A stretch of DNA of 64,000 bases from NCBI GenBank assembly GCA_964036295.1, contig OZ038463.1:26771069-26835068 (forward strand), in the 5' to 3' direction. Of this stretch, positions 1 through 64,000 are shown piece by piece; the stretch's first letter is position 1; each line of letters starts with the position of its first letter. Below the pieces are notes generated by a model. It did not search any database, was not told where the DNA came from, and saw only the letters and a list, made by a program, of their open reading frames with translations. Position numbers and translations under genes: made by a program. The stretch is from Plumapathes pennacea. Taxonomy: Eukaryota; Cnidaria; Anthozoa; Antipatharia; Myriopathidae.

Positions 1-6
1 GCAAGG

Positions 7-733
7 TCATCTTTGTTCTTGATATGTATAACAGGAGCGTCCTTGTCTTTTCTCATGAAGATTTTTTCCGTTTGAAGTCCATATGAAGTTGAACTTCATA
101 TCCTTCTTCTTCTGGAGACAGTCCTTGAATAATTCTCGATTTTTCTCTGTAAGGCTCTCTGCAAGGTAGATGTTGTTCTTCACAGAGTATCCAAGGTCTT
201 GGGTTGTAAGGTCTTTGAGCTTTGACATCTCGCCTCGTGAATTTGACTATGATATGCGGCGGGCCAGTCTTCTTTCCTTTATATGAACAACCTGGAGGCA
301 TACGATGACTAACGGATATGTCACTTTCAGCAATTTCAACTCCAGTCAATTTGCCGATTTCTTTAACAATGTTATTTGGTTGATCTTCAGATGGAACAGC
401 AGATACCGGAATGCCCCTGATTTCAACACATTCCCTTCGGGTATATTGCTCCAATTCATTGTTGGTCTTCATCATGGCGAATATCGAGTTGTCCATTCTT
501 TGCAGTGCTGCCCTAAGAGTCTTGTTCTCGTTTTGTAGAGCCTTTCTCTCGTCATCATAGGTCTTTAGTTTCTCTTGTATCTCGTCGTACTTTGCATTCA
601 CGAATTTTACATGATCCATCGCTTCGTCAAGCATCTTCTTCAGTTCAGTAATTGTCACGTTGAGTGGAGTCAGCTTTTGCTCAAGCTTTTCCTCTAATAT
701 AAAGGCCAATTGTTCACTAGTGATAGTAGTCAT
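7..733 (-). mobile_element. LINE ORF1-like protein, frameshifted
   Basis: Reading from 733, the frame encodes a heptad-like coiled coil (about residues 15-95) and then an RRM-like part containing CVEIRGIPV, an acidic helix and PHIIVKFTRRDVKAQ. This is the layout of ORF1 proteins of non-LTR retrotransposons, which bind the element RNA. Near 228-250 the homologous sequence leaves this frame and continues in another (KLKDLTTQDLG, then LTEKNRELFKDCL), so one indel has broken the gene. The continuation runs off the left edge, so the element is cut by the window boundary. No ORF2 is visible here. The exact LINE clade is not decided. Confidence 0.72.
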
Positions 734-739
734 ACTGGT

Positions 740-2320
740 AATGAGTACAAACAGGTATATACACGAAATAGAAAACTATAAACTATCAATAACGCTTCTG
801 TGGATAGGATATTGACGATTTTTCCAAGAGCGGGAAAAACGTCGCCATCTTCTCCTCCGACCGCTGACCCCTGGTCAGAATCTTTAAATGTTCTCGGTGT
901 TTTTAAAAATTGTTTCTTTTGGAAACCTGCATTTCAATGGATTTTAATCGATTGACTTGAAACTTGGCAAATATGTGAATCAATATCAAAGCTACAGAAA
1001 AGTGTCTCCGATTTTATTTCTCTTTTTTCGTTCGGAAGATATATCCGCTTTTGTCTTGCGCATAGCTAGAAATATGATCGGCCAACTTTAAAAGTCAATA
1101 ACTTTGTATATGGACAAGATATTAAAATTTGGAGGCACATTTTTCTTCTTCATTGTGTCAACAGTAGGCTGAAACAATAAATAATCAAATCGGCTAAAAT
1201 CCGAGTGACATTAGGCTTTTTTAATGACGCAAGGTCAAAATTCACTCGGAAGCTGATAACTTTCTTTCTTTAGCAAATTCAAAAAATATAAAGCTTTAAC
1301 TTAAATCTGTGATTGTTGAGCTTTCAGGAAATATATACTTTATTATTAGTTAAATGTAACGCTAGCGCGAAAAATGGGTTTGAATGCATGTCGTTCACGA
1401 GGGTATCCCTGATACCTTAATTCATTAGGTTCGGCGCATGTCAGGAGTGGCGTCTGAACCGGGCCTAAGATCTTTTCAAGATCTTTCTAAGATCTTAAAT
1501 AGGATCCTGCAGGATCTTGCTAGGGGAATGACTTGTGAAATAAATTAAAAACACTATTGCATTCCAACTCGGGAAGAAACAAATCCTGTGGATTGCAAAT
1601 TTAAGAGTAACAATATTACAGACTACAGCTACCAATATCCAATTCGGTCACTCATTTCTTAGAGGAACTCTGCATTTGTGGTTGCAAGAGTTAACCACAG
1701 CTTGATGGATTTTTGAGACTTTCTCCTAGCCATATTTAGCACCGAGAACAGCTACAAGAAAACAAAAAGAAAACATCTAAGCAAAGAGCGTAAAAGAAGT
1801 GATAACGAGCATATCAAAATGATCATTTAATATTTACTGTGTGTATGAAGTCAGGAGTTCCCAGGGATTTGATAACACACTCTGTAAAGACATAGAATTC
1901 ACTGTGACCTCAAAATATAACATATAAGTGGAGCACAAGTCTGTACCCCACACTTGATACATACATGCATGGTTTATAATGCTTTATTTACCGTGAATTA
2001 TATAGAGATTACGATTTACAGATTACATACAGTACTGACCAGCCAAAAGAAGTGCCTTGTACAAAGTTACTCAACAATTGATAAGCAATCTACTCACTAA
2101 CATAAACCAAGTAAACTGATCTCTTCTCACCTTTACTAGTCCAAGTATTTAGTGCGAGATTCAGGTTCATATATTTTGTACTCCATGTCGAATCGATCAT
2201 ATCAATCTTTGAATTAAGATATCACCCCCAAATATGCCATACGCACATTGATTCTCGATGGTGGTTGCCACGGATATCAAGCTTGGGGGAACCTATTGCA
2301 CAATCAGTGATGTCATAGAT
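740..2320. other. Non-coding, no recognised gene
   Basis: AT-rich sequence without a convincing open frame. Around 1470-1500 the 8-mer AAGATCTT recurs three times. The part next to 740-900 is probably the 5' side of the LINE fragment. Confidence 0.4.
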
Positions 2321-2328
2321 TTTGTATA

Positions 2329-2486
2329 CAGTCGAACCTCGCTATTTCGAACTGGGATAATTTGAAATCCCCATTATCTTGAAGTCAAGCCGAATCCCTG
2401 TGGATATATTTTTAAGTCATTTACTATTGGCTATTTCGAAACCCCACTATTTTCGAACTTTTTTGTGTCCCGTGGAACTTCGACTG
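2329..2486. mobile_element. Pogo/Tigger-type MITE
   Basis: A 158-bp element beginning CAGTCGAACCTCGC and ending in the inverted form (TTCGACTG), flanked on both sides by TA. Internal CTATTTCGAA motifs repeat in both orientations. Termini of this kind with TA target duplication are typical of pogo/Tigger-derived MITEs. No coding capacity. Confidence 0.6.
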
Positions 2487-2985
2487 TATTTTGTACTTAA
2501 TTTCCCTCAATTTATAACTGATTGGAATGAAACCAACGGCAGATGAAAGAGCTAATGGGGATTGGAAGGATTTGTAAACAATATATCAATAGTTTTAATG
2601 TCGATCTAGAGAATGACAACCTCTCCGACCTCATGTCAAGTGAGACTACTGTCACGTGGTGGCTGTGTGACACGTAACACCTGATTGGCTGATACGCACA
2701 GAGCATAACTGACTAACATTACACAGCTAACATTACCGGGGTCTACAAAAGGGTGTCTTAATTTGTATCCAGGTATTGAGACATTACATGTGTGGTCGCT
2801 AGCACTGTTAACCCATTAAAAGGGTGCTGGAGTTCACTTAGCATATCCACAAGGTGATCAAAATTTGCAGAAATACTCCTGATGTTGCAGTGTAAAACAG
2901 ATAATGAATTGTTTGAGAAGTAACTATTAATTTCCTTTGAATTATGAAATTCATGTAATGTACATTATTATATGGCACTGATACT

Positions 2986-3114
2986 ACGCACGCTACGATT
3001 GGTTAATTTACCGGTCCATACTTTCCTGTACGGACCGCAAATTGATTTTACGCACGTTCTGATTGGTCAAATTTACCGGTCCATAACTTACTGTACGGAC
3101 CGCAAAATCAGTTT
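2986..3114. repeat. Two-copy 64-bp tandem repeat
   Basis: Two adjacent units start ACGCACG at 2986 and 3050. Each contains GATTGGT and a small inverted pair, GGTCCATA ... TGTACGGACC. The same 'ccataacttactgtacggacc' core is part of the hairpin MITE at 4134-4297, so the units may be fragments of that family. Confidence 0.6.
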
Positions 3115-3384
3115 GCACATGTGGATCGCAAATGATTACTCGAAAAGTTTCTAAACTTTTGTCATAAAAGGCCCAGAAGTGCAATGGGAAGTTTAAACGT
3201 TCCGGATACTCACTGTTAAGTTATGATGATCAGGGAAAGCTTACAATCTTGGAAAATGACCGTTACGAAGAAGGAAAACATCCGAGGAAAAAATTGCTTG
3301 CGACTTCAGCCGTCATTGACAACAACCGCTGCAGAGTATGGAGGGTTCTTTCACCTCTGTGTTAAAATTTGCACACTTGCCAGG

Positions 3385-3640
3385 AAGAAAGTGGAAAGCG
3401 AACAATCACCGTGAACAGTTATGACTAAAACCGTGCAAGAATCAAGTTTTGCAGACATGTTTGCTCGTCATGGCGCACTATGAAGACTCTAAATAATTTT
3501 TCACACTGCACGAGAACTCTGTATTTCGAAATCACTGACTGGGACAAAAACGCCGTGGTGATTTGAGGACGTTTATTTTGCTGGAAGAAACCTAAACGCT
3601 CCACGAGGAGGCAGGAAAATTAAGCGGTGAGTTTTGAATA
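3385..3640 (+). mobile_element. Helitron-like family A fragment
   Basis: The segment following CGAACAATCACCGTG resembles 32605-32815: it shares that motif, a stretch reading 'gtattt(c/t)gaaatca', 'tttgctgg' and a terminal 'ggtgagttttgaa'. Part of the same sequence lies in the Helitron-like element near 7490. It is a degenerate internal piece with no visible ends. Confidence 0.4.
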
Positions 3641-4133
3641 ATATAACTTTAAACGATGTGTCGGTCGCAGTTTGTGATGAAATGATTTTCTTTTAGTGCC
3701 ATTTTGACTTCTACATTATTGTACGTGTAAGAAACTTATTCAAAAGAATAAAAAATACTCTGAGTTACAAAGCAGTTTCTTCTGGAAAGAGATAAGACTG
3801 CAGTTTTTTTAAATCTTTAGTGAGCGAGCAAGGGCGAGTTCGAGTCGTTCACCGAATAAAGTTCACTGCAGTGTCGTTGTTTGACACACGCTATGGGCCA
3901 TTTCATTCAGCTCAGAACAAATTAGTATTTATCGAGGCAGTTGGTTCGACAGACGCATATTTTCTTTCAAGATTTTCAAATCGGTAGAATTGTAAGCTGT
4001 TAACTGAATTTGTTGTGAAAACAAACGTGCGAAATTCATGCCTGATCGCGATTGATGTTGTTGAATGAACGAGACGAGTACTTGTTGGGGCCTTGTTTTG
4101 TGTTTGCCGAAAGATCTAAAGCCATATAATAAA

Positions 4134-4297
4134 TATCTTATTAACCTCGTTTGCTTGGTCCGTACTGTAAGTTATGGATCCTCGTTTTTTTCGTCGCCTT
4201 ATGGCCCTCGCGCGAAGCGCGCTCGGGCCATAAGGCGACGAAAAAAACTCGGTCCATAACTTACTGTACGGACCAAGCAAACGAGGTTAATAAGATC
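4134..4297. mobile_element. Hairpin (fold-back) MITE
   Basis: A nearly perfect 164-bp inverted repeat. The arms run from 'atcttattaacctcg' inward to a centre at about 4210-4225 (GCGCGAAGCGCGC) and back out to 'cgaggttaataagat'. It sits at the 3' side of the piggyBac-like remnant and contributes the last part of that open frame. Confidence 0.75.
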
Positions 4298-4299
4298 TA

Positions 4300-4960
4300 T
4301 GTATTTGGAGTTAATTTGGGAAGGTAAGTTCAATTCTGGATCTGAACTTGTAAGATGAGGTACATTAGAAAGTGATGAAATAGTATCAAATTGATGCATT
4401 TCTTTCAAATTAGCTGTTGCTATGATTTTTGAGCAGATGCAACTAGTGTTAGAATTAAAAGAACTTTTTAACAGTTCACTATCAACAAGATTGTTAAAGG
4501 GAAAGATAGTATTTCTGCAAGCTTGGCATAGCCATAAGTCACAATAAATGTGGTGATATCTCCCAACAAACAGTTGAGACAGTTTGCGAAGGACTCGGTA
4601 TCTGAGTCCGTGTTCTGTTAGGCCACCATCTTGTCTTCCTGTGTAGACTTGAATATTGCAGGCATACCCATTTGAAGCATCAGTGCACACCCACACCTTG
4701 ATGCCTCTCTTTGTTGGCTTCATTGGCATGTTTTGTTTCATACTAAGTTGTCCTTTGAAGGCAATCATGGTGTCATTGATGAAGAGGTTTTGAGAAGGAC
4801 AATACTCATTGCAAAATGCGTTCACAACAGCATTGAGTAATGTGGTTTGGTTGACCTCGTGGAATGGCATTTTCGTTGTTGTTCAAATGCAGATATTGAT
4901 TAAGTTTACCAAATCTGTCTCTAGACATCACTTTATGAATACAATGCCAAGTGCTTCATC
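4300..4960 (-). pseudogene. PiggyBac-type transposase remnant (DDE_Tnp_1_7)
   Basis: The minus strand encodes typical PGBD-family blocks. In one frame near 4935-4860 is VMSRDRFGKL then QYLHLNNNENAIPRGQPN. In another frame, from about 4845 on, is LLNAVVNAFCNEYCPSQNLF, then FINDTMIAFKGQLSMKQNMP, GIKVWVCTDASNGYACNIQV, YTGRQDGG, and FVGRYHHIYCD. The family's first catalytic region (normally D-E-x-M) reads NDTM, and the second Asp region (YCD) remains. At the frame change a short block appears deleted between GQPN and LLNAV. Beyond YCD the protein dissolves into unrelated sequence, and the third acidic residue is not seen. A dead copy, truncated at both ends. Confidence 0.82.
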
Positions 4961-4989
4961 ATTTCACCAATACAAATGGAAACAAAGAT

Positions 4990-5970
4990 AAAATTGATGA
5001 CGTAACACAAATCTTAAGATGGGACGTGACTACACGGAACGTGATCCTATTACATAAGGTTGACAGTTAATACACAGTTGTAAAGCTACGAATTTTTCGA
5101 CAGAAAATAGAACCAAAATAACTGATAGTCGAGGATACCGGTGCTTTCTAAAACGATAAAATGAAATCGACACGTGCGGTTGATCAAGCATTTTTTCTAA
5201 TACGGCAAATCTCGAACTTCGTCCTTTTTGAGGTGAGAAAGACCTACATAAAAACAGATACATCGGCCCTTTCCGTTTATTCATTCAAAATCAAATAAGA
5301 GATAACTTTAAAAGGTCACAAGGTCACATTTCGGGTGCAAGTACCATGTATACTTGGCGTTTCCAAATCACCATTTCATTTACCCCATGATTTTATTTCA
5401 CAGAATCACAGAAGAAACATTGCTTTTGCCGGTGAACATAGTCTTTAATTGCAAAGCCATGTACCAGGACGCGATTTTTGCTGATGAAATTAGCATATTT
5501 TTCGCGTGAGAAAACGTCGCTCAAAGTGGTTAATGCTAAAAAATCGGTCAAAAATTTTGTTTTAAATCAAATTTACATTTGACAACGGTTATGCATACGG
5601 GAAAGATTCCACTCGCATGCCATAACTTAAGCTGTTATGTTTATATCCCAGTTTTTCCATTAGAGCCGATAATGGAAGCATTATTTTTAGGTCGATTTTG
5701 TCTTCTCGCAGAGCACCGGGAAGGAACTGTTGCCGCAAAAATGAAATAAGAAACTGAACGAACAAAAACTTATAACTAGATACATTAAGACTTCATCATG
5801 ACAAAGTTTGGATGATTTTGATTTTTCTACCCTGCACGGCGTAGGTGACATTTACACGAACTCGCTCTTAAGCCATTATACAACTAAGAGATACATTTAA
5901 TCAACCTCATCTTCACCTTTACTAACTTCAAGATTTGGTGGGGGACTAACGAGAGCTTCCCTAAGACTTA
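4990..5970. other. Non-coding, no recognised gene
   Basis: No convincing coding frame, inverted repeat or known element. An 84-residue open frame on the minus strand (5030-5284) has no recognisable features. Confidence 0.4.
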
Positions 5971-5977
5971 CTTGAAG

Positions 5978-6499
5978 TTATGCGTTACTTTGGTTAATAA
6001 AAACTGAATCGATCTTAATTTTCACATCTACATCAAAATTTTCATCAAGCATAAAATTGGGGCTCAATCTCTTTCCATCGTGTCCATAAAACTTACTAAA
6101 AACTCTTCCGTTGTTATGACCCACCCTAAGAAACATTATTGGATCATCACCAGGTTCCTCCTTCAAAGGGTTAAATTTAGAGAAACTTACGTTTCCCAAT
6201 TTTAATTCTTGCCTCTTAACATAAGTCTCAACGCAGTCAGAAATTTCATTAAACTTTTCGATCCAAGCTTCGTCCGCGGTTTTAGGCCCAAATACCATAG
6301 GAAAATAAAAATGGCTAAGTGATCCATCTTCCTTTATGACTTTTTTCAAGCCAAGAGTAGTCACGTCTTTTTTTCCTAACATGATGGGCCTGCTTCTCCC
6401 ACTTGGATCCTGGGTGTAAACTTTTATAACGTGAAATTTTCCACCACTTTTGTTCCTCTTAGTTTCAAAATCAGTAAATCTCAAATTTTCAGCATTCAA
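5978..6499 (-). CDS. Hypothetical protein, virus-like (173 aa)
   Basis: Intact intronless frame of 173 codons starting at ATG 6499. The protein is basic and beta-strand-rich, with a conserved-looking middle (SHFYFPMVFGPKTADEAWIE) and an end with alternating hydrophobic residues (VDVKIKIDSVFI). It resembles in style a group of uncharacterised small proteins of large DNA viruses and virus-derived insertions, but I cannot name a family. Its neighbour, 92 bp upstream on the same strand, is a cysteine-repeat protein of the type seen in giant viruses and protists, with a 10-bp-stem hairpin between them. The compact same-strand arrangement differs from the intron-rich host gene nearby. Virus-like origin is inference; the open frame itself is clear. 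Confidence 0.5.
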   Translation of the reverse strand: MNAENLRFTDFETKRNKSGGKFHVIKVYTQDPSGRSRPIMLGKKDVTTLGLKKVIKEDGSLSHFYFPMVFGPKTADEAWIEKFNEISDCVETYVKRQELKLGNVSFSKFNPLKEEPGDDPIMFLRVGHNNGRVFSKFYGHDGKRLSPNFMLDENFDVDVKIKIDSVFINQSNA

Positions 6500-6549
6500 A
6501 TTTTCGATTTTCGTAACTCTTTGTCATATATTTATAAAATCTTAAGTAA

Positions 6550-6574
6550 TTTTTCGTTAATTCATAACGAAAAA
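6550..6574 (-). terminator. AT-rich hairpin between two virus-like genes
   Basis: A perfect 10-bp inverted repeat (TTTTTCGTTA / TAACGAAAAA) with a 5-base loop lies 17 bp beyond the stop of the upstream cysteine-repeat gene and 51 bp before the ATG of the 173-aa gene. Mimivirus-type viruses end transcripts at intergenic hairpins, so a termination/polyadenylation role is plausible but inferred. Confidence 0.4.
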
Positions 6575-6591
6575 ACGTTAAGAATTAAACC

Positions 6592-6903
6592 TTATTTCTT
6601 AGAATACAAACCGTTGTTTTTACAAACCTTACAATTGTGCCTATGCTTATCGTGTATACAAAACCCTTTTCCCCCACATTCTCGACAATAAAACTTCCTT
6701 CTACAATGTTCACAAAAAAATGTTCCACCACATTCTCTACAGGATTGTTTGTGCTTATTATGTTAGCAAATTTGTGAGCCCTTACAAAGCTTACAAATAT
6801 ACTTATACTTCTTATGTTTACAATAATACGTTAATCTATTTATAGCGTTCCTTTCCCTCACGTTTAACAAGATAAGCTCATCAATCTCCTCAGGTTCATC
6901 CAT
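6592..6903 (-). pseudogene. Cysteine-repeat zinc-binding protein with one nonsense codon
   Basis: ATG at 6903 and stop at 6592-6594 delimit 104 codons broken only by a TAA at 6763-6765 (codon 47). The protein starts acidic (MDEPEEIDEL) and then shows repeated zinc-knuckle motifs: CKLC, CRECGG, CEHC, CRECGG and CKVC, with C-x-H-x-K/R spacing between them. Such C-x-H-N / C-x-x-C-G-G repeats are known from proteins of giant viruses and unicellular eukaryotes. The premature stop sits in the first repeat, where neighbouring repeats have an acidic codon after Cys, so a single G-to-T change explains it. A Helitron-like element begins at 6906, two bases before the ATG, so its original upstream region has been displaced. 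Confidence 0.6.
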
Positions 6904-6905
6904 AA

Positions 6906-8269
6906 TCCCCGAGCGAAGCGAAGTGAGGGTAATAATCACGGCGCTAATGCATTAATATCGCCTAACTTGGGGACTCCAAGCCTGTCGCCATCTCGAAATT
7001 TAACGTTCGTCTGTCAGTCAGTCAGTCTGTCTGTCTGGCGTACGACTTTAGGCGCGGTTACCCTGCATAACCAATAACAAAGGCCGGATCGATCACGTGA
7101 TCACGTTTACTCGGAATAAGAGAAATTAGATTTGAGCGAAGCAATTAGATTTGAACGAAGCAACAATATATCGTAGCTGCGTTCACGAAAATGGAAAACT
7201 TAAAAACTGGAAACTTGAAACACAACAGTCTTGCGAAGCTCGTCTTCAAATAAGAAGGGAACAGGCACGAGTAAGGCGAAATCGTGAAACGAGCGAACAG
7301 CGCCTAATTCGTCTCGAGAAAAGGCGACAATCCTGTTATGATCGACAGCATTATAAACAGAAGCGTGCCGAAGAAACGGCTCCGCAAAGGGAACAGCGCT
7401 TGCAAGCAAATCGGGAGCTTCAGACGCCGTTTTGTGTTAAACTCAGATACTTATTTAGAAAGGACAAGCAGCAAAGGTTAGTTAGTGGAAATCGAACAAT
7501 CCCGTATAGCCTGTAACTCGATCACTTCAAGAATGTATTAAAATCTGTATGCTGATCATTTTCTCTCGAAGTATTGTTTTAATACGCTTCTGTCGCCAGT
7601 TTCGGCTACCGTATTCGCTCAGAGCAATCGGAACTTGGTGAATGATTTAGTCAGATGTCTTATTTTTCTGTAATCTGACACGCGGTGATTGCAGCGAGAA
7701 TCGTTCACAAGCCTTTAGAAGTATGACTAGGTCTGAAGCCCGTGTATAATTTGAAGTAAACCGTTCAAGTTTTGCTTTGATTCTGGGAGAAATCATGCTG
7801 TTTTGAGCGGGTTTACATACAAAACAATTCGAACCTATTAAATATGCATTCCCGGGGTCTGGTGCATGCAGTCCAGAGTAAAAACAAATCGCACAGGAAG
7901 CCTATTTAATTGTACTGCCTATGAATTCAAAATTGGAAAATCAGTGTTCCTTTTTCCGTACTACGACGGCCGACCAACTTCAAAATTTAAGTATTAAATT
8001 TTGAGAACGTGCTTGGCAGACTGTATGAATTAATTTGACGTGCCGACCGTGGGAAATACGTACTTCGTCACGCAATCGACTCTTTTTTCAACGCAAAAGT
8101 ATAACACACACCATTCTTTTTCTCCGTCCTTTGCGTGTAGCACTAGACTTCGGAGAAAAGATTGAGTCAACATTTCGGCAAAACAAAGGCTACTCTTGTT
8201 GGGAGTACCAAAGTAAAAGTCCCATCAATGGCAGAGCGAGGGGATATCTGCGATTATCGTATTTCTAGT
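6906..8269 (+). mobile_element. Helitron-like element, family A (1364 bp)
   Basis: Begins with TCCCCGAGCG after an A and ends ATTATCGTATTTCTAG before a T. That is the Helitron signature: A|TC at the 5' end, CTAG|T at the 3' end, no terminal inverted repeats, and a small ACGAT/ATCGT-like hairpin just before CTAG. The same 5' end recurs at 32005 and 32194. The 3' end recurs at 8670, 30543, 46957, 48619 and 63503. An internal plus-strand frame (7151-7516) is rich in RRNRETSEQRLIRLEKRR-like units, resembling the N-terminal part of invertebrate Helitron Rep/helicase proteins, but no Rep or helicase domain is present. Non-autonomous. Confidence 0.65.
7151..7516 (+). pseudogene. Arg/Glu-rich Helitron ORF fragment
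   Basis: 121 codons inside the Helitron-like element. Repeated units of the kind R-R-x-R-E-T-x-E-Q-R (ETSEQRLIRLEKRRQ, then EETAPQREQRLQANRE) are common at the start of animal Helitron proteins. It ends in KLRYLFRKDKQQ, and the same end is found, more degenerate, at 32550-32600. No catalytic HUH or helicase motifs follow. Function, if any, is unknown; probably a decapitated remnant. Confidence 0.45.
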
Positions 8270-8564
8270 ATTAGTAATATTATTTTCATTCCTCGAAGTC
8301 ATATTTTATTCAATGATCTATTCCTTTAAACCAAAATTCAATTTGTTTTCACCGGCCCACATTCCTGAAATTCCATTCATTCCTGAAATTCTTTTACTTT
8401 TTTCTTCTCTTTCTTCTCTTTCTTAATTCGGTAAAAAGTGTTATAGGCGGTTACTTATACCCTCCTTTTTGTGTTAATAGATAACTATGGGTGGTTTCTG
8501 GGCCTCATAAGGCAAAATGCGCCAGAAGCCACGTTTTCCCACTACTAAGACTAAAACTGTAACA

Positions 8565-8670
8565 AATGCTGTAATCTGACATGCGGTGATTGCTACTCTT
8601 GTTGGGAGTACCAAAATAAAGTCCCATCAATGGCAGAGCGAGGTGGTATCTGCGATTATCGTATTTCTAG
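8565..8670 (+). mobile_element. Internally deleted Helitron-like copy
   Basis: The sequence 'taatctgaca(t)gcggtgattg' (equivalent to 7673-7694) is joined directly to 'ctactcttgttgggagtacc' (equivalent to 8193 onward) and runs to the same CTAG|T end. It therefore lacks about 500 bp present in the element at 6906-8269. The two 3' ends lie 401 bp apart. Confidence 0.6.
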
Positions 8671-10081
8671 TAGTAATAAAAAGGTGGGTATATAAGCTTA
8701 AATACATAATATGGAGGATGGTAAAATATAATTACAAAAGTGAAGTAACAAATTATGCTGTTCCAAAGAGGGTATAAAGGGATAAATGGTAAAGGATAAA
8801 ATTACAATAATCTAAGGTAAGGGTAAAGTATGCTCAATCATGCTATTCTTCTAAAAACTATACTATTCTTCTAGAAACTGGCGTAGCAGGTCTCTTTTTG
8901 GTGCTCCCTTAAGCTGTGGCAATGTCTCACAGAGTTTAAGTGCCGGCTTCAAATTGTTCCACATGGTGACTGTTCTATAAGAAAACGTTCTCTGCCCGGT
9001 GGCAGATCTAAATAACGGAATGTTTAGCTTCTGCGAGTTCCTTGTCGTCCGTTTTGATACATCTGAGCGTTGGATGGATTGGCTGGTTAAATATGGTGGA
9101 GCGCGTCCTGTCATACATTTGAATGAGGCGATAGCATCGCGGTAGTATAGGTGTTGTCTCGCTGGCAACCACCGCAAGTCCTTTAAGAGAGGAGTCACGT
9201 GGTCGAATTTCCTTGCGCCGCTAATAATGCGGCAGGCAAAATTTTGCACTGTTTGAACTTTGTCCAAGTTGGCCTCGGTGGTGTTACTCCATACACTAGA
9301 ACAATAAAATAACTTGCTAAAGACTAACGCGTTGTTAATTATGGCTAGAGTATGTTTATCAAAGGCATGCTTAACACGATTGATTTGACCTAATCGGGAC
9401 ATACAAGCCGATACAGTAGACAGTATATGATCATTATAGGTTAAACTTGAGTCGAGTGTTACCCCGAGGTCCTTTGCTGTCTTAACTGGGGAAAGTTCCT
9501 TCTTTAAGAGAGAGAGGGCAAAGTTCTGTACTTTGGCCGTCATTATGCGGCTACCGCAGATCAATAGCTTTGTTTTGTCCGGATTTAACAGAAGTTGATT
9601 GTTAAAGCACCAGTTGCGGATTCTCAGCAGATCCTGGTTCAGTTCACTAACAGCATTATGCTGATCCCGAATACTGAAGGACAACGATAGTTTGGTGTCT
9701 TCAACGTAGCACTGTGGCGAGCAGTTCTCAGGTACCGATGGTAGATCGTTTACGTAGATGTTGAACAGTATGGGGCCAAGGACACTTCCTTGCGGGACAC
9801 CGCTGACCACAGGAAGTCGATTGGAGGTGGTCGTGTGGATCCGTACAACTTGGTATCGTGGCGACAGGTAACTGCGGAACCACTGTATGGCAGCGGGGGA
9901 GGCACCGACGTCTTGAAGTTTGGTTAGGAATCTTTCGTGGTCTATACTGTCGAAAGCTTTGCTCATATCGAGCAACACCACAGGGGTCATCTGCTTTTTA
10001 TCAATGGCGTTCAAGATCGAGTCGGTGGTTTGAATTACGGACTTTTCGGTGGAATGCCACTGTTTATTTCCACTCTGACTA

Positions 10082-10303
10082 CAATCAGTGACAAAAGTCT
10101 TGGGACACTCGCACAATTTCAGTAATTTCTCTACTGTTTCAGTTGAAAGACAACCCCCCTCCCCCCCTTTCAATGTTGAAGTGGCCTGAACTTGTTTTCC
10201 CAAACACACGCAACATTGTACAGAGGGGAGGGGGGAGAAAAATGGTTTCGCGCCTTTCAGTACGCTTAGTCAATGACTTGTGTCTGAGATACATCACTGA
10301 TTG
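10082..10303. mobile_element. 222-bp TA-flanked MITE inside the LINE RT
   Basis: The ends CAATCAGTGA and TCACTGATTG are inverted, flanked by TA on both sides (10080-10081 and 10304-10305). Removing the element plus one TA reconnects the LINE coding frame exactly (...RLTA / SQSGNK...). Internal C-rich and G-rich blocks around 10145 and 10220 resemble the centre of the MITEs at 33403 and 34994. Confidence 0.75.
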
Positions 10304-11952
10304 TAGCTGTTAATCGTCCTCTGGATGTCAGGTAGGCCATGAACTGGTCGTGTGCGACTCTCTCGCAAACTTTAGACAGTACTGGAAACAACGATATAGG
10401 CCTATTGTTGTCTGGTATCTCATGGTTGCCGTCTTTGAGGATCGGTATTACCTCAGCAGTTTTCCAGGCTTTAGGAAATTGAGTGCATCGGAACGTGGCA
10501 TTGATAACTGACGTGAAAGATGGCAGCATTGCTGGGAGACAGTCTTTAAATACTCGAATTGGTATCTTGTCAATACCTGGGGCCTTATTAGTCGCCATTG
10601 ATTTCATAATCCTTTGCACTTGTTCACATTCCACGTCAGCATTAAAGGTAAACTGTTCTGACAGTGGGTAGGCTCTTGGGACGAATTTGTGCATACCCAA
10701 TTGGTAGTTACATTCCTTCGCAAGCGCGTTTGTTTTCTTGATGGTATTTATGCCGACTGAAGCAAAGAAGCGATTGAACTCATCAGCAACGGTTTTGTGA
10801 TCCTTGCTGTAAATTCTCTGGGATGCTGACTTCTGGGGGATGCACGAGCGGATAGAATTCCAAATGCTGCTTGTACTGTTTTTGTTACTTATGATCTGTT
10901 CTTTAATAAATTCTCTCTCTGCCAACCTTATTTCCCTCTTTACCTCGCGGCGAAAGTTCTTATAGGCAGACCAGGCTAGAGGATCTTTGGTCTTCTTGAA
11001 TTTACGCTTCCAGTGGTCTCTGGTTTTCATCAGTTCGCGTATCTCGCAGGTTATACAGGGATTCGGCCGTCCACGGATTTTGATTGTTTTGACTGGTGCA
11101 TGCTCGTCTAACATATCGTTGAATAATATGTTGAACGCGTCCAGCTTGTCTTCAGCTTCAAGACTGACCAAGGTGCTTTGGCTACGTCTGAGTGAAATGT
11201 TTCGGGGCGGTATTGTTTGAAACTTCTGGTTGTAACATGCACTTGCTTGTGACGCTTGTTCTTTAGTCTAAGTTCAACGTAAGCAAGGTCGTGGTCGCTT
11301 ATAGAGCTATTCACAACCCTAGCTTCATGAACTTGTTTCACATTCGAGGCCAGAATGACATCTAACAGCGATTCCGTAGAGCTGGTCACTCGTGTCGGAG
11401 AACTCACCAACTGGGACAGTTTATGAGGGCTGGCGAGTCGGTGCTGTCAAGGGTCAGTACATTACAGTTCAGGTCTCCCAGTATATAGATTAGTTTGCTC
11501 ATCAGAGATGCGGTAATTAAGCTGGGGCTCAAATCCGTATTGAAGCAGCTAACTGGGACATCAGGAGGTCTGTATACAGTACAGATCAGGATTGACCTGA
11601 GATTTCTCACTTGAACTTTAATCCAGAGCTGGTGGAGCCCGGAGGTCGAGATTTTAGATATGTCACGAAGCAATTCGGTCCTGTACGTTTGTAATACATA
11701 AACACATACCCCGCCACCTCTTTTGTCCTGTCGGTCGACGCGGTAAATGCTATATCCAAGTATTTCGAGTTCCAAATCTGAGACAGTACTGTCTAGCCAC
11801 GTTTCCGATATCGTAAACACGTCATACTTGTTCTCTAGCACGGTTTCTTTGACGAGGACGAAGTGCTCCCTGTGCTTGAGTGATCGGACATTGAGATGAG
11901 CGACTTTCACGTTATTACTGTTATTTCTTTGCTGTTTCGTTCTTGGCTTGCC

Positions 11953-11976
11953 GGGCCCAGGATTAACTTCGATATC
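11953..11976 (-). other. 2A-like ribosome-skipping motif in LINE ORF
   Basis: Codons 106-113 of the LINE leader read DIEVNPGP, followed by G. This matches the 2A consensus D-x-E-x-N-P-G-P. 2A-like sequences are known upstream of the endonuclease in some animal non-LTR retrotransposons; here it lies about 15 residues before the endonuclease start. The usual Gly before the Asp is His here, which may lower activity. Confidence 0.65.
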
Positions 11977-12299
11977 GTGGATATCTTCGATATTGATGAC
12001 TTGATGGAAAGTTGGCACGGAATTGCTGTACAACTTAGTTGGGGCCAGTGATCTTTTGACCTTCGCCGTGATTTGCACGCTCGTCCGCCATGTTGGATGG
12101 AAGGCGCTGCAGCTTTGTTCCGAGATCCACACGTTCCCTTCATCCTTTGTGGTTAATTGGTGGTCAGATGAAACTCCACCTAAACCATCAAACGTTTGGC
12201 TGTTATAAACGTTGACTGGGACAGATGTAGGGTAGAAAAGGCTAAAAATCTGAAGAGCGAGGTGAAGCACGACGTCATTGGCCATATGCATAATTACGT

Positions 12300-13240
12300 T
12301 TTTTCTCCGTTAACTAAGATTTTCTTCGTTGAGCATGCGCGAGCCCTATGCGACCAAGCCTGTCGAAGCCTCGTTTCAAAGAACACCGTGGGCACAAAAG
12401 ACCTGTTCAATTCTATTCAATATTTGTTGATTTTCGAGGTGTTCAAGGAATAACACGTCTATTTCTTTTAATTTCAGTTCGAGTCGCATCGTCGGCAATG
12501 AGTTTGCCTCCATCTGCCAACAACACTCTGTAAGTACCTTTTTGCCCGTGTAATTAGTGTATTAAATATATACATTCCTTTCCGTTATAGATGAAGACAG
12601 TAATCGACATATACTTCTTTCCGTTTGCGTTGATTTCTTGAAAACTGTTTGCTTGACAGAAAAAGTTTGCTCGTTTGCGTCTATTTCTTTGACAGACAAA
12701 AGTCGCCAAGGTTTGCTTGTTGTTCGCTTTTATCCTTGACAGAGAACTAGCTGAGCTTTGTTCGTTGTTCATTACCAAAGGGAATATTCTGTAAAACAGG
12801 AATTGTGTCCTGAAACATAGCCCGAGTATTTGATTTGGCTGGTTGAATTTTTCACCGAATTGTCTAGTATATACTCTTCTGTGGTAATACCTTGGAGCTA
12901 GATTTTGTTCGTACTGGTAATACGAAAAGTTTTGTAACTGACAAAACAGCGGCTTCATTAAACGTTGATGGTTTATATTTTTGCTCTAAAGCGATGTTTC
13001 AAGAATATATTTCCAAGGTAACACAATACAATCTATCTAGTACATCTCTGCGAAATATCAAGTCATCACGTTATATTTTGGGACACCGAAAGACAGGACA
13101 GTGTGACTGTGCATACACTTTTAACAAATACATATGTATGACTTTGGAGGTCCAGCGTAACCTTAACTTGGTTCATATGCTGTAGCATGATGCGAGTTCT
13201 CTTGAAAGTTAAAATAGCCCTTTTAATATTTTCTTGGCTA
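12300..13240. other. Non-coding, no recognised gene
   Basis: Left flank of the Harbinger element. A short ATG-led stretch at 12499-12531 ends at a good donor (CT|gtaagt) and could be a small upstream exon, but nothing supports its expression. No terminal repeat of the Harbinger element could be recognised. Confidence 0.3.
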
Positions 13241-13248
13241 GAAACAAG

Positions 13249-13865
13249 ATGGAATGGACAAACGCACATGAAGTCCTCGGCCGAGAAATTCTGGCTGTTG
13301 AGCCATACACAGCCAAAGAAAGATCTCCAAAAAGAAGCTTTCTATTGGAGTCCATTGCTGCAAACTTGAATATACTTGAAGTCCCTAAATTTAAGGTCGA
13401 CAAAAGGTCCGTGAGAGACCACTTCAATAAAGTCCTGGTTCCCAAATACAAAAAGAAACAGAGTGAAGAAAAAAGAGCTAGCGGTATAAGCCAAGAGCGG
13501 GAATTTAAGGCAATGGAGCGGATGAGTGAAACAAAGAAAAGGAAAAGTGAGGATGGCAGTGAGGGGAAAAGAAAGCGGCGTTCGAATGGTTCAGACACTG
13601 TGGCATATCTGAGGGAGAGGAATGAAATGGAAGCAGCCTTTCGAAGGGAAGAGATGGAATTAAAGAAGAAGGAATACGAGAGGGAAATACAGAAACAAGA
13701 ACAACTCGAACACCAGAACCAGAGTATGCTACTAGCGTTGGAAAGGCAGAACCAGCAACAAAAACAGCAATGCAGCAATTCCAAATTATGATTGCTCAAC
13801 AACAGCAGCAACAAAACCAGTTGATTCTCAATTTATTGGACAAGATTGCAGGTTCTAAGAGTTAA
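13249..13865 (+). pseudogene. Myb/SANT-like partner protein of PIF/Harbinger
   Basis: First ATG at 13249. The N-terminus (MEWTNAHEVL, REILAVEPY, SPKRSFLLESIAANLN) and following KFKVDKRSVRDHF form the trihelix Myb/SANT-like DNA-binding domain that accompanies PIF/Harbinger transposases. It helps bring the transposase to the element ends in the nucleus. A long charged Glu/Arg/Gln coiled coil follows. The open frame ends at 13791, but homologous sequence continues in another frame (FQIMIAQQQQQQNQ, LILNLLDKIAGSK) to a stop at 13863-13865, so an indel near 13755-13770 truncates it. It is convergent with the transposase at 14316-15023, the usual Harbinger layout. Confidence 0.7.
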
Positions 13866-13869
13866 ATGG

Positions 13870-14315
13870 CGCTCTAAACCACACTTGTTTGTGGGGCAAT
13901 TTTTTTGTAGTAAGCCATTTTCAGGGGCCCTGAAAATTTTAAAATTAACGATCAATCCATTCTGATTTGGTCGAGTTTGGTCTGATTGTGCTACCTGGTT
14001 CTGTTTTGTTTAAATGTTCTATGTTCTTTCTTGTGCTAGGTTTACACATTCTAAACATTGAATTGGTCGAGGGCCTCTTTTTGATTTCTGCATTGCCATG
14101 CCTTTCTTAGTTATGTTTATCAAAGATGCATATTAAAACTAAAATTGTGCATTCTTTGTTTGCTTGTGTAACATGTTATTATAATAAAGAAAAGTACTTT
14201 CAAAGTTTACACTTGGCATGAAAGGCACAAGTACATTGAGACTGGAACATATTTCATATCTTTGTTGCCTAAAACAATGCAACATCTTGTATTTACTGCA
14301 GCAAGTAACTTTGAA
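13870..14315. other. Spacer between convergent Harbinger genes
   Basis: AT-rich 3' regions with AATAAA-like signals near 14184. No gene. Confidence 0.4.
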
Positions 14316-15023
14316 CTACACGAAATATTCCTCCAGTGTGGGTGGTTCTAGGTTACAGAAAACTGACGTTTGGTTTCCATACAGGCAAGTTAGGCTGTTT
14401 CTTAGCAGGGCACTTACAATATACATTTTGTTAATTGTGCTAAGACCAATCTTTAAATTCTTTTTAAAGTCTATAAATTTAAAACACTTGACAATGTCAC
14501 CAAAGATCCACTCTACTGAGACACGCACTTGACTCATGGATTGATTGAATGCCTGCATTTCTGGTGTTAAATGTGCATTTCTAAAGGGAGCCTGTAACTG
14601 TGGTCTCAAGGGGTAAGGCGGAATCCCCATAAATGCACATAGGTCTGCCAGTGGGTGAGAGAGCATATTGCCTGAGGTCATTTAGCAAATTGGACTCTGC
14701 CAGCATTGATGCATCGTGCCTCCTTCCTTCTGAAAAAATATAAATAAAATTTAAATAAGAAAAATAGGATATATAAAAATCATTTCATAATGAAAACAAT
14801 ACTGTACATGCACTTACCGTACATGCACTTACCGTACATGTTTGCGATTATTCCATTTGACAGAGTGACAGACTGGAATTTTAGTGCGTGGACTCTTTTG
14901 TGCCCGTTATAAACAGTCCTCTGGTGCTTACCGGGTCTGCAAATAGGTCTAACCGTACCATACACGAACCCAAAACAGTTATTTAGAGCTGCGCCTTTCT
15001 GCGATATAGCATCCGCATAGCAT
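14316..15023 (-). pseudogene. PIF/Harbinger transposase, C-terminal half (DDE_Tnp_4)
   Basis: From 15023 the strand encodes YADAISQKGAALNNCFGFV, then YGTVRPICRPG, YNGHKRVHALKFQSV and IIANMY. A short intron follows (donor GTAAGTGC near 14815, acceptor TTTTTTCAG near 14730), then GRRHDASMLAESNLLNDL, CIYGDSA, YPLRPQLQAPFRNAHLTPE, SVEWIFGD and a C-terminus ending PPTLEEYF. The first catalytic Asp (family F-x-D-G-T-V) is replaced by Tyr. The second (Y-G-D) and the Glu of VEW remain. A one-base insertion at 14615-14616 shifts the frame between GDSA and YPLR. The N-terminal half lies at 19553-20002, separated by an inserted element. Confidence 0.85.
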
Positions 15024-15025
15024 CA

Positions 15026-15041
15026 GGAGAAATGTTGGACA
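15026..15041 (+). repeat. Left terminal inverted repeat
   Basis: GGAGAAATGTTGGACA pairs with the right end at 19525-19540, with 13 of 16 positions identical on the opposite strand. Confidence 0.55.
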
Positions 15042-15179
15042 TTTATAACCCGCGCGCCATTGTCAGCGGCTCAAAGGTTAGCAGGGAAACGTGTTTCTTG
15101 TGACATTCTCAACAAGTTAAGCAGTGCGGATATTTTATTTGGAGAGAAAAAGCCTCGTCGAAGAGTTAAGATAAAGCTC

Positions 15180-16084
15180 ATGGGTTATTTTGAGGCGGAA
15201 CGATTGATTACGAGCAGAATCACTGACCAGGTAAGGCGTTCTTTTAAACAACGTGGTTGTATCCGAATTCTTTTTTAGTTTATGTGGAGGTTAATGTCAA
15301 GTTTCTGGGACAGGAAAAATACTACTTGGTGAAGTGGAAAGGCTACAGTGAGTTTGAGTCGACATGGGAACCAGAATGCCACGTTTCGCCGGCATTATTA
15401 AGGTAAATAACATTGGACCCGAAATGGTTACAAAAGTGTACTAACTGTATGATCTGGCATGTTAACCTATAAGGCAACACGAATCATGAATTTGGTGTAT
15501 GGATACTGAAGTATTAAAACTGCGAAGACAACTGCTAGAATTAATTTCTGAATTAAAAAGTATTTCTGAGCATAAAATATTGAGAATTCTAACTTATATT
15601 AATTTTCATTTTTTTCCTTCAAAATAATTATTTACAATTATTGAACATATTTATTATTTACAGGTACTTCAACAAGCCCAAACCAACGCCTGAAATCATT
15701 CAAGGGTCTGTTGATCGATTTAAGAGGGCAATCCTTGAAGCTTTGCGTGGGAAAGGTGTTGTTCAGACACTTTCAATAGAATTTCGGCATGATATTTTCA
15801 AATTCCTATTTGGGAATAAGAACAGAATGGCTGAAAGCAAGCACTGGACCTTGTACAATGATGATGATATTGGAGCTTCGTTCTGGTCAACAAATTGGGA
15901 CCGGTTGTACAACCAACATGGTGAAGGACATATGATAAAGTATCCTCTCAAAATGCGATGTTTCTTCAGTAAGACGCCAAAGAGATGTGCGTTGAATAAC
16001 AAAGGCACAATGGTTGAAATACAAAGAACATATACAGAAAAGTTATCTGTACAATTCATCAAGACCTCATGTTCATGCATATAA
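15180..16084 (+). CDS. Chromodomain protein, three exons
   Basis: Exons 15180-15230, 15290-15402 and 15664-16084 join into 194 codons, with matching phases (0, 2), GT donors and AG acceptors. The chromodomain occupies about residues 3-55: [41 protein letters not shown], including aromatic residues of the methyl-lysine cage (Tyr/Phe at the start, W in VKW, W in STWEP). The rest ([34 protein letters not shown]) is unfamiliar. An AG at 15277-15278 competes with the acceptor I chose at 15289; only 15289 keeps the chromodomain in frame. The open frame extends upstream to 15060 without ATG, so a start in an earlier exon is possible. It may target the element to histone-methylated chromatin; that role is inferred. 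Confidence 0.65.
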
Positions 16085-16334
16085 TGAAGTAAGTTTTGTA
16101 CTTTGCAAATGCAATGTTTAGTTACTGTAAATGGAGTGTTCTTATATATAGTGTGCATATCACACTGCTCAATATGGTGCTTTATTTGTACGTGTCTTGA
16201 TGAAATCAAATGTTACGCTGCTATGTGATCTCATCATTTCTTCCAAGCACTTGAGGGTGGTTACTGCCAGAGATTTAGTTACATCCTCAATGGTTCTTTT
16301 ATGTCCCTGCAGTTCTTCAGTTGTACCTCTCATT

Positions 16335-18904
16335 TCAATTACCAGTAGATTCATTTTGCTTTAGAAGTGAAACTAAGTCCTCCTTCTTGAGCTTTGATAC
16401 CCCCTTTGATTTGATTCCTCTTTCCCTTATTAGCTTCCTAAGCTCAGAAACTGTCATCTTTTGATATTCCTGGAGGTCATCAAAGGATTCTGGTTGTTGT
16501 GTAATGTCATCAGAGAAACTAGTGTCACCAAATTTTGCCCTTTTTTCTTGCCTCAATTTTTGGATTTCTTCATTCCAGTACTCTAGTTTTCTCTTGACAT
16601 AGCAGCCCCTTTCTCTCTCATGGTGCTTCAACTGAAACTGTCGGTTTTCAGTGGTGAGAATGTCACAGGCTCCATCCCATTTGTTGGATTTCTGAAAAAA
16701 AAAATTTCTTCGCGCAGTCATTATTCTTCTCAACACCTTGCCCTGTGAACTTCTTGAAACACCCATGATCCTCGATGAACTTTGGAATGTGATATGGCAT
16801 GCAATGCATGTATGGGGTCACTCGTGGCCTTTCATAGCCCATTCGTTTTCCCCGAAGAGAACAAAATAGATTAATCCAGGCTGTGGCTTTCTCATAAATC
16901 TCTGTGGCAGAGTTGCGTTGAAGTTCAAAGTTGGTTAGCATGTCATAAAGTTCATCAAATTTAGTCCAGATGTCCACAACCACTGAACATGTGTCTGGGT
17001 ACAGTAGCTTGTGCAATTGGAGGGGTAGTTCTTTGAGCAATTTTTTCCTTTGGGAACCAAGCAAACTTGTGCATTCCTTTTGGTTGCTAGACGATCCATC
17101 AGCATTTCGTTTGTTCCAGACTGAAAAAGTGATTTCCATTTGATTAATAATTTTCACCAGCTCCTTGGTGTAATTAGATGACCAGTTTTCTCTTGGTGAC
17201 TTGATGAAGTTTTCAGTAGATTCCCTTTCCTCACATTCAGTTAGCACATTTTCTAGCAACCTGTCTGTTATTCTCAGCAGCAAGAGTAGTTCATCCAGAA
17301 CAACATGATCCAGTTCAATGTTTAGAAGTGGCTCATGAATGCAGCAAAAATTGTTCTTTTTCAGCTTTGCCATATCCTTGATTTCTTGTAGTGTTCTTTT
17401 GATTGGCTCTGAACAATAAAAATACTTTGCCTTGGTCATGTCGTACCTCTCTTGTTTTGGTATCTTGCACCATAAGCATGCATATTGGGAGGTAGCGCCA
17501 CTAAGGCCCATCATCATTAGAAGGAACTTCATGTCCCCTCCCAGAAAGAATTCCAGTTTGACAGATTGACCATCAACAGTTGTTGTGCCTTTGTCAATTA
17601 GATTGTTTACTTCATTGAGAATTTCTCGAAAGGATGACTGGAGTGTTTGATAATTTTCTGAACCATTTACAATGGCAACAGAACGGTTGTAATTGGGTGA
17701 CATGACTTTTTCCCCCAATTGCAAGAGTGAAAAAGAAAAAAATCATGAAATTGGTTGACCTGGACATTCGGGCTCCATCTCCACTCAGTTTTACTTTGAT
17801 GGGCTCATTGTCACTTAGAGTTCCACCTCCCTTGAAGAAGTCAAGAATACTATGCTGTAGGGTGGCTTCAAAACTAGAAACTTGTGCCCCTGGTAGAAAT
17901 CCTGGGGTCCTCTCAATGTGGCATACTTGATTTATGTCACACCTCATTTGCTTGACCAGGTAAGACTTGGGCAATCCCTCTGTTGTTATTGTGAGCTCAT
18001 GATAGAAATCATCACTAACACAAAATTTATCTAATAGGTACAAGACACTCTCAAGTTTATGTTTGTCTTCTTGAGAAAGTGAGGTATATGAGCCACCGGT
18101 ACCATGGTTTTGAGTGGGAGTGCTGTCATTGCAGTGAACTGTGCGCTCAATCCCTTCAGAATCTTTCACCCTGAATTGAGACAATTCAAGTCCAAAGGAT
18201 TTGCAAAACCATAGTGCACACTGCACTTTACTTTTTAAAGCTTTCAGTTTTCTGTTTTGCTGTTTTGGTCCAACTTCATTGAACTTTTTGCTTTGGCACT
18301 GGAGAGACTGGTTTCTTTCCAGGGTATCAATATACTCCCTCAATTGCTGATTCTCATTGTGGATTTCTTCACACTGTGCTTCCAAAATCTGCTTGGCACT
18401 CACAAGCTCATTGTAAAGTTCCTTCAATTCCTTTTCTAGGTTTGAATACTGGGTTTTCCAACTCTCAAGCTCTTCCAAATTTTGCTTTCGCTGGGATTTT
18501 AACTCCTGCACCGATTCACTTTCTTCTTTCTTTACACATAACTTGGATGTTTTATTTTCAATTTTGTGCCATGTGCTGCCACGTGCTTGGCGGTAGGACT
18601 GACTCACTCGGTTAGAAACAACCCGCAGCCTTTCATTGATTCTCTCACAGTCACTTTTCACTGCAAAGCAGTGGTCAGGGATAGATGCATTGAGCAAGTC
18701 GATGTAATTTATGCCATCCTCTTTGATGTCAGTAAGCTTCATTAGCATATTCCATTTTTTAAGAATTGGCCAAGGAATCTCTATAGAATATGCTATTTCT
18801 GCATTTTGAATCGCCTGCCTTCTAACATATGACAAGGGGTAATCAGTTGTCGATAATTCCACCTTGTATTTGTCGATCGTGTATTGAGAACGGGCATCTG
18901 CCAT
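16335..18904 (-). pseudogene. RAG1/Transib-like transposase with coiled coil and SAP domain
   Basis: ATG at 18904 (context acaATGGCA) and stop at 16335 give about 855 residues if two single-base run expansions are ignored. In order: an N-terminal helical region; a coiled coil (about 125-200); a first acidic motif LSGDGARM (Asp 376, codon 17777-17779); FFLGGDMKFL (Asp 457, 17533-17535) followed by ACLWCK, a C-x-x-C pair at 476/479; an ELDHVVLDEL segment; TPYMHCMPYHIPKF, then GQGVEKNND (Glu 725, 16729-16731); and a SAP domain (815-849: MTVSELRKLIRERG). The spacing D, D with C-x-x-C, then H...E-x-x-N parallels RAG1/Transib. Frame breaks lie in a 7-A run (17736-17742) and a 10-A run (16695-16704) on the plus strand. 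Probably a DNA-cleaving transposase; no biochemical family is assigned. Confidence 0.65.
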
Positions 18905-19062
18905 TGTTGTAGTTAAAAAAACGCGAAAATCAAAAACAGTCAGGCGCAAAGAGAGGGACTGGGAACCTACATACCACAACAAACATGGCGACCAGAGTGG
19001 AAGAACATAGTGCGACAAAAACTGCCCGATCACAAGAGTTATACGGACGCTTGGTATTTAAA

Positions 19063-19161
19063 TATGGCGCCTGTGGCTGAAGAAACTTATCGAAATGCCC
19101 TCGCTCAGAGAAGAAACAGCATGAAAATTGGAGACCTTTTTTGCGTGCTATCGATTATTTG
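19063..19161 (+). other. Short ATG-led frame at right end of inserted element
   Basis: A 32-codon frame (MAPVAEETYRNAL...) opens just outside the divergent minus-strand transposase and ends in TAA/TGA-rich sequence. It may be a leader exon or chance. No product is assigned. Confidence 0.15.
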
Positions 19162-19524
19162 AACCTTCAACTCGATATCGAAAGCTGGACATTTTGGATT
19201 GGAGGGGAATAATACACCTTAACTTGGACTCAAAACACGCATATGGTGCATAAATTAAGAAGAAACAGTGTGCTCACAGAGCGTGAAATGAAGGTAAGTT
19301 TTACCGCTCAAAAGTAGAAAGAAGGACTCGAAATACTGTATCGAGTTACGGTTAAAACGATGTCTTTAAGTCATAACTACAACTACCGAGCTGGACATTT
19401 TGCCGGTTTTTCGTCAGGAACAAGTATTTATGCAATTTGTGATCTCTTCCATACATTTTTCTTTATTGATCTTAGAGAGGGCCAACGGATTGTGTGCGTC
19501 AATGCGCATGCGTGGCGGCCATCT

Positions 19525-19540
19525 TGTCCGATATTTCTGC
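19525..19540 (-). repeat. Right terminal inverted repeat
   Basis: The minus strand reads GCAGAAATATCGGACA, inverted with respect to 15026-15041. Harbinger coding sequence resumes outside it at about 19553. Confidence 0.55.
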
Positions 19541-19552
19541 CAATGGGTCTGA

Positions 19553-20002
19553 AGTGCAACGGGATTGAGTACAATCCATTCTGATATCTTTTCTCGGTGA
19601 TTTTCGTATATCGAGTCTATTATACCATTTGATATCATGCTCAGTTGGGGGTTGGCCTTCCAAAACGATGAACAATGTCACTATATTGACACGGATAGGC
19701 CAGGCGTTTCAGAACAATACAGAGGCTTTCAGTTTTCCCAACAGCAGACCTCTGTGGACACTTGAAGACTTCAGGTACTCCAAAAACGTCTGCCAGTCGA
19801 TGTCTTACTTTTCGACTCTAAACTCGGCTTTGCACTCGGCCTCATTCATATCTTCAAGATTAAATTGGTCATAATCTTGGTACGGAAAGTCAGGATTCTT
19901 CGATGTATTTTCCTCGTACAAAGCGATAAACTCATCGTCTGTAATGTGGCCCCTGTCCAAAGCCAACATAAGCATTGATCTGGCGTCTCGAAATGAAGAC
20001 AT
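19553..20002 (-). pseudogene. PIF/Harbinger transposase, N-terminal half
   Basis: ATG at 20002 opens MSSFRDARSMLMLALDRGHI, DFPYQDYDQFNLEDM and ECKAEFRVEK, typical of Harbinger transposase N-termini. The frame then changes near 19805 to RLADVFGVPEVFKCPQR, LCIVLKRLAYPC and DIVHRFGRPTP. It changes again near 19650 to MISNGIIDSIYENHREKISE and NPVALQT. Reading stops at the insertion junction, and the remaining half is at 14316-15023. At least two frameshifts, so inactive even without the insertion. Frame without ATG extends upstream to 20098. Confidence 0.75.
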
Positions 20003-21365
20003 CTCAAAGAGTTCTACTGCGCATGCGAATTCCAAACACGCCGCCGTCACCCTCACGTCGGCGACGCGAGTTGAGAGGTTTTGCCGTCGTCGCGACAATG
20101 TGAGTAACTTTGGCCTTATTTGTTGTTTTTGTGTACTTTTTCATAAATGAGTTTTAAATATGTTCAAAACTTACCTGCCAGTTTGTAAGACGATCTAGAG
20201 GGGTTTGTTTTGCTTCTTTCCTCAGCAATAACATTACCGAACCACCTGAGCCAGTGGCCACAAAAGATAGCTTGTAAGCGATCTTTGATCTTTGGCACAA
20301 CTTTCCGATCTCAAGAGGAATGTTTTATTTTTTAATCCCGGCAGAGCTAATAGCTGCTTGAAAATCTCTCAGCTTGATTTATACAACCTGCAACTTCCCT
20401 TCGGAAAAACTCGTAATATAAATTGTATTACGGGTATTTTGACCCTTGTGCTGATGTGTGGAAATTTAATAATGGGTGAATTATATATGGGGTTACGGGG
20501 GCAATAAACTAGCGAATATGATTGTGTAAAGAAATTGTGCATGTTAGTGCGTGATAACATGTTGCAGCGCTAAATACGGTTGGGGTCGGGTTGTTGAACT
20601 GTGAGGAACGTGGTAAATGGGCCGAAATCTGGAATTGGTAACCTGTGGTGCGCACGTGCGTTGTGAAACGATGGAAATAGGAGGCGCTGTGACAGAGAAA
20701 ACCAAGCGAAGAGCGAAATGAAAGCGACGAAACGGAGGGATCGGCGTATACGTGGAATAAAAACTAATAATATATAACTTGGGGATGGGGCGGGTGGTTG
20801 GGGAGAGCGCTCGAAAAAATGTGGTGAACCGATGACCATCATGAGTGGTTCGTCCGCCGAGGCAACCGTGTTATTCTCATCAGGGGCATAGTAACGTGGT
20901 TGCTCCATGAAGGTGAAAAGTTCCTTCGATGGTACGTGTTTCGAAATGGTAGGCGCGCGCCATCCATGCCCGACACGTTCGGCGGTTACGAACTTTTGGC
21001 CCTGGCCGAGTTGAGGGTGAGGGAGCAAAACCGGGGGTCGATGGTCAAGAGTTCAACACAGGACGGGGAGGGGGAATAGGAGAAGAAAGTTACCTCGAAA
21101 TATCCCCGAAGGCCGGTATGTTCTAACGGCGTTGAAGCGCTTTGCAAGGTCCTTCGTGGATTGCATGACAAGCAGCGGCAAATGAGGTCGTAACAGGGGC
21201 GCGTGGGACGCTAAGTTGCGTTTGGTTTGGGGGGGCGTGTGTTGTTGTGGCCAATAGGAAGTGCGCACCGATAATTATTAACGATTATGGACGGGGAGGG
21301 GGGGGGCAGGGGGTTTTTGGTTCAAGGCATTACGTCATCCTGGACGGTGTTGTTCGTGTGTGTCC

Positions 21366-21425
21366 GCAGTGCACACGATCACGGTCAGCGGCAGTGCACA
21401 CGGTCATGGTCAGCGGCAGTGCACG
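21366..21425 (+). repeat. Two-copy 26-bp tandem repeat
   Basis: CAGTGCACACGATCACGGTCAGCGG is followed by a near copy (CAGTGCACACGGTCATGGTCAGCGG) and a third partial CAGTGCACGG. Confidence 0.6.
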
Positions 21426-22032
21426 GACACAACATTTGGGGCCGCCATCTTGTGTAAGGAAAGACTAATGGAGTTCTGTTCGGTTGAGCCGCTTGTGGGT
21501 CTGTTGGTGATCGTATCATTACGAGGAATGACTTGGTTGGCCATTTTGTTCCGGGCAAGTGTAACTGTTCGTTTATGATAGATCGTATTGCGTGCATCGG
21601 ATTCGTCGTTGAAGCCTTCAGTGTTTGAATGACCGTCGAGTGAGATTGAGGAGGCCAGTGTTGCTTTTTTGTGGATCGGTTGAATCTTTGTTGACATGTA
21701 ACATCTCGTTGTGGATGGTAGAACAATAAAGAGGTAAGATTTGAAGGGGTTGGTAGTGTTTAAATTTTGTAAACAACGTGCTTTTATTGATGCATAAATC
21801 GGTTGTTATAAATGAATTAAGTCGGCGATCATAAATATGTACACATTTGTTATGCTTATTGGAAGTAGTGGAATATATACAAAGTGAAAATGAAAATTAC
21901 ATTGTGGTTTGCTATGTAGAGTGAAAATTTTGTGAGAAATTGTGATTTTGTATGGTTGCAGTGAGAATATCACTTGGAAACAAGAGTACTGATTAGATTT
22001 GATTTGGAATATTTCTAGTTTGATGCAGTGTT

Positions 22033-22441
22033 AGCTCTTATTGAGCTCTGGCTGGAATCCACTGGAGCTTCTGGGTTGTTGCGAGATTCTTGTGGGTTGT
22101 TCTTGATTTGGGCTTGCATGCTATATTTATGTTGTTGAATATGTTGATATTTATGTTGTCTATACTAGGATTTCATTGTGGGAATTTTTGATTATGGTCT
22201 CCGTTACAATATTGAATGAGTATATTTGTTTGGCTTTATGAAGAAAGTATCTTATATATAGTGTAGAATGAATGTTGGAATACCATTTGTTGACATGGGA
22301 GTAGTTGGAATAGTCCTATTTGGATCCGGTGTTTGCTGTTGCTTGGCTCTGATTGGGATCCACTTGAGCTTCTGGGTGCTGTGAGGTTTTTGTGGACTTT
22401 TCTTGATTTGAACTTGCATCTTACATTTATGGTGTTGGATG
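22033..22441 (+). repeat. Two diverged direct repeats of about 100 bp
   Basis: 22033-22135 and 22346-22441 share 'gatccactggagcttctgg', 'gtgggttgttcttgatttg' and 'acttgcat(c/g)...atttatg(t/g)tgttg' in the same order, about 310 bp apart. Confidence 0.5.
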
Positions 22442-23145
22442 AATTTTTTCTTTGACTTTCTTGTAAATTGTTTTTCTGTTTTTCCCTTTCTTTTTGTCTT
22501 TTTTGGTTAAGTGTTTCTGGTTCTTTAGTTGTTCAGGTAGGCGGGCTGCTGGTTCACTTGTTTGTGGTTTGGCAGCTGGTTCGATAGATCTGTTTTGTCC
22601 AGGCTTGGATTTGGTGCCAATGTGTTGGAGGCAGTGGATTGGTTTTTTCTTCTGGGGCGCGGAGACCTCTTCGAAAGCTTTTTGTGTATATTGTGATGAT
22701 TGGACTTGGTGGATGTTGCAATGGTACAGATTAGGGATGGCTGGTTTATGGTTGGTGGTGTGAGTTATGTTTGTTAGTGATCATGAAGTTGAAATCGGCT
22801 TTTGACGAGCATGTCTTTGATGTTTTTGTGTTTGGTATACGCAGTTAAAGGTTTGTTGGGGAAAAGTTGTTGTAGGGTAGTGTCATCCTGGATTAGTTGC
22901 CAGTGTTTCTGTAAAGTCGCTGAAATTGTAGGTAATATAAATAGTTTGAACAATTTGAATTACCTTGGTACATTAAAATAGACCTACTGACATGCAGGTA
23001 CATACTTTCACATTTGTACAACAGATATAATTTAGAGTATTACATTTTGATTGCAAACTCTTTGTACTATATGAAAACCTTGTAGACTTTGAACAATTTG
23101 AATTACCTTTCTTGGATAGAAGGATATTCAATGCACAGAGTGAAT

Positions 23146-24349
23146 TCAACGTGCTCGCCTGTTTAGGATCATGTACTTCTTGTGGTTATTAATCCAAGAA
23201 TACATCTTTCTCATGTCGAATCCATTGAGAATGCTTGGCTTCATTCTTGAAGAGAAGCGGTATCTTCTTCCAGGTGTGTGAGTGAATGCCTTGTTGGAAA
23301 CCAATTCCTTTACAATCTTCCCTAAGTCACCCTTTCTTGACTTCCTGATATGCTTTCCAGATTTCTTGAACACTAAAAGATTACTGTCAAAATTGCGTGC
23401 AAGTTCAGTGGTGATTCCCAGGGAATGGCAAATCCTGTCAAGGGACTTCCTGGATGCACTTGGGCCAAGCTTCTTTATGGCTTCTTTGACAGACTTGTTG
23501 TAGAACTCAAGCTGCAAATCTAGTGGGATGTTCCCCCCCATCCCTGGCTTGTTCTTGATGAATCTGTTCCATATCAGGCGGTGGGCTGATTGAGGGCTCA
23601 ATAGTGCATGAACCTGAAACATCAGGTACAAAGCCTCTAATGAGTACTTTGTAGCAGATCCTCCCTGGTGTTTGAGGTACATCAAGAAAAATCTCCAGCA
23701 ACGGATGACACGTTCACCATCTCCTTTTGAAATAGCATCCCAGAAATTTAGGATGACCAAGCCATAATCCAAGAGGGCCCTCTGGTAAGCTAGCATGTCA
23801 TCAGCATCATCCTCACTTGAATTTGACACAAGGATATGGACAAGGGTCTCATTCTCATTCACATTCACAGGAGGGTTGTGCTTGGCTTCGTGGTCTTTCC
23901 TCAGCTTTCCATGATGGGCAAAGGTTTTGGGACATCCAGGAAATTGACAAGGGTACCTTCCATCAGCATTAACCTCCTGTTGTTGTTCCTGCTCCATTAT
24001 CTGTGCTGACTGTTCCATGTAAGCATTCCTTTCTTGATCAATAACAAAGGAATCTACAACAAGGGAGGCTACTTTATGCAGGTACGTCTTCTTGTCTTGT
24101 TTAGTGATGTTTGGTCCACTTAGGAAGACATTCTCTGTTGGTTTCCACATCATCTTGGCTGATTCCAAGTACTTGCATTGCTGCAGTAATTATGCGTGCC
24201 TCTACTTCAAGTTGGAAAAACCTGCGGCAAGCATTGGCTGCTGCTGTCACGTCACCTTTCACGTTCCTTCTGTTTACCAGATTTCTATCACTGTACATGG
24301 TACACTTATCAGCAGCAGAAGAGATGCTGTATAAGTTGGAAAAAGCAGC
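23146..24349 (-). pseudogene. DUF6589-type gene, exon 4
   Basis: Acceptor TATTTTAG before GCTGC at 24349; stop at 23146. Contains the C2H2 finger and the conserved C-terminal region (KYSLEALYLMFQVHALLSPQ; RICHSLGITTELARNFDSN; FTHTPGRRYRF). The frame changes near 24170 between AAMQVLG and ESAKMMWK. Confidence 0.65.
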
Positions 24350-24723
24350 CTAAAATACAAGAAGATAAATATTTCTAATTACTGTATGTGATTTGTCATT
24401 TTGGGCAGTTATCAAGGGCCAAGCATAATATGGTCTATGGTTAAATGCAAGTTAAAGGTATATACTATAATTCACTTGATGTAAATTCTGTAAACCAGCC
24501 CTGGAGAAATAGTGGGCAGAAACATTTTAAAACTTTCAAATTGAATGCAAGTCACACATTGGGAAGTGAATTATACTGTACATTTCCCCTGTCCTGAGGA
24601 TCATACATTTGAAATTTCATAAGTCAAGCAGGTGATATTATACTCTTTGTGTGCAAGTGTATCAAAATTAAAGAAATTTAAAGTGTGACTGTGTGTGTTG
24701 GGAAAGGGGGGAGGGGTGAGTAC

Positions 24724-24987
24724 CTCCAAAAACTTGTTTCCTGCATGCCAATCAGCTATTTCGAAGTGCAGTCCCTCAACTCGTTCTTCTGGTGTAAATC
24801 CATTGACCAAAGACATATGGCCATTTACACCACGCTCCACACTTAGCTGATCTCCTACAACACCCTGATCTCCATATTTTCTCTCTTCATCATCACCATG
24901 ATAAGGGACATATACATGTACAGATTTTAGGATGTTCAATATTCCATCAGCCTCATTCTCATTTTCGTGTATCATACCCAGGAATGT
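24724..24987 (-). pseudogene. DUF6589-type gene, exon 3
   Basis: Flanked by an acceptor (TTTGCAG) and a donor (GAG|GTACTC). Encodes TFLGMIHENENEADGILNIL ... GDQLSVERG ... WHAGNKFLE without stops. Confidence 0.65.
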
Positions 24988-25479
24988 CTGCAAATTAGTA
25001 GCATGATTTAGAGATCAGCTAATAAAATAAATAAGGACTCAAGCCCCTGCTGCTAGAACCGAACTTCTTACCTCTGTTGCGCAGGTACTCCTAGTATCCT
25101 GAGACGCTTAGACTCGTCAAAACTAAATGTGTTACCAAGTGGTTCACACCTAAACACATCTCAAAGTTAAGAAGATTTTTTGCTGCAGTGCAGCTGTATA
25201 TCATAGAGAGTGATTGTGTTACATAATTATTACTTTGATGAAGTCTGTCTTACTCCTTATTTGTAAAATGTATCTTTATGTTTATTAATTTTTCTTCTAT
25301 TATTTTTTATGCTCTAAAGCCCAACTATTTTGAATGCAATTTGCAGCGTAATCTCCCTCAATTTACATTTAAATAGAATACTCAAGTAGTGTATAATATA
25401 AATACAATTATAGCAAACAATAAACATGTACAGTAAAGTTTATGAACTGTGAAAAAATGAACCACAATCTTGTACTTAC

Positions 25480-26157
25480 TGTTTTTGACTTGTTTCTTAT
25501 TTGTCGCCTGTAACAGTGGGGAATATGTGGGGTGGTAACATCTAACAGGAAGTTTAGACATGGGACATTGGCAGCAATGATGCACTCATCCAAGGCAATG
25601 TAATTCTCCCGTTGCTTTGCATTGTCCAGGTGACTTGGAAGGCAATGTCCATTCTCCATGTCTAGAACTCCATCAATTGGTGGTTCATCACTCAGATGAT
25701 TTCCAGAAACTCTGTTTTCAGTAGACAGCATGGTAACACAATGTTTATCTACATTTTGGTTTTCTTCAGTCATGTAATGGACCTCTTGATGGTAGTCAAG
25801 GTTGTCAAATGTGATCTTCCTGCCAACATCTGGAGCTCTCACTCTGTTATCTTGTGGGTGACCACTAGACTCACCAACAGGCTCTCTTGCAGCTTGTTCA
25901 GGAGGCTCAAGGGGGTTCAGCTCAGAATCAGTAGCTGTGCAAGTATCTTGTTGTGCAGTTGAGCTGACTTCAGGATCAGTAACAGGAGTGCCATTTTCCT
26001 GTGCTTTGTGCTGTTTTTAGCCATATATTGACTTTGTCGCATGCAGGACTGCATCACTGATCTATTTGCTGTGTTTTTTTCCTAATTCCTCCAGCTTTTT
26101 GTACAGGTAGGTGTGACTTGTTGTCAGCCTTAGAGGGACCAGACGGGCAAGTGTTGT
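25480..26157 (-). pseudogene. DUF6589-type gene, exon 2
   Basis: Acceptor TTTTTTAG at 26158-26165, donor ACA|GTAAGTAC at 25479. Frame: TTLARLVPLRLTTSHTYLYK ... KHSK, stop, ISDAVLHATKSIYG, stop, KQHKAQENG ... KITFDNLDYHQEV. Two nonsense codons inactivate it. Confidence 0.6.
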
Positions 26158-26315
26158 CTAAAAAATAAGAATATAAATTGACAAAGAAATATTAAATATA
26201 AAACCGAAATGATATTGCTAACATAATTTGGTATTTTGAATAAGGAAGTATACATATTTTTATTCTCCTGTGCATGGACTTTACAGGTCTTATTTTTTCA
26301 AACACTCATTGATAA

Positions 26316-27998
26316 TTGCTCGCGAGGGCCTGGGGCCCACGAGAGCTTAAAAATGGGCATTTTTATTTATTTATTTTTTCCTTTTTGTGGGTCGAGAATC
26401 AGCACACGGTGATTGGTTCATATTATCACGTGCTGGGCGATGACGTAATTGACTTCGCTAAACAACTCGAGATGTGGCCAGTGAATTGCTCGTTACTTGT
26501 GTGTAAAAGTTAACTGCATCCCATCCAAACTCAACACCATTTGGCTCTGTGGAATATGCACGGATAAACTGGATTTTCGGGAACGATTTTGGCTCGCGTT
26601 CACCGCGAAAGCTTTGAGAATAGCCGTAAACAAATATTTGATGGTACCGCTGTCGCCGATGAATATTTAGTCCCGACGAAACTTTCTGTGGCGACACGAA
26701 ATACTTTTGGGAAGATAACAGGGCGAAAGCAGAAACCAAAGCTACGGTGAGCTTTAGCCTTAAAACAATGACGCTTTATGCTTTACTCTGTACATGACAT
26801 CTGTTGCCTCATAAAATTCTTCTGCGTATCGTACATTGCCTGTTGAAGTGTTTCTTTCATTCGATCATGTAGCCTTTGTTTCGCAATGGTCAGTGAATAC
26901 CAGAAATGAAAAATACACCGAAATAATTCTGAGGATTGAGTTTGCAGTCACAAATGGACTGAACACACTGTGAACAAAAGCGCAATAATATTGTAAACAT
27001 CTCTCGTGTGACATTCCTCGCTTTCAATTTTATATTTGTTACAGAGCACGAATACTCGAAAGCCTGATAGAAAAAACGTATTGAGTTAATAAAAGAAAAC
27101 ACATGAGTAGTGAAGCGAAAAAGTAAACTGCATCCCATTCAAATTCAACGCCATTTGGCTCTGTGGAATATGCACGGATAAACTGGATTTTAGGAAAAGA
27201 TTTTGGCTCGCGTTCACCGCACAAACTTTCTGTGGCGACACGAAATACTTTTGGGAAGATAACAGGGCGAAAACAGAAACCAAAGCTACGGTGAGCTTTA
27301 GCCGTAAAACAATGACGCTTTATGCTTTACTCTGTACATGACATCTGTTGCCTCATAAAATTCTTCTGCGTATCGTACATTGCCTGTTGAAGTGTTTCTT
27401 TCATTCGATCATGTAGTCTTTGTTTCGCAATGTTCATTAAATACCAGAAATGAAAAATACACCGAAATAATTCTGAGGATTGAGTTTGCAGTCACAAATG
27501 GACTGAACACACTGTGAACAAAAGCGCAATAATATTGTAAACATTTCTCGTGTGACATTCCTCGCTTTCAATTTTATATTGTTACAGAGCACGAATACTC
27601 GAAAGCCTGATAGAAGAAACGTATTGAGTTAACAAAAGAAAACACATAAGTAGTGAAGCGAAGGCTGGATTAATCGTGGCCTCTGATTAGAAATATGAGT
27701 CAAGGTCAAACTGTCATAATCGATTGTGCATAAAAAGATATGTCACGCATTCTCAAGATGCAGGGTTGCTCAACCTTTAAGAAGCAAGTGTATGAGTGTT
27801 GTAATAATAATTTTTAGTTTAATCAAGGTGTCAAAAGAGCAAGGTGTCAAAAGCCAAGTTCTCTATACTGTGTGATATTTTTATGGTGAGAAATTGGAAG
27901 TCTCTCTTGGGAGTTCCGCTCTTGTCCCTACTTTCCATTTTATATTCTGGTCTCGACCCAACTCACGCCGCGAGCTCACTGGCAAGGCCAGTCTAGTT
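26316..27998 (+). mobile_element. Helitron-like family B, two overlapping copies
   Basis: Copy 1 starts near 26316 ('gggcctggggcccacgagag') and runs to about 27115. A second copy lacking the first part begins near 27120 ('aactgcatcccattcaaat') and continues to 27998. The end reads ACTGGCAAGGCCAGT then CTAG before T: a 6-bp-stem hairpin directly followed by CTAG|T, a Helitron-like 3' terminus. The same ends are at 29957 and 63104, and inverted at 60997. No Rep/helicase coding found. Confidence 0.55.
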
Positions 27999-28147
27999 AC
28001 ATTTGGCATTACAAGTGCCTTCAAAAAATACTTTACAATTGGCACATCTACTTTCATGTGCAGTAGCAAATATTACGTTTTTACTATTGCTTCGTTTTTC
28101 TTGCGCATGATTGTGAACGTGGCTTATACAGAAAAATTAAGACTTAC

Positions 28148-29116
28148 CATCCAGTTGGAGTGATACAAAAATGTTGTCACCAAAAGTTGCACAGCAATCA
28201 TGTACTTCGACCTGTTGCGAAGACACACCGCGGCTGCCATTGCTACAGCTCCAAAATTGACGTCAGATGGTTTGGAGGCTCTGCTCTTCCTGTTGATGCA
28301 AGCTGCAGACAAAACTGAATGAAGTAGTGGCGCTCTGTCCTTGATTTCACCGGACAACTTTTCCATGCTGAAAGACAACATACTCTCTTTGTCTGTCTTT
28401 CTCATGCAACTTGGATTCTTCTTGGAGCATAGTTGTGTTGTCTCTTTCTCAATGTCCTTTAGCATTACCTGTGTTACTTCCTTTTTGATGGAAGGGTTCT
28501 TCCAAACTGCATTAGCGATCTGCTTGTAGGTACCTCTCACAAGCATTTTTCCAAGAGATTCCAGGTCTTCTGGAAGCTTTCTGTTGGCACTTTTGGAAGG
28601 CCATGTCACGTTCACAGTCACTTCAACAGTTTTTGTCTTGGGAAGCTCTGTTGGCGTTTCTTGAGTATTCCTTTGATCCTGTTGCTGAATTGGTGAAACA
28701 GGCCATAGGGGAATAACTGGTGCCGTTCGAAGAGGATACGAAGAGATCGTGACACGTGTTTCAGATTGGTGTGATTCACGAACTCTTTTAGGTGTTGTGA
28801 AGCCATAGTCCTGAACTGAAGTTCTCTTAATTCGGATGACTGCATATGCAGGAGCTGTTCTCTTCTCTGGCTGTTGTGTGTTTCTTTCAAGAGATTGTCA
28901 AGCTTTTCTTGTTGGTTGATGAGACTTCTTCTTTTCTGCAGATTTTGAAGGCACGATCAACATACATAGTCTGCTTGTGCGCGTACAACGAAAGGACAAA
29001 CTCTGCAGCTCCGAAATGACATTGAATTTTCCTCTTCCTTCCACAAGATACCTCTCATTTTGTTTGGTTATTTCTCGAAAACATAAAGTGCAAGTCTTAC
29101 GCGCGGGAAGAGCCAT
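28148..29116 (-). pseudogene. DUF6589-type gene, exon 1
   Basis: ATG at 29116; the donor at 28147 (ATG|GTAAGTC) closes the exon after LVTTFLYHSNWM. The reading frame changes near 28985 and again near 28620. In the middle frame a TGA replaces a codon in a C-x-x-C region. Confidence 0.6.
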
Positions 29117-29239
29117 TTAATATGATTTAGAGCAAAAACAAAAATTTGACATTTGAGAAAGACTGGTGCGAGTCATGCGCCAATCAGAAATCGTGTAACA
29201 ATGAGAATGGATAACAGCCAATAACGATCGACTATAAAT

Positions 29240-29960
29240 AATCCTGCTACTTCGTTGGGGGTCCAGAACAAGGAATCTGTCGCTGTTGCGCAGACGGACT
29301 ATACCGGGGTTTAGTTCGGATGCGGCGCAGGCTAGGCTGCCCTGTGTGTATACTAGAAATGAAAAATACACCGAAATAGTCTCGAGCATTGGGTTTGCAG
29401 TCACAAATGGACTGAACACGCTGTGAATAAAACCGCAATAATATTGTAAACAAGTCTCGTGTTGGGCTCGTGTTACATTCCTCGCTTTCAATTTTATATT
29501 TGTTACAAAGCACAAATACTCGAAAGCCTGATAGAAGTGAAACGCATTCAGTTAAAAAACAAGGCAGACTAGTATTGAAGCGAAGGCTGGAATAATCGTG
29601 GCCTCTGATTAGAATTGCGTGTTCGAAGTCAAACTGTCAAAATTGATTCATAAAAAGACAAGTCACGCATTACTCAGATTTACTCGGTGGGTAACCGTTT
29701 CGCTTCTAAGCTCAAAATGCAGAGTCGCTCAACCTTTAAGAACCAAGTGTATGAGTGTTGTAATGATATATTTATAGTTTAATCAGGTTTCATTTAAGCA
29801 AGGTGTCAAAAGCCAAGCTCTCTATACTGTGTGATATATTTCTGGTGAGAAACTGGAAGTCTCCTGGAAGTTCAGCTCTTGTCCTTGCTTTCCATTTTAG
29901 TTTATTCTGCTCTCGACCCAACTAACGCCGCGAGCTCACTGGTAACGCCAGTCTAGTTTA
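29240..29960 (+). mobile_element. Helitron-like family B copy
   Basis: Shares with the 27-kb copies 'gaaatgaaaaatacaccgaa', 'cacaaatggactgaacac', 'cctcgctttcaattttatat', 'tcgaaagcctgatagaa' and the 3' end GCCAGTCTAG followed by T. Confidence 0.55.
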
Positions 29961-30138
29961 ATTATAGACTTCGATACTTGTTTTGTTTTTCATAGGTCCC
30001 TAAATATCAAGAAAAACATGAAGTTCACTAAGTCCAACTGGAAAAAGTATCTTTATGTGATTAGGAAGAGTTAGTTTATACCCACATGACGTGGGAAATG
30101 AGACGGAAATTGTTGCAAAAGAAATAAATCTCTAAACT

Positions 30139-30320
30139 AGGTCTGAAATAGGGTATACAGTTTGGAGGCAGGTCTGAAATAGGGTATACATTTTGGATTC
30201 AGGCCTGAAATGGGGTATACATTTTGGAGTCAGGTCTGAAATGGGGTATATATTTATGGAGTCAGGTTTGAAATAGGGTATAGTAAATCAGATGTTTTGG
30301 TCTAAAATAGGGTAAGTGGT
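30139..30320 (+). repeat. Tandem repeat, about six units of 31-38 bp
   Basis: Units built on 'aggtctgaaatagggtatac' followed by 'attttggagtc', degenerate toward the right end. Confidence 0.8.
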
Positions 30321-30499
30321 TTTCAGGTTCAGGTGGCACACCCACCCAAAATTATGATGAGTACTCCCCGGAATGGGACACATGCCAATATCATGTAAAT
30401 GCTAATAGAGTGTCATCTGTCTTCAATTACATTGTATAATATTGAGATGTGTGGTGAAAGCATACAGTACATAAGAGCTCTAAGCAATGTCATACATAA

Positions 30500-30543
30500 T
30501 CGATTACTTGGGCGTGGGGCCTCTGCGAATATCGTATTTCTAG
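30500..30543 (+). mobile_element. Helitron-like family A 3' end
   Basis: 'cctctgcgaatatcgtatttctag' followed by T matches the terminal sequence of the element ending at 8269. The 5' extent is unknown. Confidence 0.45.
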
Positions 30544-31550
30544 TTATTGATTATATCTTGGAAGTACCTAGATTTTTGGACGCTGTTCAGCGGTGCTAAA
30601 CGCGTTCGCGAGGAGCGTAAAAATCAGCTTGAAAACGGACGACCAGAAAGTATGTGAGATAACTGGATAGCATATCAAAAGTTAAAAGGAATTCTCCGTG
30701 CTGGCGACCTCGATTTGAATCTATTAACCGATGGGTCAAAGGAACAAGAAGTAAATGTAGCGCTTGCTCATGATATTCTAGTTCAGGCCGGCCATCGTGT
30801 CCTAAACAGTACACATAACAAAGCATATTCGAAGCAAGTAGCACGGTGTAAAAGACAGTGGAAGCGGAAAAAGTGTTCGTCCTGTGCTCGTTTGAGTGTC
30901 GCTGGGGCTAAGCTTTGGAATGAGGAAAAGGATGGGGTTTGGAAAGGCAGACAGGAAATACGGATGTACGAGGGGTTTATATTGGTAAGTGCCAATGCAT
31001 GCGTTAACTGGACCTGGGGTACTTCTAATAATTCTACTTTCACACCAATACGGGGAAAATTATAGCCTGAATTTTAGTTGCTCTGAAATTGAACCACCGC
31101 AGTAATCAGTTCAATTCACACAACGCCAGACTCACTTCAGTGTCGGTAGATTGCACTGGTTCTGTTTTGTTTTGAATTACTTCACAAAACAGTTTCAAAA
31201 ACTACATGATTGTATGATACAATACGATTTACAACACGTTTACGAACCGGAACTCGATCTCCCCAGAATAAATAACACTTTAGAAGGCCACAGTCACAGC
31301 TACTATTACATAATCTCATAAAATGAGAGGACATGCTTCTTGACTGTTAAGTTGTGAACCTTGATTGGTTCCGAATGTTGTCGCATTTTTGTCGTAAAAG
31401 TTCTCCATTGCTTTCTAAAACACTGCTGCTTCTTTTATAAACCGAGGTATATGGTGCAAAACGTTTCTTATGAAAATGAGGCGTATGCAAAATCTGCACC
31501 AAGAAGAATGGGGGGATTTATATCGCTCCAATTAATGATACGACTGCTGT
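30544..31550. other. No recognised gene
   Basis: A 116-codon plus-strand frame (30715-31065) with a basic CKRQWKRKKCSSCARLS segment has no familiar features. The rest is AT-rich. Confidence 0.3.
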
Positions 31551-31559
31551 TTTGCCGCA

Positions 31560-31990
31560 TTTGAACTGTTGTAGTCCTTTGATCATAGGAGTAGGCAAGG
31601 TTCAAACTAATAGTTTATAGAACGGTAACTACTACATCCTAAGAACTCTTCTGGAGCATGCTAAATCTGTCCCTTATAAACAATTACTTGGTATCGCTAA
31701 CATCACATTCTTGAAACATGGACGGTCTTGCCAATCTCTGACGCTACTCCACAGATGTCTTTATGGTGGTGGACCTCAACACATTCGAGACTTTTCAACT
31801 CTAGGAATCCTAGTTACAATTTGAGAGGTAATAGAACAATACTGAGTCAGCCAAATTTTAACTCGAGTTGAAAAAGAAATCTTTAACCTACGTCACTACT
31901 CATAAGCTGTGGAACAACTCTAGCTACACGAGTGCTCTCCCAACTTCCCAAGTGCATTCATAACTCGATAGACACACAGCTAAAAGTATG
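31560..31990 (+). mobile_element. LINE RT C-terminal remnant
   Basis: Broken plus-strand frames read like the C-terminal end of CR1/L2-type reverse transcriptases (NPSYNLRGNRTILSQPNFNS, later SCGTTL-like 'kLWNNS'). Several frameshifts; no catalytic part. Confidence 0.45.
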
Positions 31991-32004
31991 AACCAATTAT
32001 TTTA

Positions 32005-32193
32005 TCCCCGAGCATAAGCGAGGGTAATAATCACGACGCTAATACAGTAGTATCGCCTTATTTGGAGACTCCAAGCGGGTCGCCATCACGAAATTTACTG
32101 TTCGTCTGTCAGTCAGTCTGGCGTACAACGATATGGTGTTCAGATTAGTACCCACGCAGGGCGTGGAAATAACTCAACAGTACTGTACTGGAA
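32005..32193 (+). mobile_element. Helitron-like family A 5' fragment
   Basis: Begins A|TCCCCGAGCATAAGCGAGGG and continues 'taataatcacgacgctaata', 'ggagactccaagcgggtcgc', as at 6906. It is interrupted by another copy starting at 32194. Confidence 0.55.
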
Positions 32194-32815
32194 TCCCAGG
32201 GCGTAAGCGAGGGAAATAATCATGACGCTAATGCAGTAGTATTGCCTTATTTGGGGACTCCAAGCGGGTCGCCATCTCGAAATTTAATTTTCGTGTGTGT
32301 GTCAGGTACGACTTTAAGGCGCGGTTACTCAGCAGCTTTACTGTATACCGCCATTTTTTTGGATGACATGCGATAGAGTACGAACGGAAGTGATTTTGTA
32401 CAACAAGATGCAGATACGAGGCCAAGCAGTTCGACGGAAGGCTGTAAACTGCCCGGGCATTTTGCCAGTGTATGGGAGGCAAGCTTGTTAGCCGTGAAAC
32501 GAATTCTTTAAGGCATCGACTGGCCGACCTGAACACAATCCCAGACGCCAGTATTGTGTTAAAACGCAGACACTTCTTCAGAAAGGAATAGCAAAATACA
32601 GTCGGTGGAAATCGAACAATCACCGTGTGGAACATCCAGTGTTTTGACAAGATGACGACGCACAATACAATGGAAAGTGGAATTCTCGTACTGTATAAGA
32701 ACTGCTCTATACAATGTATTTTGAAATCATTGAAGACGTAAACAATAGTTTTTTGGGTTTTGCTTTGCTGGAAAAGAGCTATGGCTTTCAGGAACCGGTG
32801 AGTTTTGAAAAATTA
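32194..32815 (+). mobile_element. Helitron-like family A copy, 3' end not seen
   Basis: Starts A|TCCCAGGGCGTAAGCGAGGG. Contains degenerate homology to the ORF end of the 6906 element (CAGA-CACTTCTTCAGAAAGGA near 32565) and the 'gtggaaatcgaacaatc' motif. No terminal CTAG was recognised downstream. Confidence 0.5.
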
Positions 32816-33402
32816 CATCAATTAACGTACAGTACGCGTATGCTATTTGAAAGTCGGGTCCGGTAAAGTAAAGTGATCCGTTGAAGAATGTGAACAAAAG
32901 AACGAAAGAGATAGAAACGTTTGCCGAGCAGAATTGTTTGTTATTCGAGCTGCCAGCAAACTGTACTGTAAACACTGCAAGTATGGCGACTTTCGAAATG
33001 GGTGAACGCCACTTCATTTTGAAGTCATTGAAGTCTTGACGGACGTTTATCTTTACTCTGATAAGTTTCATTGTCTACGAGAATTAAGCTGTCAAAAATA
33101 GGTAAATTTTGATTCATACAATTTTCTGTGCCGATTGTTGAAATACAGAAATTTTCAGACTTGATTCCCGATTTCCTTTGGATGCCGGTGAGACTCCATG
33201 TAGTACAAAGTTCTTCTGGAAAATAAAGCCTTTTTCGTCTGAGTTGTAAAGCGCCTGTTTATTTTCAAAAGGAGAAGAAAAAGTCAAAAGGAAGTGGCAT
33301 TTGTTCACGTCACATTATTGAGCACGGGCATGCACAATAAAGTTATGGAGCATGCTTTTCGACCAGTCAGAAGTGGCTTATATCGTGACTATGTTATAAG
33401 GC

Positions 33403-33665
33403 GACAATCAAATGCAAAATTAGTTGAGACACTGCATATTTTGAGCAATTTATCGGCTTTTAAGTTTTGTTCATTTCTGCCCCCCTCCCCCCGTCTCAAT
33501 ATTGTTCGGGCCTGAAATCTCGTTGTGCGATATTTGATACTCAACATTGAAACGGGGGAGGGAGGGAAAGATGCTGTCAAACGAAATCCAGATAAGAGTG
33601 AGGGAATAGAAGAGAAGATTGGGTCTTTTTTTGCGAGTGTCTCAACCATTTTGCATTTGATTGTC
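33403..33665. mobile_element. 263-bp MITE, intact copy
   Basis: Inverted ends GACAATCAAATGCAAAAT / ATTTTGCATTTGATTGTC, and an inner pair of C-rich and G-rich blocks (CCCCCCTCCCCCC ... GGGGGAGGGAGGG) around 'tcgttgtgcgatatttgata'. A second copy at 34994-36671 is split by a 1.4-kb insertion. Confidence 0.7.
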
Positions 33666-33669
33666 TGAA

Positions 33670-34990
33670 GCGGTTAATGTGCTATTTCTCTGTGAATATT
33701 TGAGGTATCTGCATAGAATTTGCAGAACGTACGCATGGTCCGACTACCGTTTGCAAAACAGTTAGAAATGTGATACAACGGCAGTTTTCGAGATTTGGCA
33801 AGGAAATGTCTTTCTAAATTGAATGTTTTTAAACGCACACAATTGTCACAGCTGGGTATCCGTCTTATTAAACCTTACTTTACTCACTGTCTATTGATGT
33901 GAAAGTTCAGTGATGCACGTCATGTCATTTTCTGGTTTTCAGTAACAATTCTAGAACAGTTGATGTAGTCTTTACGTGTTCGGCCCTCACTTTAGGCCTA
34001 AAATGGGCTGTGAGGTATACGTGCGTAAGAGCAGGCGTGACTCTGTTTACGCGCGATAGCGGGTTAACGCCTAAACAATTTTAGGGAAAGAAACCACACT
34101 CAGCACTAATGCACCTTTTTTACCTATAATTTGTGTGTGCTATATAAACCTGGGGTTTTCACCTGTTTTCAAACATTCTCGCTGAGTTTATACATCGTTT
34201 AGGCAGTTCAATCGTTATCTGAGTGCATCCGAATATCACAGAAACGAGACATGGAAGACATTCAACCGTATTTATCAGAACTAGAGGGTTGGGATGACGG
34301 TCAAAATTTTCCATCTGAACCAAGCACATTATCGCCCATTGGACAGGCATCTGAAGTGAATGAGACACATAAATAATGTGATTGACGAGCGAGAAACTGT
34401 GATAATGTCTGTGCGATGACGAGTATTCAATTTTAGCTATCAGATTCCCGCAGAGGAGCAGAAAGACATTCCACCGTGCCCGAAATGCTTCTCTAAGCTT
34501 ATTCTCAGCCGCAATTGAGTGAACGATCATCACACTGTACAGTAGATTCATATCCATGAAGATTTCAACGGTCTACCACGGTCTACCATGTAAACAAAAG
34601 ATTATTTACATAATTCCTTTTGTTCTGATGGTAGACCGTGGTAGACCGTTGGTTTTCCGTCAAAAGAGGTTTTTGTTTTCGCCAATTAGCTTTAAAATAG
34701 TGAGAGTTCATTGAACAAAACGTAACATACACGAAATAGCCTCCATTTGTGGCAAACATACCATCAATTAATAACACACCGGAAGTAATATTATACAAGT
34801 CTTATCCCGTCATTTCCGGAAAATTAAAATTTGATACAATTTGGAACATTAAAAGCTAATTGCCCCACATCCAAAGAACCATGGCACTTATTTTTCCTAA
34901 TAGAAGATAACACAGTGATAAATCATGTCAAAAATCGCCTTTCCAAATTGAAAAAAGACGCTCTAAGCCAGCATTATCGACACATGACTT
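33670..34990. other. Non-coding
   Basis: No coding frame with recognisable features. Contains the perfect inverted repeat at 34566-34651. Confidence 0.35.
34566..34651. repeat. Perfect 24-bp inverted repeat
   Basis: CAACGGTCTACCACGGTCTA... at 34566-34589 is exactly inverted at 34628-34651, with a 38-bp spacer. Each arm contains a doubled ACGGTCTACC. Confidence 0.8.
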
Positions 34991-34993
34991 TCA

Positions 34994-36671
34994 GACAATC
35001 AAATGCAAAAGTAGTTGAGACATTAGGGCCGTTTATACGAGAAAAATAGGACGCGTCTTACATAAGACGCGCCTTAAATAAGACGCGAACTGACCCATTT
35101 ATACGAGCGCGGCTTGTGTTGGATATGAAGTGCTCGTATAAATGGTTCGCGTCCAGCAAGACCATTGTTTGTTTATGTGTTTCGTTTCAGGGTCTTTTGT
35201 CATGGCTAAAATGTCATGTAAAAAGCTACGGGATTCGTAAAGCAAGAAGTTCGTACAGACTAAAGTGCTATTTGCAAAACTTTCGTGCGATGTTGACTGC
35301 GTAATGACAATATAATAACAATGGCAAACTGCGAAGAAGAGGAGGTGAATGGAGAACGTTCCAGCTTTACATTGAACTTGACGTTTCCGATTTGTCGGTG
35401 ACTTTGAGCAGAATTCCCGTCTGAATTTTTTTGTATCGTATTAGTCTCTGCACCATCCGATTTCCTTGGCAAGAAGGACTATTTTGAGCATTTACAAATA
35501 TTAGCCTGACATACCATAGCATTGTGGCGATGCCTCATTTTGTCCGGTGTAAAGTATCTGGTGTCGATCAGCAGACAGTCTTGTATAATGTCAGGCCTCT
35601 TTGCAATCCATTGCCCTCTCTATCGTGTGTATCTATCAGAGATTCAGACCCAGACACGACCAATAAACTGTTCCACAAAACAGCTTTGTTGTCAGTCCGA
35701 AGAATTATGAAAGTACTCGAGTGATCGAGTTATTCGACTTTCTTCTGCCATGCATCTCGAAATGGTCTGCCTTCAAAGAGAAGTTGTTCTCATTGTGGTC
35801 ACTTTTGTCCTTTAACCTCTCAGTGAATTGCTTGTCACGCAGGTAAAAGACGATTCGGATTGGCAAGTAAAAATTTCGGCTTGAATGAAACTGGCAGCTT
35901 TGCAAATCGGCACACGCAGTAACTGGACAAACTTTGACAGGAGTCATCATAGCTGCACTTGAATGGGTTGCACAGCTTCAGTAGAAATTGCTTAAACTTT
36001 CTGAATTCTGTGCTTAATAAAGTTCCTATCTTCTAAAAATAGTTTCGATCTATTATCCTAAAACGATACCGTAACTGGGTGAAGGCGGATTTACGCATAC
36101 GAGGGACGAGACGGATTTTAAAAATAATTATAGTGTGCCGGGAAAAGACTGGGATGCAACAACAAACCCGACGCTTGCGCAGTATGTGTTCCCAGCTAAA
36201 ATAAGCCGCGAATAACTTTTGAACCCGTTTATACGAGCATGTTCGAGTCTTATTTAAGACGCCTCTTGAATAAGAACAGCTCAAAACCCTGGTCTAGAAT
36301 AAGACGCGTCTTAAATAAGACGCGGCTTGCGTAAGACACGAACAGGGGTTTTGTATCATTTATACGGTCAGTTCGCGTCTTATTTAAGGCGCGCCTTATT
36401 TAAGACGCGTCTTATTTCTCTCGTATAAACGGCCCTATTGTGCATATTTTGAGCAACTTATCGGTTGTTAAGTTTTGTTCATTTCTGCCCCCCCTCCCCC
36501 CGTCTCAATGTTGTTCGGGCCTGAAATCTCGTTGTGCGATATTTGATACTCAACATTGAAACGGGGGAGGGGGAAAAGATGCTGTCAAACAAAATCCAGA
36601 TAAGAGTGAGGGAATAGAAGAGAAGATTGGGTCTTTTTTTGCGAGTGTCTCAAACATTTTGCATTTGATTG
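34994..36671. mobile_element. MITE copy split by nested transposon
   Basis: 34994-35025 and 36436-36671 together correspond to the 263-bp MITE at 33403. The missing position holds the element 35026-36435. Confidence 0.7.
35026..36435. mobile_element. 1.4-kb TIR transposon, Harbinger-like ends
   Basis: About 70-bp terminal inverted repeats: GGGCCGTTTATACGAGA at the left, TCTCGTATAAACGGCCC at the right, each followed inward by repeated AAGACGCG / CGCGTCTT blocks. Left flank TTA; the right flank (TAT) is not a perfect duplicate. The interior has no transposase; a 66-codon plus frame (35524-35724) is unrecognised. Non-autonomous. The termini resemble the TTA-flanked element at 56173. Confidence 0.65.
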
Positions 36672-36806
36672 GAGGTTCGACTGTACAACACCGAAACAAA
36701 AAATGTTTTCTCGGGGGACCCGGGTGCGGAGTAACTCGGAGTGCGGAGTAAAAATTGCCTTTCCCCTCATAGACAGTTTATATTTGGTGTGTGACTATAA
36801 TTTGAA

Positions 36807-37647
36807 TCTCTATATGACAGAGCTGAATAACGCATTGCGCATGTCGGTGATGTCATTAAACATGGCGTCCTGAAGTCCTGCAAAGGCACGAACAGTGCAT
36901 TTTAGACAAGCTTGGAAGAATTTTTTACAAAGTGAATTTTAATACTACATCAAATCCTCTATTTGACACACTAAAACTAAATCTTAAGAGTTTAAAAGTG
37001 AGCTCAACAGACGGCTTTTATTTCACTCGAGTGTCGCTTCAACCCGCTTCAACCGTACATCCAGGGTAAATGCGCTTCTCTGCAGGACTCTTGAGAGGCG
37101 TTCAGGATGAGAGAACATTGGGGTGGACCTCCTTAAGTGGTAAAAGCAGGCACAGGAGCCAGGCGATGCTTGTGCCCTTCGTGATTGTTCGTCTGGCAGT
37201 CACAAAGCCGGTCCCCCTGGACGTTTCTTTAGTCGTTTCGTTCTTCCTGTAGAGAAGATTCCGTACAGAAGATTCTTTCAGTGTTTTGGTACCTCATCAG
37301 ACTCGTAGTATGCAAGGAAGCTCCAACAAGCGGCAGTAGGAAGTCCGCACGCCGAGATATCTTGTTCCAAAGTCGTCCACTAGTGTCAATTTACTGTTTT
37401 AGTTCACGAGTCGAATTTCCTTAAACGCACCCGTTACAAACCGAATTTGGATAGAAGATGAACTCCTTCGTCTAATAACGTAAGAAAAAACCTTAACCCC
37501 TAAATAACGAGCTTAACCTTGGCGCTTCTTTTCACTTTTCGGTGTCCTGGCCATTTTAAATAGCCCGCAATTTTCTCCGCGTTCCATAGCGCTCACTTTA
37601 TGCGGCTGACTCTATGCAATGCGTTATTCAGCTGTGTCTCTCTATAT
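36807..37647. mobile_element. 0.84-kb element with inverted ends
   Basis: TCTCTATATGACAGAGCTGA at the left and its inverted counterpart ending GCTGTGTCTCTCTATA at the right share AGCTGAATAACGCATTGC exactly. The interior has no recognisable coding region. Confidence 0.6.
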
Positions 37648-37700
37648 AATAACACACTTAACAACCGCTGACCCGGATCATGTGTGTGTGTGGTGTGGTG

Positions 37701-37718
37701 TTGGGGGGGGGGGGGGGG
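37701..37718 (+). repeat. G18 homopolymer
   Basis: Eighteen consecutive G after a GT-rich stretch; a likely G-quadruplex and a spot prone to sequencing error. Confidence 0.9.
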
Positions 37719-37719
37719 A

Positions 37720-38617
37720 GTAGAAAGACGAGAATTTGGTCGTTATTTTAAAAAAATTCCAGTCATCCCTCTTTAGAGCCTCCAGTATTTTTGGATTTTG
37801 TTTTTTGTTCAAATGAAAATTAGTGCACAAACTGTAGTTTGGTTTTTGTGCCTCCCTAAGCCATTGTCATGTTAAACCGTTTACTGGGATCATCTTTTTC
37901 TTTGGTTCGACCTCAATGTGTTTTTCACATTCTTCCATATATAACAGTGATTTACTTGGCTGTTGGCCGCTTTTGTCTGGCCTGGTAAATGTGTTAAATT
38001 TACACGTTCCACTCCAAGATACCGCAGCAATGCAAGACGTCGTTTTGACAAAAATAACACCACATGAAACTAAGATCGGAACTCTTGTCGCACAGTTGAT
38101 GAAACAACAAAATCATTTAAAATGTGTTAAAAGCATTGTTATTCATCCAGAGAACCGTTGGTACAAATCACTTTGAGTATTATCACGCACCTTCGGTCAT
38201 GTGAACCTTTGTTGGAAGGGTCATATGCGTAATTCGTCACGGGGATTGATCACGGTCAGTCTCTCTTCTCGAAACTTTAAAACTATCTGTGTTAAATGCA
38301 ACCTCGCACGCAGTCTCAAGCACCCTGTCAAATGATTTTTTTAATTAAACAATTTTTTACAAAAAGTTTAATCTATTTGGGCCCGCAGTAATTGGCTTTG
38401 TTGTTGCGGTAACCTACCTTAGTCTTTCTCATTATTATTCAGTTTTCACTTTCTACATTTCCTTTGTCTCAAATATGGCGAAGCTAATAACATAAAATAG
38501 TAACCAATCGAGTCCGCTGACAAAAGGGAAGACAAACAAACTGCGCAAACAATAGGACAATGCGTCATCAAACAACCTTGCGCGCGCCATAAATTATTCT
38601 GACCATAGTCAACGAAA
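37720..38617. promoter_or_regulatory. Upstream region of the RGS22-like gene
   Basis: No gene seen. The RGS22-like start codon lies at 38618, so the promoter is expected within the last few hundred bases, which include GCGCGCGCC at 38579-38588. No TATA box or specific site can be supported. Confidence 0.3.
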
Positions 38618-38640
38618 ATGTCGGAGTTTGCTGATAGTAA
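38618..38640 (+). CDS. RGS22: RGS22-like exon 1 (start)
   Basis: ATGTCGGAGTTTGCTGATAG opens the protein. The donor AA|gtattt leaves phase 2, completed by the G of the next exon. An alternative donor five bases earlier (ATA|gtaagt) would not keep the frame of exon 2. Confidence 0.65.
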
Positions 38641-41600
38641 GTATTTTGCTTCTTCTTTCGCTATCTGAAAGATGTACTATCGTCTGTTACTTTTGTAGGC
38701 AAACACCTGAGGCGCATGAATTCGATCAGCTCCTCGGTGATCCCTCCTTTGTGGATTATATGAACACTTTCCTGGCTCTTCCAGTAAGTCAGCTGGCAGA
38801 TTATATACGTTGACAAAATAATAATATAGGTTATTGAGGTGCGAGCAGAGTGTGGCAAAGAACACTTAACATTTTCTTCAAACAATTAAAAACAAACAAA
38901 CAAAAATTGGAGTGAAGAAATAACTCCTTGTTGTAATCATAATATTCCAAGTTTTCTATGGTGCGCTGCAGTTATACTTTATTGCTACGTTAGATTTGTA
39001 GAACTGAGTAAGCTGACATATTAAGAAATAGCGTGGTTGTTCAGATTTCTGCGGCATAGGGGCCATTTGAAAAGTAGTTTAGTCACAGACTCAATTTCAT
39101 ATTCACAGTTTTGAGTTCAAATTAATGTTGGATTTTACATCTTTATTGAAATCTTTATAACCAACCACTCTTTCCAGTAACTCTTATAAAAATTGACTTA
39201 TTAGTATTTGGTGAAGGATTCAAGAAATCCTTGACTACTTTATAACATATCGGATTTACCATGCTTGAACATTCATGATCCTCTTAAGCTGATGTTACGC
39301 TGGTCGATTTGCAACGATACGATGTTGCACTATAACTCGTTCAGGTGTAACACCCCATTGCGAACGATTCTTTGCGATTTTTGCTGTGCTGCAACGCGTT
39401 GCAAGTTTTTGAAAGCGATTCAAAAACTTGCAACACCGTTGCGAGAATTTGGAGCAAATCGGCGTTGCAAATCGACCAGTGTAACACCACCTTTTAAAGT
39501 GACTAAAATCACTTGAAATTAGGACGGTTTGTATTCTCACCAAAGTCGGAATTTGAAAATGGTGAAAAGGATATGAACTTTATGGCGAGTTTCTGACACG
39601 GTGGCACTCGCCAATAACTTTTCAACAATCCATAAGAAACTATGTTCTTTGTCCAGTCTTCCACACTTTGGACTCCGAAAGTGTAGTTGGTCAATATAAA
39701 ACCAAACCTGTGCATTTACGATTTCTAGGTATTCAGCAGGACAATAACTTACAATCGCGAAGAGGCCATTTTTGACATCGACCCGCCTGTCCAACGGACT
39801 CGCTATGTGAGTGCAACAGTTTGATGTTTTGACATACGTTTATAAAATGATGTCGAGCTGTCATTTGTCTTTCTTGTTGAACAGTAATAGTCAGTAGTAT
39901 TGTGGTATATGAATTTTAAATTTATTACCTCCTTGACTATTTTCTCGTCCGAAACACCTTGCTTTATATGTTACCAAGGGAGGATGAATAACTCTGTTCC
40001 AAGGGAAAAAATTCAAAATTGGATAAAAACCGTTGCGCCGCGTAATGTCTGGTAATGCATGTTAGCAAATCCTAAAACAGTGTTTGAAACTCACGTTGGT
40101 CACGAGTATGTGGGTTTTAAGGTGGCTCCAAAGGGTTTTGTAAATGCGCGTTTGTTCAACATTTCGGAGATATATCCGTTTAGCTGTTTGTTTATGTCTT
40201 TTTGACATCAAGGGCTGGAGTTGCACAGCTCGTTTTCACGCGCAAGGACACTATGGCAAACGCATGCGCACTTGTCAATCTTGTCGAGTCACTATTTTGT
40301 ATTTGATGGCGCAATACGCACATAAAACATCAAGTTTCTATCTGCCATTTTCCAAAGTCTCCTTCGGTGAATGTGTCTTAGATTTTGCAGGCAAACGAAG
40401 ATTATATCCGGTCTTTGTCATATTTTATTTTAATGGCAATTTATGGAGCAGATTATTTCTTACTGGCTAGCGGGACCCCCGTAAAATACGGTGATCGGAT
40501 TTTTTTTCCTATATATATTTTTTTTTTCTGTTTTTCTTTTTTCCTTTTTGAATTCCGCATTTCGAGCATCTCGAACGCAGGTTACGGTGTAAAAGTACAA
40601 ACTTTTTGTAACTCAACTTGTCGAACCACCGATCGATGGGCATCAAAATTTCCCCGTTTTTTTGAACATGCGGCCATCCAGTCACCTGTCAGCTGAAATT
40701 CTCTTTCTAGACTCAAATGGAATTCATGCAAGATACCGTGGTTAACGGTATCGAATGCTTTTTTGAGATATAGGGGAAAACTGCAATATTAAATAGACCT
40801 TGGTCCATATTTATGACCAGGTGTTTGTGGAGTTCAGCATTGCAGTGACAGTCGAGTGCATTTTTCTGAAGCCAATCTGATTCTCTGATAATATGTTATT
40901 TAGCGTTAAATAGTCATACAGCTGATAGTACAGAATTCTTTCGAACACTTTACTGATAACGGGGAGTTCAGAAATAGGCCTGTAGTTGTCAACAGAATTT
41001 CGTGGCCCGCTCTTATGTAAAGGGCTCACTCGGGCATTTTCCAATCTGATGGAAATTGACCACAAGATATAATTTTATTAAATAAGTTCGTCACAGACTG
41101 GGAGATAACTGGCGCAGCATATTTTAGAAGTCTGGCAGATATACCGTCCAGACCAGTGGCCTTAGAAGTACATAGGGTATCAATAAGTTTAAAAACTTTT
41201 CGGCTGCTAGTCGGTTTAAATTCAAAAACGCAAGAAACAGGTCTAACAAAGTATTTAAAGCTATTACAATCACTATTTCCGGACGCAAGCTTTGGTCCAA
41301 TGTTTACAAAATGATTATTAAAAGTCTCGGCAATTTCAACTGAAGATGTTACGCTTTTATTGCCAATCTTGAGTTCGGATATTGTTTGATTGCATTTTTG
41401 TTTACCGATTAGCTGGTTAATTGTTTTCTATGTACGTTTGGGGTCACCCATTCGCTTATTTATCTGACTGTTACAATAAGTACGTTTAGCACCCTTGATC
41501 ACAATGGTCGCCTTATTACGAAGTGCTTTGTATGCTATCCAGGAGTCTGGGTGTTTTGTGATTACAAAATGTCGTTTCATTTTGTCACGTTTGTGTATAA

Positions 41601-44600
41601 TAGTTTTAATTTCTTTTGTTATCCAAGGCAAATTGTTACTTCTAACTCGCTTGGATTTCATTGGAGCATGAATATCTACAATGCTTGTAAACATGTTTTT
41701 CCAGGCTAACCACATCTCATTTGTGTCTTCGAGTTGATCAAGATGCGACCATGGTTGATTTTCAAGGTCACTGCAAAATTCGGTAACATTGAGTGATCTC
41801 AAAATTTTCGCCTTATAACTTTAACTGTCTTGCTTTTAATTCTGTTAAGTTTGCGTACCGCAAACACAAGGCTGTGGTCACTAATACCTAAGTGCTGCAC
41901 CCCTGACGCAATTATTTGTCCGGTTCATTTGTAATGATAACATCCAACAACGAGGATTTTTTGTCAGTGACTCTCGTTGGTTGTTTAATAAGTTGGGTTA
42001 GCTGGTAAAAATCGCAAAGAGATATTAGGTCAACTGTGTTCTGATCATGTGGGTTTGCAATGTAATTACAGTTCAGATCTCCTAGCAGATGCAATTCTTT
42101 ATCTTCGCTATCTACACGTTCTATTAAGTGCTCAATTTTAGATAGGTATTCCTGTGGAGAGCTAGGGGGTCTATAAATATTTGCCACAATAAAGGATTTA
42201 GTATATGGTTTGATTACTTCAATGCACACTCCTTCAAGTCCATCCATTACCAAATCCTTTCTGTGAATGTAACTAATGGTGTTTTTTAAGTAAATGCCCA
42301 CACCCACACCTGTTCTAGCACGGTCCTTACGAATCAGTTCAAACCCTTTTATGTGAATTTCCGCGCTTGAAACCGTGGAGTCTAATCGAGTCTCATTTAA
42401 AGCAAATAAATTGAAAGGCTGAGCATCTAATAGTACATGTAGCTCATCAACGTGTTTTGGCAAGCTGACCACATTCAAGAGGGCCATTTTAAAACCCTTT
42501 GTCATTGAACTATCTTTAGATGATTTGTGTTCAGTTTCCTTTCCTGCAACATTAAGGCCATCATTCCTTTGTAATCAAGTAGCTAGGTATGATACTCCTT
42601 TCCCATTTAAATTGGCCTTAAGGTGGCGATTTTTTTGCTACACTTGCCTTTTATGACACTATCATATTTTTATTTCATTATATTCTTTGGTAATCAAATT
42701 TACAGGGTGGATGTTTCGAAAGATCTTTTGCGTATACGTTTTACTTTTGTCACTTTAGTATGGTTTCTATGGAAACAATACGTCCTTAAAATAAGGGTCC
42801 TTTACCCCATTTTCAGACTTTCTGCTATATTTTCTGGAGTTCTCTTCTGTGAAATTTTCTGAAACTTTCAGTGTATTAAGGAATTTATATAAGGTAAACA
42901 TAGCTGTGAAAAATGTTGGGGTTAAAGGAGCGGATTCCGAGCTAATTGGCAATTTATGTTTTTACAAATCCTATATAATTATATGCTTAGCACCCGCTGA
43001 CCGCGGCTCGTGTGTGTGTATTGATGTCATGACAAATTATGACTAACGAGTTCGCGAACATTTGTTGCGTCAGAAATTATCAAATTGCCGGTTTAATTTG
43101 TCCATATAAGGAATGACGAGACCTGGGAAACAGCGTTACACACACACACACACACACGAGCCGCAGTCAGCGGTTGTTAAGCGTATTATTATATAGGATT
43201 TGTAAAAACATAAATTGCCAATTAGCTCGGAATCCGCTCCTTTAACCCCAACATTTTTCACGGCTATGTTTACCTTATATAAATTCCTTAATACACTGAA
43301 AGTTTCAGAAACTTTCACAGAAGAGAACTCCAGAAAATATAGCAGAAAGTCTGAAAATGGGGTAAAGGACCCTTATTTTAAGGACGTATTGTTTCCATAG
43401 AAACCATACTAAAGTGACAAAAGTAAAACGTATACGCAAAGATCTTTCGAAACATCCACCCTGTAAATTTGATTACCAAAGAATATAATGAAATAAAAAT
43501 ATGATAGTTTTAGTGTCATAAAAGTGTAGCGAAAAATCGCCACCTTAAGGCCGACTTAAATGGGAAAGGAGTATCATACCTAGCTACAAATCTAAATAAG
43601 TATATTAATTCTAATTGATTACAAAGGGATGATGGCCTTAATGTTGCAGGAAAGGAAACTGAACACAAATCATCTAAAGATAGTTCAATGACAAAGGGTT
43701 TTAAAATGGCCCTCTTGAATATGGTCAGCTTGCCAAAACACGTTGATGAGCTACGTGTACTATTAGATGATCAGCCGTTCGATATATTTGCTTTAAATGA
43801 GACTCGATTGGACTCTACGGTTTCAAGCGCGGAAATGCACATAAAAGGGTTTGAACTGGTTCGTAAGGACCGTGCTAGAACAGGTGGGGGTGTGGGCATT
43901 TACTTAAAAAACACCATCAATTACATTCACAGAAAGGATTTGGTAATGGATGGACTTGAAGGAGTGTGCATTGAAGTAATCAAACCATATACTAAATCCT
44001 TTATTGTGGCAAATATTTATAGACCCCCTAGCTCTCCACAGGAATACCTATCTAAAATTGAGCACTTAATAGAACGTGTAGATAGCGAAGATAAAGAATT
44101 GCATCTGCTAGGAGATCTGAACTGTAATTACATTGCAAACCCACATGATCAGAACACATTTGACCTAATATCTCTTTGCGATTTTTACCAGCTAACCCAA
44201 CTTATTAAACAACCAACGAGAGTCACTGACAAAATATCTTCGTTGTTGGATGTTATCATTACAAATGAACCGGACAAAATAATTGTGTCAGGGTGCAGCA
44301 CTTAAGTATTAGTGACAACAGTCAGCTTGTGTTTGCGGTACGCAAACTTAACAGAATTAAAAGCAAGACAGTTAAAGTTATTAAGGCGAGAAATTTGAGA
44401 TCACTCAATGTTACCGAATTTTGCGGTGACCTTGAAAATCAACCATGGTCGCATCTTGATCAACTCGAAGACACAAATGAGATGTGGTTAGCCTGGAAAA
44501 ACATGTTTACAAGCATTGTAGATATTCATGCTCCAATGAAATCCAAGCGGGTTAGAAGTAACAATTTGCCTTGGATAACAAAAGAAATTAAAACTATTAT

Positions 44601-47600
44601 ACACAAACGTGACAAAATGAAACGACATTTTGTAATCACAAAACACCCAGACTCCTGGATAGCATACAAAGCACTTCGTAATAAGGCGACCATTGTGATC
44701 AAGGGTGCTAAACGTACTTATTGTAACAGTCAGATAAATAAGCAAATGGGTGACCCCAAACGTAAATAGAAAACAATTAACCAGCTAATCGGTAAACAAA
44801 AATGCAATCAAACAATATCCGAACTCAAGATTGGCAATAAAAGCGTAACATCTTCAGTTGAAATTGCCGAGACTTTTAATAATCATTTTGTAAACATTGG
44901 ACCAAAGCTTGCGTCCGGAAATAGTGATTGTAATAGCTTTAAATACTTTGTTAGACCTGTTTCTTGCGTTTTTGAATTTAAACCGACTAGCAGCCGAAAA
45001 GTTTTTAAACTTATTGATACCCTATGTACTTCTAAGGCCACTGGTCTGGACGGTATATCTGCCAGACTTCTAAAATATGCTGCGCCAGTTATCTCCCAGT
45101 CTGTGACGAACTTATTTAATAAAATTATATCTTGTGGTCAATTTCCATCAGATTGGAAAAATGCCCGAGTGAGCCCTTTACATAAGAGCGGGCCACGAAA
45201 TTCTGTTGACAACTACAGGCCTATTTCTGAACTCCCCGTTATCAGTAAAGTGTTCGAAAGAATTCTGTACTATCAGCTGTATGACTATTTAACGCTAAAT
45301 AACATATTATCAGAGAATCAGATTGGCTTCAGAAAAATGCACTCGACTGACACTGCAATGCTGAACTCCACAAACACCTGGCTCATAAATAAGGACCAAG
45401 GTCTATTTAATACTGCAGTTTTCCTATATCTCAAAAAAGCATTCGATACCGCTAACTCCACGGTATCCTGAAAAACTTGAGATTTACGGGATAAGAAACA
45501 ATTTGCTCTTAAGATCGTACTTGTCAGAAAGAAAACAAAGTTGCCTAATAAATAATACACAGTGTAGTAAGAAATTGATAACTTGTAGTGTCCCTCAAGG
45601 TTCAATCTTGGGCATCATATTAAACTGAATAAGATTTTGCAACTCTCAATAGCACATTATTCAAAGTCGAGTGAAATCCTGGGTGCGAGATGAGAGGATG
45701 CCATTTTTCTGGAAGACTGATCTTTACCTGGAATACGTTTTGTGCCGGAAACTCATGAAAGGTCCAAGAACAGGTACATTAACTGCACTGCAATCATTGA
45801 CCTGCAGTTGCTGTGTCTGGTTAACAATGCACTTGATAATTAAAAACAGATGGACAAAGACGAAAGCAAACATTAACATTTGAAAGCTTTGTGGAATGAT
45901 GCACCACTAATAAGGCTATTCCATTGCTTCTTGAATATATTGTAGTGAATAGCATAAGCAGCTAAGTCACAAGAAATTGCTTATTAAATTTGCGCACTTA
46001 GAGACCTTTTGAGTACAGACCGGACGTTGACAATACGCGCAGGTCATTTTGCTTGTAATTTCCATGAATCCCATGGTTTCTTTCTGACGGGTGTTTTACC
46101 TGTTTCAGAAAAACAACTCGTCGCGGGTCAACTGTCAAACTTAACACATCGGAGCGGGCACAACCAATAAGGTTTAAAGCGAATAAATGCCGGATTCTTT
46201 TGGGTTTTAAAACAGCTTGAAAAAAGTCATTTTTTGTCTCATATGCCGTTCAAAGATGGAACAGTGAAAACCTGGTCAAGGAATTGAGGCCACGCATACG
46301 GACATGCACAAACGAACAAACATATACTTCAGAACTGTGGAAAGAACATTTTGCATTTAAATTTATCACGCAAAAATTATCGTACAATTCCGCACACTGC
46401 GTCTAGATAGCCGAGCCCTACTGGGTAATAATCGCGACACCATCTCATTTTTGCTCACCGAGCGACCTCTCCGCATCGCGGGATATTTTGGGAGTTTGCG
46501 CTACGATAATCTCACGCAAAAGTGTTCACTTAGAAACACTAGCATTTTCAGCCTCTCGGAGTCAAAACTTTAACAGAAATATTTGAACCAAAACGATACA
46601 TATTTGATAAGGAAATTGGAAAACTAGAAACGCGACAGTCTCATGAGAAGTAACCGTGAGGTAGATGAGCTGTGGCAAGTCCGCACAGAGAATAACGGCA
46701 TAAAAATCGGTCAATAGTTTCATCACAGAAGCAAGAGAGAAAAGAACACACAACAGTATCATGAGGAGAAGCGGGTCCGGCCTGTGAAACAGCTGAGAAA
46801 AGGGAACAGCGACGCGAAAGCCGTATAAACGGAAATTAGCCCGAGAAGCAACTCAAGAGATTTATCCCAAACACATTTTGAACATTATAAATTACTCTAC
46901 AAAACAAAATGTCGGAACTCCAGGGCGAGGAGACATCTGCGAGTATCCAATTTCTAGTAATATACTTGAACAATAACTCAGCTTTTCTTTTGGCTAATTT
47001 TGCTTTTTGTTTTTGCAGACGTACCCTACACTCCAAGGCAGATAACACAGATTATAGGGCAAGTTGAGAGCATGCGAAATTTTCGACTTTTTCTTCGTGG
47101 TACCATGGGTGAAAGAATTGTGTCTTTTTGGTTAGAGGCTGAGAGATTTCAGCGGCATGTCAAGGCAGACCAGAAGCGCCCAGCATTCCGTGAACTACAG
47201 CAAAAGTATCTCAAAAGTGGATCCTCTTTCGAACTGCCTGAAATTATGAAGTGGAGAATTTTGTGCGGTGGTAGCGCCAATGGGAGCAAAGATACGCATT
47301 CACGTTTCCAGCAAAAATGTTACGCTGCGTCGTCCGTGATCTCAAGCAAAGTGTTCAACGAAGTACAAGCGATGATTGTGGATCGGCTGAGAAGTTACTG
47401 GCTACCAAAGTATATTTTTCACCGAGCACTGGTCAAAAAGAGGGCAACACAAAGATGGCGACAGTCCATCCAAGTGAAGGGCGTTGAAGATGGAAGCGCT
47501 GGGCGGACGTCTGTCGCTCAGGTTGTGAAAGAAGCTATCGAGAATCAGAAACGTGAGGTAGAAAAGCAAATGATCAAGGTCACACAGAAAGAGGTTGATG

Positions 47601-50600
47601 AGCTTATGGCGGAAAGTCGCGTGTCTTCCGCCGAAAGCACGGAGGATCAAGCACCTGCAGACGCGGAGAGAGAAAAGCAGCGGCGTCTGGAGGAATGGAG
47701 ACAGTGGTTTTGGGGACCAGTCGACGGCGACCAGGGAGAGATGACCGAGCTCCCGCTTGATGGATCACGTATCAATAGGCTAGATGAGGTAAGCTAACTT
47801 AAATGCATGGTCATAAGGACTGAAGCTCCGCGTGAGTTTTTTCCGCTATGCTCACATACGTAAATTGTGTTCACATTGATATATTTTAACATATTTGTAT
47901 TTTAAACATACAAAATATAGAATAGCATACATTTTAAGCATACATAGAAATGAATAAGAGATTTAATTCCGCATTCATAGCTGTATTCCAAGGTTTAAAA
48001 ATCTGTCTCAAACTCTGTATTTAGCGAAAATAGGAACCAGTTATATTGTAGCAAACTTATAATATGTAAATATTAACGATGGTCACGGGGGTAGATCCTT
48101 CCCCTTCAATCATTGTTGACATGCAATGCATAATCGAAAATTTTCAGTGAATATGCAAATAGAACAATTATTTAAAGAAAGCCCTTCGCTCTTAGCCTCG
48201 CTTTGAAACATAGGCAGCAGGGATTTCGTAGTCCTTTTATGATACAGCTTTCACTTCTTTTCGTCTCCGTTTGGGCTTGCTTTCTTGACGTCACTGTTCA
48301 TCCACGAGTTCTGCGACTATTCTAATTGCGCTTTTCTCGGCTTGGAAGTCTCGGAGTATTCTGTAGTTGCATGTAAAAGTTGTCGCAGCGAGAGTTCAGC
48401 TTGTCCACGAAAATTTGAAAACGTATCACTGTGCACGCTGTCCAACTATATAAACCAGACTGCTGTGCGACAAAGATTGTTTTTTAGCGGTCGACTAGTG
48501 ACGTCGTTATACCAGCATGATTTGTAATTAAGTAATCTCCTAGTGTAAAATAAACAATAATCCCGCTTACTGAAAACCCCTACAGGGTGAGGAGATGTCT
48601 GCAATTATCGTATCTCTAGTTGTTATTTAATTTTAAATTTCAGGAAACAAAGTTTTGTGCTGAGTCGTTCCCAGTCTCTACGTCGTCCACGAGTCGCGTG
48701 ACGAGTGAGATGCAAACACATCCTGCGCATGACAAGAAAGTGCCCCACTCAACATCTCAAACACCAACAGCGTCTGACAATCGCTCCCTTCTGTATAGCG
48801 CCTCGTTCTCATTGCCTGCGCAGTCTACAAGCCTGGTGTGCACATTGGAGAGAGCAAAATCTGAGCCCGCAGTACAGCCAGTTCTTGTGCCCCCGGGTTT
48901 GTGTTTGTCACTAGAAAGACAGGATTACTACGAAGACATTGGTACGTTATTCATTACAGTTAAACTATTTTATTATATAGATATCGATGAAATTCCAGTA
49001 TTTCTTAGTTCTAAAAGCTGATGTTTTCATTGTGCGCAATATCTTCATTTAGTATATACCACACAAGTGAATAGTGCTTTTCGCACGCTCTGATTGGCTC
49101 CTCAATCTCGGAATATCAAGTACTATTCACCTCCCAGCGGCTTCCGGTAAAACAAAATGGCGCACGAGCCCAATTTTTGCTCACTTTTGTCGGAAATAAA
49201 ATAGCTATTTGGGAGTTGGCTATTAAACTTGTGTGGTATATACTAAAACAATTATTCGTTTTGAATTCTATTTCGATCACTGCACTCACTCGTGAGAAAT
49301 ATTATCAACACTCGAAAATAAGATTTGCATCTTCGCCCGGCCACGTAATATCCTTTATGTAAATAATTACAGAACATTGAATATGTTAACGGTTTTCGGT
49401 TGACTGTCTAAAGGCCTGTTTACCCTGGTGCTAGGGTAACCCGGGTCAAAGTTAGGCCAAGTTTACAAGCAGAATGAAACTGCCAGCTTAACCCGGGTAC
49501 CCAGGTCAACTTTTATCTACATCGTTTTGGGATTTAAAACTATTCGTCTAGGTTCTTCTCGACCTGGTTCTCGGTTTCAGCAAGGTTGGCGTTTGGCCCT
49601 TAATTTGCATTGAACTTCAAAAGCTCTTCGATTAGATTATGCCTACTTTGTTCTGCAAATAGCACTTATTAAAGTTGTCAGAGGTTTTCGCTTAAAACTA
49701 CACGAAAGTGAGGCGCTTGGGTCGCTGGATCGAACAAATAGTGCCAACTCCATGACAAGCATGCAGTTGAAGCTCCCATAAGCAGACACCTTTGAGAAGG
49801 AGAGAAAATGCCCGCTTACGGGAGCTTTAACTGTATGTTTTTCAAAGTGTGAGCACTATTTGTTTGTATAACACTGCGACGCACTATAAATATGCTGAAT
49901 CTTATCTGTCATGCGTGCATTGTTTCATAGATGACTGTGCGCAAATAAGACAGAGTAAACTGAAGAAAGAAAAACCAGTGGACAAAGACGAGTTACGGCT
50001 CAACTTACCACCACGGCCTCCTTTCGCTGTCTCCCTTGAAGTTTCAAAACCCATGACTGTTTACCAGGCTCTTGTGGAAGAAAATGACCAGTGCGAAAAA
50101 GGAAGACTGGAGAGAAACACCCAAAACCCTAAGCATTCCACGAGTGACGAGAGTAAGTTGAAATTGTTGTAAATGTTAAAATTTAAATACATATAAATAT
50201 TAAAATTAAAATGCTGATATATGTTTTTGCACCAAGTGGTTTGTGAGCACACTGGAGCTAGCTCTAATGATGCATGGTTATGAACTCTACACACTTCCGT
50301 TTCGGGCAGTATATATTGCAACAAGAGCATCGGGCAACATTCCCTTCGTTAATACTCTCCATTATATTCCATCTCTATTTTTTTCCAAGGCAACTCAATG
50401 TTGTTATGTTTGAGTCAATCAGATTTTACTCTTCCCTCGCCATAAAGATTTTAAAATCAATTAAAACACAGCAGGTACCTTTTCACTGATTAGCTTTCAA
50501 ATTTAGCGCCGGCGAGTCAACAAAGGTCCCGGATGTGTCGCGCAATTCTACCCCATGATTATCCATTCAGGTATAGTTTTGAACGAAAGTTACAAGGGAA

Positions 50601-53600
50601 CACACGCATGCAACAGAACTTTGCAACAGCGATGCAGGAGGTTTGGCAAACACATGGTGGAAGCAACATTGCTAGCGCGCATTTTCCCCGAATATTGCAC
50701 CATTTTACAATGCGCGAAACATTTGTTGCGGACACAAAATGTTTGTACTAGCCACAAAAAATATTTCTCAAAAATCCCAAAAACAATTGTTGTGTCTGCG
50801 CTGGGCGCAACAACGTTGCATACGTTTTGCCACGGCCGGATGAAGCTTGCGCGTGGGCAAAAAAACGTGTGTAGCAGTGTTGCGTCACGTACGGTGTGAA
50901 TATCCTCTTAAACGCGGGCGCGCGCTATAAAATGGAGACCCCCCATGGGGATTTATTAGATTTTAAATGCAAAATGGCGAAATGAAGAAAGCAAACTAGA
51001 AGCCTCTCGCTATTATCGGCACAAACAGAACTGTCAACTAAATGAACGGTTGCACAGAACAAGATTTACGTTTATGAGCTGCCAATTGTGCATTTTCATG
51101 TTGTGTTTGTCAGCAACAGGCAGAGCAACAGATTCAGCGTGGCGGCCTATTTTTAAATCGCGCGCCATTCCCTCCAGTCATCTTCATTGCTGTAATGACC
51201 TGTAAACAGGGCTTTTCTTGGTATACCCCCTTTAGGGCACCAATTTAGTGTTTGTGAGTAATTCCAAACAAAATATGTTGCAATTACAAAATGCAGATCA
51301 ATTCACGTTTCAGTCAGTCCAATATTGACTCAATTCGGGCTCAAATGAACAGTTTAATTGGCGAGGAGTTCGATTAGATTAGATTTCTGATCATTGTCGT
51401 GTATTCTTACTCGGAAAATTCACAAAGACTATGCACATCATTAGTTTTATAACCGGAGCCATTTTGTTTAATTGAATCCTTATTAAAATCTTCCTTAGCA
51501 AGGTCTTCATGTAGCCCTTTTATAGTGCGTCCCCGTGTTTAAGGTGTTTCCCTACTTTTGCATTGCGTATCTTTAGTGCGCATAACACATTTGGGATGGT
51601 GAGCATTGATAATCACCGAAATTTCAAGATTGAAAGTTCTCTATATTGTTTACGCAAATAAGTTTTAGTTTTAGTCGTTCCTTGTGGGGGCAGCCACCTT
51701 GAAAGTTGAAACTCGTCCCACTCGGAAAAACGTATTTTGAAGTGAATCGCCTTTTCAAATGCGCAAAAACGAGCACAGTGACCCCCATTTTTTATTCCAT
51801 AATTTTAAAAAGAACAGTGTCCCCAATAAAACAGGAAAAAATAGGCGGAAATGCAAGGGCAGATTTTACGCGGTTGAAAGAAATGCTACGGATCGAGCCA
51901 CTTCCGGTTTAAGACAGCATATCAACTTCCCACCAATTTTTGGTATTAAAATAAATTTGGAGCTATATTCACATATGTTTTTCTGTGACATAGATGAATA
52001 ATCAATAGAATAAAGTTGAGGGTTTGGTGATATTTCAGACTGCATTGAAAATCATTGACCTTATTTCCCAGTATCGGGGTTAGGGCAACAAACGCTAGAA
52101 CACCAAATTTGTCAGCTTGTGCCGTACAAACGAGCACGGTGACCCCTTGTTTTTATTGCATCATTCTGACCCACTTGAGTTGTTGTAAAATTGCGCCAAG
52201 TTTCATTACAAATCTATGACAGATTATTTTTCTATGGAATCACCTTAATCCATGTGATGTCCCATTATTTTCAGGTTCTCACGTTACTCTGAGCCCACCC
52301 ACACTTCCGTCGCTGCGGCTGCCGTCAATTCATCACGTGAAGATACCAAAAACAGCGTACCCGCCACATTTTGCGGAATACCACAAAATATTGCTGAACA
52401 CTGAAGGTGAGGTAGTCCGGAGTGGACACATGATATGGTTCACAGAGAAAGTAAACAAATTTAAAATGTTTGACACCAATTTATCTCTTTCTTGCTGGAT
52501 TAGTCTTCTCATCTTTCCATACACCTAAGTCAACTATCGTCCACTCTCATATAGTTATCAGTACAGCGGGAATCGCTGGAAGGAGCAAATATGTGGTTGT
52601 GCACCAGTTGAGATAAAAAAAAAAAGACTGAAAGAAGATGACCCTAGAAAGTCTTGCTTCATTTTCTCAATATTACTGTGATTATAACGCCGGACAATTA
52701 CGATGCCACTTCAAAATCCTTCAGCGACAAAATTTTTACTTTGTATATCGCGGTAAAAACACCCTCTGCCTGTTTTACTGCGGATCTCGCGAACAAATAC
52801 ATTACGACAGTCTAATAGTAAAAGTTCGCTTGATATTACTACCATGTAGGAGTTTAATTTTGCGGGAGTTAATTTTTGCGGATTTCCTTCGATACGCAAA
52901 AATAAACTCCCGCAGAAGAAAACTCCCTCAAAATTTTCCGCCGCAAAAATATAACAAATGAACGTAATAGCAAATAAGGCGTGCTCTCATAACTCCGAGG
53001 CGACCGGCACAACAGTCATCTGTATTCCCGATTCAACTCCAGACACGTCCTCAAAAAAACAGACTGTTATCATAATCGACTAATACGTTTTTACAAGAAC
53101 GTACAATAATTCACTCAGGTTTTGTCGTTGTTTATGTTCATGTTGGCGCTACGGAACAAAAATCATAACTATAGTTTGAAATTGTAAGTCAGGAAGTAAA
53201 ATTTAACACCGATACTGCCTTGATTTTTATTTATACTTGACCAGAAATCCTCAAAAATTTCCTCCCAGCAGAAATTCTTAGCTGTCTCGATCCGCAAAAA
53301 TTTCCTCCCGCAAAAGAAATTGAGTCAGCAATCCGCAAAATTTCCTCCTACACGGTAACTATTTGATTAAAATGTACTTTGTTAATTGCAGTTTGGAGCT
53401 GCATGCTGAGGAAAACTTTCGCGCAAATTCAGATGCACGGCATGTCAGTGAGAACGTGCAAATTCAATGTCTGAGAGTTGGCGCTTACCTGTTCTGTAGC
53501 CAAATTTACAAAAACTATTATTGAGCTGTGTGTTAATTGAAGTCGGTACATGAAACAATGAACGTTTGAACTGGGCTTTAGAGACTGTCTTCTTGTTCAG

Positions 53601-56600
53601 ATTTGTGACTGAAAGCTGATGATTGTTTTCGAATCTTTGCCACAGCAAAGAATCAACGTCTCTTAGCAGCGTTAACTACGGACAGCCTTGCTGGTGGACC
53701 TTTCCATTACTATTTAAAGCGAAGCAACAACAAGGAATCTCTGGACAGGCTGCATTTCTGGGGAGACGTGCAGCGTTTCCTTTTACCCGTGGAAAGCCTT
53801 GGTATCATCAGAAAGCATTGTGCGGCAAATAGTATCATAGAAACATATTTAGAGGCCGGCGCCCAGCGCAATTTAGGCCTGAGCCCTTGTTTAAGCAAAG
53901 AACTTGTCAATGTTCTACCCACGGGGCAAGGCGATGCTCTCCTTCTGCATATCGCTCAGAATGTTGCGCAGGTAAGTAACTGAATCTATAAAATGATACT
54001 ACGCGCGTTCTGGTTGGCTAAATAACCGTGTAAGATGAGAGTATAGTACACGTTGACGTGATACGTGATGTACTTTATTGACTAATTGTTTTTCTAAAAG
54101 AAATGTATAACACTTGAAAAAGTTAGGAGGACACTCGAGTAGCGGGAAACCACTCAACGGCCTCGTGGTTTCCCTACGCTACTCTCGTGTTCTCCCAACT
54201 TCCCGCGTGTTTAGATGAGGCTATATTTCACGAGAAAGCGTTATATATTTCTTAATTCAAGTTGGTGAATAAATTAAATACATCTTGTCCAGCAAACCTA
54301 ACAGGTACACACAGGATTAAGAAAAAGGAAAAGAAGGTGCCAGACAACAGACTTCGGTATTCGGCAATCCTAGACTGATGTCTCTGTAAACAGTTTTAAC
54401 CTTGTAAGAAAAAAAAGCTTCACAACGGTTTTTTTGGTGTAGTGTTTGATAAATAATTGCAATCGTCTGACAGATATCTCATTACGACCACGGTTTTACT
54501 TTAATGAAAACTGTTATTATTATTTCAGTTGATGGATTTATCTTGGTCTGAATACACGAGAGCGGACGAGGACCATTTTCTGTCTAGCGTGGTGAGATTT
54601 CTCCCTTATTCCCAAGTGTGAATATATGTTTGTGAAAATTGATATTGGTTTACTCATTTCACCTGGAGTGGGACATCCACATTAATGTTCGTACAATATA
54701 ATAAATTTCCCCTACTCTTTGGTTCTTCAGGATTGTGCTGATCAGCGTAGAGAGGTTATTGCATTCTACTAGGAAACATCGCTCTTGGCAAAAAACAACA
54801 ACAACAATTAAAAAGCAGAACAAACAGACGTTGTTTTCAGACCATCAACAGAGTACAAGCACTGTCGAAATTTATACACGCGTAAACTTGATGAAGCTAT
54901 ATTTAAGAAGAAATTGTACTGTATACTAAAGTTCTAAAGTTCTTAAAAGAGTTAAAGTTGTTTGGCGTGCTAAATTGTCTAAACAGTTGCAAATGCGTTA
55001 TTTTGCCACGGTCAGACTGTGCGAAGGAAGAAGTATGCCAATAAAAGAGAAAAAATGCAACCAGCGGAGTCATCAAGACCTGGACCGAGGACAAAACTAC
55101 CCAAGATGCATCTGAGGGCACTGCAGCTGGCTTTGAGCCTGACACTTACAGGTGAGAAAAAGCGAGCGAAAGTGGAGTTCAACTTTCAATAACGGGAGCT
55201 CGTAAAAAAATTATCACAAACAGTTGCAGAAATAGATATAAGTACGGGCCACTTATAATCTGCAACATAATTGGTTGGGTGTTGCTCCAAATCGATTCAA
55301 GGATGTTACAAAAAAGAGAAAGGGCGTGCAAAAGATGCAAAAGCTGTATTGTTGGATGCCCTAAATATTAAGAACTTGCATCATTCTATCATATTTAAAG
55401 TGAAATGTCAGAATGTACTGACGTGCAATCATTTTAAGTATTTTTTGTTGCTCTTTTCTAAAGAACAAAAACACATTAAGTACAGAAAGCTACAGAATGG
55501 AAAAGGTAGAGAAAATGTTGACGTAGGTGTGAAATAAGTGTAAAATCATTTAGAAATTATTTATGCGTTGTAAAACTGATGATCCAGGAGTGTTTAAAAC
55601 TCAATTGTGAAAATCGCTTTAATACTATTGATAAAGATTACCTGCACAATTGTATCAGGATTCTACTATGCTATCGATGAAGAAGATGAAGGTGAAGAAG
55701 AAGGAGAATTCAAGTATGAGGTCCCAGTTTTGAAAATAGCCAAAGATTCGTTGTCTGAAGTGGATTCAAAAGCTCGGCGAAGCTCACACTTCTATGGGCG
55801 CGTTACAAAAGAGGCTACTGACGCCGGAGATAGCAACAGGAAGCAGTCAGCCAACAAGAGCAGGCCACCTAAACCAAGGTAAGACCAGCCGACCAAATAG
55901 GTGACACAAATACTTTCCGTCCAGTTTGACTAATGTAAGAAAGATGCCTTCGGTTTGCACGTATTAGTATGCGTGAGTCCACAGACCTTTTCAGGTTAGC
56001 TCGGTCATTAAAATACTGGCCTAGGTTTGATCTAAAAGATTCGACTACCAACTAAAGCTCTAAAAGTCAAATGCAAAACCCTGGTATTTAAAGGCGCGGT
56101 CACAACTAGGCAGTCTGATGATCCTGGCGAAATGCGAGCCGAACTGTCACGTGAACCTTCGACGTTTACTTAGGCCCTGTTTATACGAGAAAATGTTGGC
56201 CCAGGCACTCAAGTCACCCTGAGAGCGCCAACTATGCATACATTTCTTTATAAACTGGAGCGAGCGTTTACATGGCAAATCACAACTTTTCTAGGGGAAC
56301 AGGGTGACCCTTGAGGCAGGGACACTTGGTTGAAAAGATAGGGTGAACCTGGATAACGGGACAACTTTCTCCTTGTGAACACTTTAGCTTGGGGCGGAAG
56401 GGACAACTCGCGTGTACGGAAGCCTGTTAAAACAAAATTTCGGCATAATCGAAAATACAAAAGTACAAAAATTAACGATAGGACAATCTTCCTTTGGCCC
56501 GTCATCCGTGGGCTATATAAACCGATACTTCCTAGTCTCTAAACCAAGAGGGCCAGCTTTGACCAGGTTCCCCAGAACAAGATTTTTCCATAAAAACGCT

Positions 56601-59600
56601 CGGTAAAGTTGTCTCGGATGGGAGGGTTGTCTCGGGTGCCCGGGGCAACTTTTCTCCATATAAACGGGGCCTTAGATCTGTCTGAGTATGATCTCGGAAT
56701 GGCCCAATCGTAGCGATTTCAATGTGGGGGTCTTCGATTCTGGGCCTGCTTCCACAAAACGCTAACACTTGCACTGATTGTAAAAGCCGTGCGTTTAGTC
56801 TGGCGTAAGTTAGAAAGTGTCTAGTGGGGCGGACGTTTCACATATAGCAATTTCGCAATGGGAATGTTTCTTTCTATGTTGATAGTGAACGGATCCGTTT
56901 TAACCCGCCTTGTCTAAAGGCCTGACCACTTCCTTCGAACTTCAGTTACAGATGTTGTGATCTCTTTCCGTAAGGTCTGCCTTCTCTTGTTTACTGCACC
57001 GAGTTTTTATGTCTGTGGCAATCAAATAATATTAATTTCATAAATAGAGGATATTACAAGGCTGCGCGAAAATATGAACAAACAAACAATATTGTTTTTA
57101 CCACTCGAAAATGAAATCCATATCTTCAAGCCGCCGTGTAATTTTCTTTTTATTATATTAGACACGAGTGTTTTACAAGAAATTGCACAAACAACCGTGC
57201 AAAAGTGGGAAATGATGCCAACAATATCCTCACTATTGAGGATATGGAAAATACGCCACTCGGGTCCCGGATGTAGTTTCGTATGGATTTTACGCACGGT
57301 ATATTTTCCAGTAAAACACTCGCGTCTATATAATAAATATAGGATATTACACGGTGGCGCGAAGATATGAATTTTATTTTCGAGTGGTAAAAACAATATT
57401 TTACAAACGAGCGCTTCGCTCGTTCGTAAAATATTGTTTTTACCACTCGAAAATAAAATCCATATCTTCAAGGTGCCGTGTAATTTTCTTTTTATTATAT
57501 TAGACACGAGCGTTTTACGAGAAATTGCACAAACAACCGTGCAAAAGCGGGAAATGATGCCAACCATATCCTCACTAGTGAGGATATGGAAAATACGCCA
57601 CTCGGGTCCCGGATGTAGTTTCGTATGGATTTTACGCACGGTATATTTTCCAGTAAAACACTCGTGTCTATATAATAAATTTATTACACGACTAGATTGC
57701 TGAGCGGGCCGACACAGAAAATCCACCAGTCAGATCGCTCCTTTGCCGGTCTGATATTTTCTAAGTATCAGACCGGCTGTATCAGACCGGGTATGATCAC
57801 GTAAGATTACGCATATTTTTTTCTGAGCTGGAAAAATAATCAGTACAGCAGACCAAGCTCGGGCCACTAAAGAATATTTTAAAATGACCACATTTATAAC
57901 GGAAACGGAAATGAAATTCGAAGAAAACCATACAAGTGCGGCTGTCAAATTTGATGAGCATTTGACGTTTGCAGCCAAGGTGAATCGTCGAGTTTGCAGC
58001 TAAAAACTTTTGGTAGTTTGAATTCTTCTTATTGACTTGTGAATGGTGAAGAGGATAACTGGTTGAGTTCTGCGGAAAGTAGCATTGGGAAGTTAATGCA
58101 GAAAGTTTCTCGTAACTTGCTGAAAAGGATGACAACGAACAGTACTGTATAATGTCAAAATTTCCCCAGCCGCGTAAGGTCGGGCACACGGATTAGAACG
58201 AACGTTTGAAAAATTGTCACTTGGGGAGGGACGGTGGGGATTCAAATTGACGCCAATGGGTTTTTTTCTGGTCCATGTATAACTGTCCGATGATCTAGGA
58301 ATCGAAGTTGCCGAGCTTTCGCTGGCATTTTCACATCAAGAAACAGCGTTTATCGGCTGCATGTCGATGTGTCTGAAAAGTCTGGTCATCGCTCTGTTCT
58401 GCGCCGGAGTCGGATGGCGTTTAAGCTATGATTTCGGGGAGAAATCGGCGATTATGTACAAGCAAGTCGGGAATTCTAGGAATTTGGCTTCCTGCCTTTC
58501 TCAATTTTTATACATACACAATCACCACAAAAAATCGCTAAATCGGCGCCAAATTGCCTCGAAAGTCACCATAAGGTGTAAGTAAGGACTCGTAATGTTA
58601 TCTGACCAATTTCAGGAGCAAGATTTTTTTATTTTCACGCGTAAAATGTGATTTCGACCGTGACGTCATCAGACCTGGACCGATCAGGCGTGACTTAGTA
58701 ACACCTTGTGGGCTGGGACTCTTACAGGACTACTTTCAAAATGGTGGCGGCGATTACCGCCATTTTGTTTTGAATTCATGAATTCGCCGAGATGCGTATT
58801 GAGCTGAGTAGCAGGTAAGGATTGCCGTTTCATTGTTTTGTTTTCTTCGACAGTACATAGTAAGACTGGTCAATCTTCGTAGACTTATGATGCATCGCAA
58901 ATTATAGTTTTTGTCCTTCATCCCACTCGTTTTGCTTGTTTCCTTTGGCTTCGCTGAAGTTGGTGGTTTCTCCTGTACTATTCTATGACATTTTGTTCAC
59001 ATAAATAAAAGAAAAGTGTAGATCGGGTCTGTAAGCTTGCAAGACTTGTACTCTGAAATTTCTTGTTTACGATTTACGCCAGTAATAAAAATGGAGGGGA
59101 AGAAAACGACGAAATTCCGTCTAGAGACGCTCTAGCGCCAAAATAACACCACAAGAAGCAATAAATTACACATATGAACAAGATCAGTGTAATAAAGCTT
59201 TATTATTCATGTCAAAATGGCAGTTTAGCGATCGAGTGATATCCTCCATACTAATCCCTTATAACGACCCACGCGATTGGGTCGCCTGTGTTTACGCACG
59301 GCATAAAATTATGCCAATCGGTGCAGGTTTCAATGATCACAAAGTCGTGTAATAAATCTCTTATTGACCGAGTTTGCTCGGGACCGTACTGGAGAATGTC
59401 GGCCCTCGGTCTTTTTTGACGGACCTCGCTGCGCTCGATCCATACTGTCAAGACCTCGGTCCGATATTCTCCCAGTACGGCCCTCGCACCCGGTCAATAA
59501 GATATATATATTTATTATATAGACACGAGTGTTTTACTGGAAAATATACCGTGCGTAAAATCCATACGAAACTACATCCGGGACCCGAGTGGCGTATTTT

Positions 59601-61728
59601 CCATATCCTCACTAGTGAGAATATCGTTGGCATCATTTCCCGCTTTTGCACGGTTGTTTGTGCAATTTCTCGTAAAACACTCGTGCCTAATATAATAAAA
59701 AGAAAATTACACGGCGGCTTGAAGATATGAATTTTATTTTCGAGTGGTAGAAACAATATTTTAAGAACGAGCGAAGCGCTCGTTTGTAAAATATTGTTTT
59801 TACCACTCGAAAATAAAATTCATATCTTCAAGCCGCCGTGTAATATCCTCTATATATTTTTTTGTCTGAAAAGGGACGGTTCCCTTACGCTTTGCTAAAC
59901 TTTTTTGCATAGGTATCCGAGCTAATTTTGCCAAGTGTAGCCTGGTCGTACCGCCCAACGTTTAGGCAACTCCTTGAGGTTGGAGCTTTCTTGGGGGAAG
60001 GGAGGCGTTTGAACAGTGCCCAAATATCCTCACTTAATCTGATGTAGAAAATACAATATGTAGAATATATCATATATTCGCATGATAACATATTTCTGAG
60101 ACAAACAAGCAGCTCTCGTTTCAGTTTAAATTTGTTCGCACTCGAACAAACGTAATTGTTCGTGGGGGCCTGGGGCCCAAGCGCCCAAGCGAGCTTAAAA
60201 ACGCAAGTTTTTATTTATTTATTCTTTTTTATTTTTGTGGGTCGAGAATCAGCACACGATGATTGGTTCATATTATCACGTGCTGGGCGATGACGTAATT
60301 GACTTCGCTAAACAACTCGAGATGTGGCCAGTGAATTGCTCGTTACTTGTGTGTAAAAGTTAACTGCATCCCATCCAAACGCAACACCATTTGGCTCTGT
60401 GGAATAGGCACGGATAAACTGGATTTTCGGGAACGATTTTGGCTCGCGTTCACCGCGGAAGTTTTGAGAATAGCCGTAAACAAATATTTGATGGATACCG
60501 CTGTCGCCGATAAATATTTAGTCCCGACGAAACTTTCTGTGGCGACACAAAATACTTTTGGGAAGATAACAGGGCAAAAACAGAAACCAAAGCTACGGTG
60601 AGCTTTAGCCGTAAAACAATGACGCTTTATGCTTTACTCTGTACATGACATCTGTTGCCTCATAAAATTCTTCTGCGTATCGTACATTGCCTGTTGAAGT
60701 GTTTCTTTCATTCGATCATGTAGTCTTTGTTTCGCAATGTTCACCGAAATAATTCTGAGGATTGAGTTTGCAGTCACAAATGGACTAAACACACTGTGAA
60801 CAAAACCGCAATGATATTGTAAACATCTCTCGTGTGACATTCCTCGCTTTCAATTTTATATTTGTTACAGAGCACGAATACTCGAAAGCCTGATAGAAGA
60901 AACGTATTGAGTTAATAAAAGAAAACACATAAGTAGTGAAGCGAAGGCTGGATTAATCGTGGCCTCTGATTAGAAACTAGACTGGCATTGCCAGTGAGCT
61001 CGCGGCGTGAGTTGCGTCGAGACCAGAATATACTAAAATGGAAAGTAGGGACAAGAGTGGAACTCACAGGAGAGACTTCCAGTTTCTCACCAGAAAAATA
61101 TCACAGAGTTATAGAGAACTTGGCTGTTGACACCTTGCTCAAATGAAACCTGATTAAACTATAACTTATCATTACAACACTCATACACTTGCTTCTTAAA
61201 GGTTGAGCGACCCTGCATTTTGAGAATACGTGACATATCTTTTTATGCACAATTGATTTTTGACAGTTTGACTTGGACTCTTTCTAACGAGAGGCCACGA
61301 TTAATCCAGCCTTCGCTTCAATACTTTTGTGTTTTCTTTTATTAACTAAATACGTTTCTTCTATCAGGCTTTCGAGTTTTCGTGTTCTGTAACAAGCGAG
61401 GAATGTAACACGACACTTGTTCACGTCAATATTATTGCGGTTTTGTTCACAGTGTGTTCAGTCATTTGTGAACTGCAAACCCAATGCTCAGGACTATTTC
61501 GGTGTATTTTTCATATCTGATATACAATGACCATTGCGAAACAAAGGCTACATGATCGAATGAAAGAAACATTTCAACAGGCAATGTACGATAAGCAGAA
61601 GAATGTTATGAGGCAACAGATGTCATGTACAGAGTATAGCATAAATGCCATTGTTTTGCGGCTAAAGCTCATCGTAGCTTTGGTTTCCGTTTTCACTGGC
61701 CACTTCTCGAGTTGTTTAGCGAAGTCAA

Positions 61729-61759
<31 letters not shown>

Positions 61760-62645
61760 CATACATACATACATACATACATACATACATACATACATAC
61801 ATACATACATACATACATACATACATACATACATACATACATACATACATACATACATACATACATACATACATACATACATACATACATACATACATAC
61901 ATACATACATACATACATACATACATACATACATACATACATACATACATACATACATACATACATACATACATACATACATACATACATACATACATAC
62001 ATACATACATACATACATACATACATACATACATACATACATACATACATACATACATACATACATACATACATACATACATACATACATACATACATAC
62101 ATACATACATACATACATACATACATACATACATACATACATACATACATACATACATACATACATACATACATACATACATACATACATACATACATAC
62201 ATACATACATACATACATACATACATACATACATACATACATACATACATACATACATACATACATACATACATACATACATACATACATACATACATAC
62301 ATACATACATACATACATACATACATACATACATACATACATACATACATACATACATACATACATACATACATACATACATACATACATACATACATAC
62401 ATACATACATACATACATACATACATACATACATACATACATACATACATACATACATACATACATACATACATACATACATACATACATACATACATAC
62501 ATACATACATACATACATACATACATACATACATACATACATACATACATACATACATACATACATACATACATACATACATACATACATACATACATAC
62601 ATACATACATACATACATACATACATACATACATACATACATACA

Positions 62646-62676
<31 letters not shown>

Positions 62677-63770
62677 TTTTATCCTTAGTTATTTTAAGAC
62701 CCCGAGTGCTGGTCCGGCCGGGGTTCGAACGCATATCACGTGATAATATGAACCAATCACCGTGTGCAGATTCGTAACCCACAAAAATAAGGACACGGTC
62801 TCGAAACCTAAGGTCAAACTAGCTGTCATAATCGATTGTGCATAAAAAGATATGTCACGCATTCTCAAGATGCAGGGTCGCTCAACCTTTAAGAAGCAAA
62901 TGTATGAGTGTTGTAATAATAATTTTTAGTTTAATCAAGGTGTCAAAAGAGCAAGGTGTCAAAAGCCAAGTTCTCTATACTGTGTGATATTTTTATGGTG
63001 GAAGTCTCTCTTGGGAGTTCCGCTCTTGTCCCCTACTTTCATTTTATATTCTGGTCTCGACCCAACTCACGCCGCGAGCTCACTGGCAAGGCCAGTCTAG
63101 TTTATAAAGTAAAAAAACATACGTGTTTGGTTTGGATGCAGCGTTGGCAGGAGCAATCGTGGCTTCTGTTAAAATTTAAAAAAAAGGAAAACTGAGCAAA
63201 ACTGATTGAGTCACGATTCTAATCGCGCATTTCTTAGAGTGCTGTAGTAGTCGTCTGGAAAGTTGTTTCAGCGAATTTTGGAGTTTATCTTCCACTAAAA
63301 CTTGAAAATGCATCACTCTGCACTTCACGTAGTCTGAACTATACCAGACTCTGTGCCACAAAAGTTTTTTTTAGCGGCCGGCCGACTGATGATGTTGCGA
63401 CTCAAAACATGGTTTGTATACGATTGATAAAATAGAGAAGAATCCCGCAATCCGAAAACCCACTTACAGGGCGAGGGGTGATCTACGATTATCGTATTTC
63501 TAGCTACAGTAGTAAAAGGGGTCTGAATATCCTGTCGACTTACGCATTTTTTTAAATCTTCATATCGTTGCAGAAATTTTCAGGACATTCTCAGCGACCC
63601 TGTGCAGTTATTGTGGTTTAAGCGTTTCCTAACCGAGAACAATTCCGAGATCCCACTACTGTTTTGGCAGGCGGTGGAAGGGATGAAAACTTGCAAAGAC
63701 GGCAAGGCCCGGCAAGCTAGAGCCTCTGCCGTCGTTCGCAAGTATTTCGTAAATATTAATACTTCTGCAG
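38618..63770 (+). CDS. RGS22: RGS22-like regulator of G-protein signalling, partial
   Basis: Thirteen exons join in phase: 38618-38640, 38699-38783, 39729-39806, 45653-45773, 47019-47788, 48644-48941, 49931-50152, 52275-52406, 53646-53971, 54529-54591, 54987-55151, 55659-55878 and 63574-63770. The gene continues past the window. The N-terminus (HEFDQLLGDPSFVDYMNTFL) and the WVRDERMPFFWKTDLYLEY block match the unusual start of RGS22. Three RGS-type regions follow: FRLFLRGTMGERIVSFWLEA in exon 47019; PFHYYLKRSNNKESLDRLHF in exon 53646; LLWFKRFLTENNSEIPLLFW in exon 63574. RGS proteins accelerate GTP hydrolysis on G-alpha; RGS22 is linked to testis and ciliated cells in vertebrates. One junction (54591 to 54987) has mismatched phase, and one exon between 39806 and 45653 may be missing. 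Introns are full of transposons. Confidence 0.78.
38699..38783 (+). CDS. RGS22: RGS22-like exon 2
   Basis: Between ttttgtag and gtaagtcag. Encodes QTPEAHEFDQLLGDPSFVDY then MNTFLALP, the conserved RGS22 N-terminal block. Ends in phase 0. Confidence 0.75.
39294..39486. mobile_element. 193-bp MITE with inner hairpin
   Basis: TGTTACGCTGGTCGATTTGC at the left is inverted at the right with one difference in 24. A second, 16-bp-stem inverted repeat (GTTGCAAGTTTTTGAA / TTCAAAAACTTGCAAC) lies at 39398-39434. Located in an RGS22-like intron. Confidence 0.75.
39729..39806 (+). CDS. RGS22: RGS22-like exon 3
   Basis: Between tttctag and gtgagtgc. Encodes VFSRTITYNREEAIFDIDPP and VQRTRY in phase 0, matching the position after LALP in RGS22 proteins. 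Confidence 0.7.
40728..42520 (-). mobile_element. LINE fragment, left arm
   Basis: Minus-strand APE-type endonuclease (42505-41912: MALLNVVSLPKHVDEL, FALNETRLDSTVSS, NIYRPPSSP, LGDLNCNY), linker (41802-41428: SNNLPWITKEIKTIIHKRDK) and the first RT blocks (41065-40811: NYRPISELPVISKVFER). It ends in RT motif A. Frameshifted and lacking the rest of RT. Confidence 0.8.
40728..45474. repeat. Inverted duplication, arms of about 2.3 kb
   Basis: 40728-43020 reappears in reverse orientation as 43137-45474 with few differences. The spacer of about 116 bp is flanked by GT/CA runs. Each arm contains the 5' two-thirds of a LINE plus about 450 bp upstream of its first ORF. The right arm has a 30-bp stretch (about 43587-43617) missing from the left. 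Confidence 0.85.
43680..45630 (+). mobile_element. LINE fragment, right arm
   Basis: Same protein blocks as the left arm, on plus (43688-44305, 44293-44769, 45103-45471). RT motif A reads FLYLKKAFDT, where LINE RTs have Asp at the Tyr position. Beyond the duplicated region a further RT piece remains (RSYLSERKQSCLINNTQ; SVPQGSILG) before the sequence stops near 45628, 25 bp short of an RGS22-like exon. Confidence 0.8.
45653..45773 (+). CDS. RGS22: RGS22-like exon (WVRDERMPFF block)
   Basis: Encodes KSWVRDERMPFFWKTDLYLE, YVLCRKLMKGPRT. The donor ACAG|gtacat gives phase 1, which fits the AC at the start of the next exon (GAC). The acceptor (tcaatag at 45652) is inferred; a LINE remnant ends about 25 bp before it. 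Confidence 0.7.
45774..46960 (+). mobile_element. Intron with Helitron-like family A 3' end
   Basis: CAGGGCGAGGAGACATCTGC ... TTTCTAG followed by T ends at 46957, 61 bp before the 47019 acceptor. 46590-46860 contains degenerate sequence like the Arg/Glu-rich Helitron frame. The 5' end is not found. Confidence 0.45.
47019..47788 (+). CDS. RGS22: RGS22-like exon, first RGS region
   Basis: Flanked by gtttttgcag and gtaagcta. The largest exon, 770 bp. Contains ITQIIGQVESMRNFRLFLRG, FWLEAERF, RLRSYWLPKYIFHRA and a charged, Glu/Arg-rich tail. The RGS region is diverged and preceded by a helical lead. Confidence 0.85.
48250..48619 (+). mobile_element. Helitron-like family A2 copy
   Basis: Matches 63190-63503 throughout (tgaaaacgtatcact / tgaaaatgcatcact; tttttagcgg; aataatcccgc / agaatcccgc; GGGTGAGGAGATGTCTGC ... 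CTCTAG). Ends CTAG|T 24 bp before the exon at 48644. Shares only the last 35-40 bp with the 6906 element. Confidence 0.55.
48644..48941 (+). CDS. RGS22: RGS22-like exon, Ser-rich linker
   Basis: Between aaatttcag and gtacgtta. Encodes a Ser/Thr/Pro-rich, probably disordered linker ending LSLERQDYYEDI. Its acceptor lies 24 bp after a Helitron-like 3' end. Ends in phase 1. Confidence 0.75.
49412..49560. mobile_element. Half of a GGCC-ended MITE
   Basis: GGCCTGTTTACCCTGGTGCT with ACCCGGGTCAA / TTGACCTGGGTACCCGGGT-like internal inversion. Resembles one end of the 56173 element; the other end is not seen. Confidence 0.35.
49931..50152 (+). CDS. RGS22: RGS22-like exon, linker
   Basis: Phase 1 to phase 1. 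Encodes DDCAQIRQSKLKKEKPVDKD, PPRPPFAVSLEVSKPMTVYQ and NPKHSTSDE. Flanked by gtttcatag and gtaagttg. Confidence 0.75.
50530..50900. other. Unassigned repeat-like block in intron
   Basis: GC-richer than its flanks, with many GCGC/TTGCG words (e.g. 'gcgcaacaacgttgca') and open frames on plus without recognisable protein. Possibly an old hAT-type MITE. Confidence 0.25.
52275..52406 (+). CDS. RGS22: RGS22-like exon, Pro-rich linker
   Basis: Phase 1 to phase 1. Encodes LSPPTLPSLRLPSIHHVKIP, KTAYPPHFAEYHKILLNTE. Flanked by ttattttcag and gtgaggta. Confidence 0.75.
52840..53357. mobile_element. 0.5-kb MITE with TACCRTGTAGGAG ends
   Basis: TACCATGTAGGAG at the left, CTCCTACACGGTA at the right. Inner AATTTTGCGG / CCGCAAAATT and GGGAG / CTCCC words repeat in both orientations near each end. 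Confidence 0.65.
53646..53971 (+). CDS. RGS22: RGS22-like exon, second RGS region
   Basis: Encodes QRLLAALTTDSLAGGPFHYY, LKRSNNKESLDRLHFWGDVQ, IETYLEAGAQRNLGLSPCLS and DALLLHIAQNVAQ: an RGS-like bundle with the F-x-x-W-x-D-x-x-x-F core. Ends in phase 0 at gtaagtaa. Confidence 0.82.
54120..54201. repeat. 82-bp hairpin, MITE core
   Basis: AAGTTAGGAGGACACTCGAG at 54120 pairs with CTCTCGTGTTCTCCCAACTT at 54182-54201. The inner arms GTAGCGGGAAACCAC and GTGGTTTCCCTACGCTAC also pair. Located in the intron between 53971 and 54529. Confidence 0.7.
54529..54591 (+). CDS. RGS22: RGS22-like exon, 63 bp
   Basis: Encodes LMDLSWSEYTRADEDHFLSS V between ttatttcag and gtgagatt, phase 0 on both sides. Confidence 0.65.
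54987..55151 (+). CDS. RGS22: RGS22-like exon, basic linker
   Basis: Open only in the frame ANALFCHGQTVRRKKYANKR ... LRALQLALSLTLT, which also matches the phase of the next exon (G|GA). Entering from the 54591 exon needs one extra base; a 16-bp microexon at 54731-54746 would supply it. Confidence 0.55.
55659..55878 (+). CDS. RGS22: RGS22-like exon, acidic/Lys linker
   Basis: Encodes FYYAIDEEDEGEEEGEFKYE ... SANKSRPPKPR. Ends in phase 2 at gtaagacc, which matches the A that opens the exon at 63574 across a 7.7-kb intron. Confidence 0.75.
56173..56671. mobile_element. PIF/Harbinger-type MITE with TTA duplication
   Basis: GGCCCTGTTTATACGAG at the left is inverted at the right (CTCCATATAAACGGGGCC). 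Both ends are flanked by TTA (56170-56172 and 56672-56674), the usual Harbinger target duplication. 499 bp, non-coding. Confidence 0.75.
57350..57482. repeat. About 130-bp near-perfect palindrome
   Basis: Arms 'gaagatatgaattttatttt...acgagcg' and 'cgctcgttcgt...ccatatcttc' meet at CTTCG. The same structure recurs at about 59712-59842. Confidence 0.8.
57564..57589. repeat. 26-bp perfect palindrome
   Basis: CCATATCCTCACT followed by its exact complement AGTGAGGATATGG, inside the second MITE copy; the other copies have one or two changes here. Confidence 0.85.
57745..57777. repeat. 12-bp-stem hairpin plus third copy
   Basis: GCCGGTCTGATA / TATCAGACCGGC with a 9-base loop, then another TATCAGACCGG at 57781. 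Confidence 0.8.
58737..58814 (+). promoter_or_regulatory. Candidate internal promoter and alternative first exon
   Basis: An inverted pair CAAAATGGTGGCGG / CCGCCATTTTG (58737-58767) resembles two YY1-type sites. 25 bp later ATG at 58792 opens ATGCGTATTGAGCTGAGTAG, ending in a strong donor CAG|gtaagg at 58814. The 23-bp piece ends in phase 2 and could splice to the RGS exon at 63574 in frame. No transcript evidence is available from sequence alone. Confidence 0.35.
59375..59845. mobile_element. Hairpin MITEs in tandem, inverse of the 57-kb cluster
   Basis: 59375-59505 is a hairpin with TTATTGACCG/CGGTCAATAA ends around 'gacctcgctgcgctcg'. 59513-59845 is an inverted copy of the 57-kb family, ending in the palindrome at about 59712-59842. 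Confidence 0.65.
60160..61000 (+). mobile_element. Helitron-like family B copy
   Basis: 'gcctggggcccaagcg' through 'tcgaaagcctgatagaag' matches 26325-27100 closely, base for base in long stretches. It stops at 'gcctctgattagaaa', where the 3' terminus of another copy joins in reverse orientation (CTAGACTGGC at about 60977). Confidence 0.65.
60977..61730 (-). mobile_element. Helitron-like family B copy, inverted
   Basis: Reads on minus from 'cactggccacttctcgag' (61695-61712) through the internal sequence to the CTAG terminus at 60977-60980, facing the copy at 60160. The two form a head-to-head pair about 0.8 kb each. Confidence 0.6.
61731..62674 (+). repeat. (ACAT)236 perfect microsatellite
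   Basis: 944 bp of ACAT with no interruption visible. Long open frames on both strands (repeating Y-I-H-T or M-Y-V-C) are by-products of a 4-base unit and not genes. Confidence 0.98.
62675..62740 (-). mobile_element. tRNA-like SINE fragment
   Basis: On minus, GTTCGAACCCCGGCCGGACC resembles a Pol III B box with flank, followed by 'ctcggggtcttaaaataact' and then the ATGT array. It interrupts the Helitron-like copy between 61730 and about 62741. No A box is seen. Confidence 0.45.
62741..63104. mobile_element. Helitron-like family B pieces with 3' end
   Basis: 62741-62790 is the remainder of the inverted copy ('tgataatatgaaccaatcac'). 62815-63104 repeats 27705-27998 nearly unchanged and ends GCCAGTCTAG before T. 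Confidence 0.55.
63190..63503 (+). mobile_element. Helitron-like family A2 copy
   Basis: Partner of 48250-48619. Ends ACGATTATCGTATTTCTAG, with the ACGAT/ATCGT inverted pair directly before CTAG, 70 bp before the exon at 63574. Confidence 0.55.
63574..63770 (+). CDS. RGS22: RGS22-like exon, third RGS region start
   Basis: Encodes NFQDILSDPVQLLWFKRFLT, ENNSEIPLLFWQAVEGMKTC and ARQARASAVVRKYFVNINTS A: helices 3-5 of an RGS domain. Flanked by cgttgcag and gttagcaa; ends in phase 1. Confidence 0.85.
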
Positions 63771-64000
63771 GTTAGCAAATTAGCAAGTGCCGAAATAGGA
63801 TCTTAATTTACATCAAACTCCACTCAGATATATGCAATAGAGTATCGAAGTGCGAGGTCATCAGCTTAAGATTTCTTAGTTCGGCTCTGAAAATCTAGTA
63901 ATCAGGTAGGAGGTACTGCTACGTGAGTATGTGTAAATACCGTGCGATGTGATTGGCCATATTTCTTATATGATGATCCATATCTCTACCGTTTTTACTC

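Follow-up and report, generated by a model that had tools for sequence, protein, structure and literature searches.

Within a 64,000-nucleotide stretch of Plumapathes pennacea DNA (hereafter the window) lies a 4,525-bp transposon, probably a two-gene, cut-and-paste element in which a transposase of RAG1 fold is accompanied by a convergent chromodomain gene whose product would act as a subunit or accessory factor of the enzyme (probability about 0.8). In our reading it belongs to a new lineage of anthozoan cut-and-paste transposons that have the RAG1 fold and an independently acquired, putative chromatin-reading partner, in a comparison that EnSpm, Chapaev and Plavaka sequences lie outside. The chances are about even that it represents a new superfamily, marked by the RAG1 fold, a convergent histone-reading partner gained independently of RAG2, and near-blunt strand transfer leaving 0–1 bp.

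Borders, copies and target duplications

The sequences establish the borders, copies, empty sites and duplication length of the element. The window copy occupies 15021..19545, with no strand assigned to the whole. Its left terminal inverted repeat, CATCAGGAGAAATGTTGGACA (15021..15041, forward strand), has matches across the genome, and its right one, CATTGGCAGAAATATCGGACA (19525..19545, reverse strand), has related ends in other families; compared in opposite orientations, the two are identical at 16 of 21 positions. The element cuts a Harbinger-like transposase gene on the reverse strand into an upstream part (19546..20098) and a downstream part (14316..15020), the latter with a Pfam DDE_Tnp_4 match (3.4e-08) within 14316-14681. 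The initial annotation had described a 4.5-kb insert splitting a Harbinger transposase gene and carrying inverted ends and two convergent genes. Both of these are present in the insert, and the split is confirmed by four Harbinger paralogues (L029-L032) that cross the junction uninterrupted and thus provide empty sites; L029 does so in a single frame, reading ...NPAALQTYADAI... At the junction, all four have one base fewer than the joined window flanks, and in L031 and L032 another base is missing 8 positions away. The 1-bp target duplication of the window copy is a G, at 15020 and 19546.

The nested position had been expected to give exact borders, placed at 15026 and 19540. The nesting held, while each border proved 5 bp too narrow, because other copies carry the termini at 15021 and 19545 with at most three mismatches, the limit used in finding them. 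An 8-bp duplication just outside 15026 and 19540 was considered and rejected, as those bases are part of the ends in other copies.

The element is multicopy in the searched genome (290 Mb, eukaryotic, 24 contigs), with at least 62 matches in a genome-wide nucleotide search (40 of 407 first-look candidates scored). The left-end pattern, allowing up to three mismatches, matches 69 times, and its reversed control 0 times. The window family comprises three further large copies and tens of non-autonomous copies of about 1 kb. One large copy, on contig C1, is full-length (97%), another, on C7, carries an extra insert (5082 bp between ends), and the third, on C8, is split (6319 bp between ends). The short copies match the element only over roughly its final 289 bp and initial 44 bp; 16 of the 20 fetched have both ends, 946-1055 bp apart, and the remaining four, each with one unrecognisable end, were left out, as was one of ten in a later set, with a damaged right end. 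A terminal-repeat search over 26 merged stretches found both ends in the window family (four stretches) and in three other families (C10 11616777-11621143, C4 21913329-21918596 and C8 7963035-7968784), and one visible end in six further stretches. Every end at these nine other-family loci is CATNNCCAGAAAT, those of the window family are CATCAGGAGAAAT and CATTGGCAGAAAT, and the common form of all is CATNNSSAGAAAT, in which S is C or G. Further copies sharing both ends, for which the initial annotation had proposed a search, are therefore present, and the observations named there as refuting the element are mostly absent.

Empty sites, proposed there as the way to read the target-site duplication, and the flanks of the copies agree on a duplication of 0 or 1 bp. 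Among 32 copies with both ends (4 large window-family copies, 16 short copies, 9 more and 3 from other families), the bases at −1 and +1 are the same in 19, against the 28.5% expected from how often adjacent bases in the window are equal (binomial P = 0.00026). The flanks match over 2 bp in two of the 32 copies and over 3-12 bp in none, which led us to reject a target duplication of conventional length, 2-12 bp. Six junctions could be read against empty sites: three gain 1 bp (the window copy, L011 and L018), three gain nothing (L002, the C4 family and L026), and none of the six loses a base, so insertion leaves 0 or 1 bp. In the flanking columns of the short copies no target motif was seen. 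Over whole spans, the best full matches fell about 4 bases short of the joined flanks in one empty-site search, and most were 4 longer in another; because the junctions themselves read 0 and +1, these differences lie elsewhere. Neither the 0–1 bp duplications nor the RAG1/RAG2 parallel drawn below had been anticipated in the initial annotation.

The transposase and its chromodomain partner

On structural modelling, the large protein is a transposase with the RNase-H fold of RAG1 and Transib. Its gene (16335..18904, reverse strand; ATG at 18902-18904) has no evident intron and, in the window copy, two frameshifts, at about 17711-17748 and 16690-16705, as judged from comparison with L004. The window protein being frameshifted, the model is that of the homologue P0019, for which RAG1 and Transib are the nearest solved folds; the likeness to RAG1 extends from fold to profile. 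The presumed first catalytic D, in the motif KLSGDGARMSR (17759..17791, reverse strand), was placed without sequence alignment to RAG1 and is found in 30 of 30 aligned homologues. The second catalytic D (GGDMKF) with a CLWC zinc pair (17464..17550, reverse strand) and an HxxxxH zinc pair with the catalytic E (GQGVEKNND; 16717..16815, reverse strand) fall in conserved columns and align with RAG1, the profile alignment running from the second D to the E of A3. In A3, the conserved columns are D364, D445, C464, C467, H687, H692 and E712. The two catalytic D residues are 81 positions apart in A3 and about 108 in RAG1. A long helix is predicted N-terminal to the core, and a SAP domain (16356..16466, reverse strand; Pfam SAP 7.8e-06, 25.8 bits, cut-off 23.9) follows it, with weaker matches in the homologues than in the window protein. 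The earlier description of this product as a large, RAG1-like protein with coiled-coil, DDE-like and SAP parts is thus borne out by fold, profile and domain order.

Pfam places the protein in no transposase family above cut-off, for the window protein and its homologues (for A3, among the best 25 of 138 families). The best RAG1 match, in P0036, reaches E 0.034 and 12.7 bits, below the cut-off of 25, and RAG1 is absent among the best 25 of 138 families for A3. DDE_Tnp_4 has no match at E up to 1 in three transposase frames. None of the four window-family copies read has a single open frame across the whole transposase, and the two near-full-length matches in the protein search for the transposase (59 of 166 candidates scored) both contain stops. 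Outside the host, one scan of viral contigs gave 43 pattern matches and one of prokaryote genomes 28, none of them confirmed as relatives.

The partner gene lies on the forward strand in three exons. Exon 1 (15117..15230), recognised by homology to P0044, encodes the N-terminal strand of the chromodomain and ends in the donor CAG/GTAAGG at 15230, its start codon being unplaced; exon 2 (15290..15402) encodes the chromodomain core, KWKGY...TWEP; and exon 3, with the stop (15664..16084), encodes a conserved C-terminal domain without a Pfam match, which was recovered at 11 loci, including two near-duplicate pairs. The protein is 42% identical to LOC116288732 of the sea anemone Actinia tenebrosa (P0044), in which Chromo (2.4e-13) is the sole Pfam match; the small chromodomain protein noticed at the outset is thereby corroborated. 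A chromodomain protein of Tritrichomonas foetus, third of three hits (E 3.1e-6, 40% covered), was taken as sharing the chromodomain only. The structural model of the partner is poor (mean pLDDT 43.7). Visible by eye in GYFEAER and KWKGY are a Y/F, a W and a Y, which we take to be the residues expected in a methyl-lysine cage. The partner is probably a chromatin-reading protein.

Convergent pairing and a proposed mechanism

Protein searches of the genome returned at least 73 transposase hits in at least 34 clusters (59 of 166 candidates scored) and 45 partner hits, 29 of which reach past residue 100 and form 27 clusters; the other 16, ending short of that residue, were left out. Among the matches listed, the partner lies within 3 kb at 15 of the 34 transposase clusters, and a repeated convergent pairing is evident: the two genes converge at all 15 loci, with 63-1074 bp between them. 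Four of these loci are window-family copies, and two further pairs of loci are near-duplicates. Within the same listed matches, no partner lies within 3 kb of 19 of the 34 transposase clusters (15 are single hits), and no transposase within that distance of 11 of the 27 partner clusters, some of which contain long open frames. Whether the two kinds of homologue are always adjacent, a question raised by the initial annotation, thus receives a divided answer, the layout being invariant where both occur together and the adjacency itself being incomplete.

Transposase identity across the compared families is about 29-49%, near-duplicates left out. A chromodomain exon lies on the partner's strand at 9 of 11 compared loci; none was found at C2:22544331-22549879, and at C7:4706870-4711652, a locus still included in the divergence correlation, the sole chromodomain match is on the other strand. 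Over 11 loci, transposase and partner divergence correlate with r 0.79, a value reached by 3 of 5000 shuffles; with two near-duplicate loci removed the correlation is weak (r 0.26, reached by 183 of 5000 shuffles). The correlation is largely carried by two close pairs.

Judging by fold, active site and empty sites, the transposase most likely excises the element and inserts it at target positions that are hardly staggered. It would bind the terminal motif common to all families, excise the element and attach its 3′ ends to phosphates of the target that face each other or are offset by a single base, leaving a gain of 0 or 1 bp. The chromodomain protein, which appears to have accompanied the transposase as the family diverged, may be a subunit of the enzyme or an accessory factor; by binding methylated histone tails it would direct the enzyme to certain chromatin or keep it away. 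A similar role toward RAG1 is ascribed to the PHD finger of RAG2. This physical partnership, the histone binding and its purpose are the most likely interpretation of the domain, of the recurrent gene pairing and of the similarity to RAG2.

A transposon carrying RAG1 together with RAG2 is the presumed source of the antibody-gene recombinase, which raises the question of why the two came together. A RAG1-fold transposase in an equally convergent arrangement with what appears to be a chromatin reader of a different type offers a comparison for what a histone-reading subunit gives the enzyme. The 0–1 bp duplications also allow the determinants of target stagger in the RAG1 fold to be tested structurally, and near-blunt insertion has practical appeal for gene delivery in the laboratory. 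If the element does represent a new superfamily, RAG1-type enzymes acquired a chromatin reader on more than one occasion, and the stagger of the RAG1 fold can fall from 5 bp to nearly zero.

Alternative readings and known systems

The chromodomain gene might be a passenger, or a gene captured from the host, that contributes nothing to transposition. Cargo genes are known from transposons, and the partner clusters without a nearby transposase, some with long open frames, point the same way. A neutral passenger, however, is expected to be lost or replaced over the divergence seen here, and across families at about 30-50% protein identity the genes converge at every paired locus and a separate chromodomain exon stands ahead of the C-terminal-domain exon at 9 of 11 compared loci, which leaves this reading rather unlikely. 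It is very improbable that the short duplications arose by end-joining of excised DNA into randomly broken sites and not by near-blunt strand transfer: their variation from 0 to 1 bp and the motif-free flanks would suit such joining, but it usually leaves deletions and filler, and 6 of 6 tested empty-site junctions show no base loss and at most one base gained. Little or no target duplication would also be expected of a tyrosine-recombinase or rolling-circle element of Crypton or Helitron type, a reading already contradicted by the RAG1-type RNase-H fold, the conserved acidic residues and the inverted ends, and almost certainly wrong.

There remains the view that this is a divergent but ordinary Transib, Chapaev, Plavaka or RAGL element of a named superfamily. 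RAG1 and Transib are the nearest solved folds, the termini begin with CA, C(2)C and HxxxxH are motifs of the CMCT clade in the available part of PMC12730594, and the left end, CATCA, is PlavakaB-like. Set against this are duplications of 0–1 bp and not 5 (Transib, RAGL) or 2-5 (the clade), ends in CAT and not CAC, a partner homologue with Chromo only in Pfam, and a Pfam RAG1 score nowhere above cut-off (for A3, among the best 25 of 138 families), and we consider this view improbable. Among titles and abstract openings, a scope that Repbase Reports lie outside, we found no RAG1-like, Transib or other DNA transposon with a chromodomain that matches the element, nor was it described there under 1-bp or absent duplications, animal Plavaka or a new cnidarian superfamily. 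Two features fit no described relative found: the 0–1 bp target duplications, and the chromodomain partner in place of kelch-PHD.

Among known systems, Spy elements are eukaryotic DNA transposons reported to lack target-site duplication (cited in the available text of PMC12730594) and belong with Harbinger to the PHIS group (PMC4482050, in part); the present element shares the scant duplication and differs in its RAG1-type fold and in having no PHIS-type DDE_Tnp_4 match. As far as excerpts of PMC12730594 describe it, the CMCT clade has a DDE transposase with C(2)C and H(3-4)H between the second D and the E, mostly 5′-CA..TG-3′ termini and 2-5 bp duplications. The element resembles it in C(2)C and HxxxxH and in CA..TG termini (CATCAGG and CATTGGC here, CATNNCC in other families) and departs from it, in a comparison by description only, in its 0–1 bp duplications. 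PlavakaB (5′-CATCA..TGATG-3′, 2-3 bp duplications) has a similar left end and is set apart, again by description, by the right end CATTG and the 0–1 bp duplications here. Chapaev and Chapaev3 feature a Chapa zinc-finger domain, with RING in some; no RING is among the Pfam families listed here. Chapaev and RAG1 have been placed in the Transib superfamily (PMC4411706, in part). Transib shares the RAG1-like transposase core and differs in its 5-bp duplications and CAC ends, where the element has 0–1 bp and CAT, and the available portion of PMC7204232 mentions no chromodomain partner for it. We file the element in none of the RAGL, Transib and CMCT groups, because its enzyme agrees with them and its duplications do not.

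The closest parallel in organisation, and probably in the way the two-gene element works, is with RAGL transposons, which, in the same portion of PMC7204232, carry convergent RAG1L and RAG2L genes (the latter with kelch and PHD), CAC ends and mostly 5-bp duplications; one algal element has both genes in the same direction (PMC9435367, in part). The element differs in its CAT ends, in duplications of 0–1 bp and not 5 bp, in a transposase core flanked by a long helix and a SAP domain, and in a partner whose homologue P0044 has a chromodomain and no kelch or PHD match in the Pfam scan. With ProtoRAG and its RAG1L-RAG2L relatives it shares a RAG1-fold transposase, ends that start with CA, and a convergent second gene for a protein with a domain of histone-reading type.

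Short copies and target repeats

The host genome also carries non-autonomous copies of the RAG1-like element, each about 1 kb long (for example, at 314811–315849 on contig C1), whose match to the full element is limited to about 289 bp of its right end and 44 bp of its left end. A highly abundant repeat, with 1140 first-look candidates across the genome and a copy at window 39305–39474, received one short copy at another genomic site. A repeat present several times in the window (copies at 26699–27621 and 60550–61694) has been hit elsewhere by two independent insertions, namely the full-length copy on C1 and the C4 family element.

The neighbour of the Harbinger transposase

Adjoining the interrupted Harbinger transposase gene is an open frame with a Q-rich tail (window 13234–13791), which had no Pfam match above the cut-off and is perhaps the second (Myb-like) gene of the Harbinger element.

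Chromodomain-partner homologues

Homologues of the chromodomain partner, each a one-exon match with no transposase found within 3 kb, lie at C2:19652829–19653380, C2:19062189–19062731 and C9:8822740–8823078. One of the three contains a 247-residue open frame, and all are possibly orphan or domesticated copies.
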